64,000 bases of DNA from Limimaricola pyoseonensis (GTDB lineage Bacteria; Pseudomonadota; Alphaproteobacteria; Rhodobacterales; Rhodobacteraceae), in contig NZ_FNAT01000012.1 of NCBI RefSeq assembly GCF_900102015.1, positions 1-64,000 on the forward strand. Direction: 5' to 3'. Shown piece after piece: positions 1 to 64,000 of the stretch (position 1 is its first letter; each line of letters opens with the position of its first letter). Under the pieces are notes generated by a model. It was not told the DNA's origin, searched no databases, and saw nothing but the letters and a program-made list of their open reading frames with translations. Both the position numbers and the translations under genes were made by a program.

Positions 1-699
1 ATCGGCAGCTTCCGCCTGATCGAGGCGTTGCGCGCCACGCCTTGCGCGCATCTGATGATGGCCTCGACCTCCTCGGCCTACGGCGCCGAGACCGAGATGC
101 CCTACCGCGAGGACATGGCCGCGAACTGGCCCGTCTCGTTCTACGCCGCGACCAAGAAGGCGGGTGAGGCGATGGCGCACAGCTACGCCCATCTCTACGG
201 CATCCCGACCACCATGTTCCGCTTCTTCACGGTCTACGGGCCGTGGGGGCGGCCGGACATGGCGCTGTTCAAGTTCACCCGCGCGATCCTCGCGGGCGAG
301 CCGATCGATCTCTACAACCATGGCCGGATGCGGCGCGATTTCACCTATGTCGAGGATCTCGTCGAGGGGTTGCTCAGGCTCTCGGGCCGCCCGCCCGAGG
401 GCCCCGGTGCGCGCGGCCCGGCGATCGCCGGCGACAGCCTGTCGCCGGTCGCGCCGTGGCGGGTGGTCAACATCGGCCATGGCGCGCCGCAGGTGCTGGG
501 CGATTTCGTCGCGGCGATCGAGGCGGCCACGGGGCGTGCCGCGATCCGCAACCTGATGGAGATCCAGCCCGGCGACGTGCCCGCGACATGGGCCGACACG
601 CGCCTGCAGGAGGCGCTGATCGGCAAGCTGCCGAAGACGCCGCTGGCCGAGGGCGTGGCGAATTTCGTGGCGTGGTATCGCGACCACTACCGCGTCTGA
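1..699 (+). CDS. UDP-glucuronate 4-epimerase-like NAD-dependent epimerase, 5' part cut off by window edge
   Basis: Extended short-chain dehydrogenase/reductase fold; the visible part is 232 residues. It shows the catalytic Ser region (STSSAYG, visible residues 22-28) and the YxxxK pair (Y48, K52). The segments RFFTVYGPWGRPDM and YNHGRMRRDFTYVEDLV are characteristic of the CapI/LpsL class that interconverts UDP-glucuronate and UDP-galacturonate. The NAD-binding GxxGxxG motif lies upstream of base 1; about 110 residues are missing for a typical length near 340. The likely role is cytoplasmic supply of UDP-galacturonate for the polysaccharide genes around it, which fits with ugd at the other window edge. 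Other UDP-sugar 4-epimerases are possible alternatives. Confidence 0.85.
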   Translation: MGSFRLIEALRATPCAHLMMASTSSAYGAETEMPYREDMAANWPVSFYAATKKAGEAMAHSYAHLYGIPTTMFRFFTVYGPWGRPDMALFKFTRAILAGEPIDLYNHGRMRRDFTYVEDLVEGLLRLSGRPPEGPGARGPAIAGDSLSPVAPWRVVNIGHGAPQVLGDFVAAIEAATGRAAIRNLMEIQPGDVPATWADTRLQEALIGKLPKTPLAEGVANFVAWYRDHYRV

Positions 700-721
700 G
701 GTCTGCAAATAGTAGGCATCA

Positions 722-737
722 GGTTACTCCAGTAACC
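722..737. terminator. Hairpin between convergent genes
   Basis: Perfect 7-bp stem GGTTACT/AGTAACC with a CC loop. It overlaps the recombinase stop codon and follows the epimerase stop by 22 bp. There is no T-run on either side, so its role as a bidirectional terminator is inferred from position only. Confidence 0.4.
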
Positions 738-1608
738 CCGCCTGCCGCGCCCGCTCCAGCAGGTGTGCGACCGACGAGATCGCCCATTTCGAACGCCCCC
801 TCGGCGTCGGCTCGCGCATCGCCTCGAGCCGCGCCGCGATCTCCCTCAGGGACATGTCGGGCGCCGCGCGCCTGATGCCGGCGACGATCGCCAGGAGCCG
901 GTCGTCGCGCGGCGCCCGCGGCGCGCGGTCGAGCGCCGAAGCCTCCAGCAGCCCGTCCTTCACGAAGCGCGCGCTGGCGCGGCGCAGCCGCTCGACGGTC
1001 CAGGGCGCCGCCTCGGGGTGCCGGCTGTTGACGATCCGCACCACGTCCTCCCAGGGCAGGCGCGGCCGGAACTGCCGCACCGCGGGCAGCCAGTGCCGCG
1101 CCTCGTCGTTGAGCTTGTCGAAATAGCCGCGGTCGCGCGCGCGGCTGACCTTGGCGATGGCCGCCGGATCGCGGGCGCGCAGGCCCGGATTGCCGCCGAC
1201 GCGGCCCTCCCTGCGCGCCGAGGCGAGCCCCGCCAGCGTCCGCTCGCGGATCAGCGCGCGCTCGAACTCCGCCGTGGCGCCGAGGATCTGCAGCGTGAAC
1301 TTGCCCTGCGGCGAGGTGGTGTCGATCGGGTCGCCGAGCGAGCGGAAATGCGCGTCCCTCGCCTCGAGCGTCTCGATCACCTCCAGAAGATGCGACAGCG
1401 AGCGCGCCAGCCGGTCGATCCGCACCGTGACCAGCACGTCGCCGGGGCGGATGCCGGCCACGAGCCGCGCCAGCACCGGCCGGGCGCGCCGGGCGCCCGA
1501 GGCGAACTCCTCGTGGATCTCGGCGCAGCCGGCGGCCTCGAGCGCGCGGCGCTGCGCGGCGGTGTCCTGGCTCTCGGTCGAGACGCGGGCATAGCCGATC
1601 AGGCGCAT
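724..1608 (-). CDS. Serine recombinase (resolvase/invertase family)
   Basis: 294 residues. The N-terminal resolvase catalytic domain (about residues 1-140) begins MRLIGYARVSTESQDTAAQR, with the nucleophilic Ser in RVST. It continues with the arginine-rich active-site segment RIDRLARSLSHL and the E-helix region GATAEFERALIRERT. About 150 residues follow, longer than the short HTH tail of Tn3-type resolvases and without a recognised domain; this part probably carries DNA binding. The family cuts and rejoins DNA at paired sites, so resolution of plasmid multimers or site-specific inversion is likely. It converges on the epimerase gene. The start at 1608 is the only in-frame ATG close to the catalytic motif. 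Confidence 0.88.
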   Translation of the reverse strand: MRLIGYARVSTESQDTAAQRRALEAAGCAEIHEEFASGARRARPVLARLVAGIRPGDVLVTVRIDRLARSLSHLLEVIETLEARDAHFRSLGDPIDTTSPQGKFTLQILGATAEFERALIRERTLAGLASARREGRVGGNPGLRARDPAAIAKVSRARDRGYFDKLNDEARHWLPAVRQFRPRLPWEDVVRIVNSRHPEAAPWTVERLRRASARFVKDGLLEASALDRAPRAPRDDRLLAIVAGIRRAAPDMSLREIAARLEAMREPTPRGRSKWAISSVAHLLERARQAGLLE

Positions 1609-1645
1609 GGGTGGTGTCCAATACAGTCAGACGCGAGGATACGAC

Positions 1646-1657
1646 CGTTTGCAAACG
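1646..1657. promoter_or_regulatory. 12-bp palindrome upstream of the recombinase gene
   Basis: Perfect palindrome CGTTTGCAAACG, 38 bp upstream of the recombinase start, in the divergent gap between the recombinase and the DUF1612/HTH-type gene. Candidate operator or recombinase contact site; the function is inferred from position. Confidence 0.35.
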
Positions 1658-1836
1658 CCGGCAATCGCATGGAGACGCCCTGCGCCGTGCCGCCACCGGG
1701 CGGGCATCGCCTTGCCGGCAAGGGCGCGGGGGTGATGAGCGCGGGCCCGCGGCCACCGGTGCGGGGCGGAGAGGTCTGGACGATCATGGCGGCGCGGCCT
1801 GCCGGTTCTGACCGGGCGGCGAAAGATCGGGCTGGA

Positions 1837-1860
1837 TGAAGCGAAACCACGTTCGCTTCA
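1837..1860. promoter_or_regulatory. Inverted repeat upstream of the DUF1612/HTH-type gene
   Basis: Perfect 9-bp arms TGAAGCGAA (1837-1845) and TTCGCTTCA (1852-1860) around a 6-bp spacer. It lies 45 bp ahead of the chosen start at 1905. The stretch GCGAAACCACG (1841-1851) is the exact reverse complement of CGTGGTTTCGC in the repA iteron region (15291-15301). This suggests an operator, possibly shared with the replication control system. Confidence 0.5.
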
Positions 1861-1904
1861 CCTCGGCGCTGCATCCCCCTGCAAAACCGTGTAGGCCGCA
1901 TGTC

Positions 1905-3032
1905 ATGCCTCATGCCCCCGATCCGTCCCGCACCACCGCCCAGATGCTGCTGCGCGCCGAGGTGCTCGCCGCCCGGCTCGAGGCCACGGCGCGGGCCGAG
2001 CCGGAGCTGGGCCAGCTCTGGCGCGCCGAGCTGGCGCTGTCGGAGGCGGTGGCCAGCGCCGGGCTCGAGGGCGTCCGGGTCTCTGAGGCGCATCTGCTGC
2101 CGCGCGTCGCGTCGAATGGCGGGCAGGCGCCCGAGCCCGGCGGCGCGGAGCTGGCGCTCGGCCTGATGCGGGCGCTGAAGGCGCCGGGCGACCCGCTGGC
2201 CGAGCCGGTGGCGGTGCTGCGCCGCTTCGAGCGGCTCGCCGGCTCGGCCCCGGACCCGGAGGCCGAGCGCCCGGACGACGCCGCGCTCGCCGCCCTCTTC
2301 GAGGGCCTGCGCCCCGGCGACATGCCGATCCTGGGCGCGGCGAGGGTGGCGGCGGGCTATGGCCGGCTGACCCGCCGCGCGAGCCCCGCGGTCGAGCGGC
2401 TGCTGTTCATGGCGGTCGAAGGCCGTCTGCGCGGCACCCCCGGCGGTCCGGCCCCCGGGGCCGACCCGCTGCGCGGCCTCTCGGGCCGCGTCGACGCCGG
2501 CTGGATCTGCCCGCCGGCGCTGGCGCTGAGCCACCGCCGCTTTCGCCCCTGGTCGCCGGGCGGCGCCGCGGGCCTTACCGCCCTGGCCGAGGGGCTGAAC
2601 GGCGTGCTCGAGGCCGAGACCGGGCGCATCGCGCTGTCGCGCGACTGGCTGCGGCGCGGGCTGGCGCTGGCCGGGACGCGGCGGCGCAGCACGCGGATGG
2701 CCGACGCCCTGCGCGCCTTCGCCCGCAGCCCGGTGCTGAGCTCGGGGCTTCTGGCCGAGGCGATCGGCGTGTCGCGGCGCGGCGCGCTGAACCTGATCGA
2801 GACGCTGGAGGCCGAGGGCCTGCTGCGCGAGATCACCCACCGCCGCAGCGCCCGGATCTGGGCCGTGCCGGGCATCGGCGCGCGGCTGGCCGCCCGGCCG
2901 GGACAGGACGCTTTCGCGCGGATGCGGCGGGCGGAGTCGGATGGGTATGCGGCGGAACTGGAGCGGAGCTTCGCCGATCTCGACAGGGCGCTGGCCCGGG
3001 CCGACCGCTGGTCGGGGTCGCCGGAGGCCTGA
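1905..3032 (+). CDS. DUF1612/helix-turn-helix protein (RHE_PE00001-like)
   Basis: 375 residues, Ala/Arg/Leu-rich. The overall pattern resembles the RHE_PE00001-like proteins common on rhizobial and rhodobacteral plasmids: an N-terminal helical DUF1612-like region, then a winged helix-turn-helix near residues 272-310 (LSSGLLAEAIGVSRRGALNL, then ETLEAEGLLREITHRRSARIW). Biochemical function is unknown; DNA binding is inferred from the HTH. An in-frame ATG at 1836 would lengthen it by 23 residues, but that start lies across the inverted repeat, so 1905 is preferred. No clear Shine-Dalgarno sequence is visible. It stands alone between the recombinase and the repeat-rich gap. Confidence 0.65.
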   Translation: MPHAPDPSRTTAQMLLRAEVLAARLEATARAEPELGQLWRAELALSEAVASAGLEGVRVSEAHLLPRVASNGGQAPEPGGAELALGLMRALKAPGDPLAEPVAVLRRFERLAGSAPDPEAERPDDAALAALFEGLRPGDMPILGAARVAAGYGRLTRRASPAVERLLFMAVEGRLRGTPGGPAPGADPLRGLSGRVDAGWICPPALALSHRRFRPWSPGGAAGLTALAEGLNGVLEAETGRIALSRDWLRRGLALAGTRRRSTRMADALRAFARSPVLSSGLLAEAIGVSRRGALNLIETLEAEGLLREITHRRSARIWAVPGIGARLAARPGQDAFARMRRAESDGYAAELERSFADLDRALARADRWSGSPEA

Positions 3033-3140
3033 ATGGGTTTGGCGGGCGGGCGGCAGCTCGGGGGACCTGTCACCCGGGTTGAACGGGCGACGGGCGGCCG
3101 GATCAACGGAAATGTGAGCGGCGCGGCCGCCTGGTTATTC

Positions 3141-3166
3141 GTGATCACATCGCTTGTGATCACATC
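3141..3166. repeat. Tandem GTGATCACATC repeat
   Basis: Two 11-bp copies (3141-3151 and 3156-3166) with a 15-bp period; each contains the palindrome TGATCA. They lie about 110 bp after the DUF1612/HTH-type gene. Confidence 0.7.
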
Positions 3167-3228
3167 CGCTGCGGGTCCTTCCCCGGGAAATCGGACAGCC
3201 GCGGGGGGCGCGGAGCGCGAATCTCCAC

Positions 3229-3294
3229 GATTCCTAGCAAAGTCCATAGGTTAGACCGTGAGACTAGGGCAAATGCCTCAGTCTGCTAGGAATC
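3229..3294. repeat. Nested long inverted repeats
   Basis: Outer arms GATTCCTAGCA (3229-3239) and TGCTAGGAATC (3284-3294) are perfect reverse complements. Inside lies a second, imperfect hairpin, AGACTAGGGCA/TGCCTCAGTCT (about 3261-3284, two mismatches, AA loop). The pair could form a branched structure in DNA or RNA. Confidence 0.65.
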
Positions 3295-3307
3295 TTGTCC
3301 GGGTATC

Positions 3308-3355
3308 AGGTCACGAGTGCTGACCTTTCCTCCCAAACCTGTCATAATTGTTGAC
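3308..3355. promoter_or_regulatory. Twin GTCA-N7-TGAC sites
   Basis: AGGTCA-N7-TGACCT (3308-3326) is followed by GTCA-N7-TGAC (3341-3355). Centres are about 31 bp apart, close to three helical turns, so both would face the same side of the DNA. This suits a dimeric repressor pair or subsites of a serine recombinase res site; which applies cannot be told from sequence alone. Confidence 0.5.
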
Positions 3356-3474
3356 CTATATGCGCCACCCCCGCGCGGAACGGGGCCGGGATCGAGAGGG
3401 TATCCGGGCGGTCCTCGCCGGGGTCGATCTGGCGTGCCTGACAGGGCCTATTCCAGTGGGATGTGAAAAGCGGC

Positions 3475-3570
3475 TGATCTAGTGTGATCTAGTGGCCTAA
3501 ATTCACTCACTCGCTCAGATAAAGCATTGACCATAAAAGAGAAAATGGCTGCTGATCTAGTGATCTAGTG
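3475..3570. repeat. Two clusters of TGATCTAGTG repeats
   Basis: TGATCTAGTG occurs in tandem at 3475-3484 and 3485-3494. A fused pair (TGATCTAG twice, then TG) lies at 3553-3570. About 60 bp of AT-rich sequence separates the clusters. Short tandem copies beside AT-rich DNA resemble iterons, but no replicase gene is adjacent. Confidence 0.65.
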
Positions 3571-3799
3571 AACTAACCGATGGAGGACTTGAGGAAAAAG
3601 ATGATAAGGTAGTTCAATGACTAAACTACACGAGCATCCTCCCAGACGGCTAGACAATAGGCGATTTCACTCAATCACCCGATCAGCGAGGGCGTAAGCC
3701 CCGGTAAGTATTGGGATTTCTTCCTGATCCACTGAATCCGGGGCCACTCGACCGGCAGCGCCGTTCGGTGTGCAGCGAGCCGTTTTTCACCACGATCCG

Positions 3800-3814
3800 T
3801 CACATTGCATGTGA
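3800..3814. repeat. 15-bp palindrome before the iteron-like array
   Basis: TCACAT-TGC-ATGTGA, a perfect palindrome with a 3-bp centre, immediately left of the array at 3816-3950. Its TGTGA half also occurs in the array units. Confidence 0.55.
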
Positions 3815-3815
3815 A

Positions 3816-3950
3816 GTTTCAACCTGCGTTGGAGTTTTCAACATGCGTGTGACTCCATTTCGTACCGCGAACGGCCTCAACTCCCGTGTGAAACAACGTC
3901 ACACGCACGTTGAAACCTTCGTAAGTCGGCTTCACACGAGAGTTGAAAAC
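3816..3950. repeat. Array of five about 18-bp repeats, three forward and two inverted
   Basis: Consensus TTTCAAC-N-TGCGTGTGA. Forward copies: 3816-3833, 3834-3852 and 3875-3893. Reverse copies: 3899-3917 and 3931-3950. Copies 1 and 2 abut, and copies 3 and 4 face each other (CGTGTGA...TCACACG). The variation is in the middle of the unit, as expected for a protein-binding array. No gene overlaps convincingly. Candidate accessory origin, partition or operator array. Confidence 0.7.
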
Positions 3951-3965
3951 GTGGGCTCACGAGCC

Positions 3966-3993
3966 AAAAAAAAACGGCCCCCGAAGGAGCCGT
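3966..3993 (-). terminator. Rho-independent terminator of the rml operon
   Basis: On the minus strand an 8-bp stem ACGGCTCC/GGGGCCGT (one G-T pair) closes a TTCG tetraloop and is followed by nine T residues (plus-strand A tract 3966-3974). It lies about 115 bp after the rmlA stop, in the right direction to end the rmlCBDA transcript. Confidence 0.9.
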
Positions 3994-4109
3994 TTTCGTC
4001 GTCAGTCGAGCATATCGTCGAGGTCATCTGGCGGGTCCGCTTCGACCTATCACGGCACACCTGACCGCATCCGAAGACCGGCGGTGGGCCGAAACGACCC
4101 GCTCCCCGC

Positions 4110-4979
4110 TCAAAGCCCCCTCAGATACGCCCCGTAGCCGTTCTTCCCGAACACCTCCGCCCGCGCCATCAGGCTCTCGCGGTCGATCCAGCCCAAGCTG
4201 TAGGCGATCTCGTCCGGGCTGCCGGTCTGCAGACCCTGCCGCTTCTCGAGCGTGCGCACGAAGTTGCCGGCATCCAGAAGCGAGCCATGCGTGCCAGTGT
4301 CGAGCCAGGCGTAGCCGCGGCCCATGGTCTCGACCCTGAGCAGGCCCTGGTCGAGATAGCTCTCGAGCAGCGTGGTGATCTCCAGCTCGCCGCGTGCCGA
4401 AGGCTTCACCGCGCGGGCGCGCTCGGGGGCGGAGGCGTCGAGGAAGTAGAGGCCGGTCACGGCGTAGTTCGACGGCGGGACCTCGGGCTTCTCGATGATC
4501 GCCTTCGCCCGGCCCTCGGCGTCGAAATCGACCACGCCGTACCGCTCGGGGTCGGCGACGTGGTAGCCGAAGACCGTGCCGCCCTCGGTCCGCGCATCGG
4601 CCGCCGCCAGCATCTCGGGCAACCCGTGGCCGAAGAAGATGTTGTCGCCCAGCACCATCGCCGAGGGGCTGCCTGCGAGGAAGTCCTCGGCCAGGATGTA
4701 GGCCTGCGCGAGGCCGTCCGGGCTCGGCTGCTCGATATAGGTGAGCGAGATGCCCCACTGGCTGCCGTCGCCCATGAGGCGGCGGAACTGGTCCTGGTCC
4801 TCGGGCGTGGTGATCACCGCGATCTCGCGGATGCCGGCCAGCATCAGCGCCGAGAGCGGGTAGTAGATCATCGGCTTGTCGTAGACCGGCAGCAGCTGCT
4901 TCGAGACGCCCATGGTGATCGGGTAGAGCCGGGTGCCGGAGCCCCCGGCGAGGATGATGCCCTTGCGGCCTGCGGTCAT
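4110..4979 (-). CDS. rmlA: Glucose-1-phosphate thymidylyltransferase
   Basis: 289 residues, the usual RmlA length. It makes dTDP-glucose from dTTP and glucose-1-phosphate, the first step to dTDP-L-rhamnose. The nucleotidyltransferase signature [11 protein letters not shown] is at residues 11-21, followed by [25 protein letters not shown] and the sugar-binding segment [18 protein letters not shown]. It is the last gene of rmlCBDA. Its ATG overlaps the rmlD stop by 4 bp (ATGA), which suggests translational coupling, and a strong terminator lies downstream. Cytoplasmic. Confidence 0.97.
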
Positions 4980-5857
4980 GTCGTACGGTCCAGTTCGGTG
5001 AGGATGCGGTCGAGGCCGGCCCGCCAGTCGGGCCGGGCGATGCCGAAGGCGGCCTCGGTGGCGCGGCAGTCGAGCCGCGAATTGCGCGGGCGCGGCGCCG
5101 GCGTCGGGTAGGCGCTGCTGGGAATGTCTTCGATCGCGCAGTCGCGGCCGCCCCGGGGCATGATTTCGCGCGCGAAGCCGGCCCAGCTCGTGTCCGGCGC
5201 GCCGGAGAAATGGTAGACGCCGCTCTTCGCCGGGTCGGCGGCGAGCGCCTCGGCGATGGTCACGCAGGCTTGCGCGATCGCGTCCGCCGGGGTCGGGCCG
5301 CCGACCTGGTCGGCGACGACGTTGAGCGCGTCGCGCTCGGCGCCGAGCCGCAGCATGGTCTTCACGAAGTTCGCGCCATGCGCCGAGAACACCCACGAGG
5401 TGCGCAGCACCGCCCAGCCGGCGGGGTTGCCGGCCCGCGCCACCCCCTCCTCGCCCGCGAGCTTGGTCCGCCCATAGGCGCCGAGCGGCGCCGTGGGCGC
5501 ATCGGGGGCGAAGGGCGCCTCGCCCGCGCCGTCGAAGACGTAGTCGGTCGAGATGTGGACGAAGGGCAGACCGGCCTCCGCCGCCGCCCGCGCCAGCGCG
5601 GCGGGGGCTTCGGCGTTGAGCCGGTGCGCCGCCGCCTCCTCGGTTTCGGCCGCGTCCACCGCGGTCCAGGCGGCGGCGTTGATCACCGCATGCGGCCAGC
5701 CGGTCGCGGCCTCGCGCGCGAGGATCTTGGCCGCGCCCTCGGGGTCCGACAGGTCGGCGCTCTCGCGGCCCATGCAGCGGATCTCGTGGCCCTGCCCGTC
5801 GAGCCGGGCAAGCTCCGTCGCCACCTGCCCCGAGCGGCCGAAGACCAGCACCCTCAT
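4976..5857 (-). CDS. rmlD: dTDP-4-dehydrorhamnose reductase
   Basis: 293 residues. Last step of dTDP-L-rhamnose synthesis: NAD(P)H reduction of the 4-keto group. The N-terminal Rossmann segment is [16 protein letters not shown]. It continues with [14 protein letters not shown], the active-site segment [12 protein letters not shown] and the YGRTKLAGE motif with catalytic Tyr and Lys. The frame stays open 31 codons further upstream, but that extension lies inside rmlB and has no family match. The ATG at 5857 overlaps the rmlB stop (ATGA), so this start is secure. Confidence 0.96.
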
Positions 5858-6918
5858 CGCGCCACCGCCTTCTGCCCGGTCCCCAGTCTCTGACCCACGC
5901 CCTCGCGCGCCTGCAGCGGCCGCCACCAGTCCTCGTTGGCGAGGTACCACTCGACCGTGCGGCGCAGCCCCTGCTCGACCGTCACCGAGGGCCGCCAGCC
6001 CAGCTCGGCGCGGATGCGCGCGGGGTCGATCGCGTAGCGCGCGTCATGGCCGGGCCGGTCGGCGACGAAGGCGATCTGGTCGGCATAGGCGCCGCTCTGC
6101 TTCGGGCGCAGCTCGTCGAGGATGCCGCAGAGCGTGCGCACCAGATCGAGATTGGTCCGCTCGTTCTCGCCACCGATGTTGTAACTGCGCCCGACGCGGC
6201 CCTTCTCCAGAACGGTCAGCAGCGCGTCGGCGTGATCCTCGACATAGAGCCAGTCGCGGATGTTCTGGCCCTCGCCGTAGATCGGGAGTTCCTTCCCGGC
6301 GAGCGCGTTCAGGATCACCACCGGGATCAGCTTCTCGGGGAAGTGATACGGCCCGTAATTGTTCGAGCAGTTGGTGAGCAGGACGGGCAGCCCGTAGGTC
6401 TCGTGCCAGGCCCGCACCAGGTGGTCCGAGGCCGCCTTCGAGGCCGAGTAGGGCGAGCGCGGGTCGTAGGGCGTCTCCTCGGTGAACTTGACCTCCGGGT
6501 CGGCCGGCAGCGAGCCGAACACCTCGTCGGTCGAGACGTGGTGGAAGCGGAAAGCCTCGGGCCGGCCTTGGGTTTCCCACCAGGCCCGCGCCGCCTCGAG
6601 CAGGTGGTAGGTGCCGTTCACGTTGGTCTCGACGAAGGCGCCCGGCCCGTCGATCGAGCGGTCGACATGGCTCTCGGCCGCGAGGTGCAGCACCGCGTCG
6701 GGCCGGTGCGCGGCGAAGATCCGGTCGAGCGCGGCGCGGTCGCGGATATCGGCCTGCTCAAAAGCGTAGAGCGGGCTGTCCGCCACCGGCGCCACGTTGT
6801 CGAGGCAGGCGGCGTAGGTCAGCGCGTCGAGATTGACGACCGCGTGCCCGCGCGACACGGCGAGCCGCACCACGGCCGAGCCGATGAACCCGGCACCGCC
6901 GGTGACGAGAAGCTTCAT
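5854..6918 (-). CDS. rmlB: dTDP-glucose 4,6-dehydratase
   Basis: 354 residues, the usual length. It converts dTDP-glucose to dTDP-4-keto-6-deoxyglucose with bound NAD. The NAD motif is GGAGFIGS (residues 7-14), followed by [15 protein letters not shown], the catalytic STDEVFG and the YSASK Tyr-Lys pair, then the substrate-loop segment [17 protein letters not shown]. Its ATG overlaps the rmlC stop by 4 bp and its stop overlaps the rmlD start by 4 bp. Confidence 0.97.
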
Positions 6919-7499
6919 GCCCGGTCCTCCCAGGGCAGCGGCCCCTCATAGGCAAAGGGGCTGTCGATCTGCGACAGACGCGGCGCGGCGGCGTCCTTGT
7001 CCGACAGCACCGGCGCGCCGGACAGCGGCCAGTCGATGCCGAGATCCGGGTCGTCCCAGGCGATCCCCGCATCGCAGTCGGGCGCGTAGTAGTCCGAGCA
7101 TTTGTAGACGATCTCGGTGTCGGGCTCGAGCGTGACGAAGCCATGCGCGAAGCCCTCGGGCACCAGCAGCTGGTGGCCGTTCTCGAAGCTCAACTCCACC
7201 CCGACCCAACGGCCGAAGCTGGGCGAGCCGCGCCGGATGTCGACCGCCACGTCGTAGAGCCGCCCGCGCCCGCAGCGCACCAGCTTGGCCTGCGCATGCG
7301 GCGGGCTCTGGAAATGCAGGCCGCGCAGCGTGCCGGTCTGGGCCGAGAGCGAATGGTTGTCCTGCACGAAGTCCAGCGCCATGCCGGCCTCGGCCATGCG
7401 CCGCTGGCTCCAGCTTTCCGAGAAGAACCCGCGCGCGTCGCCGAAGCGGCGCGGTGTCAGCAGCACGACGCCCGGCAAGCCGGTTTCGGCGATCTCCAT
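6915..7499 (-). CDS. rmlC: dTDP-4-dehydrorhamnose 3,5-epimerase
   Basis: 194 residues. Double epimerisation at C3 and C5 of dTDP-4-keto-6-deoxyglucose. Cupin-fold family features: [16 protein letters not shown], the catalytic His in [23 protein letters not shown] and [14 protein letters not shown]. The start at 7499 is preferred over the ATG at 7511 because GGAGGG lies at a suitable distance before 7499. First gene of the rml operon; the operon promoter should lie in the divergent gap 7500-7763. Together with rmlB, rmlD and rmlA it gives a complete pathway. Confidence 0.96.
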
Positions 7500-7763
7500 C
7501 CGTCCCTCCATGTTCGATCCGGTGCAGCGATAGCAGGCGGAAAGGGAATGGGCCACAGCCCTCGGCAACCGCCGGGGGATCTCGCGGCGCGGACCGGCGC
7601 CCGCCGCGCCGGCCCCGCCACCCCGCCCGTTTCCGCCTTCAATCCCATCCCCGGGCATGACATCCATTGGGGTGCGATCCCCGCGCCGCCACCACCGAAG
7701 GATGTCCATGGCCCGCCTTGTCATTCCAGCGCGCATCCGCCGGCGTCGCCGCGGGCTTCGGCC

Positions 7764-10700
7764 ATGACCGCGGGGCCTGACATGCCGTACGCCGCCATCG
7801 GCCCGCCCGCGACGGTCCGGCTCGTCTCCTGCCTCGGCGTCGAGCTCGACCTCGAGATGCTGCCGCATTTCCTGCGCCACTACGCGGAGATCGGCATCGC
7901 CCCCGAAGCCATGCATTTCTCGCTGCATGCCGAGACGGCGCAGTCGCCGCGGCTGGCCGAGGCCGAGCGGATCCTCGCGGAGTTCGGCGCCGCGGAGCCC
8001 GCGCGCTGGATCGACACCTATACCAGCGACGCGATGTGGGAGGAGCGGCGCCGCCTGCAGCGCGCCGTCGCCGCGCCGGGCGACTGGATCGTCAATTCCG
8101 ACATCGACGAGCACTACCTCTTCCCGGCGCCGCTGGCCGAGGTGATCGCGCATTGCGACAAGGTCGGCGCCAACTGCGTGCAGGGCGTGCAGATCGACCG
8201 CTTCGCCCCGGAGGGCGCGCTCGCCGCCGTCGCGCCCGAGCCCGCGCTGGCCGAGCAGTTCCCGGTCTCGGGCGAGGCCTCCTTCCACGTCTTCCGGGCC
8301 GGCAAGCATTACGGCATCTCTGGCACGACCAAGCTGATGCTGCACCGCGCCGAGGTGCTGCCGCGCCGCGGCGGCCACAACCCCGAGGGCCTCACCGCCA
8401 ATTCGCGCCAGGCCGAAAGCGACGGCCCGCGCTTCCTGCTCGGCCGGCCGCTGCACACGCTGCCGCGGCTCGCCGACCCGGCCTTCCGCTTCGCCTTCCC
8501 GTTCCAGAGCCTGCATTTCAAGTGGACCGCCAGCCGGCTGCCCACCGTCGCGCGGCGGGTCGAGACACCGGGCTCGAGCCCGGCCGAGGCCGAGAACGGC
8601 GAAAAGGTCCAGGCCTACCTGACCGAGCATGGCCGGATGCCGCTCGACAAGGTCGTGCTGCGCGGGGCCAAGGCCCCCGACACGGCCGGCTGGCGCGACA
8701 CCATGCGGGACTTCCGCGAGAAGACCGCGCCGGCGGAGGCCGCCCCGGCCGAGAGCGCGCCCGACCCGGCGCCGCTGCTCCTCTCCTGCATCGGCGTCGA
8801 CGGCCCCTGCGACGGCGACCTGCCGCTGCTGCGGCACTGGCTCGACCACTACGCAAAGCTCGGCATCCCCGCCGCGCGGGTCCATGTCATCCTCAACGCC
8901 GAAATCGCGGGCAGCCCGAACCTCGCCCGCGCCCGCGCGACCCTCGCCGCGGCCGGCTGCGCCGCGCCCGAGCTCTGGATCGGCCCCTATACCAGCGGCG
9001 AGATGTGGCGGCGCCGGCGGGCGCTGCAACGGCTGGTCGCCGGGCCGCAGGACTGGATCGTCAACGCCGACGCAGACGAGTTCCACGACTACCCCGCGCC
9101 GCTGGCGGAGGTGATCGCGCTCTGCACCGAGAGAGGCGCGCGCCACGTGCAGGGCCCGTTCGTCGACCGCGTGGCCGGGGACGGCACGCTGCGGGCCGTC
9201 GCGCCCGACACCCCCCTGCAGGAGCAGTTCCCGCGCGCCGTGGAGGCCGGGCTCTCGATCGGCAAGCGCCCGGGCGTCGACGACGCCACCGGCACCGTCA
9301 AGCTGATGCTGCACCGCGCCGACATCCTGCCCTCGCTCGGCGGGCACGCGGCCGAGGGCGCGCCGCCGGAAACCGGTCTCTACGGCCTGCCGCTGATGCG
9401 CTTCCCGCGGATCAAGTCGCCCGGCTGGCGCGCCTCGCTGCCGTTCCGGGTGCATCACTTCAAGTGGACCGCCGGGCTGAAGGCACGGCTCGAGGCGCGC
9501 CGCGCCGCGCCGGGGGCGAGCCCGGCGGGCTCGCTCTATGGCGGCCGGATCATCGAGGGGCTCGCACGCGGCGACGGCCGCCTGCCGCTCGACGCCATCG
9601 CCCCCGCGCCCGAGCGGGACGCCGCGCAGGACTGGCGCCCCCGCATCGACGAGCTCGCCCGGCTCGGCGAGACCCTGCGCCCCGCCCGCGCGCGCGCCGG
9701 CCGGCTGCGCGCCGCGCGCGGGAGCCTTGCCGCGCACACGGCCCAAGGCTGGCGGGTGCGGCAGCTCACCTTCGGCAGCGGCGCCGGCCGCTTCCACGCC
9801 CACAGCTACTACGACATCCCCGTCCTGACCCGCGACGCGCGCCGCGTCGCGGCCCACCGCATGGGGTTCGAGGGGCGCTGGATGACGCCCGACGACCCGG
9901 TCGAGATCGGCCTCGTCGACGTCGAGCGCGGCGGCTTCGCGCCGATCGGCACCAGCCGCGCCTGGAGCTGGCAGCAGGGGCCGATGGCGCAGTGGCTGCC
10001 CGATGACCGCCACCTCGTCTGGAACGACCGCCAGCGCGACGGCGCCACGCCGGCGCCCGAAGGCGACGCCTTCGTCGCGCGGCTGCACGACACCGGGACC
10101 GGCACCACCCGCACCCTGCCCCGGCCGGTCTACGCGCTCACCCCCTCGGGGACGGGCGCGCTGTCGCTCAACATGGCGCGGCTCGACCATGCCCGGCCCG
10201 GCTACGGCTACACCGGCGGGCGCGGCGCGAAGATCGGCAGCAACGCCTGCGCCGATGACGGGGTCTGGTACATGGATCTCGCCGAGGGCGGCGCGCCGCC
10301 CCGGCTGGTGCTGTCGCTGGCGCGCGCCGCGGAATTCCTGGCCGAGCGGCTGCCCGAGCCCGAGCGCGCGGCGCATCGCGCCGGCCGGCACGCCTACTGG
10401 TTCAACCACGCCAAGGTCTCGCCCGACGGGCGGCGCTTCACCGTCAAGCTGCGCTGGCGCGGCGCGGGCTTCGAAGGCGGCTGGACCGGCCTGCAGGGGG
10501 TGAGCCTGACCTGCGGGCTCGACGGCGAAGACCTCGCGCTGGTGGCGCGCGGCACCAGCCACGTGATGTGGCACGACGCCGAGCGGCTCTATTTCTGGCA
10601 CCAGGCCGAAAACGCCTTCGTGACAATGCGCGACGCCGTGCCCGAGGCCGAGGACCGCGAAGAGCCCTTCCCGGACCTCATCACCGGCAACGTCCATATC

Positions 10701-10952
10701 CGTCATATCCCCGACGCGCCGCATCTCGCTGTCTACGACACGCCCTATGCCGAGGAGATCGACGTGATCCTGCTCGACCAGAAGAGCGGCGACACCACCC
10801 GTCTCGCCCGCTTCGGCGGCCACGCGCCGCCCAAGGGCGCGTTCCGCTGCGACCTGCACCCCGTGCCGTCGCCGGACGGCGGGCGCATCATCGTCACCTC
10901 GCTGAGCGATGGCGGCCGCCAGCTCTACGTGCTCGAGAAGGCGGCGGCGTGA
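7764..10952 (+). CDS. Large fusion: two glycosyltransferase-like domains plus C-terminal beta-propeller-like domain
   Basis: 1062 residues. Residues about 15-310 and 335-640 are two copies of a GT2-like (Glyco_tranf_2_4 type) domain. Both contain a WIVN-DxDE acidic motif (SDIDEH in the first, ADADEF in the second), the segment PAPLAEVIA and LPF-x-HHFKWTA-like ends, so the gene arose by internal duplication. Residues about 660-1062 look like a WD40/PD40-type propeller with recurring S-PDG-R blades (KVSPDGRRFTVKL, PSPDGGRIIVTS). The likely role is sugar transfer during polysaccharide synthesis; donor and acceptor are unknown. The start is uncertain (ATG 7764 or 7782). The next gene's GTG overlaps its stop. 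Confidence 0.8.
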   Translation: MTAGPDMPYAAIGPPATVRLVSCLGVELDLEMLPHFLRHYAEIGIAPEAMHFSLHAETAQSPRLAEAERILAEFGAAEPARWIDTYTSDAMWEERRRLQRAVAAPGDWIVNSDIDEHYLFPAPLAEVIAHCDKVGANCVQGVQIDRFAPEGALAAVAPEPALAEQFPVSGEASFHVFRAGKHYGISGTTKLMLHRAEVLPRRGGHNPEGLTANSRQAESDGPRFLLGRPLHTLPRLADPAFRFAFPFQSLHFKWTASRLPTVARRVETPGSSPAEAENGEKVQAYLTEHGRMPLDKVVLRGAKAPDTAGWRDTMRDFREKTAPAEAAPAESAPDPAPLLLSCIGVDGPCDGDLPLLRHWLDHYAKLGIPAARVHVILNAEIAGSPNLARARATLAAAGCAAPELWIGPYTSGEMWRRRRALQRLVAGPQDWIVNADADEFHDYPAPLAEVIALCTERGARHVQGPFVDRVAGDGTLRAVAPDTPLQEQFPRAVEAGLSIGKRPGVDDATGTVKLMLHRADILPSLGGHAAEGAPPETGLYGLPLMRFPRIKSPGWRASLPFRVHHFKWTAGLKARLEARRAAPGASPAGSLYGGRIIEGLARGDGRLPLDAIAPAPERDAAQDWRPRIDELARLGETLRPARARAGRLRAARGSLAAHTAQGWRVRQLTFGSGAGRFHAHSYYDIPVLTRDARRVAAHRMGFEGRWMTPDDPVEIGLVDVERGGFAPIGTSRAWSWQQGPMAQWLPDDRHLVWNDRQRDGATPAPEGDAFVARLHDTGTGTTRTLPRPVYALTPSGTGALSLNMARLDHARPGYGYTGGRGAKIGSNACADDGVWYMDLAEGGAPPRLVLSLARAAEFLAERLPEPERAAHRAGRHAYWFNHAKVSPDGRRFTVKLRWRGAGFEGGWTGLQGVSLTCGLDGEDLALVARGTSHVMWHDAERLYFWHQAENAFVTMRDAVPEAEDREEPFPDLITGNVHIRHIPDAPHLAVYDTPYAEEIDVILLDQKSGDTTRLARFGGHAPPKGAFRCDLHPVPSPDGGRIIVTSLSDGGRQLYVLEKAAA

Positions 10953-13279
10953 CGCGGCCCCGGCTGATCATGACGCTTCTGGTGCGCGACGAGGCCGACA
11001 TCGTCGCCGACAACGTCGCGTGGCACCTGTCGCAGGGCGTCGACCACGTCATCGCCACCGACAACGGCTCGACCGACGGCACGCGCGAGGCGCTGGCGCG
11101 CTTCGCGCGCGAGGGCGTTCTGACCCTGCTCGACGAGCCCTCGACGGACTACCTGCAGGACGCCTGGCAGACCCGCATGGCGCTGATGGCGCGCGACGAG
11201 ATGGGCGCCGACTGGGTCTTCTGCAACGACGCCGACGAGTTCTGGCGCTCGCCCTCGGGCGACCTGCACGACGCCCTGCCCGACCCGTCCGAGCCCGCGC
11301 GGATGCTGGTCTGCCAGCGCCGCAACATGATCGCCCCGCGCGACGCGCTCGGGGGGCATGGCGCAAGACACTGGTCCGAGACGCTGACCCTGCGCCCCGT
11401 CGCGCCGCCGCCGCTGCCCCGGCCCGCCGACACGCTTTCCGGGCTGCGCGACCTGCGGCTCGACGCGCCCTATTTCGAGCACGCCGTGCCGCCGAAGCTG
11501 CTGCTGCCCACCCGCAACCTGCGCGCGGTCGCGCGCGGCGCGCACAAGGCCGACTACGAGGGCGAGGCCCCCGGCCGCGCCGACGCGCCTATCGAGATCC
11601 TGCATTTCCCGGTCCGTTCGCGCGCCGAGTTCGCGGCCTCGGTGCACCGGATCGGCGGCGCGATGCGCCGCGTGCCCGACCCGAAGGTGTCGTGGAAATA
11701 CCGCCGCTGGCTGCAGATGGCCGAGGAGTCGGGCTCGATCTGGCCCGCCTTCCGCGAGGCGCTGCCCGACCGCCGGCAGGTCCGCGCCGGGCTGGCCTCT
11801 GGCCGGCTGATGCAGGACCGCACCTTCGCCCATGCCCTGCGGCGGCTGCCGCACTCCCCCTCATCGACCCCGGCCGCCCGGACCCGCGAGGAGCCCGCCA
11901 TGACCCCTGCCCTGCCAGAGACCGTCCCGCCCAAGCCGCCCCGGCACGAGGGCGGCCGGCTGACGCTGGTGACCGGCCCCGACGCCCACGCCGTCGCCAC
12001 CTGCGCCGGGCTGCTCGAACGCCGCGGCGCCGCGGCCCCGCGCGCGCAGGACCACGAGGCTCTCGCGGCGCTGCACGAGGCGATGCTGGCCGAGACGGGC
12101 TGCGCGCCGCACGACCCGAAGCCCGCCCCGGCGGACGCGACCGCGCGCGCCGCGGGCTTCGACGACACGCTGCACGAAACGCTGCTGGCCGCCTATGACG
12201 ACCTCGACGCCGCGGTGCTGGGCGACGCCCGGCTTTGCCGCCTGCTGCCCCGCTGGCAGGCCATGGCGCAGGGCCGCGACATCGGGCTCGGCCTCGTCCT
12301 CGTCGTGCCCGACCCGCTCACCACCGCCGCCGATATCCGCGCCGCCACCGGCCTGCCCGAGGCCACCGGCCTCGTCGTCTGGGCCGCGCGCCTGATCGAC
12401 GCCGAACGGCACAGCCGCGACCTGCCGCGCCACGTGGTGCTCGAAGCCGACGTTCTGGACGACTGGGCCGGCACCGCCGCGGCGATCGAGGCCGCCCTCG
12501 CCCCCGGCTGGCTCCCCGCCCACCGCGCCGAAGGTCCGGAGATCGACGCCTTCCTCGCGGGCCGCGGACGCGCAGCCCCCGCGACCGAGGCCGCGCTGAT
12601 CGCCTCGCCCCGCGTCCCCGACCTCGTGCGCGAGACGCTCGAGGCGATGCAGGCCCTCGCCGCCGGGGCCGAGCCCGCCGCGCTGGCGCCCGAGTTCGAC
12701 CGGATCGGCGCCGATCTCGACGCCGCCGCCCGCCTGCTAGGCCCCGCGCTCGACGACCTTCTCGACCGGCAGTCCCGCTGGCACCCCCGCCTCGCGCGGG
12801 CCGAGCGCACGGCCGAGATCGCCGAGCGCCGGGCCGAGGACGCGGCGGCCGAGATCCGCTGGCTGCGACAGGCGCTCAAGCGCGAATGGCTGCACCGCCA
12901 CGAGGCCGAGGAGCGCCGCGCCGCCCAAGCCGAGCAACCCGCCCGCCGGGCCGACATCCGCGCCCTGCCCCGCCAGTTGAAGGCACGGCTGAAGGAGCAT
13001 CTGCAGATCGCGATGCTGCGCGCCGCGCCCGAATTCGACGCCGACTGGTACCGCCGCCGCTACCCCGACGTCGCGGCGCAGAAGGTCGATCCGGCGCGCC
13101 ACTACCTGCGCCACGGCGCGCGCGAGGGCCGCCATCCCGGCCCGGGCTTCGACACGCGGCGCTACTACGACGCCTATCCCGGCGTCCGAAAGGCCGGGCA
13201 GAACGCGCTGCTGCATTACCGCCGCCACGGCCGCAAGGAAGGCCGCAAGGCCTTCCCGGTGGAGCCGCGCCCCGCCTGA
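10949..13279 (+). CDS. Fusion: GT2-like domain, degenerate sulfotransferase-like domain, coiled coil, HYxxxGxxEGR repeats
   Basis: 776 residues from a GTG overlapping the upstream stop (GTGA). Residues about 6-290 are a GT2-like domain (TLLVRDEADIVADNV, DNGSTDGTREAL, CNDADEFW). Residues about 335-540 keep a sulfotransferase-like pattern (LTLVTGP, RLCRLLPRW, VVPDP) but lack the PAPS-binding RSGT loop of the neighbouring sulfotransferase. A charged coiled-coil-like stretch follows at about 610-680. The tail (about 694-770) has two copies of a WY-PDV...HYLRHGAREGR module also found at the N-terminus of the 42087 gene. An internal ATG at 11900 has GAGGAG just upstream. Probable glycosyltransferase of the surface polysaccharide. 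Confidence 0.75.
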   Translation: MTRPRLIMTLLVRDEADIVADNVAWHLSQGVDHVIATDNGSTDGTREALARFAREGVLTLLDEPSTDYLQDAWQTRMALMARDEMGADWVFCNDADEFWRSPSGDLHDALPDPSEPARMLVCQRRNMIAPRDALGGHGARHWSETLTLRPVAPPPLPRPADTLSGLRDLRLDAPYFEHAVPPKLLLPTRNLRAVARGAHKADYEGEAPGRADAPIEILHFPVRSRAEFAASVHRIGGAMRRVPDPKVSWKYRRWLQMAEESGSIWPAFREALPDRRQVRAGLASGRLMQDRTFAHALRRLPHSPSSTPAARTREEPAMTPALPETVPPKPPRHEGGRLTLVTGPDAHAVATCAGLLERRGAAAPRAQDHEALAALHEAMLAETGCAPHDPKPAPADATARAAGFDDTLHETLLAAYDDLDAAVLGDARLCRLLPRWQAMAQGRDIGLGLVLVVPDPLTTAADIRAATGLPEATGLVVWAARLIDAERHSRDLPRHVVLEADVLDDWAGTAAAIEAALAPGWLPAHRAEGPEIDAFLAGRGRAAPATEAALIASPRVPDLVRETLEAMQALAAGAEPAALAPEFDRIGADLDAAARLLGPALDDLLDRQSRWHPRLARAERTAEIAERRAEDAAAEIRWLRQALKREWLHRHEAEERRAAQAEQPARRADIRALPRQLKARLKEHLQIAMLRAAPEFDADWYRRRYPDVAAQKVDPARHYLRHGAREGRHPGPGFDTRRYYDAYPGVRKAGQNALLHYRRHGRKEGRKAFPVEPRPA

Positions 13280-13315
13280 ACTGCCTCTCCTGAACCGGGC
13301 AGTCAGGATGAGTGG

Positions 13316-14176
13316 TCAGGCCGGGCCCGGCCCCTCCGCGTCGAGCGCGGCGCGCATGTCGTCGAGCCGCGCCAGGTCCGCCGCCGCGAATTCCCCCTGC
13401 CGGAACCGCTCGAGGATCCAGCAGGTGTCGATCACATGGCCCGGCAGCGCGTCCGAGCGCAGCATCTCCCGCAGGCCCGAGCGGTGGCGGTGCAGCCCGC
13501 CCGAGACGAAGGCGTCGATCCCGGCCTCGGCCTGCGCGTCCGGCCGCAGCATCGGCAGGCCCAGCCCGTCCCGCAGATGCGCCACCTGCCCGCGCCAGTC
13601 GCGCATCAGCCCCTCGTAGCTCGTGAAGGCGCGCGGGCTCCCGCGCGTCGCGGCCTCCGCCTCCAGCACGTGGCGCATCCAGATCCGCAGCCCCGCCTCG
13701 AGCGGGATGCCGTCGCGCCCCAGCAGCGACTGCGCCACCTCGAGCGGGTCGCGGCAGGTGTGCACATAGGCCACCGGGTACCCCGCCGCCCCGAGCGCCC
13801 CGGCCCAGAAGCGCGTGAGCAGGCAGATCCGCGGATCCTTGAGGACGGGGCGCGCGGCGCCTGCGAACTCCTGCCCGAGGGTCTCGGCGGCGAGCCGCGC
13901 GAACTCCGAGCGCGCGAGCCGGTCGAGAGCGCGCCGGTCGATCGCCTCGAGCCCGCGCCAGTCGGTGCCGAGCGACGCCAGGATGCGGTCGTTCAGCCGC
14001 ATCACATGGGTGGATTCGAAATACCCCTTCGGGTTGGCCTGCGTGTCGGGCATCAGCGTGCGCGGCAGGTCGCAGCCCAGCTTCGCGAGGATCCCCGCCA
14101 GCAGCGAGGTGCCGGACCGGTGCGGGCCGAGCACGACGATCGCGGTCCTGCCCTCGCCCGGCCCCGCCGGGCTCAC
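13316..14176 (-). CDS. Sulfotransferase family protein
   Basis: 286 residues. The N-terminal GPHRSGTSLLAGIL is the 5'-phosphosulfate-binding loop for PAPS. The segments VLKDPRICLLTRFW and VHTCRDPLEVAQSLL fit the core and the 3'-phosphate-binding part of the Sulfotransfer_3-like family. Probable role: O-sulfation of the polysaccharide or a lipid precursor. Its GTG start overlaps the repA stop (GTGA), so it may be translated from the repA transcript, an unusual link between replication control and a modification gene. It converges on the fusion gene ending at 13279. Confidence 0.82.
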   Translation of the reverse strand: MSPAGPGEGRTAIVVLGPHRSGTSLLAGILAKLGCDLPRTLMPDTQANPKGYFESTHVMRLNDRILASLGTDWRGLEAIDRRALDRLARSEFARLAAETLGQEFAGAARPVLKDPRICLLTRFWAGALGAAGYPVAYVHTCRDPLEVAQSLLGRDGIPLEAGLRIWMRHVLEAEAATRGSPRAFTSYEGLMRDWRGQVAHLRDGLGLPMLRPDAQAEAGIDAFVSGGLHRHRSGLREMLRSDALPGHVIDTCWILERFRQGEFAAADLARLDDMRAALDAEGPGPA

Positions 14177-15135
14177 TTCGCCACCCGCCCCTCGAGCCAG
14201 ACCCGGAAGGCCCGCTCCGGCGCCGTCAGCCGCGGCCTGCCGCTGCTGACCCACCAGCCCAGCCATTCCGCCTCGAGCGCGTAGATGTCGTGACCCGGCG
14301 CGATCTCGCGCGCCCGCTCCAGCGCCTCGGGCGGCAGCGGCGAGGGGCCGGGGTCGAGGATGCGCCGCCGGCCAATCCGGATCACGTCGTCGGGCTCCTC
14401 CGAGAGCACGTAGTCCGGCAGGCCGTCGGCCGCGATCATCTTGCGGATCGCGGCGCGGAACACCCGCACCGGGGCGTCCGAGCCCGCCTTCTGGTGCAGC
14501 ATCGCCACGCTCACCCGCCAGTCGCGCTGGCTGCCGCAATGCTTGCGCGCCAGCTCGTAGACCCGCCGCTCCAGCGGCTTCCTGAGGTCGAAATAGGCCG
14601 GGCTCAGCGTCAGCACCGAGCGCGCCAGCACCGCCCGGTAGAGCCATTCCGACAGCGTCACGCTGACCGAGACCATCCGCCCCCCGCGCGAGCGGCGCAC
14701 GATCTCCCAGCTCTCGATCAGCCCGAAGCCGGAGGTGGTCTCGTAATCGCCAGAGACGATGTTGGTGGTGATCCGCGTGCCCGCCAGCCGCTCGAACGCC
14801 TCGCGCAGCCGGGCATAGCCGTCGCCGCTGGTGTCGCGCCGAGTGGCCACCAGCAGGTCGTGCGCCCGCAGCCTGAGCGTGCGGCAGACCTCGCGGCCCG
14901 CGTTCACCGCCGCCACCAGCTGGCTGATGCAGTAGATCAGGATGTCCTTGTCGTGGATCGTCGCCCGGCCCTTGACCGAGGGCGTGACGGTGATCTCCGA
15001 GCCGTTGTGCTCGTAGCGCCGGATCGCCCGGTCGGGCCGGGTCGAGAGCGAGAACATCGGGTGTTCCATCGAGGCGAGGTCATCCTTGAGGCTCGGCTCG
15101 AAGATGTCGCACAGGAAGAACTCGGCCGTGCTCAC
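14173..15135 (-). CDS. repA: Plasmid replication initiator RepA (RPA family)
   Basis: 320 residues. It matches the replication initiator protein A pattern of rhodobacteral plasmids: VSTAEFFLCDIFEPSLKDDL, ASMEHPMFSLSTRPDR, the winged-helix core with RRYEHNGSEITV and KDILIYCISQL, then YFDLRKPLERRVYELARKHCG. It should bind the iterons upstream (15235-15367) and open the AT-rich region. The GTG at 15135 is chosen because it starts the conserved block and has GGAAGG at good spacing; the frame is open to 15237 without further similarity. A 16-codon leader frame overlaps the start. Divergent from parA. Confidence 0.92.
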   Translation of the reverse strand: MSTAEFFLCDIFEPSLKDDLASMEHPMFSLSTRPDRAIRRYEHNGSEITVTPSVKGRATIHDKDILIYCISQLVAAVNAGREVCRTLRLRAHDLLVATRRDTSGDGYARLREAFERLAGTRITTNIVSGDYETTSGFGLIESWEIVRRSRGGRMVSVSVTLSEWLYRAVLARSVLTLSPAYFDLRKPLERRVYELARKHCGSQRDWRVSVAMLHQKAGSDAPVRVFRAAIRKMIAADGLPDYVLSEEPDDVIRIGRRRILDPGPSPLPPEALERAREIAPGHDIYALEAEWLGWWVSSGRPRLTAPERAFRVWLEGRVAK

Positions 15136-15182
15136 ACCGCCGCCTTCCGCGCCCCGGGGCCCTCGTCGCTCATCGTCACCAT
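15132..15182 (-). CDS. Possible 16-codon leader peptide of repA
   Basis: Minus-strand frame starting ATG GTG ACG ATG (15182; second ATG at 15173) and reading MVTMSDEGPGARKAAV. Its TGA overlaps the repA GTG. Short overlapping leader frames control rep translation in several plasmid families, so coupling is plausible, but the frame has no strong Shine-Dalgarno and could be chance. Confidence 0.35.
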   Translation of the reverse strand: MVTMSDEGPGARKAAV

Positions 15183-15234
15183 CCGCTCTGCCGGGCCTTG
15201 CCGGTCCGGTCGCCTCACCGTCCCCGCTTATTGG

Positions 15235-15367
15235 CAACGGGGTTTCGGTGACGCCACCCTAGGTTTGTCCACAGCCCGCGTCCAGCATGGCGTGGTTTCG
15301 CAACGTGGTTTCAGTGACGCCCATTCGTGGTTCCAGATTCACTTCAACGTGGTTTCAGTGACACCCA
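15235..15367. repeat. RepA iterons, 22-bp phased
   Basis: Consensus CAACGTGGTTTCAGTGACGC. Clear copies at 15235-15256 (one-base variants), 15301-15323 and 15345-15367; weaker ones around 15326-15336 and 15291-15300. The CG[T/G]GG cores at 15238, 15304, 15326 and 15348 are separated by 66, 22 and 22 bp, that is multiples of 22. A degenerate copy near 15259 keeps the register approximately. Confidence 0.85.
15265..15273 (+). promoter_or_regulatory. Near-match DnaA box
   Basis: TTGTCCACA, one mismatch to TTATCCACA, located among the iterons of the replication origin. Confidence 0.5.
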
Positions 15368-15429
15368 CCCCCGAAAAAGCCCTGTTTCCTCGTGCCGGAT
15401 CAACGGCTTGGGCGACGGGCGGGAAGGCG

Positions 15430-15456
15430 TAACATATATCTAACAATATTTAACAA
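15430..15456. other. AT-rich DNA unwinding element candidate
   Basis: A 27-bp A/T-rich run (TAACATATATCTAACAATAT and onward) in otherwise GC-rich DNA, between the iterons and the perfect DnaA box. Expected site of strand opening. Confidence 0.7.
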
Positions 15457-15476
15457 GGGCCGGGATCGGTTCTGCC

Positions 15477-15485
15477 TGTGGATAA
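15477..15485 (-). promoter_or_regulatory. DnaA box
   Basis: TGTGGATAA, the exact complement of the consensus TTATCCACA, adjacent to the AT-rich element of the plasmid origin. Confidence 0.8.
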
Positions 15486-15608
15486 GTGGCGCAAACCGGC
15501 CACGCGGGGCGCCCGTTTGCTGAGAAAATCCGCGAATCTCCACTCTTCCCTTCCATGTGCCGTGTTTTCGGGTATGGATCGGGAAAAGCAGTACATTCGG
15601 GGGATGAG

Positions 15609-16994
15609 ATGCGTCGCGAACCTTTGCCGCCCTATTTCCGCATCGATCCGGACGCGGCGGCGGCCGAGCTGGGCGCGCCCACGGACACTGCGGGTTTCGC
15701 ATCGATCGCGCAAGCCTGCGCCGCCGGCCGCGCCGACCTCGCCTCGCGCGGGCTCGAGGAGAACGGCAGCCGCCAGCTGCGCCCCTTCTCGACCTGGGAG
15801 ATCACCCGCTACCTGATCCCGGTCGCGCCCGCGCATTTCCGCCGCGTGCTGCGCGCCAACCCCGATCTGCCGCAGGGCCGCTCCGAGACCGAGGGCGGCG
15901 CCAAGTGGTTCAGCCTCGACGAGGTGCTGCGGCTGCGCGCGCATTTCGGCGCCGAGGGCTCCAAGGCCAAGCCCTACCTCCCCTACCGCCCCGAGGGGCT
16001 GCCCGCGAAGATGGTCGCGGTCGCCAACTTCAAGGGCGGTGTCGGCAAGACCTCGACCGCGGCGCATCTGGCGATGTCGGCCGCGCTCGACGGCTACAAG
16101 GTGCTGGTGCTCGACCTCGACAGCCAGGGCTCGATGACCTCGATCTTCGGCGGCCGCGTCGCCGACGAATGGCAGACCGTCTACCCGCTGCTCGCCCGCC
16201 ACTACGCCGCGCATCTGCGCGCCGAGAACCAGCGCCGGGTCGATCGCGGCGAGGCGCCGCAGCCGCTCGACGACACGCTGGCCGAGGCGCTGAAGCTGAA
16301 GGCGGGCGATCTGGTGCAGAAGACGCACTGGCCCAACATCGACCTGATCGGCGCGCAGCTGAACCTCTACTGGGCCGAGTTCCAGGTGCCGGTCTGGCGC
16401 ATGTCCGGGCGCGGCTGGAAGCTCTGGGACGCGCTGACCGACACGCTCGAGGAGGACGGTCTGCTCGACCAGTACGACCTCGTCTTCATCGACACGCCCC
16501 CCGCGCTCGGCTACCTCACGATCAACGGCCTCGCCGCCGCCGACATCCTGCTTGTCCCGCTCGGGGCCTCGTTCCTCGAGTTCGACTCCACGGGCCGCTT
16601 CTTCGACATGCTGCACACCACCTTCGCCTCGATCGAGGAGGGCGAGAACCTCGCCGCCCGCGCGCTGGGGCGGCCCGAGACGGCGTTCCAGTGGGACGCG
16701 GTGCGCGCGCTCGTCACCCGCTACGACGCCAGCCAGCAGGGCGAGCTGGCCGCCTTGATGCAGGCCTATCTCGGCCGCACCATGAGCCCGCACCGGCAGG
16801 ACTTCACCGCGCTGATCGGCCAGGCCGGCGAGCAGGTGCAGGGCATCTACGAGGCCGATTATCGCGACTTCAACCGCGAGACCTACGCCCGCGGCCGCGA
16901 GACCTTCGACGAGACCTATGCCGCGCTGAAGAAGCTGCTGGTCGGCATCTGGCGGCGCGAGGAGATCGAGGCGCAGTCGAGCGCGGCACAGTGA
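15609..16994 (+). CDS. parA: Plasmid partition ATPase ParA
   Basis: 461 residues, a type Ia-length ParA. An N-terminal region of about 130 residues probably carries the helix-turn-helix used for autoregulation. The deviant Walker A is FKGGVGKTSTAAHLA, Walker A' is VLVLDLDSQGSMTS, and Walker B is LVFIDTPPALGYLT. ParA hydrolyses ATP on nucleoid DNA and moves ParB-bound plasmids. The start at 15609 is chosen because GGGGGATGAG precedes it and the conserved region begins soon after; the open frame extends to 15486. It forms an operon with parB, with a parS-like palindrome in the gap. Confidence 0.95.
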   Translation: MRREPLPPYFRIDPDAAAAELGAPTDTAGFASIAQACAAGRADLASRGLEENGSRQLRPFSTWEITRYLIPVAPAHFRRVLRANPDLPQGRSETEGGAKWFSLDEVLRLRAHFGAEGSKAKPYLPYRPEGLPAKMVAVANFKGGVGKTSTAAHLAMSAALDGYKVLVLDLDSQGSMTSIFGGRVADEWQTVYPLLARHYAAHLRAENQRRVDRGEAPQPLDDTLAEALKLKAGDLVQKTHWPNIDLIGAQLNLYWAEFQVPVWRMSGRGWKLWDALTDTLEEDGLLDQYDLVFIDTPPALGYLTINGLAAADILLVPLGASFLEFDSTGRFFDMLHTTFASIEEGENLAARALGRPETAFQWDAVRALVTRYDASQQGELAALMQAYLGRTMSPHRQDFTALIGQAGEQVQGIYEADYRDFNRETYARGRETFDETYAALKKLLVGIWRREEIEAQSSAAQ

Positions 16995-17009
16995 AGCGTT
17001 GCGCGAAAT

Positions 17010-17024
17010 GTTTCGCAGCGAAAC
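17010..17024. repeat. parS-like palindrome between parA and parB
   Basis: GTTTCGCAGCGAAAC preceded by T, identical to the cluster copies downstream of parB. It resembles chromosomal parS (TGTTTCACGTGAAACA) with an altered centre. Confidence 0.85.
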
Positions 17025-17101
17025 GGCTGCGCGCGCCCGGTTCGCCCGATATTGACCCGATCCGGGTCTGATCGGCCCCCCATCACCCCGAGGAGAAGCT
17101 C

Positions 17102-18139
17102 ATGGCCAAGCGCAAGCGTCTGACCCCGGCCGCCCCCGAAAGCTTCGGCGCCGCAGCCGCGCCCGAGACCAAGGGCATGTTCCTCGACGCGCCGGTCGGC
17201 CTGGTGCCGCGCGGCCGCGCCGCCCCGATCGCCGACATCGCCGCCGACACGGCGCGCGAGGCGGCGCTCGACGAGCTGTCGCGCCACTGGGTCGAGGCGC
17301 GGCGCGAGGGCAAGCTGGTGATCGCGCTGCCGCTCGAGAAGATCCGGCTCGACCACATCGAGCGCGACCGCATGGGCCAGGACCCCGAGGAGGCCGAGGC
17401 GCTGCGCGAGAGCCTGCGCCGGCGCGGCCAGCAGACCCCGATCGAGGTGGTCGAGCTGCCGGGCGGCGATTACGGGCTGATCTCGGGCTGGCGCCGCTGC
17501 CGGGCGCTGGCGGACCTGCACGCCGAGACCGGCGAGGAGCGCTTCGCCACGGTGCAGGCACTGCTGCGCCAGCCCGAGGAGACGCCCGACGCCTATGTGG
17601 CGATGGTCGAGGAAAACGAGATCCGCTCCAATCTCAGCCATTACGAGCGCGCCCGCATCGTCGTCCGTGCCACCGAGGCCGGCGTCTTCGACGACACCCG
17701 CGCCGCGCTCTCGGCGCTCTTCGCCTCGGCCCCCCGCGCGCGCCGCTCGAAGATCGGCTCCTTCGTGCCGCTGGTGCAGGCGCTCGACGACGTGCTGCGC
17801 TTTCCCACCGCGATGAGCGAGCGGGTCGGGCTGGAGCTGTCGCAGGCGCTGCGCGAGCGCCCCGCCTTCGCCAAGCGGCTGTCGGGCCGGCTCGCCGCCC
17901 GCCCGCCGGAGGATGCCGAGGCCGAGCGCCGCGCCATCCTGTCGGCGCTGGCCGCCGAGGCGGCGGCGGCGCGCGAGCCGAGGTCCGAGCCCGCCCGCGA
18001 GGTGCTGGGCGACTGGTCCGGCCTGCGGCTCTACCGCGACCGGCCGGGCCGGCTCAGCCTCGAGGGCGAGGCGCTGACGCCCGAGCTCGAGGCCGATCTG
18101 CGTGACTGGCTCGCCGCGCGCCGGTCGGGGACGGCCTGA
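17102..18139 (+). CDS. parB: Plasmid partition protein ParB
   Basis: 345 residues. It has the ParB/Spo0J nuclease-like domain with LPLEKIRLDHIERDRM, then LRESLRRRGQQTPIEVV, ISGWRRCRAL, and EENEIRSNLSHYERAR, the Arg-rich patch of the CTP-binding fold. A central HTH region (about 190-250) and a C-terminal dimerisation part follow. It binds the TGTTTCGC[A/T]GCGAAACA palindromes found before and after the gene. GAGGAG precedes the ATG at good distance. Second gene of the parAB operon. Confidence 0.95.
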   Translation: MAKRKRLTPAAPESFGAAAAPETKGMFLDAPVGLVPRGRAAPIADIAADTAREAALDELSRHWVEARREGKLVIALPLEKIRLDHIERDRMGQDPEEAEALRESLRRRGQQTPIEVVELPGGDYGLISGWRRCRALADLHAETGEERFATVQALLRQPEETPDAYVAMVEENEIRSNLSHYERARIVVRATEAGVFDDTRAALSALFASAPRARRSKIGSFVPLVQALDDVLRFPTAMSERVGLELSQALRERPAFAKRLSGRLAARPPEDAEAERRAILSALAAEAAAAREPRSEPAREVLGDWSGLRLYRDRPGRLSLEGEALTPELEADLRDWLAARRSGTA

Positions 18140-18140
18140 T

Positions 18141-18155
18141 GTTTCGCTGCGAAAC
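18141..18155. repeat. parS-like palindrome, cluster copy 1
   Basis: GTTTCGCTGCGAAAC flanked by T and A, immediately after the parB stop codon. The centre is T where the other cluster copies have A. Confidence 0.85.
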
Positions 18156-18176
18156 AATCCGCCCGGTCCGCCCGGT

Positions 18177-18191
18177 GTTTCGCAGCGAAAC
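18177..18191. repeat. parS-like palindrome, cluster copy 2
   Basis: GTTTCGCAGCGAAAC flanked by T and A. Confidence 0.85.
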
Positions 18192-18269
18192 ATTTTCGCC
18201 CCGAGGGATCGACGCGGCGATCGAAACCCCGGACGGAACTCCGTTCGGCCTGATGCCGCCGGCGTCACT

Positions 18270-18284
18270 GTTTCGCAGCGAAAC
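18270..18284. repeat. parS-like palindrome, cluster copy 3
   Basis: GTTTCGCAGCGAAAC flanked by T and A, followed by TTTCC. Confidence 0.85.
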
Positions 18285-18350
18285 ATTTCCATCCGCACGG
18301 ATCGGCACCCGGGCCAGCGCCGCGACCGGCACGATGCCGCCGGCGCGGTT

Positions 18351-18365
18351 GTTTCGCAGCGAAAC
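18351..18365. repeat. parS-like palindrome, cluster copy 4
   Basis: GTTTCGCAGCGAAAC flanked by T and A, 75 bp before the next start codon. Confidence 0.85.
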
Positions 18366-18439
18366 ATCGGCGGGGGCCACGCTTGCGTCCGCGGCTCGCG
18401 CCACCTAAGCGGATCCGGGGTCGGGACAGGGAATACGCG

Positions 18440-20959
18440 GTGCTTCTTCTTCGCTTCTACAGGATCTTCGAGCGCTATGCCGACGAGACGGCGGTGTTGC
18501 GCCGCCCCAGCCGCGCGCTCGAGGCGCAGGGCGCCCGGCTGGGCGAGATCACCCGCATCGAGGTCCGGCGCAACCGGCTGCATGTCGAGGGCTGGGCCGA
18601 GGCCTCGCGCATCGGGCTGAGCCTCGGCCACGCCACCGCCTGGACCGCGCCGGAACTGCCCCGCCCCGGCAGCGCCGAGCGCGGCTTCAGCATCGACATC
18701 CCTTTCGTGCCGGGCACGCCCGCGCTGGTGGTCGAGCGCGGGACCGAGCGCTTCGAGATCGCCTTGCCTGCTTTTGGCCCTATGGTACGTTTCTGGGCCC
18801 GGCACCGGCTCTGGCCCGGTTTCGCGCTGGTGCTCGTCAGCCTCGCCCCGGCGATCTGGGCCTGGAAGCGGCATGGCGACCTCACCGCCCGCGAGACGGT
18901 CAAGGAGCGGCTCAACATCGTGCCGCGCCCCGATGGCGCCGAGATGGCGGCGCGGCTTTTCTCCGACGGCCCCCGCCCGGCGCCGCGCCACCGCGCCGCG
19001 ACGCTGGTCATGCCGGTCTACAACGCCCGCGAGCTGCTGATGGAGGCGCTCGACCGGGTCGAGCGTCACACCGATCTCGACTGGCGGCTGGTGCTGATCG
19101 AGGACGCCTCGCCCGATCCCGAGATCCGGCCGCTGCTGCGCCGCTGGTGCGCTGACCCCGCCCGCGCCGAGCGGGTGACGCTGATCGAGAACGAGAGCAA
19201 TCTCGGCTTCATCGGTTCGGTCAACCGCGGCTTCGAGCTCGCGCGGCGCTGGCCCGACGACCCGGTGGTGCTGCTCAACACCGACGCGCTGGTGCCGTCG
19301 AACTGGCTGTCGCGCCTGCTCGCGCCGCTCGACGACGACGGCGTCGCCTCGGTCACGCCGATGTCGAACGACGCCGAGATCTTCACCGCCCCCGCCATCT
19401 GCCGGCGCCACGACCTGGCCCCCGGCCTCGCCGACCGGCTCGACGCCGCGATCGCCCGTCTCGACGCCGACGCGCTCAACGCCGAAGGCCCGACCGGGGT
19501 CGGCTTCTGCATGGCGATGGCGCCGCGCTTCGTTGCGAAACTCCCCGGTTTCGACCCTGTCTTCGGCCGCGGCTATGCCGAGGAGAACGACTGGTGCCAG
19601 AAGGCCGTCGCGCTTGGCGGCCGCCATGTCGCGGCCCCCAACCTCTTCGTCGAGCATCGCGGCGGCCAGTCCTTCGGCTCGGCCGAGAAGCTGAAGCTGA
19701 TCGAGCGCAACCTGCAGGAACTGGCCCGCCGCCATCCCGGCTACGGCGCGGCGGTGCAGGAGTATATCCGCGAAGACCCGCTGACCACCGCGCGCCTCGC
19801 CACCGGCCTCGCCTGGGCCGGGCTGGCGCAGGAGGCACCGGTGCCGGTCTACCTCGCCCACGCGATGGGCGGCGGCGCCGAGCACGACCTGCAGCGGCGC
19901 ATCGCGGCAGAGACGAAATCGGGCCGTTCGGCCGTGGTGCTGCGCGTCGGTCTGCCGCGCCGTTTCGCGCTGGAACTGCACGCGCCGCAGGGCATCACCC
20001 GCGGCCGCACTGCCGACGAGGGCCTGCTCGCCGACCTGCTCGGCCTGCTGCCGCGCCGCCGGGTGGTCTATTCCTGCGGCGTCGGCGCGCGCGACGCCGC
20101 CGCCCTGCCCGATCTGCTGCTGCGGATCTCGGGCCGCGGCGAGGCGGCCCTGCCGGGCGGGCCGCAGCCGGTCGAGCTGATGATGCACGACTTCTTCCCG
20201 GTCAGCCCCTCCTACACGCTGCTCGGCGGTGACGGGCATTACCACGGCGTGCCGCGCGGCGACGGCCCGCTGGCCGAGGACAAGGCGCATCGCTACGAGC
20301 GGCCGGGCGGCGTGGTGCTGCCCTTGGCCGAGTGGCAGGCCCGCTGGGGCGCGCTCATTGCCGCCGCCGAGCGTGTCGTGACCTTCGCGGGCTCCGGCCG
20401 CGACATCGTCGCCGCGGCCTACCCCGAGGCGGCGGATCGCATCGCCGTGGTGCCGCACGACACCCACGTCCTGCCGCCGCGCATCGCGCCGGGCGGCGGC
20501 GAGAACGGCCCGGTGATCGGCGTGCTCGGCAATATCGGCTACCATAAAGGGGCGGCGGTGCTGCGCGACCTGTCGCGGCAGATGTCTCGCAGCGAAACCG
20601 GCCGCATCGTGGTGATCGGCCAGATGGACCCGGCCTACCCGCTCACCCGGCCCTCGCGGGTGCATGGCAGCTACGAGCTGCGCGACCTGCCCGGCCTCGT
20701 GGCGCGCTACGGCATCGAGTGCTGGCTGATCCCCTCGGTCTGGCCCGAGACCTTCTCCTTCACCACCCATGAAACGTTGGCCACCGGCCTGCCGGTCTAC
20801 GCGTTCGACCTCGGCGCGCAGGGCGAGGCGGTCGCCCGCGCCGTGGCGCAGGGTGCGCCGGGCGGGGTGCTGCCTTTGCCCCGACCTGGGGAGATGTCTA
20901 AGGATCTTGGCAGGCTGGCAAGGGACATCGCCGCGCGGGGCAGGCGGGTCGCAAGTTGA
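18440..20959 (+). CDS. Bifunctional GT2-GT4 glycosyltransferase
   Basis: 839 residues. A membrane-like stretch ([15 protein letters not shown], about 127-145) is followed by a GT2 domain ([75 protein letters not shown]). A GT4-like region follows from about residue 470 ([51 protein letters not shown]), so two transfers may be catalysed in sequence. The GTG at 18440 has AGGGA upstream. A ParB-palindrome-like sequence lies inside the gene at 20584. The stop overlaps the next start (TTGA). Confidence 0.85.
20584..20598. repeat. Degenerate parS-like sequence inside a glycosyltransferase gene
   Basis: GTCTCGCAGCGAAAC, one mismatch from the cluster consensus; coding frame reads MSRSET. May be a weak ParB site or chance. 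Confidence 0.4.
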
Positions 20960-21690
20960 AGAACGAGAAATTCTCCATCAGGAAACTGCGCGAACGCGGG
21001 ATAGACGTCGCGCATCGGGGCGGCTGGCGGGCGCGGGTCTCGCTGCCGGTCCACAGCCGGATCGAGGCCCCGGCCGGGCTGAAGCGGACGCAGTACGAGC
21101 ATTCCCTGCATCTCGGCGCCTTCTCCTACCAGGTGTCGGGGTACTGTTTCGCCGCGCGGATCGGACGCTACTGCTCGTTCGGGGAGAACGTGCAGATCGG
21201 CCGGCAGGACCACGCGATGCACCTGATCTCGACCAGTCCCGCCTTCTACGCGCATGGCAAGCTGTTCGATGTGGGACGGGAGTTTGCCGGCGCGGAGGAG
21301 TACGAAACCTACGGATTCGAGCATTCCGAGCCGCCGACCCGGGCGCAGATCACCAGGATCGGCAACGATGTCTGGATCGGGCACGGCGCCTATATCAAGG
21401 CCGGCCTGACGATCGGCAACGGCGTGGTCGTGGCCGCGCACTCGGTGGTAACCAAGCCCGTTCCCGCCTACTCCGTCGTCGCTGGCAATCCCGCGGTTAT
21501 CAAGAAACGCCGCCTGCCGGAGAAGCTGATCCCCGAGATGATCAACAGCCGTTGGTGGCGCTATGCGCCTTGGCAGCTGACCCATCTGTCGATCTCGGAC
21601 CCGGTCGCGTTTCTTACGGGCATTGCCGAGCTCGATGAGGCGCAGGCCTACAAGCCGGACGTGATCGATCTCACCAAGGAGCTGCCGTGA
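20956..21690 (+). CDS. Left-handed beta-helix acetyltransferase (CatB/Vat-like)
   Basis: 244 residues. Hexapeptide-repeat fold: [17 protein letters not shown], then [17 protein letters not shown] and [20 protein letters not shown], closing with [14 protein letters not shown], the typical xenobiotic/polysaccharide O-acetyltransferase ending. It probably acetylates a sugar using acetyl-CoA. The TTG start overlaps the upstream stop by 3 bp (TTGA), indicating coupled translation. Its own stop overlaps the next gene's GTG. Confidence 0.85.
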
Positions 21691-22478
21691 CCGTCGTCGT
21701 CTTCCTCCATGTTCCCAAGACCGCCGGGCAGACCATCCATCACCAGCTCGCCGCGGCGGTCGGGCGCGACAAGGTCTCGCCCATCCGCACCCACACGCAG
21801 GCCGGAAGGGAAAGCCAGCTGCCGCCGGGCTATCGGCTGCATTCGGGGCATATCGACTGGACCGATCTCGAGACGCTGCCTCAGGATCGCTTCGTCTTCA
21901 CGGTGCTGCGCGATCCGCGTGAACGGATCGCCTCGTTCTACTTCTTTCTTCGTCGCGAGGCCGAGCGGGCCGCCCCCGGGACCCCGGCCGATCGCCTGCG
22001 CGCCAAGGATTGGTCGACCGACGACTATTTCTTCGGCGGCGATGCGGGCTGGCAGAATTTTGTCAGGGACCATTACGACAACTTCTACTGCTCCTACTTC
22101 GCCAGCCGCCGCATGCGGGGCCGTGGCACGCTGTCCGGCCTTTCGCCGGAAGAGGTGGTGCGGCGGGCCCGCGCCGGGCTGGACGGGCTCGATGGTATCT
22201 ATTGGATCGATGGCCTCGCCGCGCTCGAGGCCGACATGCGGCGCCTCGGGCTGCCCGTGAAGGTAGTTGGCAGACGGAGCAACGCAGGGGCACTGCCCGA
22301 GAACCAAATGCGATGGCCGAAACTGCTCGACATGTTCGAGACCGATACCGCCCGGCGGCGGGTCGAGGATTTCGTCGACCGCGACATCAAGCTTTTGGCA
22401 TCGGTTCCCCGCCCTGTCGTTGGGCCCGCGCCGGGATGGCGGTCTCGGTTTCTGGCCGGATTGAAAATCCGGTCCTGA
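21687..22478 (+). CDS. Sulfotransferase family 2-like protein
   Basis: 263 residues. It starts with [16 protein letters not shown], the 5'-phosphosulfate loop of the Sulfotransfer_2 group. It then has [20 protein letters not shown] (3'-phosphate-binding segment) and a C-terminal [13 protein letters not shown] region. Probable carbohydrate sulfation from PAPS. The GTG start overlaps the acetyltransferase stop (GTGA), making this the last gene of a three-gene modification unit behind parAB. It converges on kpsM. Confidence 0.82.
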
Positions 22479-22484
22479 AACGGC

Positions 22485-23288
22485 TCAGCGGTCCAGAAGC
22501 TCGGCGTGGAAGCGCCACAGCAGCAGCAGACCCAGCGCCAGGCAGGTCAGCGACACGCCCACCACGAAGGTCACCGAGACATAGGTGGCGTCGTAGGTGC
22601 TGTAGAAGCCGCGCCGCATCAGGCCCAGCACGTGGATCAGCGGGTTGAACCAGAGATAGTCGCTGTAGGGCTCGGGGATGGCTTCGAACAGGAAGAACAC
22701 GCCCGAGACGATGAAGGCCGGCCGCATCAGGATCGACCAGACCTGCTGGAAGATGTTGGAGCGGCTGAACAGGTAGCAGTTCAGCGTGCCGATCCCGAGG
22801 CTGAGCAGCCCGGTCAGCGCGAAGGCCTCGATGATGACCGGCAGGTTCAGCGTCAGCCGCGTGTCGAAGATCAGGATGCAGCCGCCCAGCACGATGTAGG
22901 CCACCATCAACTGGGTCATGAAGTTCAGTGCGAAACGTGCCAGCAGCGCGTCGAGATAGGTGACGGTCGGGTAGGCCAGGAGCTGGCGCGAGTAGTTCAG
23001 CGCGCCCGCCACCGTGCCCTGCACGCCGGTGAAGATCAGGAAAGGCACCATGCCGGTGGCGTAGAACACCGCGAAGTTGGTGCCGAGCGGCGGCGAGCGG
23101 AAGGCCGCGGCGAAGACCAGCGTCAGCAGCGCGATGCCCGCGACCGGCTCCAGCACCGCCCAGAGATAGCCGCCGGGCGAGCGGCCGTAGCGGGTCGACA
23201 TCTCGCGCAGGATCAGCGCCATGATCGCGCGCATCGAGGCGAAGCGCCGCCGCGGCATGCGCGGCCGGGCGAGGGGCAGGGAGGACAT
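22485..23288 (-). CDS. kpsM: ABC-type polysaccharide export permease (KpsM/Wzm family)
   Basis: 267 residues with about six membrane segments (for example IALLTLVFAAAF, FYATGMVPFLIFTGVQ, LMVAYIVLGGCILIF, AFALTGLLSLGIGTL, VWSILMRPAFIVSGVFFLF, VTFVVGVSLTCLALGLLLL). The N-terminal LREMSTRYGRSPGGYLWAVLEP block is typical of capsule exporters. It forms the inner-membrane channel with KpsT. The start is uncertain: ATGs at 23306 and 23342 are also in frame; 23288 gives the usual short cytoplasmic N-terminus. Divergent from kpsE. Confidence 0.88.
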   Translation of the reverse strand: MSSLPLARPRMPRRRFASMRAIMALILREMSTRYGRSPGGYLWAVLEPVAGIALLTLVFAAAFRSPPLGTNFAVFYATGMVPFLIFTGVQGTVAGALNYSRQLLAYPTVTYLDALLARFALNFMTQLMVAYIVLGGCILIFDTRLTLNLPVIIEAFALTGLLSLGIGTLNCYLFSRSNIFQQVWSILMRPAFIVSGVFFLFEAIPEPYSDYLWFNPLIHVLGLMRRGFYSTYDATYVSVTFVVGVSLTCLALGLLLLWRFHAELLDR

Positions 23289-23375
23289 GTCCGGGCCGGG
23301 CTCCATGCACTGGTGGTCAGGGACTTCGGCTTGTATTAGCATCGCCCGAAGGCCACAAACACCCCGGAGGCCGCG

Positions 23376-24857
23376 GTGAGCGACGCAGCGAAACAGACGC
23401 CGCAGGAGCAGGCTCCGGGGGCGCAGACCGCCGGGCCGACGACCGGCCAGGCAACAGGCCAGGCAGCCGGCCAGACAACCGGGCAGACGCCGGCATCCGC
23501 GCCGAAGCTGGCGGCCGTGTCCGAGCGGCCGCAGCCGCCGCAGGGACAGGAGCAGACCGCGATGACGGCGCAGCCGCAGCCCAGCCGCCCCGCACCGGCG
23601 GAAACCCCCAATCCCAATCCCGGCCCCGCCGCCAAGCCGGGCCAGCCGGCGCCGAAGCCCCCGGGGCAGGCTCCGGGCCAAACACCGGGCCAGCCGCCCG
23701 CCGCCAAGCCGGGGGGCGCGAACGAGCGGCTGAGAAAGCCGGTCCGCCCCGCCTTCCGGCGCTGGCGGCACGTGCTGGTGGGGCTGAGTTTCCTCGCCTG
23801 CGTGGCGCTGCCCTCGGCCGGGGTCGGCACCTATCTGTGGACCGTCGCCGCCGACCAGTTCGCCTCGCGCACCGGCTTCTCGGTGCGGCGCGAGGAATCG
23901 AGCCCGGCGGCCGAGCTTCTGGGCGGGCTGACGAGCCTGTCGGGCTCGAGCTCGACCGACACCGACATTCTCTACGAATACATCCAGAGCCAGCGGCTGG
24001 TGGCCGACATCGACGCGCAGATCGACCTACACGCGATCTGGTCGAAGCCCGATTACGACCCTGTCTTCACCATCGAGCCCGACGCCTCGATCGAGAAGCT
24101 GCTGGCCTACTGGAAGGACATGGTGCGCATCTCCTACAGCTCGAGCACCGGGCTGATCGAGGTCGAGGTGCGCGCCTTCACGGCCCAAGATGCCACGCTG
24201 GTCGCGCAGACCCTGTTCGACGAGAGCGCGGAGATGATCAACCAGCTCAGCGACATCGCCCGCGAGGACGCGATCCGCTACGCCCGCGAGGAGCTGGACG
24301 AGAGCGTCGAGCAGGTGCGCGAGGCCCGAGAGGCGCTGACGCTGTTTCGCAACCAGAACCAGATCGTCGACCCGGAGATCGATCTCAAGAGCCAGAGCGG
24401 CGTGCTCAGCACGCTCGAGGCGCAGCAGGCCGAGACGCTGATCGAGATCGACCTTCTGCGCGACACCGTGCAGGAAAGCGACCCGCGGCTCGAGCAGGCG
24501 CGGCGCAGGCTGGCGGTGATCGAGGAGCGGATCGCGGCCGAGCGGCGCAAGCTCGGCTTCGAGGGCAACGAGCGCGAGGGCACGATCTTCGCCGACATCG
24601 TCGGCGAGTACGAGCGGCTGGTGGTCGACCGCGAATTCGCCGAGCAGGCCTATGTCTCGGCCCGCGCCGCCTACGACACCGCCCGCGCCGAGGCGCGGCG
24701 CAAGACCCGCTACCTCGCCGCCTACATGGAGCCGACCCAAGCCGAGACCGCCGAGTATCCGCGCCGCTTCACCCTGCTGGCGCTGATCTCGCTGTTTCTG
24801 TTCCTCGTCTGGTCGGTGGCGGTGCTGGTGATCTACTCGGTCAAGGACCGCCGCTGA
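23376..24857 (+). CDS. kpsE: Capsule export inner-membrane protein (KpsE/polysaccharide co-polymerase-like)
   Basis: 493 residues. Residues 1-125 are a Gln/Pro/Thr/Ala-rich tail with GQ-containing repeats (TTGQATGQAAGQTTGQ), longer than usual for the family. A first membrane segment is at about 133-153. A periplasmic part with extended coiled coils follows (QVREAREALTLFRNQNQIVDPE, RLEQARRRLAVIEERIAAERRKL). The second membrane segment is at about 465-487. It links the KpsM-KpsT transporter to the outer-membrane exporter. The GTG start has GGAGG at ideal spacing. Same operon as kpsT, 5 bp apart. Confidence 0.88.
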   Translation: MSDAAKQTPQEQAPGAQTAGPTTGQATGQAAGQTTGQTPASAPKLAAVSERPQPPQGQEQTAMTAQPQPSRPAPAETPNPNPGPAAKPGQPAPKPPGQAPGQTPGQPPAAKPGGANERLRKPVRPAFRRWRHVLVGLSFLACVALPSAGVGTYLWTVAADQFASRTGFSVRREESSPAAELLGGLTSLSGSSSTDTDILYEYIQSQRLVADIDAQIDLHAIWSKPDYDPVFTIEPDASIEKLLAYWKDMVRISYSSSTGLIEVEVRAFTAQDATLVAQTLFDESAEMINQLSDIAREDAIRYAREELDESVEQVREAREALTLFRNQNQIVDPEIDLKSQSGVLSTLEAQQAETLIEIDLLRDTVQESDPRLEQARRRLAVIEERIAAERRKLGFEGNEREGTIFADIVGEYERLVVDREFAEQAYVSARAAYDTARAEARRKTRYLAAYMEPTQAETAEYPRRFTLLALISLFLFLVWSVAVLVIYSVKDRR

Positions 24858-24862
24858 GCGCC

Positions 24863-25525
24863 ATGATCCGCTTCGAGCACCTGTCCAAGACCTTCTCTCT
24901 CGAGGGCAAGCGCAAGGTGGTGGCCGAGGACATCAACGTCACCTTCCCGACGGGGCGTGCGGTGGCGCTCTTGGGCCGCAACGGCGCCGGCAAGTCGACC
25001 CTGCTGAAGATGATCGCCGGCACCACGCAGCCGACCTCGGGGCGGATCGTCTCGACCGGGACGATCTCCTGGCCGGTGGGCTTCGCGGGCTCGTTCCACC
25101 CCGAGCTGTCGGGCGCGCAGAACTGCCGCTTCATCGGCCGGATCTACGGCGTCGACACCGACGAGCTGATCGCCTTCGTGCGCGAGTTCGCCGAGCTGGG
25201 CGTGCATTTCAACCTGCCGCTCAAGACCTATTCCTCGGGGATGCGCTCGCGTCTGGCCTTCGGCGTGTCGATGGGCGTGGCCTTCGACACCTATCTGGTC
25301 GACGAGATCACCGCCGTGGGCGACCAGGCCTTCAAGGCGCGCAGCGACCGGCTGTTCAAGCAGCGGATGCAGACCGCGGGCGCGGTGGTGGTGTCGCATT
25401 CGATGGGCCAGATCCGCGAGCTGTGCGACGCGGCGGCGGTGCTGGAGAACGGCAAGCTGCTCTATTTCGAGGATGTCGGCGAAGGCATCAAGCGCCACGA
25501 GCACAACATGAAGCGCGGCGCCTGA
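24863..25525 (+). CDS. kpsT: ABC-type polysaccharide export ATPase (KpsT/Wzt family)
   Basis: 220 residues, the short KpsT form without a C-terminal carbohydrate-binding domain. Walker A is LLGRNGAGKSTLLKM, the signature is YSSGMRSRLAFGVSM, and Walker B is TYLVDEITAVGD, with the H-loop in VVSHSMGQI. It powers export through KpsM. No kpsC, kpsS or kpsF is visible in the window, so the exported glycan may not use the classical Kdo linker. Confidence 0.92.
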   Translation: MIRFEHLSKTFSLEGKRKVVAEDINVTFPTGRAVALLGRNGAGKSTLLKMIAGTTQPTSGRIVSTGTISWPVGFAGSFHPELSGAQNCRFIGRIYGVDTDELIAFVREFAELGVHFNLPLKTYSSGMRSRLAFGVSMGVAFDTYLVDEITAVGDQAFKARSDRLFKQRMQTAGAVVVSHSMGQIRELCDAAAVLENGKLLYFEDVGEGIKRHEHNMKRGA

Positions 25526-25528
25526 CCC

Positions 25529-25543
25529 GTTTCGCTGCGAAAC
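25529..25543. repeat. Distant parS-like palindrome between kpsT and a convergent GT2 gene
   Basis: GTTTCGCTGCGAAAC, the same sequence as cluster copy 1, placed in the 21-bp gap between two convergent stop codons. As a hairpin it could also help end transcription. Confidence 0.7.
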
Positions 25544-25546
25544 ATC

Positions 25547-26485
25547 TCAGAACCGGCCGAGCCCGGCGGCGAGGTAGAGGCAGGCGCTGGTCAGCCGGCT
25601 CTGCCGGTGCACGCCGGCCCGCGCCAGCGCCAGCGCCCGCAGCGGGCCGCGCCGCCGCCGCGCGGCCCTGACACGGGCGAGGATGGCGCGGTTCTCCTCG
25701 GTCAGCAGCGGCTCGGTCCGCGCCAGCGCGTCGAGATTGGCCTCGACCCAGTCCGAGAAGTCGCGCCGCATCACCAGCCGCGCCCGCGCCCACGAGGCGC
25801 GCAGCCCGCGATGCGCGCCCATCTGGTTGGCGCCGTGCTGGCGGTAGAGCGCGACCTCCTCGGGGTCGACCACCACCGCGCCGCCGGCGCCGGCGACCAG
25901 CAGGTAGAGCCACCAGTCGTGATGCTCGGGGCCCGCCGTCACGCCGGAGCGGCGCACCAGGTCGACCGCGCCGGGGCTGAGCACGCTGCTGTGGCCGCTC
26001 ACCACGTTCTGCGCCAGCGCGTTGGCGAAGCTGGGCGCATGGCGCGGCGGCCGGGTGCGGCCGATCGGGCGCAGATCCTCGTCGGTGTAGACGCTCTGCG
26101 CGCCGTAGAGCGTGACCGGCCCGCCGCGCGCGAGGCCCGTCAGTGCGCGGGCGAGCTTCTCGGGCCGCCAGACATCGTCTTGGTCCGACAGCGCGACGGG
26201 GCCCTCGGGCAGCTCGGGGTGCGCGAGCAGCGACAGGAAGTTCGCCGCCGGGCCGCGGCGCGGGCCTTCGACCAGACGCACCGCGTGCCGGCCGGATTGC
26301 GCCTTGGCAAAGCGGGCGACGATCTCGCGCGTCGCGTCGGTCGAGCCGTCATCGCTCACCCACAAATCCCAGGCGGCGTGGCTCTGGGCGAGGTAGGAAT
26401 CGAGCTGCTCGGGCAGGTGGCGCGCGCCGTTGTAGCTGGCGAGAAGGATGGTGATCCGCGGCGCGGTGGGGTCTGTGACGGTCAC
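25547..26485 (-). CDS. GT2 glycosyltransferase, rhamnosyltransferase-like
   Basis: 312 residues. The GT-A fold N-terminus ITILLASYNGARHLPEQL, WVSDDGSTDATREIV and LSDQDDVWRPEKL (DQDD metal-binding acids) is typical of Rgp/Rfb-type rhamnosyl and related transferases. Later segments are VSGHSSVLSPGA and HHDWWLYLLVAGAGG. A dTDP-L-rhamnose donor is plausible because rmlABCD is on the same plasmid, but that is inference. The GTG at 26485 is chosen at the first conserved block; an ATG at 26548 is also in frame. Divergent from the RTX gene. Confidence 0.8.
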   Translation of the reverse strand: MTVTDPTAPRITILLASYNGARHLPEQLDSYLAQSHAAWDLWVSDDGSTDATREIVARFAKAQSGRHAVRLVEGPRRGPAANFLSLLAHPELPEGPVALSDQDDVWRPEKLARALTGLARGGPVTLYGAQSVYTDEDLRPIGRTRPPRHAPSFANALAQNVVSGHSSVLSPGAVDLVRRSGVTAGPEHHDWWLYLLVAGAGGAVVVDPEEVALYRQHGANQMGAHRGLRASWARARLVMRRDFSDWVEANLDALARTEPLLTEENRAILARVRAARRRRGPLRALALARAGVHRQSRLTSACLYLAAGLGRF

Positions 26486-26677
26486 GAGGGGCCGATCTTC
26501 GAGGCTGAGGCTGCGGACACTGTTCCCGCGAAACGGCGGCGAGCGCAAACCGGTCGCGCGGTCCCGGAGATGCCGGGGCCGGGTCTTGCAACCTTTCGTT
26601 AAGTTTTACCTTTGCAGGCTCAACCTCAGGGTCCGGCCGGCGGGCGGCGGGCGCAAGCAGGGAGGGGCGGAGGGACC

Positions 26678-29284
26678 GTGCCGGAGATCGCGTTCGTGCT
26701 GTCGCGCGCCGACGGGCCGGTCGGGCAGATGGCCGGGCTGTCGGACCTGCTCTGGCGCGCGGGCGAGGGGCGGCTCTACGCCGTGGCGCCGGGCGGGGTG
26801 TCGCTGCGCGACGGCGATCTGCGGCTTCTGGCGGTGGCGGGTGGCGCGGCCTCGGAGGGGCTCGCGGCGCCGCGGCGGCTTCTGGAGGTGGATCTCGGCG
26901 GTGCGCCGGCGCTCTTGGCGCCGGGGCGGCTCGGCGCGGACCTGGAGTTCTTCCGGCCGCGCGGCGACGCGCTGTCGGGCCGGGGCGGGCTGCGGCTCGA
27001 CGAGGGCGGCGCGCAGGCGATCACCGCGCTGGCGGTGACGGGCGACCTCTACGTGACCGCGTCCCGGCAGGTGCCGGGGCTCACGGCCTGGCGGCGCGTG
27101 GGCGACCGGCTCGAGCCGGTCTCGCAGGTGCTGCTGCCGGCGAGCCCCGACACGGTGCTCGACCTCGCGCTGCATTCGGGGGCCGGCGGCCTGCGCGTGG
27201 TGGCGAGCCTGCCGGGCGCGGGCGGGCTGGCCGAGGTGCCGATCTCGCCCGGCGGCCTGTTCGGCGCGGCGCGCAGGCTCGATGCGCGCGACGGGCTCTA
27301 TCTCAACCGCCCCGCCGATCTCGAGACGCTGCGCGTGGCGGGGACCGAGTACCTGCTGGCCGCCGCGCCGGGCAGCTCCTCGCTCGCGGTGCTGGCGCGC
27401 GACGCGGGCGGCGCGCTGCGGATCACCGACCATGTCGGCGACGACCGGGCGACGCGCTTTGCCGGGATCTCGGTGCTCGAGGCGATCGCGATCGGGGGGC
27501 AGGGCTACGTCGTGGCCGGCGGGCGCGACGACGGCGTCAGCCTGATGACGCTGCTGCCGGGCGGGCGGCTGCTGCATCTCGACACCCTCGCCGACGACAC
27601 GCGGATGCATCTGGGCGACCCGGCGGCGCTGGCGCTGGGGGCGGGCGGCGCGGGGATCGATGTCTTCGTCGCCGGGGAGGCGGCGACGCAGGCGGGCACG
27701 GGGCTGACCCGGCTCAGGGTCGATCTCGGGCCGATCGGCCGGACGCTGGCGCTGGGGCCGGGCGACGACCGGGTCAGCGGCGGGGTAGGGCGCGACCAGT
27801 TCCATGGCGGCGCGGGCGACGACGTGCTCTCGGGCGGCGGCGGCGCCGACGTGCTGGTCGATGGGCCGGGGCAGGACGTGCTGTCGGGCGGGGCGGGGGC
27901 GGATGTCTTCGTGCTGCTGGCCGATGGCGAGGCCGACCGCATCGCCGATTTCGAGATCGGCACCGACCGGATCGACCTGTCGGGCTGGGGGCGTCTCTAT
28001 ACGGTCGAGGCGCTCGACATCACCCGCCGGCCCGACGGCGCCGAGATCCGCTTCGGGGACGAGGTGCTGCGGGTCGCGACCTCGGACGGGCGCGGCTTCG
28101 GGGCGGGCGATCTCGGGGCGGCGGATCTGTTCGACCTGTGGCATCTCGAGCTGGCGCCGCTGCCGGAGACCGGGCTGCGGCGCGAGGGGGGGGCGGGGCC
28201 GGATTACCTCGACGGGCGGGGCGGCGACGACCTGCTTCTGGGCGAGGCCATGGACCCGGCCTTCGACGCGGCCTCGGGGCGGGTGTTCCGGCTCTACCAG
28301 GCGGCGCTCGACCGCGCGCCGGACCTGCGGGGGCTGATGGCCTGGAGCGGGCGGCTGCTCGACGGCGAGCGCGGGCTTTTGGACATCGCGGCGGGCTTCA
28401 CCCGCTCGCGCGAGTTCGCGCAGCGCTACGGCGCGACCGACAGCGGGGACTACGTCACGCTGCTTTACGCCAACGTGCTGGGCCGCGCGCCCGACCCGGG
28501 CGGCTTCGCCAACTGGACCGGGCAGATCGACAGCGGCGCGCGCAGCCGCGAGCAGGTGCTGATCGGCTTTTCCGAAAGCGCCGAGATGATCGCGCGCAGC
28601 GAAGCCGGGGCGCTGGTCTTCTCGCGCGCGGGGCTGCAGGCGCAGATGAGCGACGAGGTGTTCCGGCTCTACCTCTCGACGCTGGGGCGGCTGCCCGACC
28701 CGGGCGGGATGCTGGGCTGGACCGGGCGGCTGGCGCAGAGCCCCGAGCTGGAGCCGGTGGTGCGCGGCTTCACCCAGAGCCGCGAGTTCCGGCAGGTCTA
28801 CGGCGCGGTCTCGGACGGCGACTTCGTGGCGCTGCTCTACGAGAACGTGCTGGGCCGCGCGCCCGACGCGGCGGGCTACGCGGCCTGGACCGCGCGGCTG
28901 GCCGGCGGCTGGAGCCGCGAGACGGTGGTGCTGGGCTTCTCGCAGAGCCCGGAGTTCATCCGCGACAGCGCGCCGCGTCTCGAGGCGTGGATGCGCGGGG
29001 AGGGGCCGGACGACCGGCTCGACGGCGGCGGCGGCGACAACCTGCTGATGGGCGGGATCGGCGCCGACGTGTTTTTGTTCCATCACGATGACGCGGGTCG
29101 GCATGAAGTTGCCGACCCCGAGCCCTGGGACAGTTTCAGCTTCGAAGGCTTCGGTTATGTTGGGCCCAGGCAGGTCCGCGCGCGGACCTTCCTGCGGGAC
29201 GGGGACCTGGTCTTCGAGGATCAGGGGGTGCGGGTGATCCTGCCGGGGCTCGCCGGCCTCACGGATGACATGATCCTGCTCTAG
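26678..29284 (+). CDS. RTX-type calcium-binding protein with DUF4214 repeats
   Basis: 868 residues. Residues 1-350 look like a beta-propeller-like N-terminal part. Residues about 360-412 hold nonapeptide RTX repeats (GGAGDDVLSGGGGADVLV, DVLSGGAGADVFVL). From about 535 there are two pairs of DUF4214-like modules (VFRLYQAALDRAPD, LLYANVLGRAPDPGGFANW, VFRLYLSTLGRLPDPGG, LLYENVLGRAPDAAG). A C-terminal RTX-like block (DDRLDGGGGDNLLMGG) follows. No N-terminal signal peptide is seen, which fits type I secretion by a C-terminal signal. Likely an extracellular matrix or adhesion protein. GGAGGG precedes the GTG start. Followed by a related gene. Confidence 0.82.
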   Translation: MPEIAFVLSRADGPVGQMAGLSDLLWRAGEGRLYAVAPGGVSLRDGDLRLLAVAGGAASEGLAAPRRLLEVDLGGAPALLAPGRLGADLEFFRPRGDALSGRGGLRLDEGGAQAITALAVTGDLYVTASRQVPGLTAWRRVGDRLEPVSQVLLPASPDTVLDLALHSGAGGLRVVASLPGAGGLAEVPISPGGLFGAARRLDARDGLYLNRPADLETLRVAGTEYLLAAAPGSSSLAVLARDAGGALRITDHVGDDRATRFAGISVLEAIAIGGQGYVVAGGRDDGVSLMTLLPGGRLLHLDTLADDTRMHLGDPAALALGAGGAGIDVFVAGEAATQAGTGLTRLRVDLGPIGRTLALGPGDDRVSGGVGRDQFHGGAGDDVLSGGGGADVLVDGPGQDVLSGGAGADVFVLLADGEADRIADFEIGTDRIDLSGWGRLYTVEALDITRRPDGAEIRFGDEVLRVATSDGRGFGAGDLGAADLFDLWHLELAPLPETGLRREGGAGPDYLDGRGGDDLLLGEAMDPAFDAASGRVFRLYQAALDRAPDLRGLMAWSGRLLDGERGLLDIAAGFTRSREFAQRYGATDSGDYVTLLYANVLGRAPDPGGFANWTGQIDSGARSREQVLIGFSESAEMIARSEAGALVFSRAGLQAQMSDEVFRLYLSTLGRLPDPGGMLGWTGRLAQSPELEPVVRGFTQSREFRQVYGAVSDGDFVALLYENVLGRAPDAAGYAAWTARLAGGWSRETVVLGFSQSPEFIRDSAPRLEAWMRGEGPDDRLDGGGGDNLLMGGIGADVFLFHHDDAGRHEVADPEPWDSFSFEGFGYVGPRQVRARTFLRDGDLVFEDQGVRVILPGLAGLTDDMILL

Positions 29285-29347
29285 CGCCGTGCCGGAAGCC
29301 GCCGACGCCACACCAGAGCCCGTCCACGGGCCGAGCAGAGAGCAGTT

Positions 29348-31450
29348 ATGTCCAGTATTCCCCCCGGGCCCAGTGCCTTCGAGCTCGAGATGCTCGACCT
29401 CGTCAACCGCAGCCGGATCGACCCGGAGGGCATGGCCGCGTGGCTGCGCGCCGCCGTGCCCGGCGATGACGGGATGAAGGATGCGGTGCGCTTCTTCGGC
29501 ACCGATCTCGAGGCCTTCACGCGCGCCATGTCGGGCTACGACGCGGTGGCGCCGCTGGCCTGGAACGGCGCCCTCGCCACCGCCGCGGAGGCGCATACGC
29601 GGCTTTTGATCGAGCACGACACGCAGTCGCACCGGGTCCATGACGACAATGGCAACCCGCTCGAGCCGGCGCTGCGCGGCCGGGTCGAGGCGGCGGGCTA
29701 CGACGACTGGAGCCGGATCAGCGAGAACGTCTATTCCTACACCCAGTCGCCGCTGCACGGCCATGCGGGCTTCGTGATCGACTGGGGCTTCGACGCCGAG
29801 GATTACGACGGCGGCAGCCGCCGCTTGGACTGGAAGACCCGCGGCGACGGCATGCAGGACCCGGCCGGGCACCGGGTCAACATCCTCGACGCGAGGGTCT
29901 CGGAGCTGGGGGTCGCGGCGCTGGAGGCGCCGAAGGGCAAGGCCGTCGGGCCCTGGGTGGTGACCCAGAACTTCGGCGACCGGCGCGACGCCGAGGCGCA
30001 GCTTCTGGGCGTGGTGATCCGCGACGCCGATGGCGACGGCCATTACGACCGCGGCGAGGGGCTGGGCGGCGTCACGATCACCGCCACCGGCGCGGGCGGC
30101 CGCTTCAGCACCACCAGCTGGGAGTCGGGCGGCTACCAGATGGTGCTGCCGGAAGGGCAGTGGACGGTCAGCTTCTCGGGCGGCGGGCTCGGCGGCACGG
30201 CGCGCTACGAGGTCGCGATGGGGGCCGAGAACCGCAAGCTCGACGGCTTCGCCGCCGATGCCGGCGTGGTGGTGACGCGGCTCGTCGGCACCGCCGGCGC
30301 CGACCTGCTGGAGGGCAGCGACGGCGTGGACCAGGTGCTGATCGGCCGCGGCGGCGCCGACCGGCTGCTGGCCGGCAATGGCGACGACCTGCTGATCGGC
30401 GACGGCTTCTCGCCCGACCTCGCCTCCGACCTCGCCGCGAAGGTGTTCCGGCTCTACCGCGCCACGCTCGACCGCGACCCGGATGCGGGCGGGATGCGCG
30501 GCTGGGCCGGCAAGCTCTTCGAGGGCGAGGCGACGCTGCCTAGCGTGGTGCAGGGCTTCACCGGCTCGGCCGAGTTCCGCGCCACCTACGGCGCGCTGTC
30601 GAACGGCGCCTTCGTCGAGATGCTCTACAACAACGTGCTGGACCGCGCCTCGGATGCCGGCGGCAAGGCCAACTGGGTCGGCCGGCTGGAGGCGGGGGCG
30701 AGCCGGTCCGAGGTCGTTCTGGGCTTTTCCGAGAGCGCCGAGCACCAGAACCGGACCGCCGCCGCGGCCGAGAGCTTTGCCGCGCGCCATTCCGAGGCCG
30801 GCTGGACCGACGACGTCTACCGGCTCTACGGCGCCGCGCTCGACCGCGAGCCCGACATGGCGGGCCTGCGCAACTGGTCGGCGCGGCTGGCCGACGGCCT
30901 GTCGCGCGAGGCGGCGGCGGCGGGCTTCACGAACAGCGCCGAGTTCTCCGCCCGCTTCGGCGCGCCCGACAATGGCGGCTTCGTCGACCTGCTCTACCGC
31001 AACGTTCTGGGCCGCGAGGCCGACGCCCAGGGCCGGGCGAACTGGATCGAGCGGCTCGAGGCCGGCGCCAGCCGGGCCGAGCTGCTGAACGGCTTCGCCC
31101 ATTCGCGCGAACATGTCCTCTCCACCGCCGAGGCGCTGAAGGACTACATGCGCGCGGGCGGCGATGACGACTGGCTGGCGGGCGGGGCGGGCGACAACCG
31201 GCTGGCCGGCGGCGCGGGCGCGGATGTCTTCGCCTTCACGGCCGGGCAGGCCGGCGTGAACGAGGTGCTCGACTTCGAGGCCTGGGACACGATCCGGCTC
31301 GAGGGCTTCGGCCATGCCTCGGCCGAGGCTGCCCGCGCCGCCTTCCGGCAGGCGGGCGACGACCTGCTCTACGAGGCGGAGGGGGTGACGATCCGGCTGC
31401 GCGACACGATGCTCGCGTCGTTGGAGGCCCAGGCGATCGAGATCGCCTGA
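29348..31450 (+). CDS. CAP/SCP-domain RTX protein with DUF4214 repeats
   Basis: 700 residues. Residues about 10-215 form a CAP (SCP/PR1-like) domain (FELEMLDLVNRSRIDPEGMA, LATAAEAHTRLLIEHD, ISENVYSY, GHRVNILDARVSELGVA). A short region like a calcium-binding Ig or carboxypeptidase-regulatory domain follows (RDADGDGHYDRGEGLGGV), then RTX repeats (LLEGSDGVDQVLIGRGGADR). Two pairs of DUF4214-like modules and a final RTX-like block come last. No signal peptide, so type I secretion is expected; no transporter genes for it are in the window. It probably shares an operon with the previous RTX gene, 63 bp upstream. Confidence 0.85.
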   Translation: MSSIPPGPSAFELEMLDLVNRSRIDPEGMAAWLRAAVPGDDGMKDAVRFFGTDLEAFTRAMSGYDAVAPLAWNGALATAAEAHTRLLIEHDTQSHRVHDDNGNPLEPALRGRVEAAGYDDWSRISENVYSYTQSPLHGHAGFVIDWGFDAEDYDGGSRRLDWKTRGDGMQDPAGHRVNILDARVSELGVAALEAPKGKAVGPWVVTQNFGDRRDAEAQLLGVVIRDADGDGHYDRGEGLGGVTITATGAGGRFSTTSWESGGYQMVLPEGQWTVSFSGGGLGGTARYEVAMGAENRKLDGFAADAGVVVTRLVGTAGADLLEGSDGVDQVLIGRGGADRLLAGNGDDLLIGDGFSPDLASDLAAKVFRLYRATLDRDPDAGGMRGWAGKLFEGEATLPSVVQGFTGSAEFRATYGALSNGAFVEMLYNNVLDRASDAGGKANWVGRLEAGASRSEVVLGFSESAEHQNRTAAAAESFAARHSEAGWTDDVYRLYGAALDREPDMAGLRNWSARLADGLSREAAAAGFTNSAEFSARFGAPDNGGFVDLLYRNVLGREADAQGRANWIERLEAGASRAELLNGFAHSREHVLSTAEALKDYMRAGGDDDWLAGGAGDNRLAGGAGADVFAFTAGQAGVNEVLDFEAWDTIRLEGFGHASAEAARAAFRQAGDDLLYEAEGVTIRLRDTMLASLEAQAIEIA

Positions 31451-31475
31451 GGCGCGGGCCAAATGAGGATCGGCG

Positions 31476-31497
31476 GCGGCCCCCGGTCGGGGGCCGC
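31476..31497. terminator. Hairpin between convergent RTX and manC genes
   Basis: Perfect 9-bp GC stem GCGGCCCCC/GGGGGCCGC with a GGTC loop, 25 bp after one stop codon and 18 bp from the other. No T-run; probably a bidirectional terminator. Confidence 0.65.
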
Positions 31498-31515
31498 GTC
31501 ATTCGCCATTTCGGC

Positions 31516-32928
31516 TCAGCTGCGGGCGTAGACGTCCTCGTAGCGGATGATGTCGTCCTCGCCGAGATAGGAGCCGGTCTGCACCTCGATCAGCACCATC
31601 GGCACCTTGCCGGGGTTCTCCATGCGGTGCACGGCGCCGAGCGGGATGTAGACGGACTCGTTCTCGGTCACGAGCTTCACCTCGTCGTCGATCGTGACCC
31701 GTGCCGTGCCCTGCACCACGATCCAGTGCTCGGAGCGGTGCACGTGGCTTTGCAGGCTCAGCGCCGCGCCCGGGTGGACGTGGATGCGCTTGACCTGGAA
31801 GCGGTCCGCGAGCACCAGCGTCTCGAACCAGCCCCAGGGGCGGTGGTCGACCGGCAGCTGCGTCGCCTGCTTGGCGCCGCGCGCCTTGAGCGCCTGCACC
31901 GCCGCCTTGACGTTCTGGCTCTCCGACATGTCGGCGACCATCACCGCGTCGCGCATCGCCACGGCGACGACGTTCTTCAACCCGATGCCCACCAGCTCGA
32001 CCTCGCCGGCCTCGGAGCGCAGGAGCGAGTTCTCGCAGTCGAAGGCGGTGGCGTGCTCGGAGATGGCGTTGCCGGCGGCGTCGCGCGGCGATTCCTGCCA
32101 GACCGACTCCCAGCTGCCGAGGTCGGACCAGTGGTCGTCGAAGCGCACCACGCTGACGTTGCTGGCCTTTTCCATCACCGCGTAGTCGATCGAGTCCTCG
32201 GGCACGCGGGCCCAGAGATCGGGGTCGATGCGGGTGAAGTTCAGATCCTCGCGCCCGGCCTCGAGCGCGGCCGAGACGGTCTGGAACACCTCGGGCGCGT
32301 GTTCGCGGAAGGCGGCGATCAGGGTCTCGGCCGAGGCGAGGAACACGCCGGCGTTCCACAGGTTGCGCGCGTCGGCGAACAGCTCGGCCGCGCGGGCGGC
32401 GTCGGGCTTCTCGATGAAGCGGGTGAGCTCGTGCACGCCCTCATGGGTGAGCGCGCCCGCCTCGAGCCAGCCATAGCCGGTCTCGGGCCGCGAGGGCGCG
32501 ATGCCGAAGGTGACGATCCGCCCCTCGCGCGCGGCGACCGCGCCGGCCTGCACCGCGGCGCGGAAGGCGTCCGGGTCGGCCACGGCGTGGTCCGACGGCA
32601 CCAGCAGGATCAGCGCCTCGGGGTCGCGCCGCGCCGCGCAGAGCGCCGCGGCGATCGCCGCGGGCGCGGTGTTGCGGCCCTCGGGCTCGATCAGGATGCC
32701 CGAGGGCGTCACGCCCACGTCGTCGAGTTGCTCGCTGACGATGAAGCGGAAGGCGTCGCCGGTGATCACCAGCGGATCGGCGAAGCCCGCGCCGGTGAAG
32801 CGCCGCGCCGAGGCCTGGAACAGGCTGTCCTCGCCGAGGATCTCGGCGAACTGCTTGGGGTAGCTCTTGCGCGAGAGCGGCCACAGGCGGGTGCCGGAGC
32901 CGCCGCAGAGCAGGACGGGGGTGATCAT
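31516..32928 (-). CDS. manC: Mannose-1-phosphate guanylyltransferase / mannose-6-phosphate isomerase
   Basis: 470 residues, the length of bifunctional type II enzymes (ManC/CpsB/AlgA). The N-terminal nucleotidyltransferase motif is LLCGGSGTRLWPLSRKSYPKQF, with EPEGRNTAPA and ETGYGWLEAG. The C-terminal cupin isomerase part contains HRPWGWFETL, RFQVKRIHVHPGAALSLQSH, the HRSEHW metal-binding segment and YIPLGAVHRMENPG. It supplies GDP-mannose, the substrate of the upstream gmd. Last gene of a six-gene minus-strand operon. Confidence 0.95.
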   Translation of the reverse strand: MITPVLLCGGSGTRLWPLSRKSYPKQFAEILGEDSLFQASARRFTGAGFADPLVITGDAFRFIVSEQLDDVGVTPSGILIEPEGRNTAPAAIAAALCAARRDPEALILLVPSDHAVADPDAFRAAVQAGAVAAREGRIVTFGIAPSRPETGYGWLEAGALTHEGVHELTRFIEKPDAARAAELFADARNLWNAGVFLASAETLIAAFREHAPEVFQTVSAALEAGREDLNFTRIDPDLWARVPEDSIDYAVMEKASNVSVVRFDDHWSDLGSWESVWQESPRDAAGNAISEHATAFDCENSLLRSEAGEVELVGIGLKNVVAVAMRDAVMVADMSESQNVKAAVQALKARGAKQATQLPVDHRPWGWFETLVLADRFQVKRIHVHPGAALSLQSHVHRSEHWIVVQGTARVTIDDEVKLVTENESVYIPLGAVHRMENPGKVPMVLIEVQTGSYLGEDDIIRYEDVYARS

Positions 32929-33007
32929 GCAGTGAGTTCCTTTTCAACGGATCCGGAGAGGGGCTCGCGGATGTCGTGAGAAGAATGGATGGCGGTCCCC
33001 CCGCGGC

Positions 33008-33997
33008 TTACGAGACAGGGTCTTGAAGGGCCGGGGCGGGCGCGAAGCGGGCCCGCGCGGCCTCGAAGACCGTGCGGTCGTGCACGACGAGCTCCTCCAT
33101 TCGTGCCAGCGTGTCCTCGGAGGGCACCTGCTTCTCGATCCGGCGCATGCCGGGATCGTTCTGCATCAGGCCCTCGAGGGTCTGCTTGCGCTCGATCCGG
33201 TCGACCGGCGGCTGGCCCAGCACCCGCGCCAGCCGCGCCACCGAGGCGTCGTAATCGTCCATGAAGCCGATGAAGTCGAACTTCTCGAGGTTGCGCAGGG
33301 CCTGGTCGCGCATCTCCACGATGCCGGGGCGGCGGGCATCCGACCCGCCCTGCCAGGCATGCGGCACCTGCGGCACGTCCGAGAAATGCCGCGCGATCGA
33401 GTTGTCGACCCCGGCATGGGCGCGCACATCGGGGTGGGCGAAATAGGCGTCGATGTCGAGCTCGACCGCCCAGCGGGCCAGCCCGAGATTGTTCTTGCGG
33501 ACGAATTCGGGCCGATGGGCGCGGTGGAAGTGGTAGAGCGAGATCAGCCGCTCGCGCGGGTCGCGCAGGAAGGAGATCATCCGCCGCCGCCCCGGGATGA
33601 GGCAGGTGGAATAGTAGTCGTAATGGCCCGAGAACACCTTGTAGCGGGTCATCGAGGCGGCCGAGAGGTTGTGCAGGCCGTTGAACCGCTCCGGGTGGAC
33701 GACCCCCGCCCCGTACCAGGCGCTCAGCAGCGCGTGCAGGGTCGTGCCGCCGCATTTGGGGATGTGCAGGTAGACCACGCGCTCGGCCTCGGCGGGGCCC
33801 ATCGCGGCGCCGGCGTCGCGGGCCGGCTGGCCGTGGCGCCGCTGGTATTCCTTCGAGCCGAGGATGATGCGCAGGACCTGCTCGACGCCCATGTTCGCCT
33901 GGGTCTGCAGCGCGACCGGATCGGGCCGCCGCCCCAGGAGGGCCCTGTAGAGCAGCTCGATCTGTTCGGGGGTCGCGGTGTCGGTGGAACTCGCCAT
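33008..33997 (-). CDS. Sulfotransferase family protein with DUF4214-like N-terminus
   Basis: 329 residues. Residues about 8-55 (IELLYRALLGRRPDPVALQ, VLRIILGSKEYQRR) resemble one module of the DUF4214 repeats in the RTX proteins. The sulfotransferase core follows: VVYLHIPKCGGTTLHALL (phosphosulfate loop) and ISFLRDPRERLISLYHFHR (3'-phosphate-binding). Conserved His residues occur in KVFSGHYDYYS. Probable sulfation of surface glycan. The start is 1 bp after the stop of the upstream glycosyltransferase; manC follows after 79 bp. Confidence 0.8.
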   Translation of the reverse strand: MASSTDTATPEQIELLYRALLGRRPDPVALQTQANMGVEQVLRIILGSKEYQRRHGQPARDAGAAMGPAEAERVVYLHIPKCGGTTLHALLSAWYGAGVVHPERFNGLHNLSAASMTRYKVFSGHYDYYSTCLIPGRRRMISFLRDPRERLISLYHFHRAHRPEFVRKNNLGLARWAVELDIDAYFAHPDVRAHAGVDNSIARHFSDVPQVPHAWQGGSDARRPGIVEMRDQALRNLEKFDFIGFMDDYDASVARLARVLGQPPVDRIERKQTLEGLMQNDPGMRRIEKQVPSEDTLARMEELVVHDRTVFEAARARFAPAPALQDPVS

Positions 33998-33998
33998 G

Positions 33999-36614
33999 TC
34001 AGCTCTCTCTTGCCAGATCCGCAAGGATCTCGCGCAGCCGGCCGCCATAGCGCCCGGCGATCGCCGGGGCCGAGAAGTTCTTGCGGATGTAGCCATAGGC
34101 CGCCTCGGCCTTGGCCGCGCGCGCCTGCGGGTCGTCGAAGGCTGCGCGCATCTGGCGCGCCGCGTCCTCGACCGAGGGCTCGGCCCAGACCGAGCCGGGG
34201 CGCACGAAGATGTAGTCGCCCGGGCGCAGCTCGCTCTCCTCGTAATCGACCAGCCAGGCGGTCTCCTCCGAGCAGAAATCCATGTTGCCGGAATAGGCGG
34301 TGCAGATCACCGGCACCTTCAGCGCCATCGCCTCGATCATGCCGAAGCCCCAGCCCTCGGACTTGTGCAGCGAGATGTAGCAGTCCGAGCCGGCCTTGAG
34401 CTGCAGCAGGTCGCGGTAGCTCAGCGTCTCGTTCATGATCACGATGCGCGGGTCGCCGGCGATGATCGCGTCGACGCGGTCCCACAGGTTGACCTGCACC
34501 GGGTCGAACACGCTGTCGCGGTTCTGGGTCTTCACCACCAGCCGCGCCTCGGGCACGCCCTCGAAGGCCTTCTGGAAGGCCTTGAGCACCGAGACCGGGT
34601 TCTTGCGCTGCACGAAGGAGAAGCTGTCGAAGGCGACGAGGCAGACATAGTGGCTCTCGTCGAAGCGGAAGCGGCGGTTGACGAAGGCGCGCGCCGCCTC
34701 GCGGGTGATGTCGGGATGCTCCTCGTAGCACATGCCGACATTGACCACCGGCTTGCCCTTGGCGTCGGGCTTGTACATCTCGACGCCGTACTCGGTCGAG
34801 ACCCAGATCTCGTCGAGAAGCTCCATGCCGAGGTAGTGGCAATAGGCGGGCTTGTCGAGTTCCCAGAAGAAGTAGCCGATGTTGTAGGCGCCCGAGAACA
34901 CGTCGGGCTGGTAGGCATAGGCCAGCGGCGTGGATTCCGCGTTGAGGTGGATCAGGTTGATCTTGGCCGGGCCGTAATCCTCGATCAGCGTCTCGGAGCT
35001 GAAGCCCTCGGGCGCGGGGTTGTCGAGGTCGAAATCGACGCCGCGCACGCTCAGCTCGGTTTCGCGCAGGATCGCGGCCGAGAGCCGGGTCGCCTGCCCG
35101 AGGCCGGAGGCCTTGGCCAGCGGCCCGATCAGCTGCACGTCGACCTCCTCGCGCCCCGGATCGGGGACGGGCAGGGCGGCGGCCTCGTAGCGGTGGCCCG
35201 CCGGGTCGCGGGTCAGGAAGGAATAGCTGTCGAGGTCGAAGAATTTGCGGCGCAGCATCGCGGCGTAGCGCTCGCGCGGCAGGGCCAGCGTCGCGGGCGT
35301 TGCCGGCTCGGCCCCGTCATCCTCATCGGCTTCGCGCGCCTCGGCCTCGGCGCCGGCCTGCAGGAGCCCGTTGACGAAGGCCTCGAAATCCGAGCCGCCG
35401 CCGGGGTTTTCCGGGTTGGGGGCGAGAAGCGCGCTCATCTGCCCGCGCGGCACGTAGCGCAGCAGGTCGGGGCGCTTGGCCGCGTGCAGCATCAGGCTCA
35501 GCATCAGGGTCTTGCGGCCCTCGGCCGAGCCGGGATCGAGGAATTGCAGCTTCGGGCTGTCGAGGAAGTAGCGCTCGGTGAAGTAGCTCAGCGGGAAGGC
35601 GTCGAGCCGCCGCGAGGGGTGCACGCCGCGCAGCGCGTCGGCGTAGCGGTCGGGCACCAGGCAGTCCTCGAGGTTGAGATGCATGACGTCCTGATGCGCC
35701 CACCAGAACAGCACGTCGAGAAAGGCGTTGCGGTCGTTGAGGTTGAGCTTGCCCATCAGGTCGGGCCGGGCCGAGAGGCGCCACCAGATGACGCGGCTGA
35801 GCGCGTGGTTCTGCCCGCCCATGACCAGCGGCGCGTTCAGGTAGTCGATCTGCTCGGCCGAGAGCGGGGTGCGGCGCTTTTCCTGGCCGCGATAGGCGGT
35901 GAGGTACCAGTAGAGGAAGCGGTCGCCGTTCTCGAGGCCCTTCTCCACCGCGTAATGCTCGTCCATCCGGTAGCGGTAGCGCACGTAGTCGAGATAGGCG
36001 GGCTGGCCGCTTTCGGGGATGTCGGGGATCAGCCGCGCCTTGGTGAACATGGTGGCGTGGCGCGACAGCGCCGGCTGCGCGACCGGCGGCAGCGGCTCGG
36101 CGGCGGCGGGCGTCTCCTGCGCGAGCTCGAGCAGCGCCGCCAGCTCGGTCCTGAGCGCGAAGCGGCAGCGGGTGACGAGGTCGGCGCCGAGGCCGGGATT
36201 GCTGGCGTCGGGGGTCAGCTCGATCTTGCCCAGCTCGACCGCGCCGGCCCCTTCGGTGCGGACGCTGACCTTGCCGCCGGCGGCGGCGATCTTCTGGTAG
36301 AGCGCGTCGGTCAGGCCGAACTGGAAGCCGCAGGCCGCGTCGCCGCCGGTGGCGGCGCGCACGTCCTCGCGGATCGCGTCGGCGACGCCGGCATCGAGCA
36401 GCGTGTCACCGGCATAGATGGCGACCGGCACCCGGCCCTTCTTGCTCTCGCGGTGGATGACCCAGCCGCGGATCACGCCCTCGTCCGACAGCCCGTCCAC
36501 GTTGCCGCGGAACGCGCCGCGATACTGGTGGCCGTTGAGGTCGAGCGGGCCCTTGATCGCGCGGCGGGCGGCCGAGCGCAGTTTTCTGGTCAGCGGGATG
36601 CCGGCGGGGCTCAT
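33999..36614 (-). CDS. Large GT4-type glycosyltransferase with long N-terminal region
   Basis: 871 residues. The C-terminal half (from about residue 490) is a GT4-like domain: VDVQLIGPLAKASGLGQATR, YNIGYFFWELDKPAYCHYLG, EIWVSTEYGVEMY, FSFVQRKNPVSVLKAFQKAF, LHKSEGWGFGMIEAMALKVP with the donor-binding E(x7)E, and AYSGNMDFCSEETAWLV. The N-terminal 480 residues contain a possible carbohydrate-binding part (VDGLSDEGVIRGWV) and a helical part, YRYRMDEHYAVEKGLENGDR. The combination is common in rhodobacteral polysaccharide clusters, but the reaction is unknown. The start lies 14 bp after the gmd stop. Confidence 0.85.
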   Translation of the reverse strand: MSPAGIPLTRKLRSAARRAIKGPLDLNGHQYRGAFRGNVDGLSDEGVIRGWVIHRESKKGRVPVAIYAGDTLLDAGVADAIREDVRAATGGDAACGFQFGLTDALYQKIAAAGGKVSVRTEGAGAVELGKIELTPDASNPGLGADLVTRCRFALRTELAALLELAQETPAAAEPLPPVAQPALSRHATMFTKARLIPDIPESGQPAYLDYVRYRYRMDEHYAVEKGLENGDRFLYWYLTAYRGQEKRRTPLSAEQIDYLNAPLVMGGQNHALSRVIWWRLSARPDLMGKLNLNDRNAFLDVLFWWAHQDVMHLNLEDCLVPDRYADALRGVHPSRRLDAFPLSYFTERYFLDSPKLQFLDPGSAEGRKTLMLSLMLHAAKRPDLLRYVPRGQMSALLAPNPENPGGGSDFEAFVNGLLQAGAEAEAREADEDDGAEPATPATLALPRERYAAMLRRKFFDLDSYSFLTRDPAGHRYEAAALPVPDPGREEVDVQLIGPLAKASGLGQATRLSAAILRETELSVRGVDFDLDNPAPEGFSSETLIEDYGPAKINLIHLNAESTPLAYAYQPDVFSGAYNIGYFFWELDKPAYCHYLGMELLDEIWVSTEYGVEMYKPDAKGKPVVNVGMCYEEHPDITREAARAFVNRRFRFDESHYVCLVAFDSFSFVQRKNPVSVLKAFQKAFEGVPEARLVVKTQNRDSVFDPVQVNLWDRVDAIIAGDPRIVIMNETLSYRDLLQLKAGSDCYISLHKSEGWGFGMIEAMALKVPVICTAYSGNMDFCSEETAWLVDYEESELRPGDYIFVRPGSVWAEPSVEDAARQMRAAFDDPQARAAKAEAAYGYIRKNFSAPAIAGRYGGRLREILADLARES

Positions 36615-36628
36615 GCGGACCGGCCCCG

Positions 36629-37642
36629 TCAGGAGAGCGCGTCGTAGTCGGAGCGGGCCATCATCTCGGCCAGCTGCCGGATGTCGACCTTGGGCGCCCA
36701 GCCCAGCGTCTCGCGCGCCTTGCTGGCGTCGCCGATCAGCAGGTCGACCTCGGCGGGGCGGAAGAACTTCTCGTTGATCTCGACGATCCGCTTGCCGGTC
36801 TTGTGGTCGGTCGCGGTCTCGTTGACGCCCTCGCCCTCCCAGACCAGCTCCATGCCCAGCACGCCCGCGGCGTGGCTGACGAAGTCGCGGATCGTGGTGG
36901 TGACGCCGGTGGCCAGCACGTAGTCGTCGGCCTCGTCCTGCTGCAGCATCCGCCACATGCCCTCGACATAGTCGCCGGCGAAGCCCCAGTCGCGCTGCGC
37001 GTCCATGTTGCCGAGCTGGATCGCGTCGGTGCCGCCATGCGCGAGGCGCGCCAGGCCCAGCGTGATCTTGCGGGTGACGAATTCCTTGCCGCGCAGCGGG
37101 CTCTCATGGTTGAACAGGATGCCCGAGGAGGCGTGCATCCCGAAGCTCTCGCGGTAGTTCATGGTGATGTAGTGGCCGTAGACCTTGGCCACGCCATAGG
37201 GCGAGCGCGGGTAGAGCGGGGTGGTCTCGCGCTGCGGCACCTCCTGCACGAGGCCGAACATCTCGGAGGTCGAGGCCTGGTAGAAGCGGCAGTCCGGGCG
37301 CAGCGTGCGCAGCGTGTCGAGGACCCGGATCACGCCCATGCCGTCGACATCGGCGGTGTAGATCGGCAGGTCCCACGAGGTGCCGACGAAGCTCTGGGCC
37401 GCGAGGTTGTAGAACTCGTCCATCGCGACGTCGCGGATCACGCGGAAGATGTTGTTCTGCTCGGAGAGGTCGAACTCGTGCAGATGCACCTTGCCGGTGA
37501 TGCCGAGGATGTCGAGCCGGGTGGTCTCGGGGTGCGAGATCCGCCGCACGCCGCCATGCACCTCGTAGCCCTTCTCGAGCAGCAGCTTGGCCAGGTAGGC
37601 GCCGTCCTGGCCCGTGATGCCGGTGATGAATGCGGTTTTCAT
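36629..37642 (-). CDS. gmd: GDP-mannose 4,6-dehydratase
   Basis: 337 residues. The NAD-binding start AFITGITGQDGAYLAKLLL is diagnostic of Gmd. It continues with YNLAAQSFVGTSWD, the catalytic STSEMFGLVQE, YPRSPYGVAKVYGH with the Tyr-Lys pair, and NHESPLRGKEFVTRKI. It converts GDP-mannose (from ManC, same operon) to GDP-4-keto-6-deoxy-mannose. The follow-up enzyme, such as GDP-L-fucose synthase or Rmd, is not in the window, so the end product cannot be stated. Confidence 0.95.
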   Translation of the reverse strand: MKTAFITGITGQDGAYLAKLLLEKGYEVHGGVRRISHPETTRLDILGITGKVHLHEFDLSEQNNIFRVIRDVAMDEFYNLAAQSFVGTSWDLPIYTADVDGMGVIRVLDTLRTLRPDCRFYQASTSEMFGLVQEVPQRETTPLYPRSPYGVAKVYGHYITMNYRESFGMHASSGILFNHESPLRGKEFVTRKITLGLARLAHGGTDAIQLGNMDAQRDWGFAGDYVEGMWRMLQQDEADDYVLATGVTTTIRDFVSHAAGVLGMELVWEGEGVNETATDHKTGKRIVEINEKFFRPAEVDLLIGDASKARETLGWAPKVDIRQLAEMMARSDYDALS

Positions 37643-37674
37643 GTGACGTGAAGCCCCTCGTTTCCCTTGCGGGA

Positions 37675-38646
37675 TTACCTATTCGGGGGGGTGAGCGAAC
37701 GCAACGCGCTTGTGATCGCGGCGAATCCGCGTCCCTGCGGCCCCGGCGCGGCACTTGGCGCGGCGGGCGGGGATTTCGCTTGGGATATGGAGGGGTTGGA
37801 GATGCGCCAGAGCTGCAGGCCGAGCGGGCGCGGATCTTCGCTCATCCCCAGCGCCTGTGGCGAAGCGGCATCGTGGAAGCCGAAAACCAGCTCCCGGTCG
37901 CGGAAAGGGGCGGCGGGGGGCAGCGCGATCTCGAGCCGGACCTCCGGCCCGGGCAGGGCGGTGGGGGCGAGCAGGCGCCGGCCGTCGCAGTGGATCTCGA
38001 CCCGCAGGGGCGGGTGGCCCTCGGGGCGGGGCAGCGCCCGGCCCTCGAGCAGCAACCGCGCCTCATTGCAGAGATGGCCGGGCAGGCGCAGCCGGGCGCG
38101 GTCGCCGATCGACCAGGCCCCGCCCTCGGCGTCGGGCGGCGCCCAGCCGTCCTGCAGGATCTCCGCCCCCGCCGCTTCGGCGGCCAGGTCGAGCGGGAGG
38201 GAGAGGGCCGGCCGGCCGGGCGCCAGCGCCAGCAGCCGCAGGCCGAGCAGGCGCTCGTCGGGCGAGTGGCCGCGCCGAAGCGGGCTGTCGATGGCGTCGA
38301 GCGCGAAGCGGATGGCGCTGAAGGCCGCGCCTTCGGCATGGCGGGGGGTCCGCAGCGGCAGCGAGAGCGGCGCCTCGCTCGTGACCGCGACGGCGATGTC
38401 GGGGTGGCCGGGGCTCGTGACGCGCAACTGGCGCGGCCGGTCCGGCGTGGCGCCGAAGACCGACAGCCGCACCGGCAGAGACACCGGCTCGGGCCAGCGG
38501 GCGGCCTCGACCTCGAGCAGCGCCTGCGGGTGGCGCGACCAGATCGGCTCGGGCCCGGCATGCCAGCCGCGGCCGAGCCGCAGGCCGGGTGCCGGCTCGG
38601 GGCGCGGCAGGGGGGCGTCGAACAGGCCGCGCGCGGCGTTTCTCAT
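37675..38646 (-). CDS. Hypothetical protein, beta-rich, in glycosyltransferase operon
   Basis: 323 residues, unrecognised. It is composed of short beta-like stretches (LSLPVRLSVFGATP, LRVTSPGHPDIAVAV, LRVEIHCDGRRLL, EVRLEIALPPAAPFRDRELVFGF) and has no catalytic motif. The pattern resembles the C-terminal third of the tandem GT4 protein encoded just upstream, suggesting a common carbohydrate-binding-like fold. Its ATG overlaps the upstream stop by 4 bp (ATGA), so the two proteins are probably made together. No signal peptide or membrane segment. Confidence 0.6.
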   Translation of the reverse strand: MRNAARGLFDAPLPRPEPAPGLRLGRGWHAGPEPIWSRHPQALLEVEAARWPEPVSLPVRLSVFGATPDRPRQLRVTSPGHPDIAVAVTSEAPLSLPLRTPRHAEGAAFSAIRFALDAIDSPLRRGHSPDERLLGLRLLALAPGRPALSLPLDLAAEAAGAEILQDGWAPPDAEGGAWSIGDRARLRLPGHLCNEARLLLEGRALPRPEGHPPLRVEIHCDGRRLLAPTALPGPEVRLEIALPPAAPFRDRELVFGFHDAASPQALGMSEDPRPLGLQLWRISNPSISQAKSPPAAPSAAPGPQGRGFAAITSALRSLTPPNR

Positions 38647-41600
38647 GCTGCGGGCTCCTGCTTGCCGTCTGCGTCGCCGGGGATGAAGGCGATGTCGGTC
38701 AGGGCGAGGCCGGCGAGGGTGTCGCAGGCGCCCAGGCCCAGATCGGCCGGGGTCATCAGCGATGTGAGCGCGATCTCCAGCACGGCGGGGGCGAGGCCGG
38801 CGAGGTCGGCCTCGCCGAGCGGCAGCACCAGCCGGCGGGGCTGGTCGTCGCTCCAGGCCTGTTCGGCCAGGTGCCGGCCGTTCCAGCGGATCACCGCGCC
38901 GCTCGGCCGTTCGGCGGTGGCGACGGGGCGCAGCCCGATCTCGAGCCGCCCGGCGGGGCAGCCCGGCAGCAGCGGCAGGCGCAGCGCGACGCGGTCGCGC
39001 GTCGTGCCGACGCCCCAGGGGGCCGCATGGGCGAGGCCGGCGGCGATGGCGGCGCGGTGGCTCTCGATCGCGAAGTCGATCTCTAGGCCCTGCGCGCCCT
39101 CGCTCCAGAGCCCCGGTTGGTCGAGATGCGACAGCGGGTTGGAGATGTCCGGGTCGAGCAGGGTGGCCGAGACCAGCGCGAGGCCGAGCACGCCGGGCGG
39201 CGTGGCGGCTTCCGGGGTCCCGGATGCAGGGGCGGGGGCCACGGGGAAGTCGAGGGCAAGGTCCAGTGCGCCGTCCGGCCCGGCTTCGGGCACGCCAAGC
39301 AGCAGCTCGCGCGGGAAGTCCTCGGGCCCGGCCGGGGCGTCGTGCAGCACGGTGTCGCCGAGACGCAGGCGCAGGCGCTGCCGCCGGTCGAGCCAGGGCG
39401 GCGGCGCGAGCTTCAGAAGCAGCAGGCGGGCCGCGCCTTCTGCGGGCGCCGTGCCGATCCGCAGGCCGGCTTGCGGGGCCGCCATCCAGCGCATCTCGCC
39501 CGAGGCGGGGTGCCAGCCGGATTTGAAGCCGAGCCGCAGCGGCGGCGCGGCGGGGCCGGCGGCGGCCGTGAGGCCGGGGGCGAGCGGGCGGTGGGTCGCG
39601 ATCGGGCGGGGGGCGGCGAGCACGTCGCAAAGGGTCCGGGCGTGGCCGTCCCAGTCCCGCCTCTGGCCGGGGCGCAGACCCTCGCGCAGGTCGCCGGGCC
39701 GCGCGGCGCGCTCGGCCAGCTGCGAGATCCGCTCGGCCCAGCCGGGGATGTCGTCGGGGTCGAGCCGCTCCTCGGCAGCCGCCGCGCCGTCGCGGAAGGC
39801 GGGGATGTCGCTGGCCAGATGCGGCGTGCCGCGGCGCAGGCTCTCGGTCACGGGCCAGTCCCAGCCCTCGTCGAGCGCGGGGCAGAGGCTGAACAGGCAG
39901 TTTTCATAGAGCCAGTCGCGATCGGCGGGGGTGGTGCCGTCCAGCAGGTGGACGCGCCCGGCGAGGCGCGGGTCGCCGGCGATCTGCCGGGCCAGGTCGG
40001 GGTCGGACAGCCGGCCCGGCAGCACGAGATGCAGGTCGGGGTGCCGGTCCTCGTTGGCGAAGCGCGACCAGACGCGCTGCAGCAGGTGCAGGTTGCGCCG
40101 CGCCGCGACCGGCCCGTCGACCAGCACGAAGCGCCGCTTGGCGAGGCGTTCGGCGATGGCGGAAGCGGGGGCGGCGGGCCGGGGCGGGGCGGGCTCGGTT
40201 TCGCGCTCTGCCATCCCGCTCAGCACGGTGACGTCGAGCGGCGCGCCGGCGCGGTCGGCCTCGACCAGCGCGGCGTCGCGGGCGCAATGCGGCGACAGCA
40301 CCGCGAGGTGGTCGAGGCAGGCGAAGAGCCGGTGGGCACGCGGCCGGAGGGCGGCGGCGTGCTCGGCGGGGAAGAGCGCGGGCCGCGCATGGGCGGCGAG
40401 GTCGGGCACGACGGCGGCGAGGCCGGCGCCCGAGCGGGTTTTCAGATCCTCGAGATCGCGCAGATAGGCGTCGCTCTCCTGCCAGGCCTCGCCGGTGACG
40501 AGCAGCGTCTCGTCGGGGTCGAGCCGGGCCGGCTCCGGCGCACCGTCGCGCCCGGCCTGCGCGAGGTGGCGCGCGGCCTGGGCGGGGCTGGCGAAGGCGG
40601 CCGGCATCTCGGCGAAGCGGCGATGGGCGGGATGCCAGGCGACCAGGCGCGGCGGTTCGGGGCTGCGCAGGAAGGCCGCGACGAGCGCGGGCTGCGGGCT
40701 CTCCGGCCCGGCCCGGTCGAGGCCGGTGACGTCGAGCACGAGCTTCGGCGCCGCGCGGGGGGTGGGCTGGCATGGGGCCGGAAGCGGGTCCGCGGCGGCG
40801 GCGGTGGCGTAGGCGCGCGCGGTCGCCTCGGCATGGGCGGCCCAGCCGTGTTCGCGCGCGACCATCCGCGCCAGCTCCGGGCCGCGCGAGGCGTCGGCGG
40901 CCAGCGTCTCGGCCAGCGCGGCGCGGATGCTGCCCTCGTCGCCGGGGTCGCAGTAGCGCGCGAGATCGCCGAAATACTCGCGCTCGGAAGAGCGGTCCGA
41001 CAGCACGAGGTCGGTGCCCGCCGCCGCCGCCTCGAGCGCGGCGAGCGAGGCGCCCTCGGCCCAGCTCGGCAGCGCGAAGGCCCGCGCGCCGGCAAGCGCC
41101 GAGCGCATCATCTCGCCGCCATGCGGCACCCGGCCGGTCATGACGAGGTCGGGGCCGCCCTCGGCCCGGAGCTGCGCGGCATAGGCGGAGCTGCCGGCAT
41201 GGCCCATCAGCACCAGCCGGGCCGGCAGGTCGCGCATCGCGCGCGCCAGCCGCAGCTGGTTCTTGCGCTCCTCGATCCGGGCGATGCAGAGCACGTAGTC
41301 GCGCGGGCCGGGACGGTCCTGCAGCCATGTCGCGCGGAACAGCTCCGGCTCGCCGCCCTGCCAGAGCGCCGCGTCGACCGGGTTGCGCAGCAGGCTTGCG
41401 CGCGCGTCGGGCACGCGGGCGCCGATCTCCTCGAGGCCTGCGCGCTCGCGCGCGCTCAGGAACACCACGTGATCGGCGAGCGCGATCATCTCGCGCAGCA
41501 TGGCGTGGTAGCCGGGCGTGATCTCGTGCAGCCGGCCCCGGCCCTGCAAATAGCGCCGCATCGCGCCCCGCGCGGCGGGGTCGGGGGCGTCGGCCCAGAG

Positions 41601-41903
41601 CGGCATCTCGGAGAAGTCGAGATAGATCGGCGAGAACACGATCCGTTTGCCCGCCCGCCGCAGCCGGCGCAGCATGCGCAGCGCGTTCTCGGGCGGCCAG
41701 ACGTTGAAGAGATGCACGACGTCCTCGGGGATCCGCGCGATCGGCTGGTCGGGCGTGAGATGCGCGGCCGTGGCCGCGACACCTGCGTCGCGCAGCGCCT
41801 GCGCGGTGCGCGGCACCCGCACGCTCGGGCCGCCTTGGGTGGTGTCCTCGGCGCCATGCGTCAGCAGGCGGACGGGTCGGTCGAAGGGCGGCTGCGGCGT
41901 CAC
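38643..41903 (-). CDS. Tandem GT4-GT4 glycosyltransferase with C-terminal beta-rich domain
   Basis: 1086 residues. The first GT4-type domain spans about 10-370 (GGPSVRVPRTAQAL, VLCIARIEERKNQLRLARAM, ALPSWAEGASLAALEAAAAG, CDPGDEGSIRAALAE). A second spans about 395-720 (RFVLVDGPVAARRNLHLL, HLVLPGRLSDPDLARQI, SLCPALDEGWDWPVTESLRRG). The tail of about 330 residues is beta-rich and unrecognised. It is probably a dual-activity transferase extending a repeat unit. The GTG at 41903 has GAGG six bases upstream; the frame extends to 42008 without similarity. First gene of the long operon ending with manC. Confidence 0.83.
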   Translation of the reverse strand: MTPQPPFDRPVRLLTHGAEDTTQGGPSVRVPRTAQALRDAGVAATAAHLTPDQPIARIPEDVVHLFNVWPPENALRMLRRLRRAGKRIVFSPIYLDFSEMPLWADAPDPAARGAMRRYLQGRGRLHEITPGYHAMLREMIALADHVVFLSARERAGLEEIGARVPDARASLLRNPVDAALWQGGEPELFRATWLQDRPGPRDYVLCIARIEERKNQLRLARAMRDLPARLVLMGHAGSSAYAAQLRAEGGPDLVMTGRVPHGGEMMRSALAGARAFALPSWAEGASLAALEAAAAGTDLVLSDRSSEREYFGDLARYCDPGDEGSIRAALAETLAADASRGPELARMVAREHGWAAHAEATARAYATAAAADPLPAPCQPTPRAAPKLVLDVTGLDRAGPESPQPALVAAFLRSPEPPRLVAWHPAHRRFAEMPAAFASPAQAARHLAQAGRDGAPEPARLDPDETLLVTGEAWQESDAYLRDLEDLKTRSGAGLAAVVPDLAAHARPALFPAEHAAALRPRAHRLFACLDHLAVLSPHCARDAALVEADRAGAPLDVTVLSGMAERETEPAPPRPAAPASAIAERLAKRRFVLVDGPVAARRNLHLLQRVWSRFANEDRHPDLHLVLPGRLSDPDLARQIAGDPRLAGRVHLLDGTTPADRDWLYENCLFSLCPALDEGWDWPVTESLRRGTPHLASDIPAFRDGAAAAEERLDPDDIPGWAERISQLAERAARPGDLREGLRPGQRRDWDGHARTLCDVLAAPRPIATHRPLAPGLTAAAGPAAPPLRLGFKSGWHPASGEMRWMAAPQAGLRIGTAPAEGAARLLLLKLAPPPWLDRRQRLRLRLGDTVLHDAPAGPEDFPRELLLGVPEAGPDGALDLALDFPVAPAPASGTPEAATPPGVLGLALVSATLLDPDISNPLSHLDQPGLWSEGAQGLEIDFAIESHRAAIAAGLAHAAPWGVGTTRDRVALRLPLLPGCPAGRLEIGLRPVATAERPSGAVIRWNGRHLAEQAWSDDQPRRLVLPLGEADLAGLAPAVLEIALTSLMTPADLGLGACDTLAGLALTDIAFIPGDADGKQEPAA

Positions 41904-42086
41904 GGGCGCCTCGCCGCGTGGGGACCGCTGGAAATCCGGGGCGATGTCGCGGCCATGTGCTCTCCCACGGATAAGGCGGGACGACGGGCCCCCATGGGGA
42001 AGTGTCATACACGCAAAGCGGGATCAAGCGCAGCGAGGCGGGCGGCGGAACTGGTCATTCCACCGGTGCGGCACTATGGCTGTCGG

Positions 42087-44486
42087 ATGCGGTTGTTGCA
42101 GCGATATCGCGCCGGGCGTGTGCGCCGGGCGGAGGCCGAGGCGATCCGGCGCAGTGCGCATTTCGACGCCCTCTGGTATCTCGGCCGCTGCCCCGAGGCC
42201 GCCGCCTCCGGCCTCGACCCGGCGCTGCATTACCTGCTGCACGGCGCGGCGGCGGGCCACGATCCGGGGCCGGGATTCAACGCCAGGGGCTACCTCTCGG
42301 CCCATCCCGACGTCGCCCGCGCCGGGATGAACCCGCTCGTGCATTACGAGCGGTTCGGGCGGGCCGAGGGGCGCGAGGTGCCGCTGCGCCATGCCTCGTC
42401 GGGCGCGGATTACGCGATCATCCTGCACGCCTATCACCTCGATCTTCTCGACGAGCTGAAGCGCCGGCTCGCCGTCTTCCCCGACGGTGTCGATCTCTAC
42501 GTCACCTACCCGAAGAACTCGCCCCGCCATTCCGAGGCCGAGATCCGCGCGGCCTTTCCGCGCGCTGTCCCGATCGCGGTCGAGAATGCCGGGCAGGATG
42601 TCGGCGCCTTCGTCCAGGCGATGGAGCGGATCGACATCGGCTCCTACGCCTTCTTCTGCAAGCTGCACACCAAGGGCGGCGACAAGCTGCCCGAGCTGTG
42701 GCGCGCGGCGCTGTTCGACGGGGTCGCGGGCTCGCCCGAACGGGTGGCGCAGTACGAGAGGCTGTTTCGCGACACGCCCGGGCCGATGATCGGCGGCGCG
42801 CGGGAGCTGTATCTGTGCGGCGCGGCTTCCCTGATGGAGAACGCGCCGCGGCTCGAGGCGCTGGCCCGCGCGGCGGGGCTGCGGGCCGATCCGGCCGCGG
42901 ATGACTGGGGCTTCTTCGCGGGCACGGTGTTCTGGATCTCGGCGCCGCTGGTCGCGCGGCTGATGGAGGTGCTGCGCGGCACCGACTTCACCGTCGAGGA
43001 GGTCCGGCGCGACGGGCAGCTCGCGCATGCGGTCGAGCGGTTCTTCGGGCTGCTGCCCTGCGCGCTCGGGGGGCAGGTGGCGCTGGCCTCAAGCGTCGAT
43101 GCCGAAGCCGGGGTGACGCTGGTCTCCGGGCTGCCGGAGGAGGCCCCGCGCGATTACCGGCCGATGCGGGAGACCCTGCGCGACATCGGCAACCGCAGGG
43201 CCGCGCTGCGGGTCGAGCGCCGGCGGGCCGCCACCGTGGATTCAGGCCCTGTGCAAGGCGATTACGCCGTTCTGACGCCCACCGGCGACCGGCCCGTGGC
43301 CTTCAACCGCTGCATCGACATGGTGCTGGCCCAGACGGTCCGGCCGCGCGAATGGATCGTCGTCGACGACGGGGTCCTGCCGCTCACCGAGCAGATGCGG
43401 CTGCCGGGCTGGGTGACCTATGTGCGGCGCGAGGCGCGGCCGGACGATGCGCCGCATACGCTGAGCCACAACATCCTGGCGGGGCTGGAGCACATCTCGG
43501 CCGAGCGTGTCCTCATCATGGAGGACGACGACTGGTATTCGCCGCGCTACGCCGCGTTCCTGCTGCCCTATCTCGACGATCACGACATGGCGGGGCTGAA
43601 CCGGATCCGCTACCACCACCTGCGCGGCTCGGCCTGGAAGGAGGGCTTTCCGCCCGCCCACACCGCCTTCGCGCAGACCGGGTTCCGGATGGGCCACGCC
43701 TCGGCGCATCTCGCCGCGGTCTGCCGCACCGGCCGGGCCGAGATCCGCGAGAAGGGCCTCGTCGACCGGCACTGGTGGCAGAGCTTCGAGGGGCGCAAGA
43801 TCCTGGTGGGCGAGCATCCGCGCCTGCATGCCGGTCTGAAGGGCGGCTTCGGCCGGCCGGGGTTGGCCTCGGGGCACGGGCGCCACGAGCCCGACTACAT
43901 CCCGGACCCGGACGGCGCGGAGCTGGCCTCCTACATGGGGGATGATGCGCGCCATTACCGCCGCTGGCGCAAGGCGTTCCGCAAGCCCTACGCGCTGTGC
44001 ACCGCGCTCGACCATCCCGGCGCGGCGCTGCCGCGGCTGCCCGAGGGGCTCGAGGATTTCGACCTCTACGTCTTCGCCGGGAGCGAGGCGGGGGTGCCCG
44101 AGGGCTGGACCGTCATCCCCTTCGACGCGGCCGAGGCCGGCCGGCCGGGGGCGCGGCGCAAGCCGAAGATCATGCCGCACCTGTACCTGCCGGATTACGA
44201 GTGGAGCCTCTGGGCCGATGCCGGGGCGCTGGGGCGCGGCGGGCTTGGCGGGCTCGGGGCCGAGATCCCGCGGCTGATCGAGCGCGAGACGGAAGCGGCG
44301 CTGCTGGCCGGGGATGTGCGGCTGGAGCGGCCCGGCCACGGGTTCTGGCGCCGGCCCGGCCTGTCCGACCCCGAGCTGCTGGTCCGGCGGCACAACAGCC
44401 CGGACGTCGCCCGGCTCATGGCGGCGTGGTGGGGCGAGGTGCTGGACGGCGCGCCCGCGCGCGCCGCGGCGGGGGCCGCCTCCTGA
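42087..44486 (+). CDS. RgpF-like / GT2-like / DUF616-like fusion protein
   Basis: 799 residues. Residues about 20-100 carry the HYxxxGxxEGR module (LDPALHYLLHGAAAGHDPGPG, NPLVHYERFGRAEGR). Residues about 108-385 are a rhamnan synthesis F (RgpF)-like domain (YAIILHAYHLDLLDEL, VENAGQDVGAFVQAM, FCKLHTKGGDKLPELW). Residues about 390-600 are GT2-like (YAVLTPTGDRPVAFNRCID, VVDDG, LIMEDDDWYSPRYA). The C-terminal part from about 632 resembles DUF616 (CTALDHPGAALP, KPKIMPHLYLPDYEWSLW). A rhamnan-type backbone step fits the plasmid's rml operon. No strong Shine-Dalgarno upstream of the ATG. Confidence 0.8.
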   Translation: MRLLQRYRAGRVRRAEAEAIRRSAHFDALWYLGRCPEAAASGLDPALHYLLHGAAAGHDPGPGFNARGYLSAHPDVARAGMNPLVHYERFGRAEGREVPLRHASSGADYAIILHAYHLDLLDELKRRLAVFPDGVDLYVTYPKNSPRHSEAEIRAAFPRAVPIAVENAGQDVGAFVQAMERIDIGSYAFFCKLHTKGGDKLPELWRAALFDGVAGSPERVAQYERLFRDTPGPMIGGARELYLCGAASLMENAPRLEALARAAGLRADPAADDWGFFAGTVFWISAPLVARLMEVLRGTDFTVEEVRRDGQLAHAVERFFGLLPCALGGQVALASSVDAEAGVTLVSGLPEEAPRDYRPMRETLRDIGNRRAALRVERRRAATVDSGPVQGDYAVLTPTGDRPVAFNRCIDMVLAQTVRPREWIVVDDGVLPLTEQMRLPGWVTYVRREARPDDAPHTLSHNILAGLEHISAERVLIMEDDDWYSPRYAAFLLPYLDDHDMAGLNRIRYHHLRGSAWKEGFPPAHTAFAQTGFRMGHASAHLAAVCRTGRAEIREKGLVDRHWWQSFEGRKILVGEHPRLHAGLKGGFGRPGLASGHGRHEPDYIPDPDGAELASYMGDDARHYRRWRKAFRKPYALCTALDHPGAALPRLPEGLEDFDLYVFAGSEAGVPEGWTVIPFDAAEAGRPGARRKPKIMPHLYLPDYEWSLWADAGALGRGGLGGLGAEIPRLIERETEAALLAGDVRLERPGHGFWRRPGLSDPELLVRRHNSPDVARLMAAWWGEVLDGAPARAAAGAAS

Positions 44487-44502
44487 CGCCCCCCGGCGCG
44501 GG

Positions 44503-45027
44503 TTATTTCTCGGCGCCGACCATCAGCACCCAGTTGGCGCCGACCCGGCCGAGGCCGAAATCCTCGGCCCGCTCGTCGAGCATGTTCTCGCGGTGGCCGT
44601 CCGAGTTCATCCAGGCGTCGACCACGCTTTCGTCGGACGGGTAGCCGCGGGCGAGGTTCTCGGCGATGAAGCTGTAGTCGTAGCCGGCCTCCCGCGCCCG
44701 GTCGCCGGGGGTGGAGCCGTCGGGGCCGGTGTGGCTGAGCGGGCCGCTCTGGCCGATCAGGTCGGCGTAGTCGCGCGAGGCGCGGTTGAGCTTGGCGTTC
44801 TCCTCGAGCGTGCGGGTGCCGTTGTCGGTGCGGACCTCGTTCAGCACGAGGGCGAAGTCGCCATAGCCCATCGGCCCGTCCGGGGTCTCGCGCAGCTGCG
44901 GGATCGGGTCGGGGTCCCAGGGGCCGAAATCGACCGGCGTGCCGTCGGGAAGATAGGCATCCGCACCGCCGCCGCAGGCCGTGAGAAGCTGCAGGGCCGG
45001 CAGGGCGAGCAAGGTGAGATGGCGCAT
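44503..45027 (-). CDS. CAP-domain lipoprotein
   Basis: 174 residues. A signal peptide ends in the lipobox LLTAC at about residues 14-18, so the mature protein should be lipid-anchored at a Gly-rich N-terminus. The CAP/SCP domain shows FALVLNEVRTDNGTRTL, LNRASRDYADLIGQ, LSHTGPDGSTPGDRAREAGYD, FIAENLARGY and WMNSDGHRENMLD, as in bacterial CAP proteins. Exact function is unknown. It converges on the RgpF fusion gene, 16 bp between stops, and is divergent from the barrel-like gene. Confidence 0.85.
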   Translation of the reverse strand: MRHLTLLALPALQLLTACGGGADAYLPDGTPVDFGPWDPDPIPQLRETPDGPMGYGDFALVLNEVRTDNGTRTLEENAKLNRASRDYADLIGQSGPLSHTGPDGSTPGDRAREAGYDYSFIAENLARGYPSDESVVDAWMNSDGHRENMLDERAEDFGLGRVGANWVLMVGAEK

Positions 45028-45246
45028 GTCGGTCTCGTCCCATGGTTGAGGATCGGGGCGTGCTAGCAGGAGTTTGTGGAAATTTGGTGGCCGTCTCCGC
45101 CCCCGGGCCCCGGGGGGCGGAAAACCGCCGGCCCCGGCGCGGCACGGGCGGCGGATTGAGCAGATGCCGGCGCGGCACAACCACAGCGGATTGGACGGCT
45201 GGGCTTCGCGCGATATGCAGGGCGGTGTCAGGACAGGGAGCGGGCC

Positions 45247-46350
45247 ATGCAGTCGAGGCGGAGCGCCGGCCGGAAGAAGGCCCCGGGGAGGGCCGGGGCG
45301 TGGCGGCGGCTGGGCCGCGCGGCACTCGCCGCGGTTGCGCTTTTCGGCGGGGTCGCGGTGCAGCCCGCCGCGGCGGAGCGGCCGCTCACCTTCCAGGGCG
45401 TGCGGCTGAGCGGCTCGGAGCGGCTGGCGCTGTTCGGGCTGACCCGCCCCGGCCAGCCGCCCGCCGCCCGCAGGCTGGCCCGGGGCATCGCCGCGGGGAT
45501 GGGGCACGAGGCGGGCTTCGGCACGGTGGTGCGCCAGAGCGTCGATATCGACCCGATCCTGCGCTACGACGACAACCTCAACGGCGGGCTGCGCAATGAC
45601 AGCTTCACGCTGTTCGGCCTCGAATTCGTGGTCGACGAGGCGCAGGTGGCGCAGGCCGGGCTGCTGCTGGGGGCGGGCGCGCGCTCGGCCACGCGGGTGG
45701 CGCTTGGCGGCCGGAGCGCGCTCGTGACGGATCTCGACCTGTGGGGCGGCGTCGCGCCGGGAACGGGCCTGACCAAGGCCGGCACGGGCGGCCGCGCCTG
45801 CCTGACGCGCCGGGTCGACTTCGCCAACCACCTGCGCGGCTGCGGCGGCGCCTCGATCGAGCGGTTCGACCTCGGCGAGAGCGAGGCGGTCTTCGCCGAT
45901 GCCGACTGGTTCCGCCTGTTCGGGCTGGGCCCGTCGCTGCACGAGGCGCGGCTGGGGATCGGGACGACCCGGTTCGACGCCGATGACGGCCCCTACGACC
46001 AGGCCGCCTGGTCCGCCGGGCTGGTCTCGGCCTGGCCCGCGGGCGTGGCGACCGCCTTCGATCTGCGCCGGGGCGAGGCGGTGCCGGGGCAGCATGTCGT
46101 CACCACCGCGCTTTCGGCCGAGCTGACGGCGCTGGTGGCGTCGCGGCCGACCCGGTTCCGGCTCGGCTGGCGGCAAAGCGAGGGCGGCCTGTTCTTCGGC
46201 ACGCCGCGCACCGACGAGACCTGGCGCGTCGCGCTGAGCCGGCCGCTCGGGGCCCGCCTCGCGGTCTCGGCGGGCTACGAGGTGACGCAATCCTCGGTCG
46301 ATTTCTTCGAGGACGAGGATTTCGACCTCTCGGTGCAGATCGACTTCTGA
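45247..46350 (+). CDS. Predicted outer-membrane beta-barrel protein
   Basis: 367 residues. An Arg/Lys-rich start and a hydrophobic stretch ending AVQPAAAERP make a signal peptide cut near residue 43. The mature part alternates beta-strand-like stretches (VDIDPILRYDDNLNGG, LGIGTTRF, AWSAGLVSAWP, TRFRLGWRQSEGGLFFG) and ends FDLSVQIDF with a terminal Phe, as in outer-membrane barrels. The family is not recognised. GGGAG precedes the ATG. It lies just upstream of the wza-like gene, so a role in polysaccharide passage or surface retention is a reasonable guess only. Confidence 0.65.
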   Translation: MQSRRSAGRKKAPGRAGAWRRLGRAALAAVALFGGVAVQPAAAERPLTFQGVRLSGSERLALFGLTRPGQPPAARRLARGIAAGMGHEAGFGTVVRQSVDIDPILRYDDNLNGGLRNDSFTLFGLEFVVDEAQVAQAGLLLGAGARSATRVALGGRSALVTDLDLWGGVAPGTGLTKAGTGGRACLTRRVDFANHLRGCGGASIERFDLGESEAVFADADWFRLFGLGPSLHEARLGIGTTRFDADDGPYDQAAWSAGLVSAWPAGVATAFDLRRGEAVPGQHVVTTALSAELTALVASRPTRFRLGWRQSEGGLFFGTPRTDETWRVALSRPLGARLAVSAGYEVTQSSVDFFEDEDFDLSVQIDF

Positions 46351-46624
46351 TCCTCCCTCGGGCGGCCCGCGCGATCCTCCTTGGGTTGCGGTGCGACATT
46401 GTTGCCATGCCCGGTGGGCCGATCATGGCCGTCGCGTGGCCCGATGCGGTCACTCGTGTTGACGAATGTGGCCAACCCGGCGATCTGCTGGTCGGGAACA
46501 TCTATCGAAGCGGCCGGCAAGACCGGACCCGGACGCGGCGGCTCGGGATCGAGTCCCCCCGGGAAAAACAGGGCCGCAGCACGGGCCGCCACGGAGCGGC
46601 CAGGGGAACGAGGGACGACGAGCC

Positions 46625-47983
46625 ATGACCACCCGGAAGATCTTCGCGGCGCTGATGCTGGGCTCGGCGCTCACCCTCGGCGGCTGCGGCGTCACCTACA
46701 ACACGCAGACCGTGAAGCAGCAGGCCGCCGGCGCCGAGGTGCAGGTGGTGCCGCTTACCGCGCAGAACCTCAAGGCCGCCAACGCCGCGCCCTACACGCC
46801 ACGCAGCCTGCCGGCGGTGTTCTACCAGGCCGCTGGCGGCGGCGGCCTGCGGGGTCTGGGCGCGCTGCCGAGCGCACCGACGCTGCCCGAGCTCAGCCCG
46901 CAGCCGCTCGAGCTGCGGGTGCCGCCGGCCTTCGAGGCGCAGCCCTACGAGATCGGCATCGGCGACGTGGTGCTCCTGGCCTACAAGAGCACCGCCTCGA
47001 CGGTCGAGCAGCTCTCGGGGCTCTTGGCCGCGCAGAACCAGCGGCAGGGCTACACCGTGCGCGACGACGGCGCGATCGCCATCCCCGACATCGGCGAGAT
47101 CTCGATCGCCGGGATGACGCTCGAGGAGGCGGAGGCGGCGGTGTTCGACGCGCTGGTGCGGCAGGGGATCGACCCGGCCTTCAGCCTCGAGGTTGCCGAG
47201 TTCAACTCCAAGCGCGTCGCGGTCGGCGGCGCGGTGGCGCAGGCGCGGCTGGTGCCGGTCACGCTCAACCGGCTGGAGCTGGGCGAGGCGCTGACCGCCG
47301 CCGGCGGCATCACGCTGCGCGACCAGGACTACGCCTCGATCCGGCTCTACCGCGACGGCACGCTCTACCAGATCCCGGTCGAGACCTTCTTCGCCCGGCC
47401 CGAGCTGCAGAACGTGCCGCTGCGGGCGGGCGACTCGATCTATGTCGACACCAATTACGACCTCGACCGGGCGCTGCAGTTCTACGAGCAGCAGCTCGAG
47501 GTGACGCAGCTGCGCAGCTCCTCGCGGCTGCAGGCGCTGAACGAACTGACCGCAGAGATCGAGCTGCGCCGCGCCGCGCTGGCCGAGCAGCGGGCGAATT
47601 TCGAGGCGCGCAGCGATCTCGATGCCGAGGGGCGCGACCATGTCTACCTCGCCGGCGAGGTGAGCCAGCAGAGCCGTTTCCCGCTGCCCTATGGCCGGCA
47701 GGCCTCGCTCGCCGACGTGATCTACACCAATGGCGGGATCTCGGCGGCGACGGGCGACCCGACCGAGATCTACGTGCTGCGCGGCGCGGGCGAAGGCGAG
47801 GCGGTCACCGCCTGGCATCTCGACGCCGGCAACGCCGCGGCGCTGACGCTGGCGACCCGCTTCGAGATGCGGCCCAATGACGTGGTCTTCGTCGAGGCGC
47901 AGCCGATCACCAAGTGGAACCGCGCGCTGCAGCAGGCGCTGCCGACGCTGATCAACACCGCCGCCGCCGGCGTCTCGAACTGA
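46625..47983 (+). CDS. wza: Outer-membrane polysaccharide export lipoprotein (Wza/KpsD/GumB family)
   Basis: 452 residues. A signal peptide ends in the lipobox LTLGGC (Cys about 21). The polysaccharide export (PES) domain begins FEAQPYEIGIGDVVLLAYKS and continues with YTVRDDGAIAIPDIGEISIAGMT. SLBB-like repeats follow (VAVGGAVAQARLVPV and VYLAGEVSQQSRFPLPYGRQ). It forms the outer-membrane channel for exported polysaccharide, working with Wzc encoded nearby or with KpsMTE. It has a 274-bp leader, and two genes on the opposite strand follow. Confidence 0.9.
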   Translation: MTTRKIFAALMLGSALTLGGCGVTYNTQTVKQQAAGAEVQVVPLTAQNLKAANAAPYTPRSLPAVFYQAAGGGGLRGLGALPSAPTLPELSPQPLELRVPPAFEAQPYEIGIGDVVLLAYKSTASTVEQLSGLLAAQNQRQGYTVRDDGAIAIPDIGEISIAGMTLEEAEAAVFDALVRQGIDPAFSLEVAEFNSKRVAVGGAVAQARLVPVTLNRLELGEALTAAGGITLRDQDYASIRLYRDGTLYQIPVETFFARPELQNVPLRAGDSIYVDTNYDLDRALQFYEQQLEVTQLRSSSRLQALNELTAEIELRRAALAEQRANFEARSDLDAEGRDHVYLAGEVSQQSRFPLPYGRQASLADVIYTNGGISAATGDPTEIYVLRGAGEGEAVTAWHLDAGNAAALTLATRFEMRPNDVVFVEAQPITKWNRALQQALPTLINTAAAGVSN

Positions 47984-48016
47984 GGGCCGGGCCCCCGGCG
48001 CGCGGGCGCCCGGCCC

Positions 48017-48523
48017 TCAGCCGGCGCGCCTGAGATCCTCGGGCCTAAGCATCACCCGTGTTTCCCGGCCCATGAGCTCGAGCAGCACCCAGATGCGCTG
48101 CTCGGGCGCCAGCGCCTCGACCCGGCTGACGAAGCCTGCCAGCGGGCCGTGGGTCACCTCGACCCTCTCGCCGATCTCGAAGGCCTCGGGGGCCGCGGCC
48201 GGGCGGATCACCCCCTCCTCGTCGCACCTGTCGCGCAGCGCTTCGATCAGCGCCCCGGGCACCGGCCGCGGCCCGGCCTCGTCGAGCGCCACCAGCCGGC
48301 TGACGCCGCGGGTGTTGTTCACCGCCCGCCAGTCGCCGCGGGCCAGGGAGACGAAGAAGTAGCCGGGAAAGAGCGGCGTCTGGACGCGCTGCGGCTTGTT
48401 GCGCAGCGTCCGGGTCAGCTCCTGTAGCGGGCAGAAGACGTCGAAGCCCTGCCGCCCGAGATTCTGCCGGGCCAGCCGCAGGCCGTTGGGCTTGAGCTGG
48501 GCGATGTACCAGTGTCTGTCCAC
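48017..48523 (-). CDS. NusG/RfaH-like transcription antitermination factor
   Basis: 168 residues. The N-terminal NGN domain shows WYIAQLKPNGLRLARQNL, FDVFCPLQELTR and TPLFPGYFFVSL. The C-terminal KOW segment is FEIGERVEVTHGPLAGFVSRV. As a plasmid-encoded extra NusG paralog inside a polysaccharide cluster it resembles RfaH/UpxY-type factors that let RNA polymerase read through long surface-glycan operons. The GTG start gives the family N-terminus directly. It lies downstream of wzc on the same strand, separated by a hairpin. Confidence 0.88.
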   Translation of the reverse strand: MDRHWYIAQLKPNGLRLARQNLGRQGFDVFCPLQELTRTLRNKPQRVQTPLFPGYFFVSLARGDWRAVNNTRGVSRLVALDEAGPRPVPGALIEALRDRCDEEGVIRPAAAPEAFEIGERVEVTHGPLAGFVSRVEALAPEQRIWVLLELMGRETRVMLRPEDLRRAG

Positions 48524-48656
48524 GTGAGGGGGGTCCGCGTCGGCTGTGGGGCGTCTGCCGGCGGCCTATCCGAGAACGGGCGGCAACCCAAGCGGGCTCG
48601 CGCTCCGGATGGCGGAATGGCGCCCGGGCGCCGCTGCAATCTCTTCAGGAGATGAT

Positions 48657-48693
48657 CCTCCGCGCCGGAGCGGCATCGCCGCCGGCGCGGAGG
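48657..48693 (-). terminator. Strong hairpin between wzc and the NusG-like gene
   Basis: Perfect 12-bp arms CCTCCGCGCCGG/CCGGCGCGGAGG around a 13-base loop. It lies 17 bp after the wzc stop. No T-run follows, so it may end, pause or protect the wzc transcript. Confidence 0.6.
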
Positions 48694-48709
48694 AGGTCGA
48701 CCGGTCCGG

Positions 48710-50872
48710 TCAGGCGTCGTAGTAGCCCTGCCCGTAGCTGGCATAGGCGCCGTGACGGCCGCCATAGCCGTAGCGCTTCATGCCCTTGGGATCGATCTGC
48801 GACAGCGCCAGGCCGGTGACCTCGGCGCCGACGGTGCGGAACTGCTTGAGGCCCTCGCTCACCTGCGCCCGCGGCGTGTGATCCCAGCGCACGGTGTAGA
48901 TGATCGCGTCGGCCAGCGCGGCGATGATCCGGGTGTCGGGCACCACCAGCACCGGCGGCGTGTCGATCACGATGTAGTCGTAGCGCGTCCGCATCCGCTC
49001 CACGAAGGTCTTGAAGGCCTCCGACGAGAACAGGTCGGCGGCGTTGACGGTGGACTTTTCGCCCATCAGCACGTCGACGGGGTAGTTCTCCTGCCGGATC
49101 ACCGCCTCCTCGATCGCCACCTTGTCGGTGAGCACCGACAGCAGCCCCGCCTTGGCGCCCTTCTCGAAATACTCGTTCAGCGTCCGGCGGCGGATGTCGC
49201 CCTCGATCAGCAGCACCGACTTGCCGAGCCCGGCGAGGTTGTGCGCCAGCGAGATCGCGGTGGTGGTCTTGCCCTCGCCCGGCACCGAGGAGGTCGACAG
49301 GATCACCTGCGGCGCCGCGTCGATCTTCGACAGCAGAACCGAGGTGCGCAGGTTGCGGATCGCCTCGGCTGCGGCCGAGGTCGGCTTGTCGTTGAGATAG
49401 GGGATCAGCTGGCCGCGCTTGCGGATCGGCATCTTCGGGATCTGGCCGAGCACGGTCTCGCCGGTTTGGCCCTCGAGATCCTCGGAGGTGCGGAAGCCCG
49501 AATGCGTCGCTTCGCGCAGAAGCACGATGCCGGCGCCCGCCATCAGGCCGAGGACCAGCGCGAGCGCCCCGATCCGGGCGGTGCGCGGCTCCACCTTCTC
49601 GCCCGGCGTCGCTATCGACAGCACGCGCGCATCAGCCTGATGCATTCCGCGTTGCACGGTGGTTTCCTTCAGACGGGCCAGGAACGTCTCGTAGAGCGTC
49701 TGCGTCGCCTGCGCCTCGCGCTCGAGTTGTTGCAGCTGGGCCAGCTCCTCGCCCTGCGCCTCGATCTGCGACTGCAGCCGGCCCAGCGACGTCTCGAGCG
49801 CCGTCACCTGCGACCGCGTGCGCTCCAGGTCGGACTCGGCCCGGGCGATGACGGTCTCGGCGCGGCGCTCGACCAGCTCGCCGGCGCCGCTCTCGCCATC
49901 CTCGAGGCGCGTCACCAGCTGGCGCAGCGTGCCGTCATTGGCGAGACGGCCGAGAGTGCCGAAATCGCTCGCCTCGAAGGCCGCGCGCAGTTCCTGCAGC
50001 CGCGCGACGTCGCGCGCGGCCTGGTCCTCGAGCTCCGAGAGCCGGTCGCGCACATCCTTGGCCTGCCGGTTGAGGCCTTCCAGCGCTTCCGGGCTGACCA
50101 GCTCGGATTCCGAGCGCAGCCGGGCGATCTGGTCCTCCTTCTGGCGCAGCTCCTCCTCAAGCGCGGTGACCCGCTCGGACAGCCAGGTGACGGCGTTCTC
50201 TGTGCCCTCGAACTTCACCGCGATCTGGTCCTCGATGTAGAGCTCGGCCAGCGTGTTCGCGACGCGCGCCGACTTGCGCGGATCTTCGGTCGTGGCACTG
50301 ATGTTGAGGATGAAGGTGTCGCGCTGCACCGACGCGCCCAGCGTTTCACGCAGGCGGTCGACCGTGTCGATGAGAGCGGCTTTCTGGGTTTCGGCGGCGG
50401 GCAGGACAGTCTCTTCCCGGCCCAGAACCGGCGCGAGAAGCGAACCAAGCGAGAGCCCGTCATCCGGCCGCAGCTCGATATTGAACTCAGGGTCCTGCAG
50501 CAGATCGAGCTCGGCCACTAGTTTTTCGAGCAACCCACGCGAGCGGATCACCTCGACCTCGGTGTTCATGCTGGCGTCGTCGGTCGAGACCCCCGACATG
50601 ACACTATCCAAGTCGACCATCTGAGGGGCCTGAACCTGTAGCGCCACCGAGGTGCTTGCCGAATATTTAGGAACTGCCACTTGGGTGGCATAGTAGACGC
50701 CCGCAGTCATTGCGGCGACCGCGCAAAGCATAATCAACCACTTACCGCGCCACAGCGTGCGCAGAAGAGCAACCAGATCGATCTCGTCCTCAGTTTCCGG
50801 CTTGGTCTGCACCTGTGCAGAGTTCACCGATGCTAACCGCGGTTTGCCGCGCTGTAGTGCCTGTCCTGCCAT
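48710..50872 (-). CDS. wzc: Polysaccharide co-polymerase and tyrosine autokinase (Wzc-like)
   Basis: 720 residues. An N-terminal Wzz domain has its first membrane segment at about 45-65 (WLIMLCAVAAMTAGVYYA). Long periplasmic coiled coils (ALEEELRQKEDQIARLRSE and onward) end at a second membrane segment (LALVLGLMAGAGIVLL). The cytoplasmic BY-kinase has Walker A SVPGEGKTTTAISLA, Walker A' VLLIEGDIRRR and Walker B YDYIVIDTPPVLVV. The C-terminal Tyr cluster (RYGYGGRHGAYASYGQGYYD) is the autophosphorylation tail. It controls chain length in the Wzx/Wzy route. Frame open to 51049; the ATG at 50872 is preferred. Confidence 0.93.
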   Translation of the reverse strand: MAGQALQRGKPRLASVNSAQVQTKPETEDEIDLVALLRTLWRGKWLIMLCAVAAMTAGVYYATQVAVPKYSASTSVALQVQAPQMVDLDSVMSGVSTDDASMNTEVEVIRSRGLLEKLVAELDLLQDPEFNIELRPDDGLSLGSLLAPVLGREETVLPAAETQKAALIDTVDRLRETLGASVQRDTFILNISATTEDPRKSARVANTLAELYIEDQIAVKFEGTENAVTWLSERVTALEEELRQKEDQIARLRSESELVSPEALEGLNRQAKDVRDRLSELEDQAARDVARLQELRAAFEASDFGTLGRLANDGTLRQLVTRLEDGESGAGELVERRAETVIARAESDLERTRSQVTALETSLGRLQSQIEAQGEELAQLQQLEREAQATQTLYETFLARLKETTVQRGMHQADARVLSIATPGEKVEPRTARIGALALVLGLMAGAGIVLLREATHSGFRTSEDLEGQTGETVLGQIPKMPIRKRGQLIPYLNDKPTSAAAEAIRNLRTSVLLSKIDAAPQVILSTSSVPGEGKTTTAISLAHNLAGLGKSVLLIEGDIRRRTLNEYFEKGAKAGLLSVLTDKVAIEEAVIRQENYPVDVLMGEKSTVNAADLFSSEAFKTFVERMRTRYDYIVIDTPPVLVVPDTRIIAALADAIIYTVRWDHTPRAQVSEGLKQFRTVGAEVTGLALSQIDPKGMKRYGYGGRHGAYASYGQGYYDA

Positions 50873-51298
50873 TGTCCGCCTTTCGACTGCCCGGAGCCGC
50901 CTGTCGTCTTGTCGTTTGCAGTGCCACGCCAAACTTTGCGGGTCCGGAGACGCCAGCCTGCGGCACTTCGGCCCCCTTGTAGCTAAAGTTCCTCCCGTCA
51001 CAAGGATTGCTGCCATCCCGTGCGGCGGTTTCGCGCAGGCAATGTACACGTGTCACGTATTGCTCTGGGTTGATAGAAAGGCGATTCTCTGCGCTGCGGC
51101 CGCTGTCGCACAACACCAATTCTGCATCGGAGCAGTGCCGCTTCAAGGGGGCGCCACCATTCGCGGAAGATCCGCTAATCTCTGATTGCCCTACCACGCG
51201 GGGGTTGATAGGCGTTCACGCGTGAACGCTGGCATTCGATTATCTGGTCCAAATCCGAGCTCAGAGGCGAGCCTCGGTGCGGCAGCTATGGAGGCTCT
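50873..51298. other. Divergent control region between wzc and the MarR-type regulator
   Basis: 426 bp without a gene. It holds ACACGTGT (51046-51053) and the 18-bp perfect palindrome at 51212-51229. Promoters for both flanking genes must lie here. Confidence 0.7.
51212..51229. promoter_or_regulatory. 18-bp perfect palindrome, candidate operator
   Basis: GCGTTCACG immediately followed by CGTGAACGC, 70 bp upstream of the MarR-type regulator gene. Size and symmetry suit a dimeric winged-helix repressor. Confidence 0.6.
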
Positions 51299-51634
51299 GT
51301 GATCTCCGACGATCTGCGTTTCCGGTTGTTGCGACTTCTGGAAGAAAACCCCTCCTTGTCACAACGCCAGATCGCGGCGGAGCTTGGACTCAGTCTCGGG
51401 CGGGTGAACTACGTGCTGCGAGCTCTGATCGAAAAAGGCCAGATCAAGGCTCGTAACTTCCGAGTGTCACGTAACAAATTGCGTTACGCCTACCTACTTA
51501 CACCCGGTGGAATCGAAGAGAAGGCGCGACTTACCTCGGGCTTCTTGCAGCGCAAGCTGGCCGAGCATGAGGCGCTGCAGTCGGAGATAGAGGCGCTTCA
51601 GCGCGAGATAAAGAGGATGGACGCGAGCAAATAA
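51299..51634 (+). CDS. MarR family EPS-associated transcriptional regulator
   Basis: 111 residues. The winged helix (LRFRLLRLLEENPSLSQRQI, LGLSLGRVNYVLRALIEKGQIK, then a wing RVSRNKLRYAYLLTPGGIEEK) is followed by a C-terminal helix with coiled-coil pattern (ALQSEIEALQREIKRMD). This is the compact EPS-associated MarR type found at the edge of exopolysaccharide clusters. GGAGG stands six bases before the GTG start. It marks the border between high-GC DNA to the left and the AT-richer segment to the right. Confidence 0.9.
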   Translation: MISDDLRFRLLRLLEENPSLSQRQIAAELGLSLGRVNYVLRALIEKGQIKARNFRVSRNKLRYAYLLTPGGIEEKARLTSGFLQRKLAEHEALQSEIEALQREIKRMDASK

Positions 51635-52779
51635 AGGTAAGTAGCGCTATCGTGTATTTTTCGTCAACGCCAAAGGTATCGCATGCGACTGATTTGCGTG
51701 CTTCGCTGGTGCCGCAATGGAAGGCGTGATCATCGAGCTAAAAGAAAGATCATGAAACCCGCTGAAGCCTGGGGACGAGAATGTATGCCTTATGTCCGGG
51801 TCTAAAATTTCATACTAAGTCAGAATGTGGTCGGCTTCGACAAGAACACAGAAAGATCGCGGCGATGTACCGATATCTAAACCCAGGCTCCTTAAATCCA
51901 CAATCGAGGCGATGAAATGCGGCGGTGAGGCTTCACTTACGCCTTGTCGCGTGGACTTCGAGACGCAGGGGCGGTGCTCGCTGCAGTCCGTATCCCGAAC
52001 TCAACGAGAGAATGGGCCTCGACCTACCGCTTAAAAAATGTTCAGGACGATAAGCTAAGCCATGGCAACTCGCTACCTCGCAAAGAGCAAAGTTTCTAGA
52101 CCGGATAGGACACGAGCCACAGAGGCAGAAGCTAATTGACCCGACGGTCCCTGAGAAAAGTGAACATCTCAGGTAACAACTAGACGCCAAGCTACATGAC
52201 CTCACCGACCACAAGGAAACGATAGCGCAGCGAGCGACCATCAGAACCGACAACGATGATATGGATAACGGAGTCATTTTTGCCGGGATGTCGAAGATAA
52301 TCGGCGACAAAGCTGGAGGGCAAGAGTGCAATCCAAATGGGGCGGCTGGAGCGACGCGATTTTACTTGGGGTAGTGCAAAGACGTCGAGAGTACCGAACA
52401 TCCGTGATCAGAACCGAACAGGATGGAAAATGTACTGGCGAATCCGCAAATACGCTGATTCAAGGCTCATGAACTCAGGCGGGAAAGCAAAAAATACAAA
52501 GATCGAAGTCAGCCAAGCCGAAGCGAAAATAAAAGTACGTAACGTTCTATGCGACCTGTGATGAAGTAAATAGAATACCCAATATTTTTTCTTGTAGCCA
52601 CGCAGGATGTTGGGCACAGACTTACTTCAATAATTGCCAAGCGCGCAGGCCGGATTAAGGGGTCATTTAAATAGCGAAGCATAGAAGCACACGTCCCAGC
52701 CGCATTTGACCAAAAATTATCCAGATAAATAGGCGTGTTTATCGGGGGGGCTTGCAATAATGAATCGAGAAACGGAAAA
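51635..52779. other. About 1.1-kb stretch without a recognisable gene
   Basis: Lower GC than the flanks, with only short unconvincing frames on both strands (for example 51825-52034 plus and 51933-52331 minus). It may hold decayed coding DNA, but no family could be recognised. It is the left edge of the AT-richer segment. Confidence 0.6.
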
Positions 52780-53634
52780 ATGATAACTGCTTCACTTGTG
52801 CTATATCACAATGATCCAGAAGAATACGGAAGGGCAATAAATTCATTCCTATCCTCAGTCCCGACGGGAGAGATCTGGGTTGTGGATAACTCTAGCAATC
52901 CTCTCGAAAACGCACTGTTCGACGATCCGCGCGTACATTATATCTATAACGGAGAGAATCTCGGATTTGGAAGGGCGCATAACAAAGCAATCTCGCAAAT
53001 CCCTCCAAGCTCCTTTGCTCATTTGATTGTGAATCCCGACATTTACTTTGAGCGAAATGTTGTTCCAGAACTCGAGGCAGCTTTAAGCCGTAATCCAGAG
53101 GTCGGAGTAGTGATGCCGCGCATCTCCTACCCTGACGGTAGCTTACAACGTCTTACTAAACTACTACCAACACCGATGGATCTAATTTTCCGTCGGTTTC
53201 TGCCAAGCTCCTGGATGAAAAAGAAACTAAACAGTCGGTATGAGCTGCATGACCTGCCTGACGGGCAGGAGGCAGAGATCCCATCGCTCTCAGGCTGCTT
53301 CATCCTTGTGCGTACTGAAGCCTTGCGCCGAATTGGCGGTTTTGATGAGCGCTACTTTATGTATATGGAAGACGTAGATTTGGTCCGACGCATTGGAGAT
53401 TTCTCAAAGACCCTATACGTGCCTTCAGTCACGGCAATACACAGCTATGCAAAGGGATCATATATAAATCCGAAACTTCTTAAGTTCCATATTGAATCAG
53501 CATGTAAGTATTTTATGAAGTGGGGGTGGTTTATTGATCGCCAAAGATCTCAACGCAATGCGGTTACTCTGGCCCGCATCGCTAATATCAACAACGAACG
53601 AAAAATTTGCAAGCATAGCGATTCTGGCACATGA
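52780..53634 (+). CDS. GT2 glycosyltransferase (WbbL-like rhamnosyltransferase family)
   Basis: 284 residues. GT-A motifs: ITASLVLYHNDPEEY, WVVDNSSNPLENALF, YIYNGENLGFGRAHNKAI, HLIVNPDIYFE (donor/metal site), PRISYPDGSLQ, LSGCFILVRTEALRRIGGFDERYFMYMEDVDLVRRI. This pattern is close to rhamnosyltransferases of the WbbL group, which would use dTDP-L-rhamnose from the rml operon; the donor is inferred. The ATG at 52780 is chosen at the conserved start; the frame is open to 52735. Codon use is less GC-biased than in the left part. Confidence 0.82.
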   Translation: MITASLVLYHNDPEEYGRAINSFLSSVPTGEIWVVDNSSNPLENALFDDPRVHYIYNGENLGFGRAHNKAISQIPPSSFAHLIVNPDIYFERNVVPELEAALSRNPEVGVVMPRISYPDGSLQRLTKLLPTPMDLIFRRFLPSSWMKKKLNSRYELHDLPDGQEAEIPSLSGCFILVRTEALRRIGGFDERYFMYMEDVDLVRRIGDFSKTLYVPSVTAIHSYAKGSYINPKLLKFHIESACKYFMKWGWFIDRQRSQRNAVTLARIANINNERKICKHSDSGT

Positions 53635-53938
53635 AAGAAATATTGCGAGAGTCGCTGTTTCACTGCTTCGATAGTTCCGAAGGTAATGCCAAGGACATAC
53701 AAAAAGTCATCGTGCAGAAGAGAAGATGGTAATGCACGCGTTATGATAAGCATAGCTAGATTGCTCCCTCTCCAGAATAGAAGGGAAGAGTGGAGCGAAG
53801 TCAGCATAGCAAAATGGAATGACCTGCCCGACCCAATAGAAAATCTTCAGGGGAGGGCTACGGTAGATCCCTACCCGAAAGAGTACTATCCAAGCCAGCT
53901 GGTCAATATTAGTCGGTATAGAAAATAGGAAAGTTCCG
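53635..53938. other. 304-bp gap without a gene
   Basis: No coding or structured element could be supported. A good Shine-Dalgarno (AGGAAAG) at the right end serves the nitroreductase-like gene. Confidence 0.6.
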
Positions 53939-54835
53939 TTGCTCAAGCTAATAAAGAAGATGAGGCAGGCGAGCCTTCTGATCGGTTGCTTCGTGTACGA
54001 CTTTCGAGTTTTCTTGAAAGGTTACGGTGGCCTCAAGCGAGTGGATAAGGAAGCGACCGAAAGTTGGCTGCTGCAAGACATCCACCGCATCGAAAAGGGC
54101 TTCACTCTACGTAATCCGAGATCAAATTACGGATGGGCGGTCCTCCGGAGACTTGATGGAAATATAAAACTGGCCAAACATAATGGGCAGCTGAGTAACG
54201 GAATAGAGCGTTACCTAGGTAGCGTTATGTCGGCCTACAGGGTCAAAAACGAAATTCCGGACGATTGTGCAGAACTTGCCCTGGCCGAAAGTCAAGACTC
54301 ATACCACGCCAACCTACCTTATAGACCAAAAGACCTGATGGGGGCGTCATTCGATAAAATCATCGAGAAAAGACGGTCGGTAAGGCAGTTCGATCGAGAA
54401 ACGAGCCTGCAAAATATTGAGCGGGCACTTGCCGCAGCACGAGGCACTCCAAGTGTATGCAACAGGCAGTACATAGGAACATCAGTTCTAACAGGCGATG
54501 AAATGTCCAAAGCCCTGGAGCTGCAGAATGGGAACGACTCTTTTCGTTCTGAGATAAAGCAAGTGCTAGTCGTGTATGCACGCTTGCGGTACCTAACATC
54601 GCCGTATGAACGATACCAAGGGTACATTGACGGCGGCATGTACTGCATGAATTTAATAAACTACCTAGCGTTCCTTGGGGTTGGGAGTTGTCCGTTGAAC
54701 TGGTCAGCAACACCTAGGAACGATCAAAAACTGAAATCCCTAGGCGTCGTACCAAAGAACTCCTCAGTCGTAATGATGATTGCGATAGGTGAAGTCGACG
54801 ATACCATCAGTACCGCTTCCTCTAGAAAGATCTGA
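53939..54835 (+). CDS. Nitroreductase-like family protein
   Basis: 298 residues. The C-terminal two-thirds has the FMN-dependent nitroreductase pattern: IIEKRRSVRQFDRE, ARGTPSVCNRQ, YIDGGMYCMNLINYLAFLGVGSC and MMIAIGE. About 120 N-terminal residues precede it (LLQDIHRIEKGFTLRNPR) without a recognised fold. Such genes recur in polysaccharide clusters beside pyruvyl transferases, as here (56592), but their reaction there is not established. The TTG start is supported by AGGAAAG at good spacing. The next gene starts 5 bp after the stop. Confidence 0.75.
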   Translation: MLKLIKKMRQASLLIGCFVYDFRVFLKGYGGLKRVDKEATESWLLQDIHRIEKGFTLRNPRSNYGWAVLRRLDGNIKLAKHNGQLSNGIERYLGSVMSAYRVKNEIPDDCAELALAESQDSYHANLPYRPKDLMGASFDKIIEKRRSVRQFDRETSLQNIERALAAARGTPSVCNRQYIGTSVLTGDEMSKALELQNGNDSFRSEIKQVLVVYARLRYLTSPYERYQGYIDGGMYCMNLINYLAFLGVGSCPLNWSATPRNDQKLKSLGVVPKNSSVVMMIAIGEVDDTISTASSRKI

Positions 54836-54840
54836 GAACT

Positions 54841-55950
54841 GTGCGCGATACTCTCTCTAGTGTTCTGCCGAGAGCGGCTGGAGTCGCGGCAGTACCAGTC
54901 ATTTTCAAGGCGTATAGTCTTGAGAGCGTAGCGATTTTTGAAATAATACTTGTTACATCTCAGTTAGTATTTATCTTGCTTTCAAGCGACCGGGTCAATT
55001 GGCGAACAACTCGCGGAGAGAGGGTTTTTCGCGGCTATTTTCTCGCTAACATATTGATAGTGCTTGGCGCTGTAATCACCTCAATAGTCGGTTCATCTCT
55101 TTTCATCTCAGCCATTTTGTGGCTGGTCGCCGCTAAACATAGTGTCGAGTACATCAAGGCAGATCTCTTCGCGCAAGGGCACATCAACCGCTACCAACTG
55201 GCAGATGGAGTGGTTCCGATTGCATTAATCGCTGGCCTGCTATCTCTAATTGGAAGCCAGGTCGAGCAGGCAATTATCGCAGCTGGAGTTGTCGTAACAG
55301 GACTCTTTTACGCTATCAGAGTACGCGAGGCATCCAACACTGTTCTGAATTTGACGGCAAGCTGGACGGAGCTAAAGGGTGATGTGCGAGGAACATGGAA
55401 AATGGTTCTAAACTCGCTTACTCTCAATCTGTCGTTCATGGGTGATCGCTATGTTCTTTATGCATTCTCGAGCCCCGAGTTTCTGGCCGTGTACGCAGTA
55501 TACAGCAGAGGGACATTTGCAATGAGAGCATTTCTCGCCCCCCAGTACGAACGATTTCGGCGAGGCTTTCTCGCGAAGCAGGCTCTTCGACCAACTGTTT
55601 CAACCCGTGCAGTCTTTGCCGCCGTATTGCTTGCAGCAGTATTCCAAATAGCCTACCTAACAGTGACTTTTTCAAGCGGGCCAGCAAGTGTAGATGTTGG
55701 AGATTTCACTGCCTCGATGGTGTTCGGATTTGCGTTCTGGGTTAACTCGATACTTGGAGTTCCCTACATTGTTGAAAAAAGGAAGCTCTACCTGGTCATT
55801 TCCAGCTCCTTCTCAATATTATCGCTATTTATTGGCGCCTACTTCTTCGGCATTCATAGTGTCGCTAGCGTGTATGTAATGCTTACATTCGGAGTGTTCG
55901 TCAGCATCGTTACTCGCAGGAAGATGCTTGGCGCAGAGAAAGCTTCATAG
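54841..55950 (+). CDS. Putative polysaccharide flippase (Wzx-like membrane protein)
   Basis: 369 residues with about ten membrane segments (VAIFEIILVTSQLVFILL, YFLANILIVLGAVITSIVG, LFISAILWLVAA, VFAAVLLAAVFQIAYLTV, SFSILSLFIGAYFFGI and others). The N-terminal SSVLPRAAGVAAVPVIFKAY matches the start of MVF/Wzx-type flippases. It is shorter than the usual 400-480 residues, so some C-terminal helices may be lacking. It would translocate the lipid-linked repeat unit for the Wzy polymerase encoded at 57716. GTG start. Confidence 0.68.
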   Translation: MRDTLSSVLPRAAGVAAVPVIFKAYSLESVAIFEIILVTSQLVFILLSSDRVNWRTTRGERVFRGYFLANILIVLGAVITSIVGSSLFISAILWLVAAKHSVEYIKADLFAQGHINRYQLADGVVPIALIAGLLSLIGSQVEQAIIAAGVVVTGLFYAIRVREASNTVLNLTASWTELKGDVRGTWKMVLNSLTLNLSFMGDRYVLYAFSSPEFLAVYAVYSRGTFAMRAFLAPQYERFRRGFLAKQALRPTVSTRAVFAAVLLAAVFQIAYLTVTFSSGPASVDVGDFTASMVFGFAFWVNSILGVPYIVEKRKLYLVISSSFSILSLFIGAYFFGIHSVASVYVMLTFGVFVSIVTRRKMLGAEKAS

Positions 55951-56591
55951 GAGAGCAGAAAGTCCAGTTCGCCTCAGTGAGGTTCCGATGCGGCTGAATC
56001 ATTTTCTCCTCGCCAGTCCAATTTAGTATCTTCCATCTAGTCTCCGCAGTGAGCCCGTTCTGATACTAAGATACGTTGGAACGTGGGAATAGATCATAGC
56101 TATTCGTAGCTGTGCTCCCAAGCGGCCACCCTTAGGTCTAAGTTTTCTGGGCTTGAGCGAAGCAAGCTCTGATGCCAAAAGGCCACGGAGCTAATTGGTT
56201 GAAAGGCAGCAGTAGCTAATATCATTCGCCCTCCATGGTGCCATTACTGCTGTGCAGGGACAGGCGAAAATGAGCAGCCATCGGCGCAACTTCCATGCGT
56301 AGACTGGTGGGAACTACCAGCAATGGCATTTAACAATCACGCCCTTCAGAAGTATGCCGCGGTGCCTTTATTCTTGAAGGTTTCAGACTGAGGGTGTGAA
56401 TCCTAGTACTAGCAGCACATTCTGTGTAATCACGACAGCGTCAGCATAAATGCAGCTAATACGATCCACGAGTGGATCGTTCTTGGAAACTAGAACCCAA
56501 ACCGATCAATCTCAACCGGCCCTGAATGACCTACCCAAGGATCTGAGGGGATTTAGAGATAGTCAAGGCTCAAGGTGAAAGACGAACGCAA
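55951..56591. other. 641-bp gap without a gene
   Basis: AT-richer DNA with stop codons in all frames and no recognised element other than the palindrome at 56461-56480. It may be decayed coding DNA. Confidence 0.6.
56461..56480. promoter_or_regulatory. Near-perfect 20-bp palindrome
   Basis: ACGATCCAC-GA-GTGGATCGT, 111 bp upstream of the pyruvyl transferase gene. No T-run after it; candidate operator. Confidence 0.45.
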
Positions 56592-57716
56592 ATGAAAATG
56601 AATACGAGCAAGAGGATCGGAATTCTCACATTGCCGCTGGAGAAGAATACCGGCGGCATTCTTCAGGCTTATGCTTTACAATCGTATATTGAGCTACAGG
56701 GCGTTCCTGCGGAAGTAATTAACTACAGAAGCTGGAAGCATAGCAAGCAGTATCGAAGATTTAAGCAGGCCGCTATCGGCATAGCATTGCTTGCACGTAC
56801 GAGGCGCGTTGGGACTCGAGGTGTGGCAGAGTCGTTCAAGGAAAATCAGAATTTTATAGATCAGTACGTCAATCTGACTGGGCCAATTTATACCAAGCGG
56901 AAACTGGAGAAAGTAATATCGCAGAGATATACACATGTTATTATTGGCAGCGACCAAGTTTGGCGACCAGACTACGCTCATAATGCCAGGGTCTACTTCG
57001 GAGACATGAAACTGGACGATGGCGTCAAAATATCAACATATGCTGCGTCGTTCGGACATCACTATCATCATAAATTGTTCTCCGATCCGAAAATAGTGAA
57101 GTCTGTAAAGAATTTGGAGCAAATTTCGGTAAGGGAGTCGCAAGGTGTATCGCTCTCGAAGCAGGTGTTCGATATTCAGGCACACCATGTGGTAGATCCC
57201 ACGCTTCTATTGGGAGCGTCGAAGTACGAAGCCCTTTTGGCCAGCGATAACTCGTGCGAAGCGGTGCAGCCTAGAATCCTCAAGTATGTGCTAGACAACG
57301 AAGTGCTCGCGAGCCGAATTGAAAAAAAGTTCAGCGAGAAATTTGAAAACTCGATTAGCGAGACACTTCGGGGAACCCCAACTGGGGCGGTAAACTCAGA
57401 GGGCAGAAAGGTTTCTCCAGTTGACTGGCTGTCAGAGTTTCGGCGCGCAAGCTTTGTCGTGACCGACTCTTTTCACGGCATGATTTTCGCCTTCATTTTC
57501 AAGAAGAACTTCATAGTCCTAAAAAATAGGACGCGGGGAGCTGACCGTTTCGATTCATTTCTTGAGAAATGTGGTCTTCGTGATCGTCTGATCTCAGACT
57601 ACTCTTCAGCTGAGGTAACGCGCCTCATTCACACGAGCATTGATTATGATAGTGCGGGTAACCGGATATCGGGCTTAATCGAACAATCGAAGTCATTCCT
57701 GCGAAATGTTATCTAA
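56592..57716 (+). CDS. Polysaccharide pyruvyl transferase family protein
   Basis: 374 residues. Family marks: RIGILTLPLEKNTGGILQAYAL at the N-terminus, HVIIGSDQVWRPDYA in the middle, STYAASFG, VVDPTLLLG and the C-terminal VVTDSFHGMIFAFIFKKNFIVL. Enzymes of this family (PF04230) add a pyruvate ketal to a sugar, usually from phosphoenolpyruvate, giving the glycan extra negative charge. It overlaps the next gene by 1 bp (TAATG), so the pair is co-translated. Confidence 0.9.
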   Translation: MKMNTSKRIGILTLPLEKNTGGILQAYALQSYIELQGVPAEVINYRSWKHSKQYRRFKQAAIGIALLARTRRVGTRGVAESFKENQNFIDQYVNLTGPIYTKRKLEKVISQRYTHVIIGSDQVWRPDYAHNARVYFGDMKLDDGVKISTYAASFGHHYHHKLFSDPKIVKSVKNLEQISVRESQGVSLSKQVFDIQAHHVVDPTLLLGASKYEALLASDNSCEAVQPRILKYVLDNEVLASRIEKKFSEKFENSISETLRGTPTGAVNSEGRKVSPVDWLSEFRRASFVVTDSFHGMIFAFIFKKNFIVLKNRTRGADRFDSFLEKCGLRDRLISDYSSAEVTRLIHTSIDYDSAGNRISGLIEQSKSFLRNVI

Positions 57717-58690
57717 TGCTTCGCGTAAGGAAGCGCTCATTCTACGCAGTAACGACCTTCATAATGTCGCTGGCTCTGGCGGCAATCTATACCGTCTCTA
57801 AGAGCACGGGTGGACTCACTACGGATGAGAAGCTCTACCTTCTGCCTGCTGATATTGAGTTTGGGGCCGGAATTTATCTAATACAGCTTGTAATGAACGC
57901 CGTTCCGTCGCGGTTTTTTCTTCTTGTCGCAGTAGCGGCCCTAGCAGGTTGGACAATTCGGAGCATCTGGAGGGAGCTTTATAACTATAGGAACTATTCA
58001 CTTCTTCAGTCTTTGTTCACCGTCGTAGTGGCTACTCCATATTTTTGGTACCATACTTCTAGCTATTTAAAAGACTCTCTCATTGTTCTTATCTTGCTAT
58101 TTGCAACTCTAAGTATCTCGAGGGGTAGAACGATACTTCCCGCGCTCCTTGGAGCATTTCTACTTTTCCTTCGCATGCCGCTAATTGTAGTCATCGTCTT
58201 GATGGCTCCTGTTTTGGCCGCTAGCTGGCCGAAGCGCGGATTTACAGCGATTTATGGCCTGGGCCTTTTCGCAGTTTCTATTTTGGTTGTGGTCTACCTG
58301 TCGGACTACTTCTATATAGATCTGGTTGAAACCTTTGAGAGACAGAGGTTTTCAGGAGAATTGACGCTTCTAAAAGTTCAGGAGGGCAGTCCTTGGCAGT
58401 CAGTGTATATATTGGCTAATCACTTTTTTAGCTTCCTTCCAGCGTTTTTCAGTGAGAAGACTAGCCCAGTGCTTGTTATTATAACGGTGCACAACGTGGT
58501 TTTTCAGGCCTATAGCCTTTATGCCTGCTTCCGTCTCAATAAGTTGTATCTTTTTATTTCGCTTCATTTCTCATTCTTGGTTTTCACTCTACCCCAAGTC
58601 TTCCCCGAAACGGCCTCACGGTACCTTATTATGTTCCCATTCATCCTTTTCGTGTCGATACTTCTAAGGGAAAAGAAACATGAAGGTTAG
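57716..58690 (+). CDS. Putative polysaccharide polymerase (Wzy-like membrane protein)
   Basis: 324 residues, about nine to ten membrane segments (AVTTFIMSLALAAIYTV, FFLLVAVAALAGWTI, LIVLILLFATLSI, LPALLGAFLLFLRMPLIVVIVLMAPVLAA, YGLGLFAVSILVVVYL, YLIMFPFILFVSILL). It has a long extramembrane loop with a conserved-looking YHTSSYLKDSL segment. Wzy proteins share little sequence, so the call rests on topology, size and position between pyruvyl transferase and glycosyltransferases. It would polymerise repeat units in the periplasm. It overlaps the next gene by 11 bp. Confidence 0.62.
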   Translation: MLRVRKRSFYAVTTFIMSLALAAIYTVSKSTGGLTTDEKLYLLPADIEFGAGIYLIQLVMNAVPSRFFLLVAVAALAGWTIRSIWRELYNYRNYSLLQSLFTVVVATPYFWYHTSSYLKDSLIVLILLFATLSISRGRTILPALLGAFLLFLRMPLIVVIVLMAPVLAASWPKRGFTAIYGLGLFAVSILVVVYLSDYFYIDLVETFERQRFSGELTLLKVQEGSPWQSVYILANHFFSFLPAFFSEKTSPVLVIITVHNVVFQAYSLYACFRLNKLYLFISLHFSFLVFTLPQVFPETASRYLIMFPFILFVSILLREKKHEG

Positions 58691-59549
58691 TGTGGTAATT
58701 CCCTGCTTCAACTGCGCCGATGTGGTGCAGCACGCAGTTCATTCCGCGATGCAGAACGAATGTGTTCAGGAAGTTATTTGCGTCAACGATGGCTCTACTG
58801 ACAGAACAGCCGAAGTACTCGAGGGGTTACCTTTTGACACCAGATTAAAAGTGATACACACAGAAAATCGTGGTGCGTCGTCGGCGCGAAATACAGGTGT
58901 GGAGCTTACAAGTTGTCCCGTTGTTGCATTGCTCGATGCTGACGATTTATTTCTCCCAGGGTTTATCGACTTCAGGATCGAAAAGCTCAAAGAGAAGGTG
59001 GGTGAGAATGATTCATTTATATCGTTAAGCTCCATAGCAAACATCAATGAACGTTTTGACTTCTCGGACATTTTCTGTAAGGGCGCATTCTCCAATTTTG
59101 GACCGGCATCTATTCGCTTTCTAGTTTTGGCGCAGATCCTAAATATGAACACGCCTACTATGATTTTTGATCGACGTACATTTGATCGAGTCGGCGGGTT
59201 TAACGAGGCACTTACGACACGGGAAGATCATAAACTTTTACTAGATATGCTGCTGTGGTGTAAGATTGATATTGAGAATGGGGCGGGAGTCATTCGCCGA
59301 ATTCAGTCCAATAGCCTAAGTAGAAGCAGGTCTATTGAGCAGGTAATAGCTGACCATCGTAGCTTTCTCAGTAGTATCCCTAACCTAAAGAAATACGAGC
59401 GTATCTTTGCCGATGGGCCAATAATTATGTACTGTCTGAGGAGGCGCGGGCTTTCAGAGGTGCGTCGTTTTGGAGTTTCAAGTATCCTGCTCTTCCCATT
59501 TTATGTGGTTGTTGCTATGGCGTTTCGCATCGTCACCCGCAAACTCTGA
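58680..59549 (+). CDS. GT2 glycosyltransferase
   Basis: 289 residues. Canonical GT2 start VSVVIPCFNCADVVQHAVHS, VNDGSTDRTAEVLEG, ENRGASSARNTGVEL, VALLDADDLFLPGFI (DxD-type metal site), then FDRVGGFNEALTTREDHKLLLDML. It transfers one sugar to the growing repeat unit; donor unknown. A hydrophobic C-terminal stretch (SILLFPFYVVVAMAF) suggests membrane attachment. It overlaps the polymerase gene by 11 bp. Confidence 0.9.
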   Translation: MKVSVVIPCFNCADVVQHAVHSAMQNECVQEVICVNDGSTDRTAEVLEGLPFDTRLKVIHTENRGASSARNTGVELTSCPVVALLDADDLFLPGFIDFRIEKLKEKVGENDSFISLSSIANINERFDFSDIFCKGAFSNFGPASIRFLVLAQILNMNTPTMIFDRRTFDRVGGFNEALTTREDHKLLLDMLLWCKIDIENGAGVIRRIQSNSLSRSRSIEQVIADHRSFLSSIPNLKKYERIFADGPIIMYCLRRRGLSEVRRFGVSSILLFPFYVVVAMAFRIVTRKL

Positions 59550-59563
59550 TTTCGGAGCATGCC

Positions 59564-60649
59564 TTGAATACTATTTACTATGTTCACGATTATCCCATTG
59601 GTGAACGTGAAGGAAAGCTGCAATGGTCCGTGGGTTTGCCTGAGACATATTTTGACAGATTCCGTCGCTACACAGCTGAAGTGGCTCTAGTCAGTCGGAT
59701 ACGCCCAGTTGGTCAGGAAGATAGCTACACTGCAGGTAGAGATGGCTTTGTCCGAAAGTCTGCGTACTCCCAGTGTAGTTACCCGTTAGTGCTTTGGTCT
59801 CTTTGGAAGAATAGAGCGAAACTGAGGGATGAGTGCTTCGTTATAAATTTTCCGACTGTCATCGGATTTTTTATTCTATTATTTCTGCGCCCGCGTTTCT
59901 ATGTATTGGAGCACGTTAATGATAGCAATTTATTTCGCGCGAAGAGGTTTGGGTTGCTCGTCACTTGGCTTATAGTCGCTTTTCAAGATCGATTTTTTAG
60001 AAGCAGTAGAGGTGTTATCAATGTAGCCTCATACCTTACTCGTGACTCTTACCCTCCAATCTCCGCAACTGCGAGTAATGTTGATGTTCAGAGTGTCGGC
60101 TCTGTTCGAAATCCCACCCCAGGCCCGATAAAAATCGGCAGTGTTGGCGCGGTCTCGCTCAAGAAGGGTAGTGATCTTCTTGTTGAGGCAGCAAAATTTA
60201 TTGATCGCGATTTCGAGCTACACTTCTTCGGAGAAGTCCTAGACCAGAATATTGTAGATTCTGTGCCGAACAATCTTAAAAGTAAAATTTTCTTCCATGG
60301 GATGCTGAGGAAAGAGGTCGTTCTCGAGAGATTGGGAGAGCTCGATTTGTATGTCCAGGCTTCTCGCGCCGAAGGTTTGCCTCGGGCAACGATTGAGGCA
60401 ATGTCTGTCGGCTTGCCCTGTATCGGAAATGATCACCCGTCTGCAAGGGAGCTGATTGATTCAAGATTTATCATTTCTCTTGGTCGCAATGATGCGCTAG
60501 CAAGAAAGGTTGAGGCGTTAAGCGATATTGGTGTTTACCGTGCACTTTCAGAACATAGTATATGTACCGCCAGCCGCTACCTAGAGCCCAAAGTGTTGGA
60601 AATCCGGACGAACTTTTACTCTGCTGTCTTTGGGGGTTGCTATGATTAG
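59564..60649 (+). CDS. GT4 glycosyltransferase
   Basis: 361 residues. GT-B fold with IKIGSVGAVSLKKGSDLLVEAA, ELHFFGEVLD, FFHGMLRKEVVLERLGELDLYVQAS and RAEGLPRATIEAMSVGLPCIG, the E(x7)E donor site. The N-terminus (YYVHDYPIGEREGKLQWS) is variable, as expected for the acceptor side. The TTG start at 59564 has GGAG at good spacing. It overlaps the acetyltransferase gene start by 8 bp. Confidence 0.88.
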   Translation: MNTIYYVHDYPIGEREGKLQWSVGLPETYFDRFRRYTAEVALVSRIRPVGQEDSYTAGRDGFVRKSAYSQCSYPLVLWSLWKNRAKLRDECFVINFPTVIGFFILLFLRPRFYVLEHVNDSNLFRAKRFGLLVTWLIVAFQDRFFRSSRGVINVASYLTRDSYPPISATASNVDVQSVGSVRNPTPGPIKIGSVGAVSLKKGSDLLVEAAKFIDRDFELHFFGEVLDQNIVDSVPNNLKSKIFFHGMLRKEVVLERLGELDLYVQASRAEGLPRATIEAMSVGLPCIGNDHPSARELIDSRFIISLGRNDALARKVEALSDIGVYRALSEHSICTASRYLEPKVLEIRTNFYSAVFGGCYD

Positions 60650-61226
60650 AGGTTACGGACCGTTTTCCCTTCTTTGGCTGTCTATCTGCTGGGTGATCAC
60701 AAAGATACTTTTCCCTGGAGCGCGCATAGTTAGGTTTCCTCTTTTCATAAAAGGGCGGCGTAATATTAAATTTGGCCGTGGCTTCGTTTCCGGGCCATTC
60801 TGTAGGATCGACTACGTCGGCCCTCGCATTTCAGGAGCTGCGTTGTGCATCGGAAGAAATGTTCAGATAAATGACAGTGTTCATATCGCTTGTGCTGTTC
60901 ACGTTTCGATTGGCGACGATACCCTGATTGCAAGCCGAGTTTTCATCTCTGATCACAATCACGGCAGTTTTCCAAGCGAGCCTGAGTTTACTGTCCCTGT
61001 CGCGAAGAGAGCGATCTCGGCTGACCCTGTCTATATTGGGAATAATGTTTGGATTGGAGAGGGCGTGGCTATTTTGCCCGGTGTGAGTATTGGTGACAAC
61101 TGCATTATTGGCGCGAATAGTGTGGTGACTCGGAATATCCCGAAAAATTGCATCGCAGTTGGAGTTCCTGCTAAGCCGATAAAGCGGTTCTCCTGCTCTA
61201 GTATAAGATGGGAATCCCTTTCCTGA
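60642..61226 (+). CDS. Left-handed beta-helix acetyltransferase (WbbJ/WcaF-like)
   Basis: 194 residues. An N-terminal hydrophobic stretch (SLLWLSICWVITKILF) is followed by hexapeptide repeats (LCIGRNVQINDSVHIAC, VSIGDDTLIASRVFISDHNHGSF with the catalytic-type His region, VYIGNNVWIGEGVAILPGVSIG) and the ending GVPAKPIKRF. It acetylates a sugar of the repeat unit with acetyl-CoA. The ATG at 60642 is preferred over the TTG at 60630 because GGGGG lies before it. Last gene of the AT-richer block. Confidence 0.87.
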   Translation: MIRGYGPFSLLWLSICWVITKILFPGARIVRFPLFIKGRRNIKFGRGFVSGPFCRIDYVGPRISGAALCIGRNVQINDSVHIACAVHVSIGDDTLIASRVFISDHNHGSFPSEPEFTVPVAKRAISADPVYIGNNVWIGEGVAILPGVSIGDNCIIGANSVVTRNIPKNCIAVGVPAKPIKRFSCSSIRWESLS

Positions 61227-61830
61227 GGTGTCCTTTTCTAGTATGTCGAATCCTTGTGGTTGTCGCCGTTGTTTCAAATATACTTTTTAGGTAATTTGCT
61301 TCGCCGCTTCCAATATGAGATTTCTGTCTTGGTTTCCCTAGCGTGTACTAGTTTATTTTTCTCTTGAGTGCGAGTATGCTTTTTTTGGTGATATCTACTT
61401 CGAGTTCACCGGTAGCCTCTCATTTCTAGGTATTTCGAGCCGCCCGATCAACTCGTGATTGATTTATGTGTCAATATGGTCACATGAGATGCTTGTTTTG
61501 GATTCTATAGCGTTTTATTAGGTATCAGTTGTCGTTCGCTGGCTCGCTACAGGTCCAGATTGGCGCTCGCAGTTTGAAACATTGAGTGGACCCAAGGGCC
61601 TGAAGTTGTTGTAATATATAGATTCTTTAGTCATGTTCTGAGTATTTCTGACGCCGTTTGGAGCGAAAGAGTTGGGCACTTCTCAATAAGTTTCTCGAAG
61701 AACTCCTGCCCCCCTAGCAAAGGATTTCTTGCCTGTGCTAGCACAACCCTGACGAAAACCCCCCTCGCTCGCGCGGTGCGCTGACGCAGGGGCCAAGGAA
61801 GAGCGGCGGGAGAGGTGTCCCGGCGCAGGG
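61227..61830. other. 604-bp gap before the ExoY-like gene
   Basis: No gene recognised. The left part is AT-rich with many T-runs; the right end returns to high GC. It holds the 12-bp palindrome at 61734-61745. The promoter of the ExoY-like gene is expected here. Confidence 0.6.
61734..61745. promoter_or_regulatory. 12-bp palindrome upstream of the ExoY-like gene
   Basis: TGTGCTAGCACA, perfect, about 90 bp upstream of the sugar transferase start. Candidate operator. Confidence 0.45.
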
Positions 61831-62502
61831 ATGTGTTTGCCTATGACCGAAACCGCGGTTTCCTCTGACTATCTGACGGCGGACAGCCGTGACCCCAAGA
61901 AGCCGGCCCTATTCCAGACCCATGGGCGCCCGGGCAAGCGGCTGTTCGACGTCGCGGTCTGCCTGCTGCTGCTGCCGGTGCTGCTCGTGGCGGCGCTGCT
62001 GCTGCTAATCCTCAACCCCTTCTTCAACCGCGGGCCGCTGTTCTACGTGCAGACCCGGATGGGCTATGGCTGCGAGCCGTTCCAGGCCTTCAAGTTCCGC
62101 TCGATGACCAAGGCCGCCGAGATCGACCGCGGCCCCTTCGACGCGCTCGAGACCAACCGCATCACCCGGCTGGGGCGGATCCTGCGCAAGTCGCGGGTCG
62201 ACGAGCTGCCGCAGATCCTCAACGTGTTCGCCGGGCAGATGAGCCTGATCGGCCCGCGCCCGGATTTCTACGATCACGCCATCGTCTATGTCGGCAGCGT
62301 CCGCGGCTATCGCCGCCGCCACGACGTGCTGCCCGGGATCAGCGGCTTCGCCCAGACCGAGGTCGGCTATGTCGACGGGCTCGAGGGGCTGCGCCGCAAG
62401 GTGGCGGCCGACCTGCTCTACATCCGCCGCGCCTCGATGCGCTTCGACCTGTGGCTGACCTGGCAGACGCTGCGCACGGTGGTCGGACGCCGCGGCGCCT
62501 GA
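61831..62502 (+). CDS. Undecaprenyl-phosphate sugar phosphotransferase (ExoY-like)
   Basis: 223 residues. Bacterial sugar transferase family (PF02397): KRLFDVAVCLLLLPVLLVAALLLL (membrane hairpin), PLFYVQTRMGYGCEPFQAFKFRSM, LGRILRKSRVDELPQILNVF, GQMSLIGPRPDFYDHA and LPGISGFAQTEVGYVDG. It starts each repeat unit by moving a sugar-1-phosphate to the lipid carrier. The start is uncertain: ATG 61831 or ATG 61843; neither has an ideal Shine-Dalgarno. It belongs functionally with the flippase and polymerase to its left. Confidence 0.92.
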   Translation: MCLPMTETAVSSDYLTADSRDPKKPALFQTHGRPGKRLFDVAVCLLLLPVLLVAALLLLILNPFFNRGPLFYVQTRMGYGCEPFQAFKFRSMTKAAEIDRGPFDALETNRITRLGRILRKSRVDELPQILNVFAGQMSLIGPRPDFYDHAIVYVGSVRGYRRRHDVLPGISGFAQTEVGYVDGLEGLRRKVAADLLYIRRASMRFDLWLTWQTLRTVVGRRGA

Positions 62503-62553
62503 GCCAGCCGGAGATCTGGTCAAATCGGCATGGCCGGGGCTATGGTCCCGGCC

Positions 62554-63309
62554 ATGTTTCGTTTTCTCTCCTCCCTGCGCGGCCGCAAGGCCCGCACGCC
62601 CGCCCCCGCCTTCGACGCGCCGCTCGCGCCCGAGGCGCCGATCGCCGTGATCGGCGACGTGCATGGCCGCGACGACCTGCTCGGCCGGCTCCTGGACCGG
62701 CTCGCCGCCGAGGCGCCCGGGCACCAGGTGGTGCTGGTCGGCGACTACATCGACCGCGGCGAGCAGAGCCGGGCGGTGATCGAGCGGCTGCGCGACCGGC
62801 CCGACCTGGTCTGCCTCAAGGGCAACCACGAGGCGATGTGCCTCGACTTTCTCGAGAACCCGGAGAAGAGCGGCGCCCGCTGGCTGCGCAATGGCGGGCT
62901 GCAGACGCTGGCGAGCTTCGGCGTCGGCCTGTCGGGCGAGGGCCCCGAGCGGATGACGGCGGCGCGCGACGCCTTCGCCCAAGCGCTCGGCGCCGAGGGG
63001 CGGGACTGGCTCGCGCGGCTGCCGCTGCAATGGCGCAGCGGCAACGTCGCGGTGGTCCACGCCGCCGCCGACCCCGAGCAGCCGATCCAGCTGCAATCGG
63101 AGCGCACGCTGCTCTGGGGCCATCCGCTGTTCGAGAGCCAGCCGCGCGGCGACGGGCTCTGGATCGCGCATGGCCACACCATCTTCGATCAGCCCTTCTC
63201 CCATGCCGGCCGCATCGCGACCGACACCGGCGCCTATGCCAGCGGCCGGCTCACCGCCGCGCTGATCGCGCCGGGCGAGCTGCGCTTCGTGCAGGCGACG
63301 CCGGGCTAG
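62554..63309 (+). CDS. Metallophosphoesterase (Ser/Thr phosphatase-like)
   Basis: 251 residues. Calcineurin-like phosphoesterase signatures in order: IGDVHGRDDLL, LVGDYIDRGEQS, LKGNHEAMCLDFL, VVHAAADPEQP, LLWGHPLF and IAHGHTIFD, covering the two-metal centre (GDxHG, GDxxDRG, GNHE, GHT). It is of the lambda-phosphatase/PrpE-like group. Substrate unknown; a phosphoprotein or nucleotide is possible, and dephosphorylation of Wzc would be a speculative link. The ATG at 62554 matches the family start. Confidence 0.88.
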   Translation: MFRFLSSLRGRKARTPAPAFDAPLAPEAPIAVIGDVHGRDDLLGRLLDRLAAEAPGHQVVLVGDYIDRGEQSRAVIERLRDRPDLVCLKGNHEAMCLDFLENPEKSGARWLRNGGLQTLASFGVGLSGEGPERMTAARDAFAQALGAEGRDWLARLPLQWRSGNVAVVHAAADPEQPIQLQSERTLLWGHPLFESQPRGDGLWIAHGHTIFDQPFSHAGRIATDTGAYASGRLTAALIAPGELRFVQATPG

Positions 63310-63448
63310 CCCGGCCTTCGCCTGCGGCTCCAAAAGGCCATGATGCTTGCACGGCTTCGGCGACCCGCTCATCTGACCGCACCGAGCATCGGCAGCGCGC
63401 GCCGGCCTGAAATCCTTGCGTCCGGTCGCGCGCCTCTTGCTTCGGTCG

Positions 63449-64000
63449 TCAGTCGTTCCCGAACAGGTCGCGGGTGAAGACCTTATCGGCCACGTCCTCG
63501 AGCTCGGTGGCGCGGCGGTTGGCTATGATCAGGTCGCAATCCTGCTTGAAGGCGCCGAGGTCGCGCTCGACCGGCGAGTTGAAGAAGCTGTCGGCCGCAA
63601 GCTCGGGCTCGTAGAGCGTGACCGGAATGCCCTTGGCCTTCACCCGCTTCATGATCCCCTGGATCGAGCTGTCGCGGAAATTGTCGGAGCCGGTCTTCAT
63701 CACCAGCCGGTAGACGCCGACCCGCTTTGGGGCCCGCGCGATGATCTGATCGGCGAGGAAGTCCTTGCGGGTGGAGTTGGCCTCGACGATGGCGCGGATC
63801 ATGTTCTGCGGCACCTCGCTGTAATTGGCCAGGAGCTGCTTGGTGTCCTTGGGCAGGCAGTAGCCGCCATAGCCGAAGGAGGGGTTGTTGTAATGCCCGC
63901 CGATCCGCGGGTCATGGCTGACGCCGTCGATGATCTGGCGCGTGTCCATGCCATGGCTCATCGCGTAGCTGTCGAGCTCGTTGAAATAGGCCACCCGCAT
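63449..64000 (-). CDS. ugd: UDP-glucose 6-dehydrogenase, C-terminal part; 5' end beyond window
   Basis: 183 visible residues of about 390. The central helix region ([14 protein letters not shown]) is followed by the catalytic Cys motif [16 protein letters not shown], and by the C-terminal nucleotide-binding half ([59 protein letters not shown]). It oxidises UDP-glucose to UDP-glucuronate, the substrate of the epimerase at the other window edge. The N-terminal Rossmann domain is outside; the Met at 64000 is internal, not the true start. Confidence 0.93.

Follow-up and report, generated by a model that had tools for sequence, protein, structure and literature searches.

Phages of the chi type (Casjensviridae), such as chi (NC_025442), V11 (MH015254) and the Rhodobacter phage RcGingersnap (MW677513), possess genes for primase, terminase, head and tail, together with a cos core and a block of repeats downstream of it. 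The plasmid analysed here has the cos core and the repeat block in common with these phages, whereas none of these phage genes was recognised on it. The same cos motif occurs in phage satellites, represented by two contigs of the IMG/VR collection (L077 and L083) and by loci in genomes of the bacterial family, which presumably depend on a helper and which we take to be of the PICI or capsid-forming PICI (cfPICI) kind. Judging in part by eye, such satellites come with genes for integrase, primase, terminase and capsid-type proteins, whereas the plasmid, a circle of 65 kb, has RepA and ParAB of its own, and it does not present the characters that define PICIs and cfPICIs, i.e., integrase, primase and terminase or regulator genes on a small integrated element. 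Laboratory cosmids and phagemids combine a plasmid replicon with a phage cos site (and a phage origin); the plasmid differs from them in being natural, 65 kb long and equipped with an rml operon. The phage-plasmid phiTHAF39 (NZ_CP045368) is circular and has a cos site, which is a member of our cos profile R1, but unlike the plasmid it carries annotated phage-type genes (helicase, methyltransferases, ssDNA-binding protein, integrase). The available text of PMC8494744 describes plasmids of S. aureus that are moved by phages and satellites through generalised transduction and are fitted to capsid size; compared with these, the plasmid studied here has a cos-type site. Judged by the genes tested, the element qualifies neither as a phage nor as a PICI, and it would act in the manner of a cosmid or of a minimal satellite.

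The rml biofilm plasmids of roseobacters are switches between motile and sessile life according to the accessible part of PMC9426580, and the corresponding part of PMC5513947 deals with conjugation. The presence of cos or pac sites on an element suggests phage mobilization, although such sites might arise in non-transmissible elements, and the pairing of elements with helpers is hard, the cos/pac motifs often being unknown (PMC11389934, portion available). Among the titles listed in our literature search, which had most subscription papers outside its range, none concerned a cos-origin cassette of a phage on a natural plasmid, and the term "natural cosmid" did not occur in the papers listed.

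The window, i.e., the whole stretch of 64,000 nucleotides of Limimaricola pyoseonensis that was analysed, belongs to a contig of 65,357 bases (C5), whose two ends share a 74-base overlap and which is therefore taken as a circle of 65,283 bp. On it lie an rml operon and genes for an RPA-type RepA and for ParA- and ParB-like proteins, as expected of a RepA-I rml "biofilm plasmid"; the RepA-I label follows the deposited repA-I annotation of a 68% identical relative, and the plasmid name is that used in the available part of PMC9426580. Sequence comparison makes it very probable that positions 3141-3997 stem from a chi-like phage (Casjensviridae) or a close relative and represent its non-coding end region, now residing on this plasmid. 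We lean towards the fuller statement that a captured phage cos-origin cassette works here as a natural cosmid with a chi-like helper, while for the packaging function as such we consider the chances to be evenly balanced.

Candidate cos site and its relatives

The original prediction described positions 3033-4000 as an unexplained non-coding kilobase that may be a second or cryptic origin, a recombination (res) locus, a transfer origin or a control array. A phage packaging site (cos) was not among these options, and the strongest feature, a 44-bp block at 3173-3216 that reads GGGTCCTTCC, 19 bases, CGGGGGGCGCGGAGC, was missed. When 3160-3240 was compared with phages in a search for distant similarity, six records scored weakly (E 0.005 to 8); five of them, from three phages, belong to Casjensviridae: Marinobacter PS6, Ruegeria V11 and Klebsiella YMC16. 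The matches in these phages fall in DNA without annotated genes. A pattern scan of IMG/VR recovered the block in 23 contigs, of which 14 measure 11-14 kb; the two that were read gene by gene (L077 and L083) are satellite-like, and in them the block either immediately precedes a frame named by eye as the terminase small subunit or lies at its start.

Profile R1 comprises 29 aligned cos sites of phages, satellites and the plasmid pOA307_63, with the window left out. It took in 21 of the 23 IMG/VR sites, L082 and L084 being near duplicates. Sixteen further stretches were sorted by eye: 12 were judged to be chance, most of them lacking a GGGTCC box at the expected spacing; of the others, L109 and L114 were retained, L091 had been included before, and L120 was YMC16 again. 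R1 matched the window at 3167-3222 with 42.2 bits and an E-value of 3.8e-12, which is optimistic because the R1 sites were found either with the window as query (the phage members and pOA307_63) or with a pattern that the window fits (most satellites). It was the sole window match up to E 10. When sites from the family scan were re-read, eight of nine departed from the search pattern yet kept the motif. The Casjensviridae-type core (GGGTCC box, about 17-20 nt, CGGGGG-N-CGC-N-GAGC) is present in the window, and the 17 invariant columns of alignment A1, in which the window is not included, read identically there. The upstream box, which we name cosQ-like on an assumed analogy with lambda, has its counterpart GGTTCCTTCC at the right end of RcGingersnap.

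The 12-base cohesive end of chi was found by primer extension (PMC4342425, available part), and RcGingersnap is tabulated with a 12-base 5' overhang in the accessible section of PMC8601537. The sequenced ends of both phages align by eye with the cos core; the 12 bases of RcGingersnap were taken from its sequence record, in which the second copy has five bases beyond it. This alignment suggests that terminase would cut at the window cos to leave a 12-nt 5' overhang, and the predicted overhang is identical to that of chi at 10 of 12 positions and to that of RcGingersnap at 9 of 12. Sixteen 12-mers in the window reach 10/12 to chi, so that the end match alone is not significant and proves nothing; it is the 44-bp core that carries the case.

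The cos match is single in its own genome at E 0.001, and at the same threshold R1 matched none of seven other genomes of the genus, including one with a sister rml plasmid. Of 394 family genomes scanned with R1, 28 contained a match with an E-value of 0.001 or lower. We read the gene context of 17 fetched loci as well as that of G000 and G089, nine genomes with weak matches being left out, and the assigned loci exclude L168 (G142, 24 bits), L173, L174 and L175. TerS/TerL-like genes adjoin 11 of the 17 loci, four have a primase/VapE match alone, and two (G208, G142) have neither. A stricter chi-type form of the block was found in ten stretches of the bacterial genome collection; in the seven that could be assigned, it is accompanied by a VapE match within the locus (two), VapE farther on (one), TerS/TerL (one) or a Prim-Pol primase (two), or lies on a plasmid (one).

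In L178 (Pararhizobium) and L181 (Microvirga), the cos adjoins a Prim-Pol primase with no terminase match in the loci, and these are possibly minimal satellites in Hyphomicrobiales. In locus L163, on a contig of 62.9 kb (G040:C23), a primase gene is flanked on one side by two cos-like sites that point in opposite directions and are separated by about 770 bases (8687-8744, 25.1 bits; 9456-9513, 31.6 bits).

Repeats and the origin-like block

Table 1. Positions of the cassette elements and of selected plasmid genes in the window
Feature	Position	Strand	Basis
HTH_13-type gene, other side of the cassette	1836..3032	+	family match
Tandem pair GTGATCACATC, immediately 5' of the cos core	3141..3166	.	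count against expectation
cos site	3167..3222	+	profile R1, window not in the model
Conserved upstream box GGGTCCTTCC, cosQ-like	3173..3182	+	alignments A1, A2, A3
Predicted 12-nt cohesive end GGGGCGCGGAGC	3205..3216	+	alignment with chi and RcGingersnap ends
Inverted arms GATTCCTAGCA / TGCTAGGAATC, possible cosB-like (terminase-binding) element	3229..3294	.	repeat search, folding
Twin GTCA-N7-TGAC dyads	3310..3355	.	count against shuffles
Putative phage-type origin, TGATCTAGTG pairs (3475, 3485; 3553, 3561) round a 58-bp spacer, 41% GC	3475..3570	+	repeat counts
Imperfect palindrome TCACATTGCATGTGA	3800..3814	.	by eye
Second array, five TTTCAACNYNCGTGTGA-like sites (3817+, 3836+, 3875+, 3899-, 3932-)	3817..3948	.	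pattern count
Intrinsic terminator	3970..3997	-	terminator prediction
rmlA, plasmid gene at the place where the phage primase gene would stand	4110..4979	-	family match
RepA (RPA family), the plasmid's own replication initiator	14173..15129	-	family match

All the repeat elements that had been pointed out in the segment are present (Table 1), and most of them exceed shuffles. The tandem pair (3141-3151 and 3156-3166) occurs as two copies in the window against 0.01 expected; short repeat arrays of other sequence were seen by eye upstream of cos in V11, chi, RcGingersnap and pOA307_63. The 11-bp inverted arms (3229-3239 and 3284-3294) form a DNA hairpin with a z of -3.0, two of 200 shuffles folding equally well, and their position relative to cos points to a possible cosB-like element. 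The GTCA-N7-TGAC dyad, twinned at 3310-3324 and 3341-3355, is found three times in the window against 0.45 expected, a number reached by two of 100 shuffles. The TGATCTAGTG clusters consist of four exact copies; with one mismatch allowed the window has seven against 1.1 expected, and no shuffle of 100 reaches seven. The 15-bp palindrome is there, but by eye it is imperfect at its centre. The 18-bp array has the five members announced, three exact and two with two mismatches, which stand in both orientations 19-39 bp from start to start and not head to tail; within three mismatches the window has seven such sites against 1.0 expected, again with 0 of 100 shuffles reaching this number.

In chi, RcGingersnap, V11 and G089, cos is followed by about 0.7-1.2 kb of short repeats and AT-rich sequence, after which comes a primase/VapE gene facing cos, and between the repeats and the primase lies a small HTH gene in chi and a small unknown gene in V11. 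By eye, a terminator-like hairpin precedes the genes in V11 and RcGingersnap, and the place that corresponds to the window terminator is occupied by such a hairpin in these two phages, pOA307_63, G208 and the Salibaculum contig. The order in the window is cos, TGATCTAGTG pairs round AT-rich DNA, second array, terminator and then the rml operon in place of the primase; no primase/VapE gene faces the block in the plasmid, where rmlA stands instead. The GC content is about 77% ahead of the segment and 40-71% inside it from 3100 on, with the minimum at 3500-3599. In seven of eight regions after cos, including the window, the most repeated 8-mer is reached by at most one of 300 shuffles, and for the window by none; the exception is the Salibaculum block, which shows no repeat enrichment (69 of 300 shuffles reach its top 8-mer). 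The repeat words themselves differ, being GGTTACAA in chi, GTGTTCCA in V11, GAACACCC in G089, CTTGGAAC in G208, CCTCGTGA in pOA307_63 and TGATCTAG in the window. From its position and anatomy, we infer that 3475-3570 may be an origin. The suggestion of a second or cryptic origin came close for this stretch, which has the layout of the repeats ahead of the primase in chi-like phages, but the organising element of the segment is the phage cos.

Other sources of the segment were considered. Ten translated stretches compared with Pfam and PHROG gave no convincing family (best E 0.013), so that decayed coding DNA was set aside, and an RNA element was rejected as well, with six Rfam matches that were every one under the gathering score. 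The whole segment has no relative in 295 family genomes or 72,556 plasmid records, and 3173-4000 has no match in E. coli genomes. The GTGATCACATC pair within two mismatches and the exact match of one 18-bp site were each found in three of the 295 genomes, their own genome among them; a GTGATCACATC pair in G125 lies inside an apparent coding frame and was judged to be chance. Three of the four blastn matches at 3380-3434 (L007, L016, L023; the fourth is L006) are by eye in a Lon-protease-like frame, and those at 3965-4000 probably reflect the terminator hairpin.

Cassettes on other plasmids and competing readings

Similar cassettes occur on two further plasmids. In Octadecabacter antarcticus, the RepABC plasmid pOA307_63 (62,881 bp), which is catalogued as non-mobilizable, shows cos, repeats and a hairpin resembling a terminator, all within a stretch where no genes are annotated; its cos scores 40.7 bits, but as a member of R1. 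The draft RepA-I rml contig NODE_16 of Alterinioella nitratireducens (G208:C7), which is not a member of R1, scores 39.4 bits; its cassette lies between repA and an rmlC-like gene, a place different from that in the window. The contig has no end overlap, and its 56,415 bp are thus a lower bound of the plasmid size. Its stated coverage (L182) is 1485. A panel of 133 phage and satellite proteins (reading frames taken from V11, from portions of chi and PS6 and from four stretches of satellites) gave no match at 1e-6 on pOA307_63, G208:C7 or the window's plasmid, searched as the window and L047. On the latter no terminase, portal, capsid or primase gene was matched by the panel, and by the genes tested it is not a phage-plasmid either. 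As the repeats differ, and in the two rml plasmids the positions too, the cassettes were probably gained separately rather than inherited from one old insertion. One 24.7-kb stretch of a Phaeobacter RepA-I plasmid (L062) had no match to R1.

A contig of Salibaculum griseiflavum (59,927 bases; L197 7189-12697) combines cos and a non-coding block with two genes, one VapE-like and one of the HTH kind, but has no terminase match, and is perhaps an intermediate state. Genes resembling those for bacteriochlorophyll and carotenoids (photosynthesis) were seen by eye on the same contig.

If the cassette works as a natural cosmid, a chi-like phage would infect the cell and its primase/helicase would fire the iteron block, amplifying the plasmid. 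The cos match suggests that the helper terminase would then cut the plasmid DNA at cos and fill heads with it, and in the next cell the 12-base ends would re-anneal and close the circle. The plasmids of 65.3 and 62.9 kb are larger than the genomes of chi (59.6 kb) and V11 (59.5 kb) and smaller than that of RcGingersnap (68.2 kb). That the core is intact on three plasmids on which no phage gene was matched favours its being in use, although this falls short of proof. With slightly less than even confidence, we extend this to the proposal that Rhodobacterales plasmids repeatedly capture the chi-like cos-plus-origin end and become helper-dependent "natural cosmids", plasmid-sized hitchhikers to be replicated and packaged by a phage. 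The cos site and origin-like block on three plasmids would provide a concrete route, the dedicated cos transduction of a whole plasmid, and R1 reveals additional candidates, which it could help to match with their helpers. If true, this would explain the spread of lifestyle plasmids without a transfer system, of the rml biofilm type and possibly of the photosynthesis type, and plasmids and phage satellites would form one continuum.

The cassette could instead be an inert relic of a chi-like phage or satellite that recombined with the plasmid and left behind only its non-coding end, with no present function, which we regard as rather unlikely. Reduced states do exist, i.e., the Salibaculum contig and G089, where cos is accompanied by VapE and a few early genes; moreover, the cassette is absent from the genome with the sister plasmid, and no helper was identified. 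The scans of IMG/VR revealed no near-identical cos, and the iteron pair occurred there in one 4-kb contig without a cos or panel match. The host genome contains prophage-like genes (G000:C15; L187 5669-13875) with portal and protease 34-39% like those of chi and V11; as a helper this resident prophage was rejected, the 19 kb examined having no R1 cos (best 4.6 bits). Against a relic speak the 17 invariant columns, which are intact although no phage gene was recognised, and the recurrence of a similar minimal cassette on three plasmids, but recent gene loss could likewise explain the intact core. Improbable in our view is that the copied origin and cos serve as a decoy which titrates the phage initiator and terminase and so protects the host. 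Cloned phage origins protect the host in the lactococcal Per effect, and the cis elements would be the same as in a natural cosmid, but a RepA/ParAB plasmid is expected to have a low copy number, which makes titration weak.

It appears very improbable that the segment is an element of the plasmid's own (second origin, res, oriT or regulatory array) with an incidental likeness to phages. The repeats are real and dense and adjoin a recombinase/HTH gene pair. Two repeat motifs, however, are absent within 3 kb downstream of all seven HTH homologues, three of which adjoin a recombinase match, and a res locus is not supported. An oriT found no support either, the genome having no match to PF03432, the one relaxase family searched, and the cos match (with its optimistic E-value) likewise stands against an element of this kind. 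Absence of the repeats from close relatives had been named as grounds for dismissing the segment; it was literally observed in the same-genus genome with the sister rml plasmid (G107:C18), where other DNA occupies the place beside rmlA, while cassettes of the same type were found on other plasmids.

Neighbouring genes and further plasmid repeats

The gene preceding the segment had been called a DUF1612/HTH-type gene; DUF1612 itself gave no match, HTH_13 (PF11972) matched, and the RHE_PE00001 family stayed below the cut-off. The repA gene has repeats of its own, TTTCAGTGACGCC-like and seen by eye, near 15,245-15,370 of the window. After parB, at 18140-18370, four TGTTTCGCNGCGAAACA-like palindromes are parS-like in look (by eye). 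The pair formed by the serine recombinase and the HTH_13 gene (window 724-3032) was found again in G107:C30 and G048:C8, and G107:C34 has this pair too, with a decayed HTH gene.
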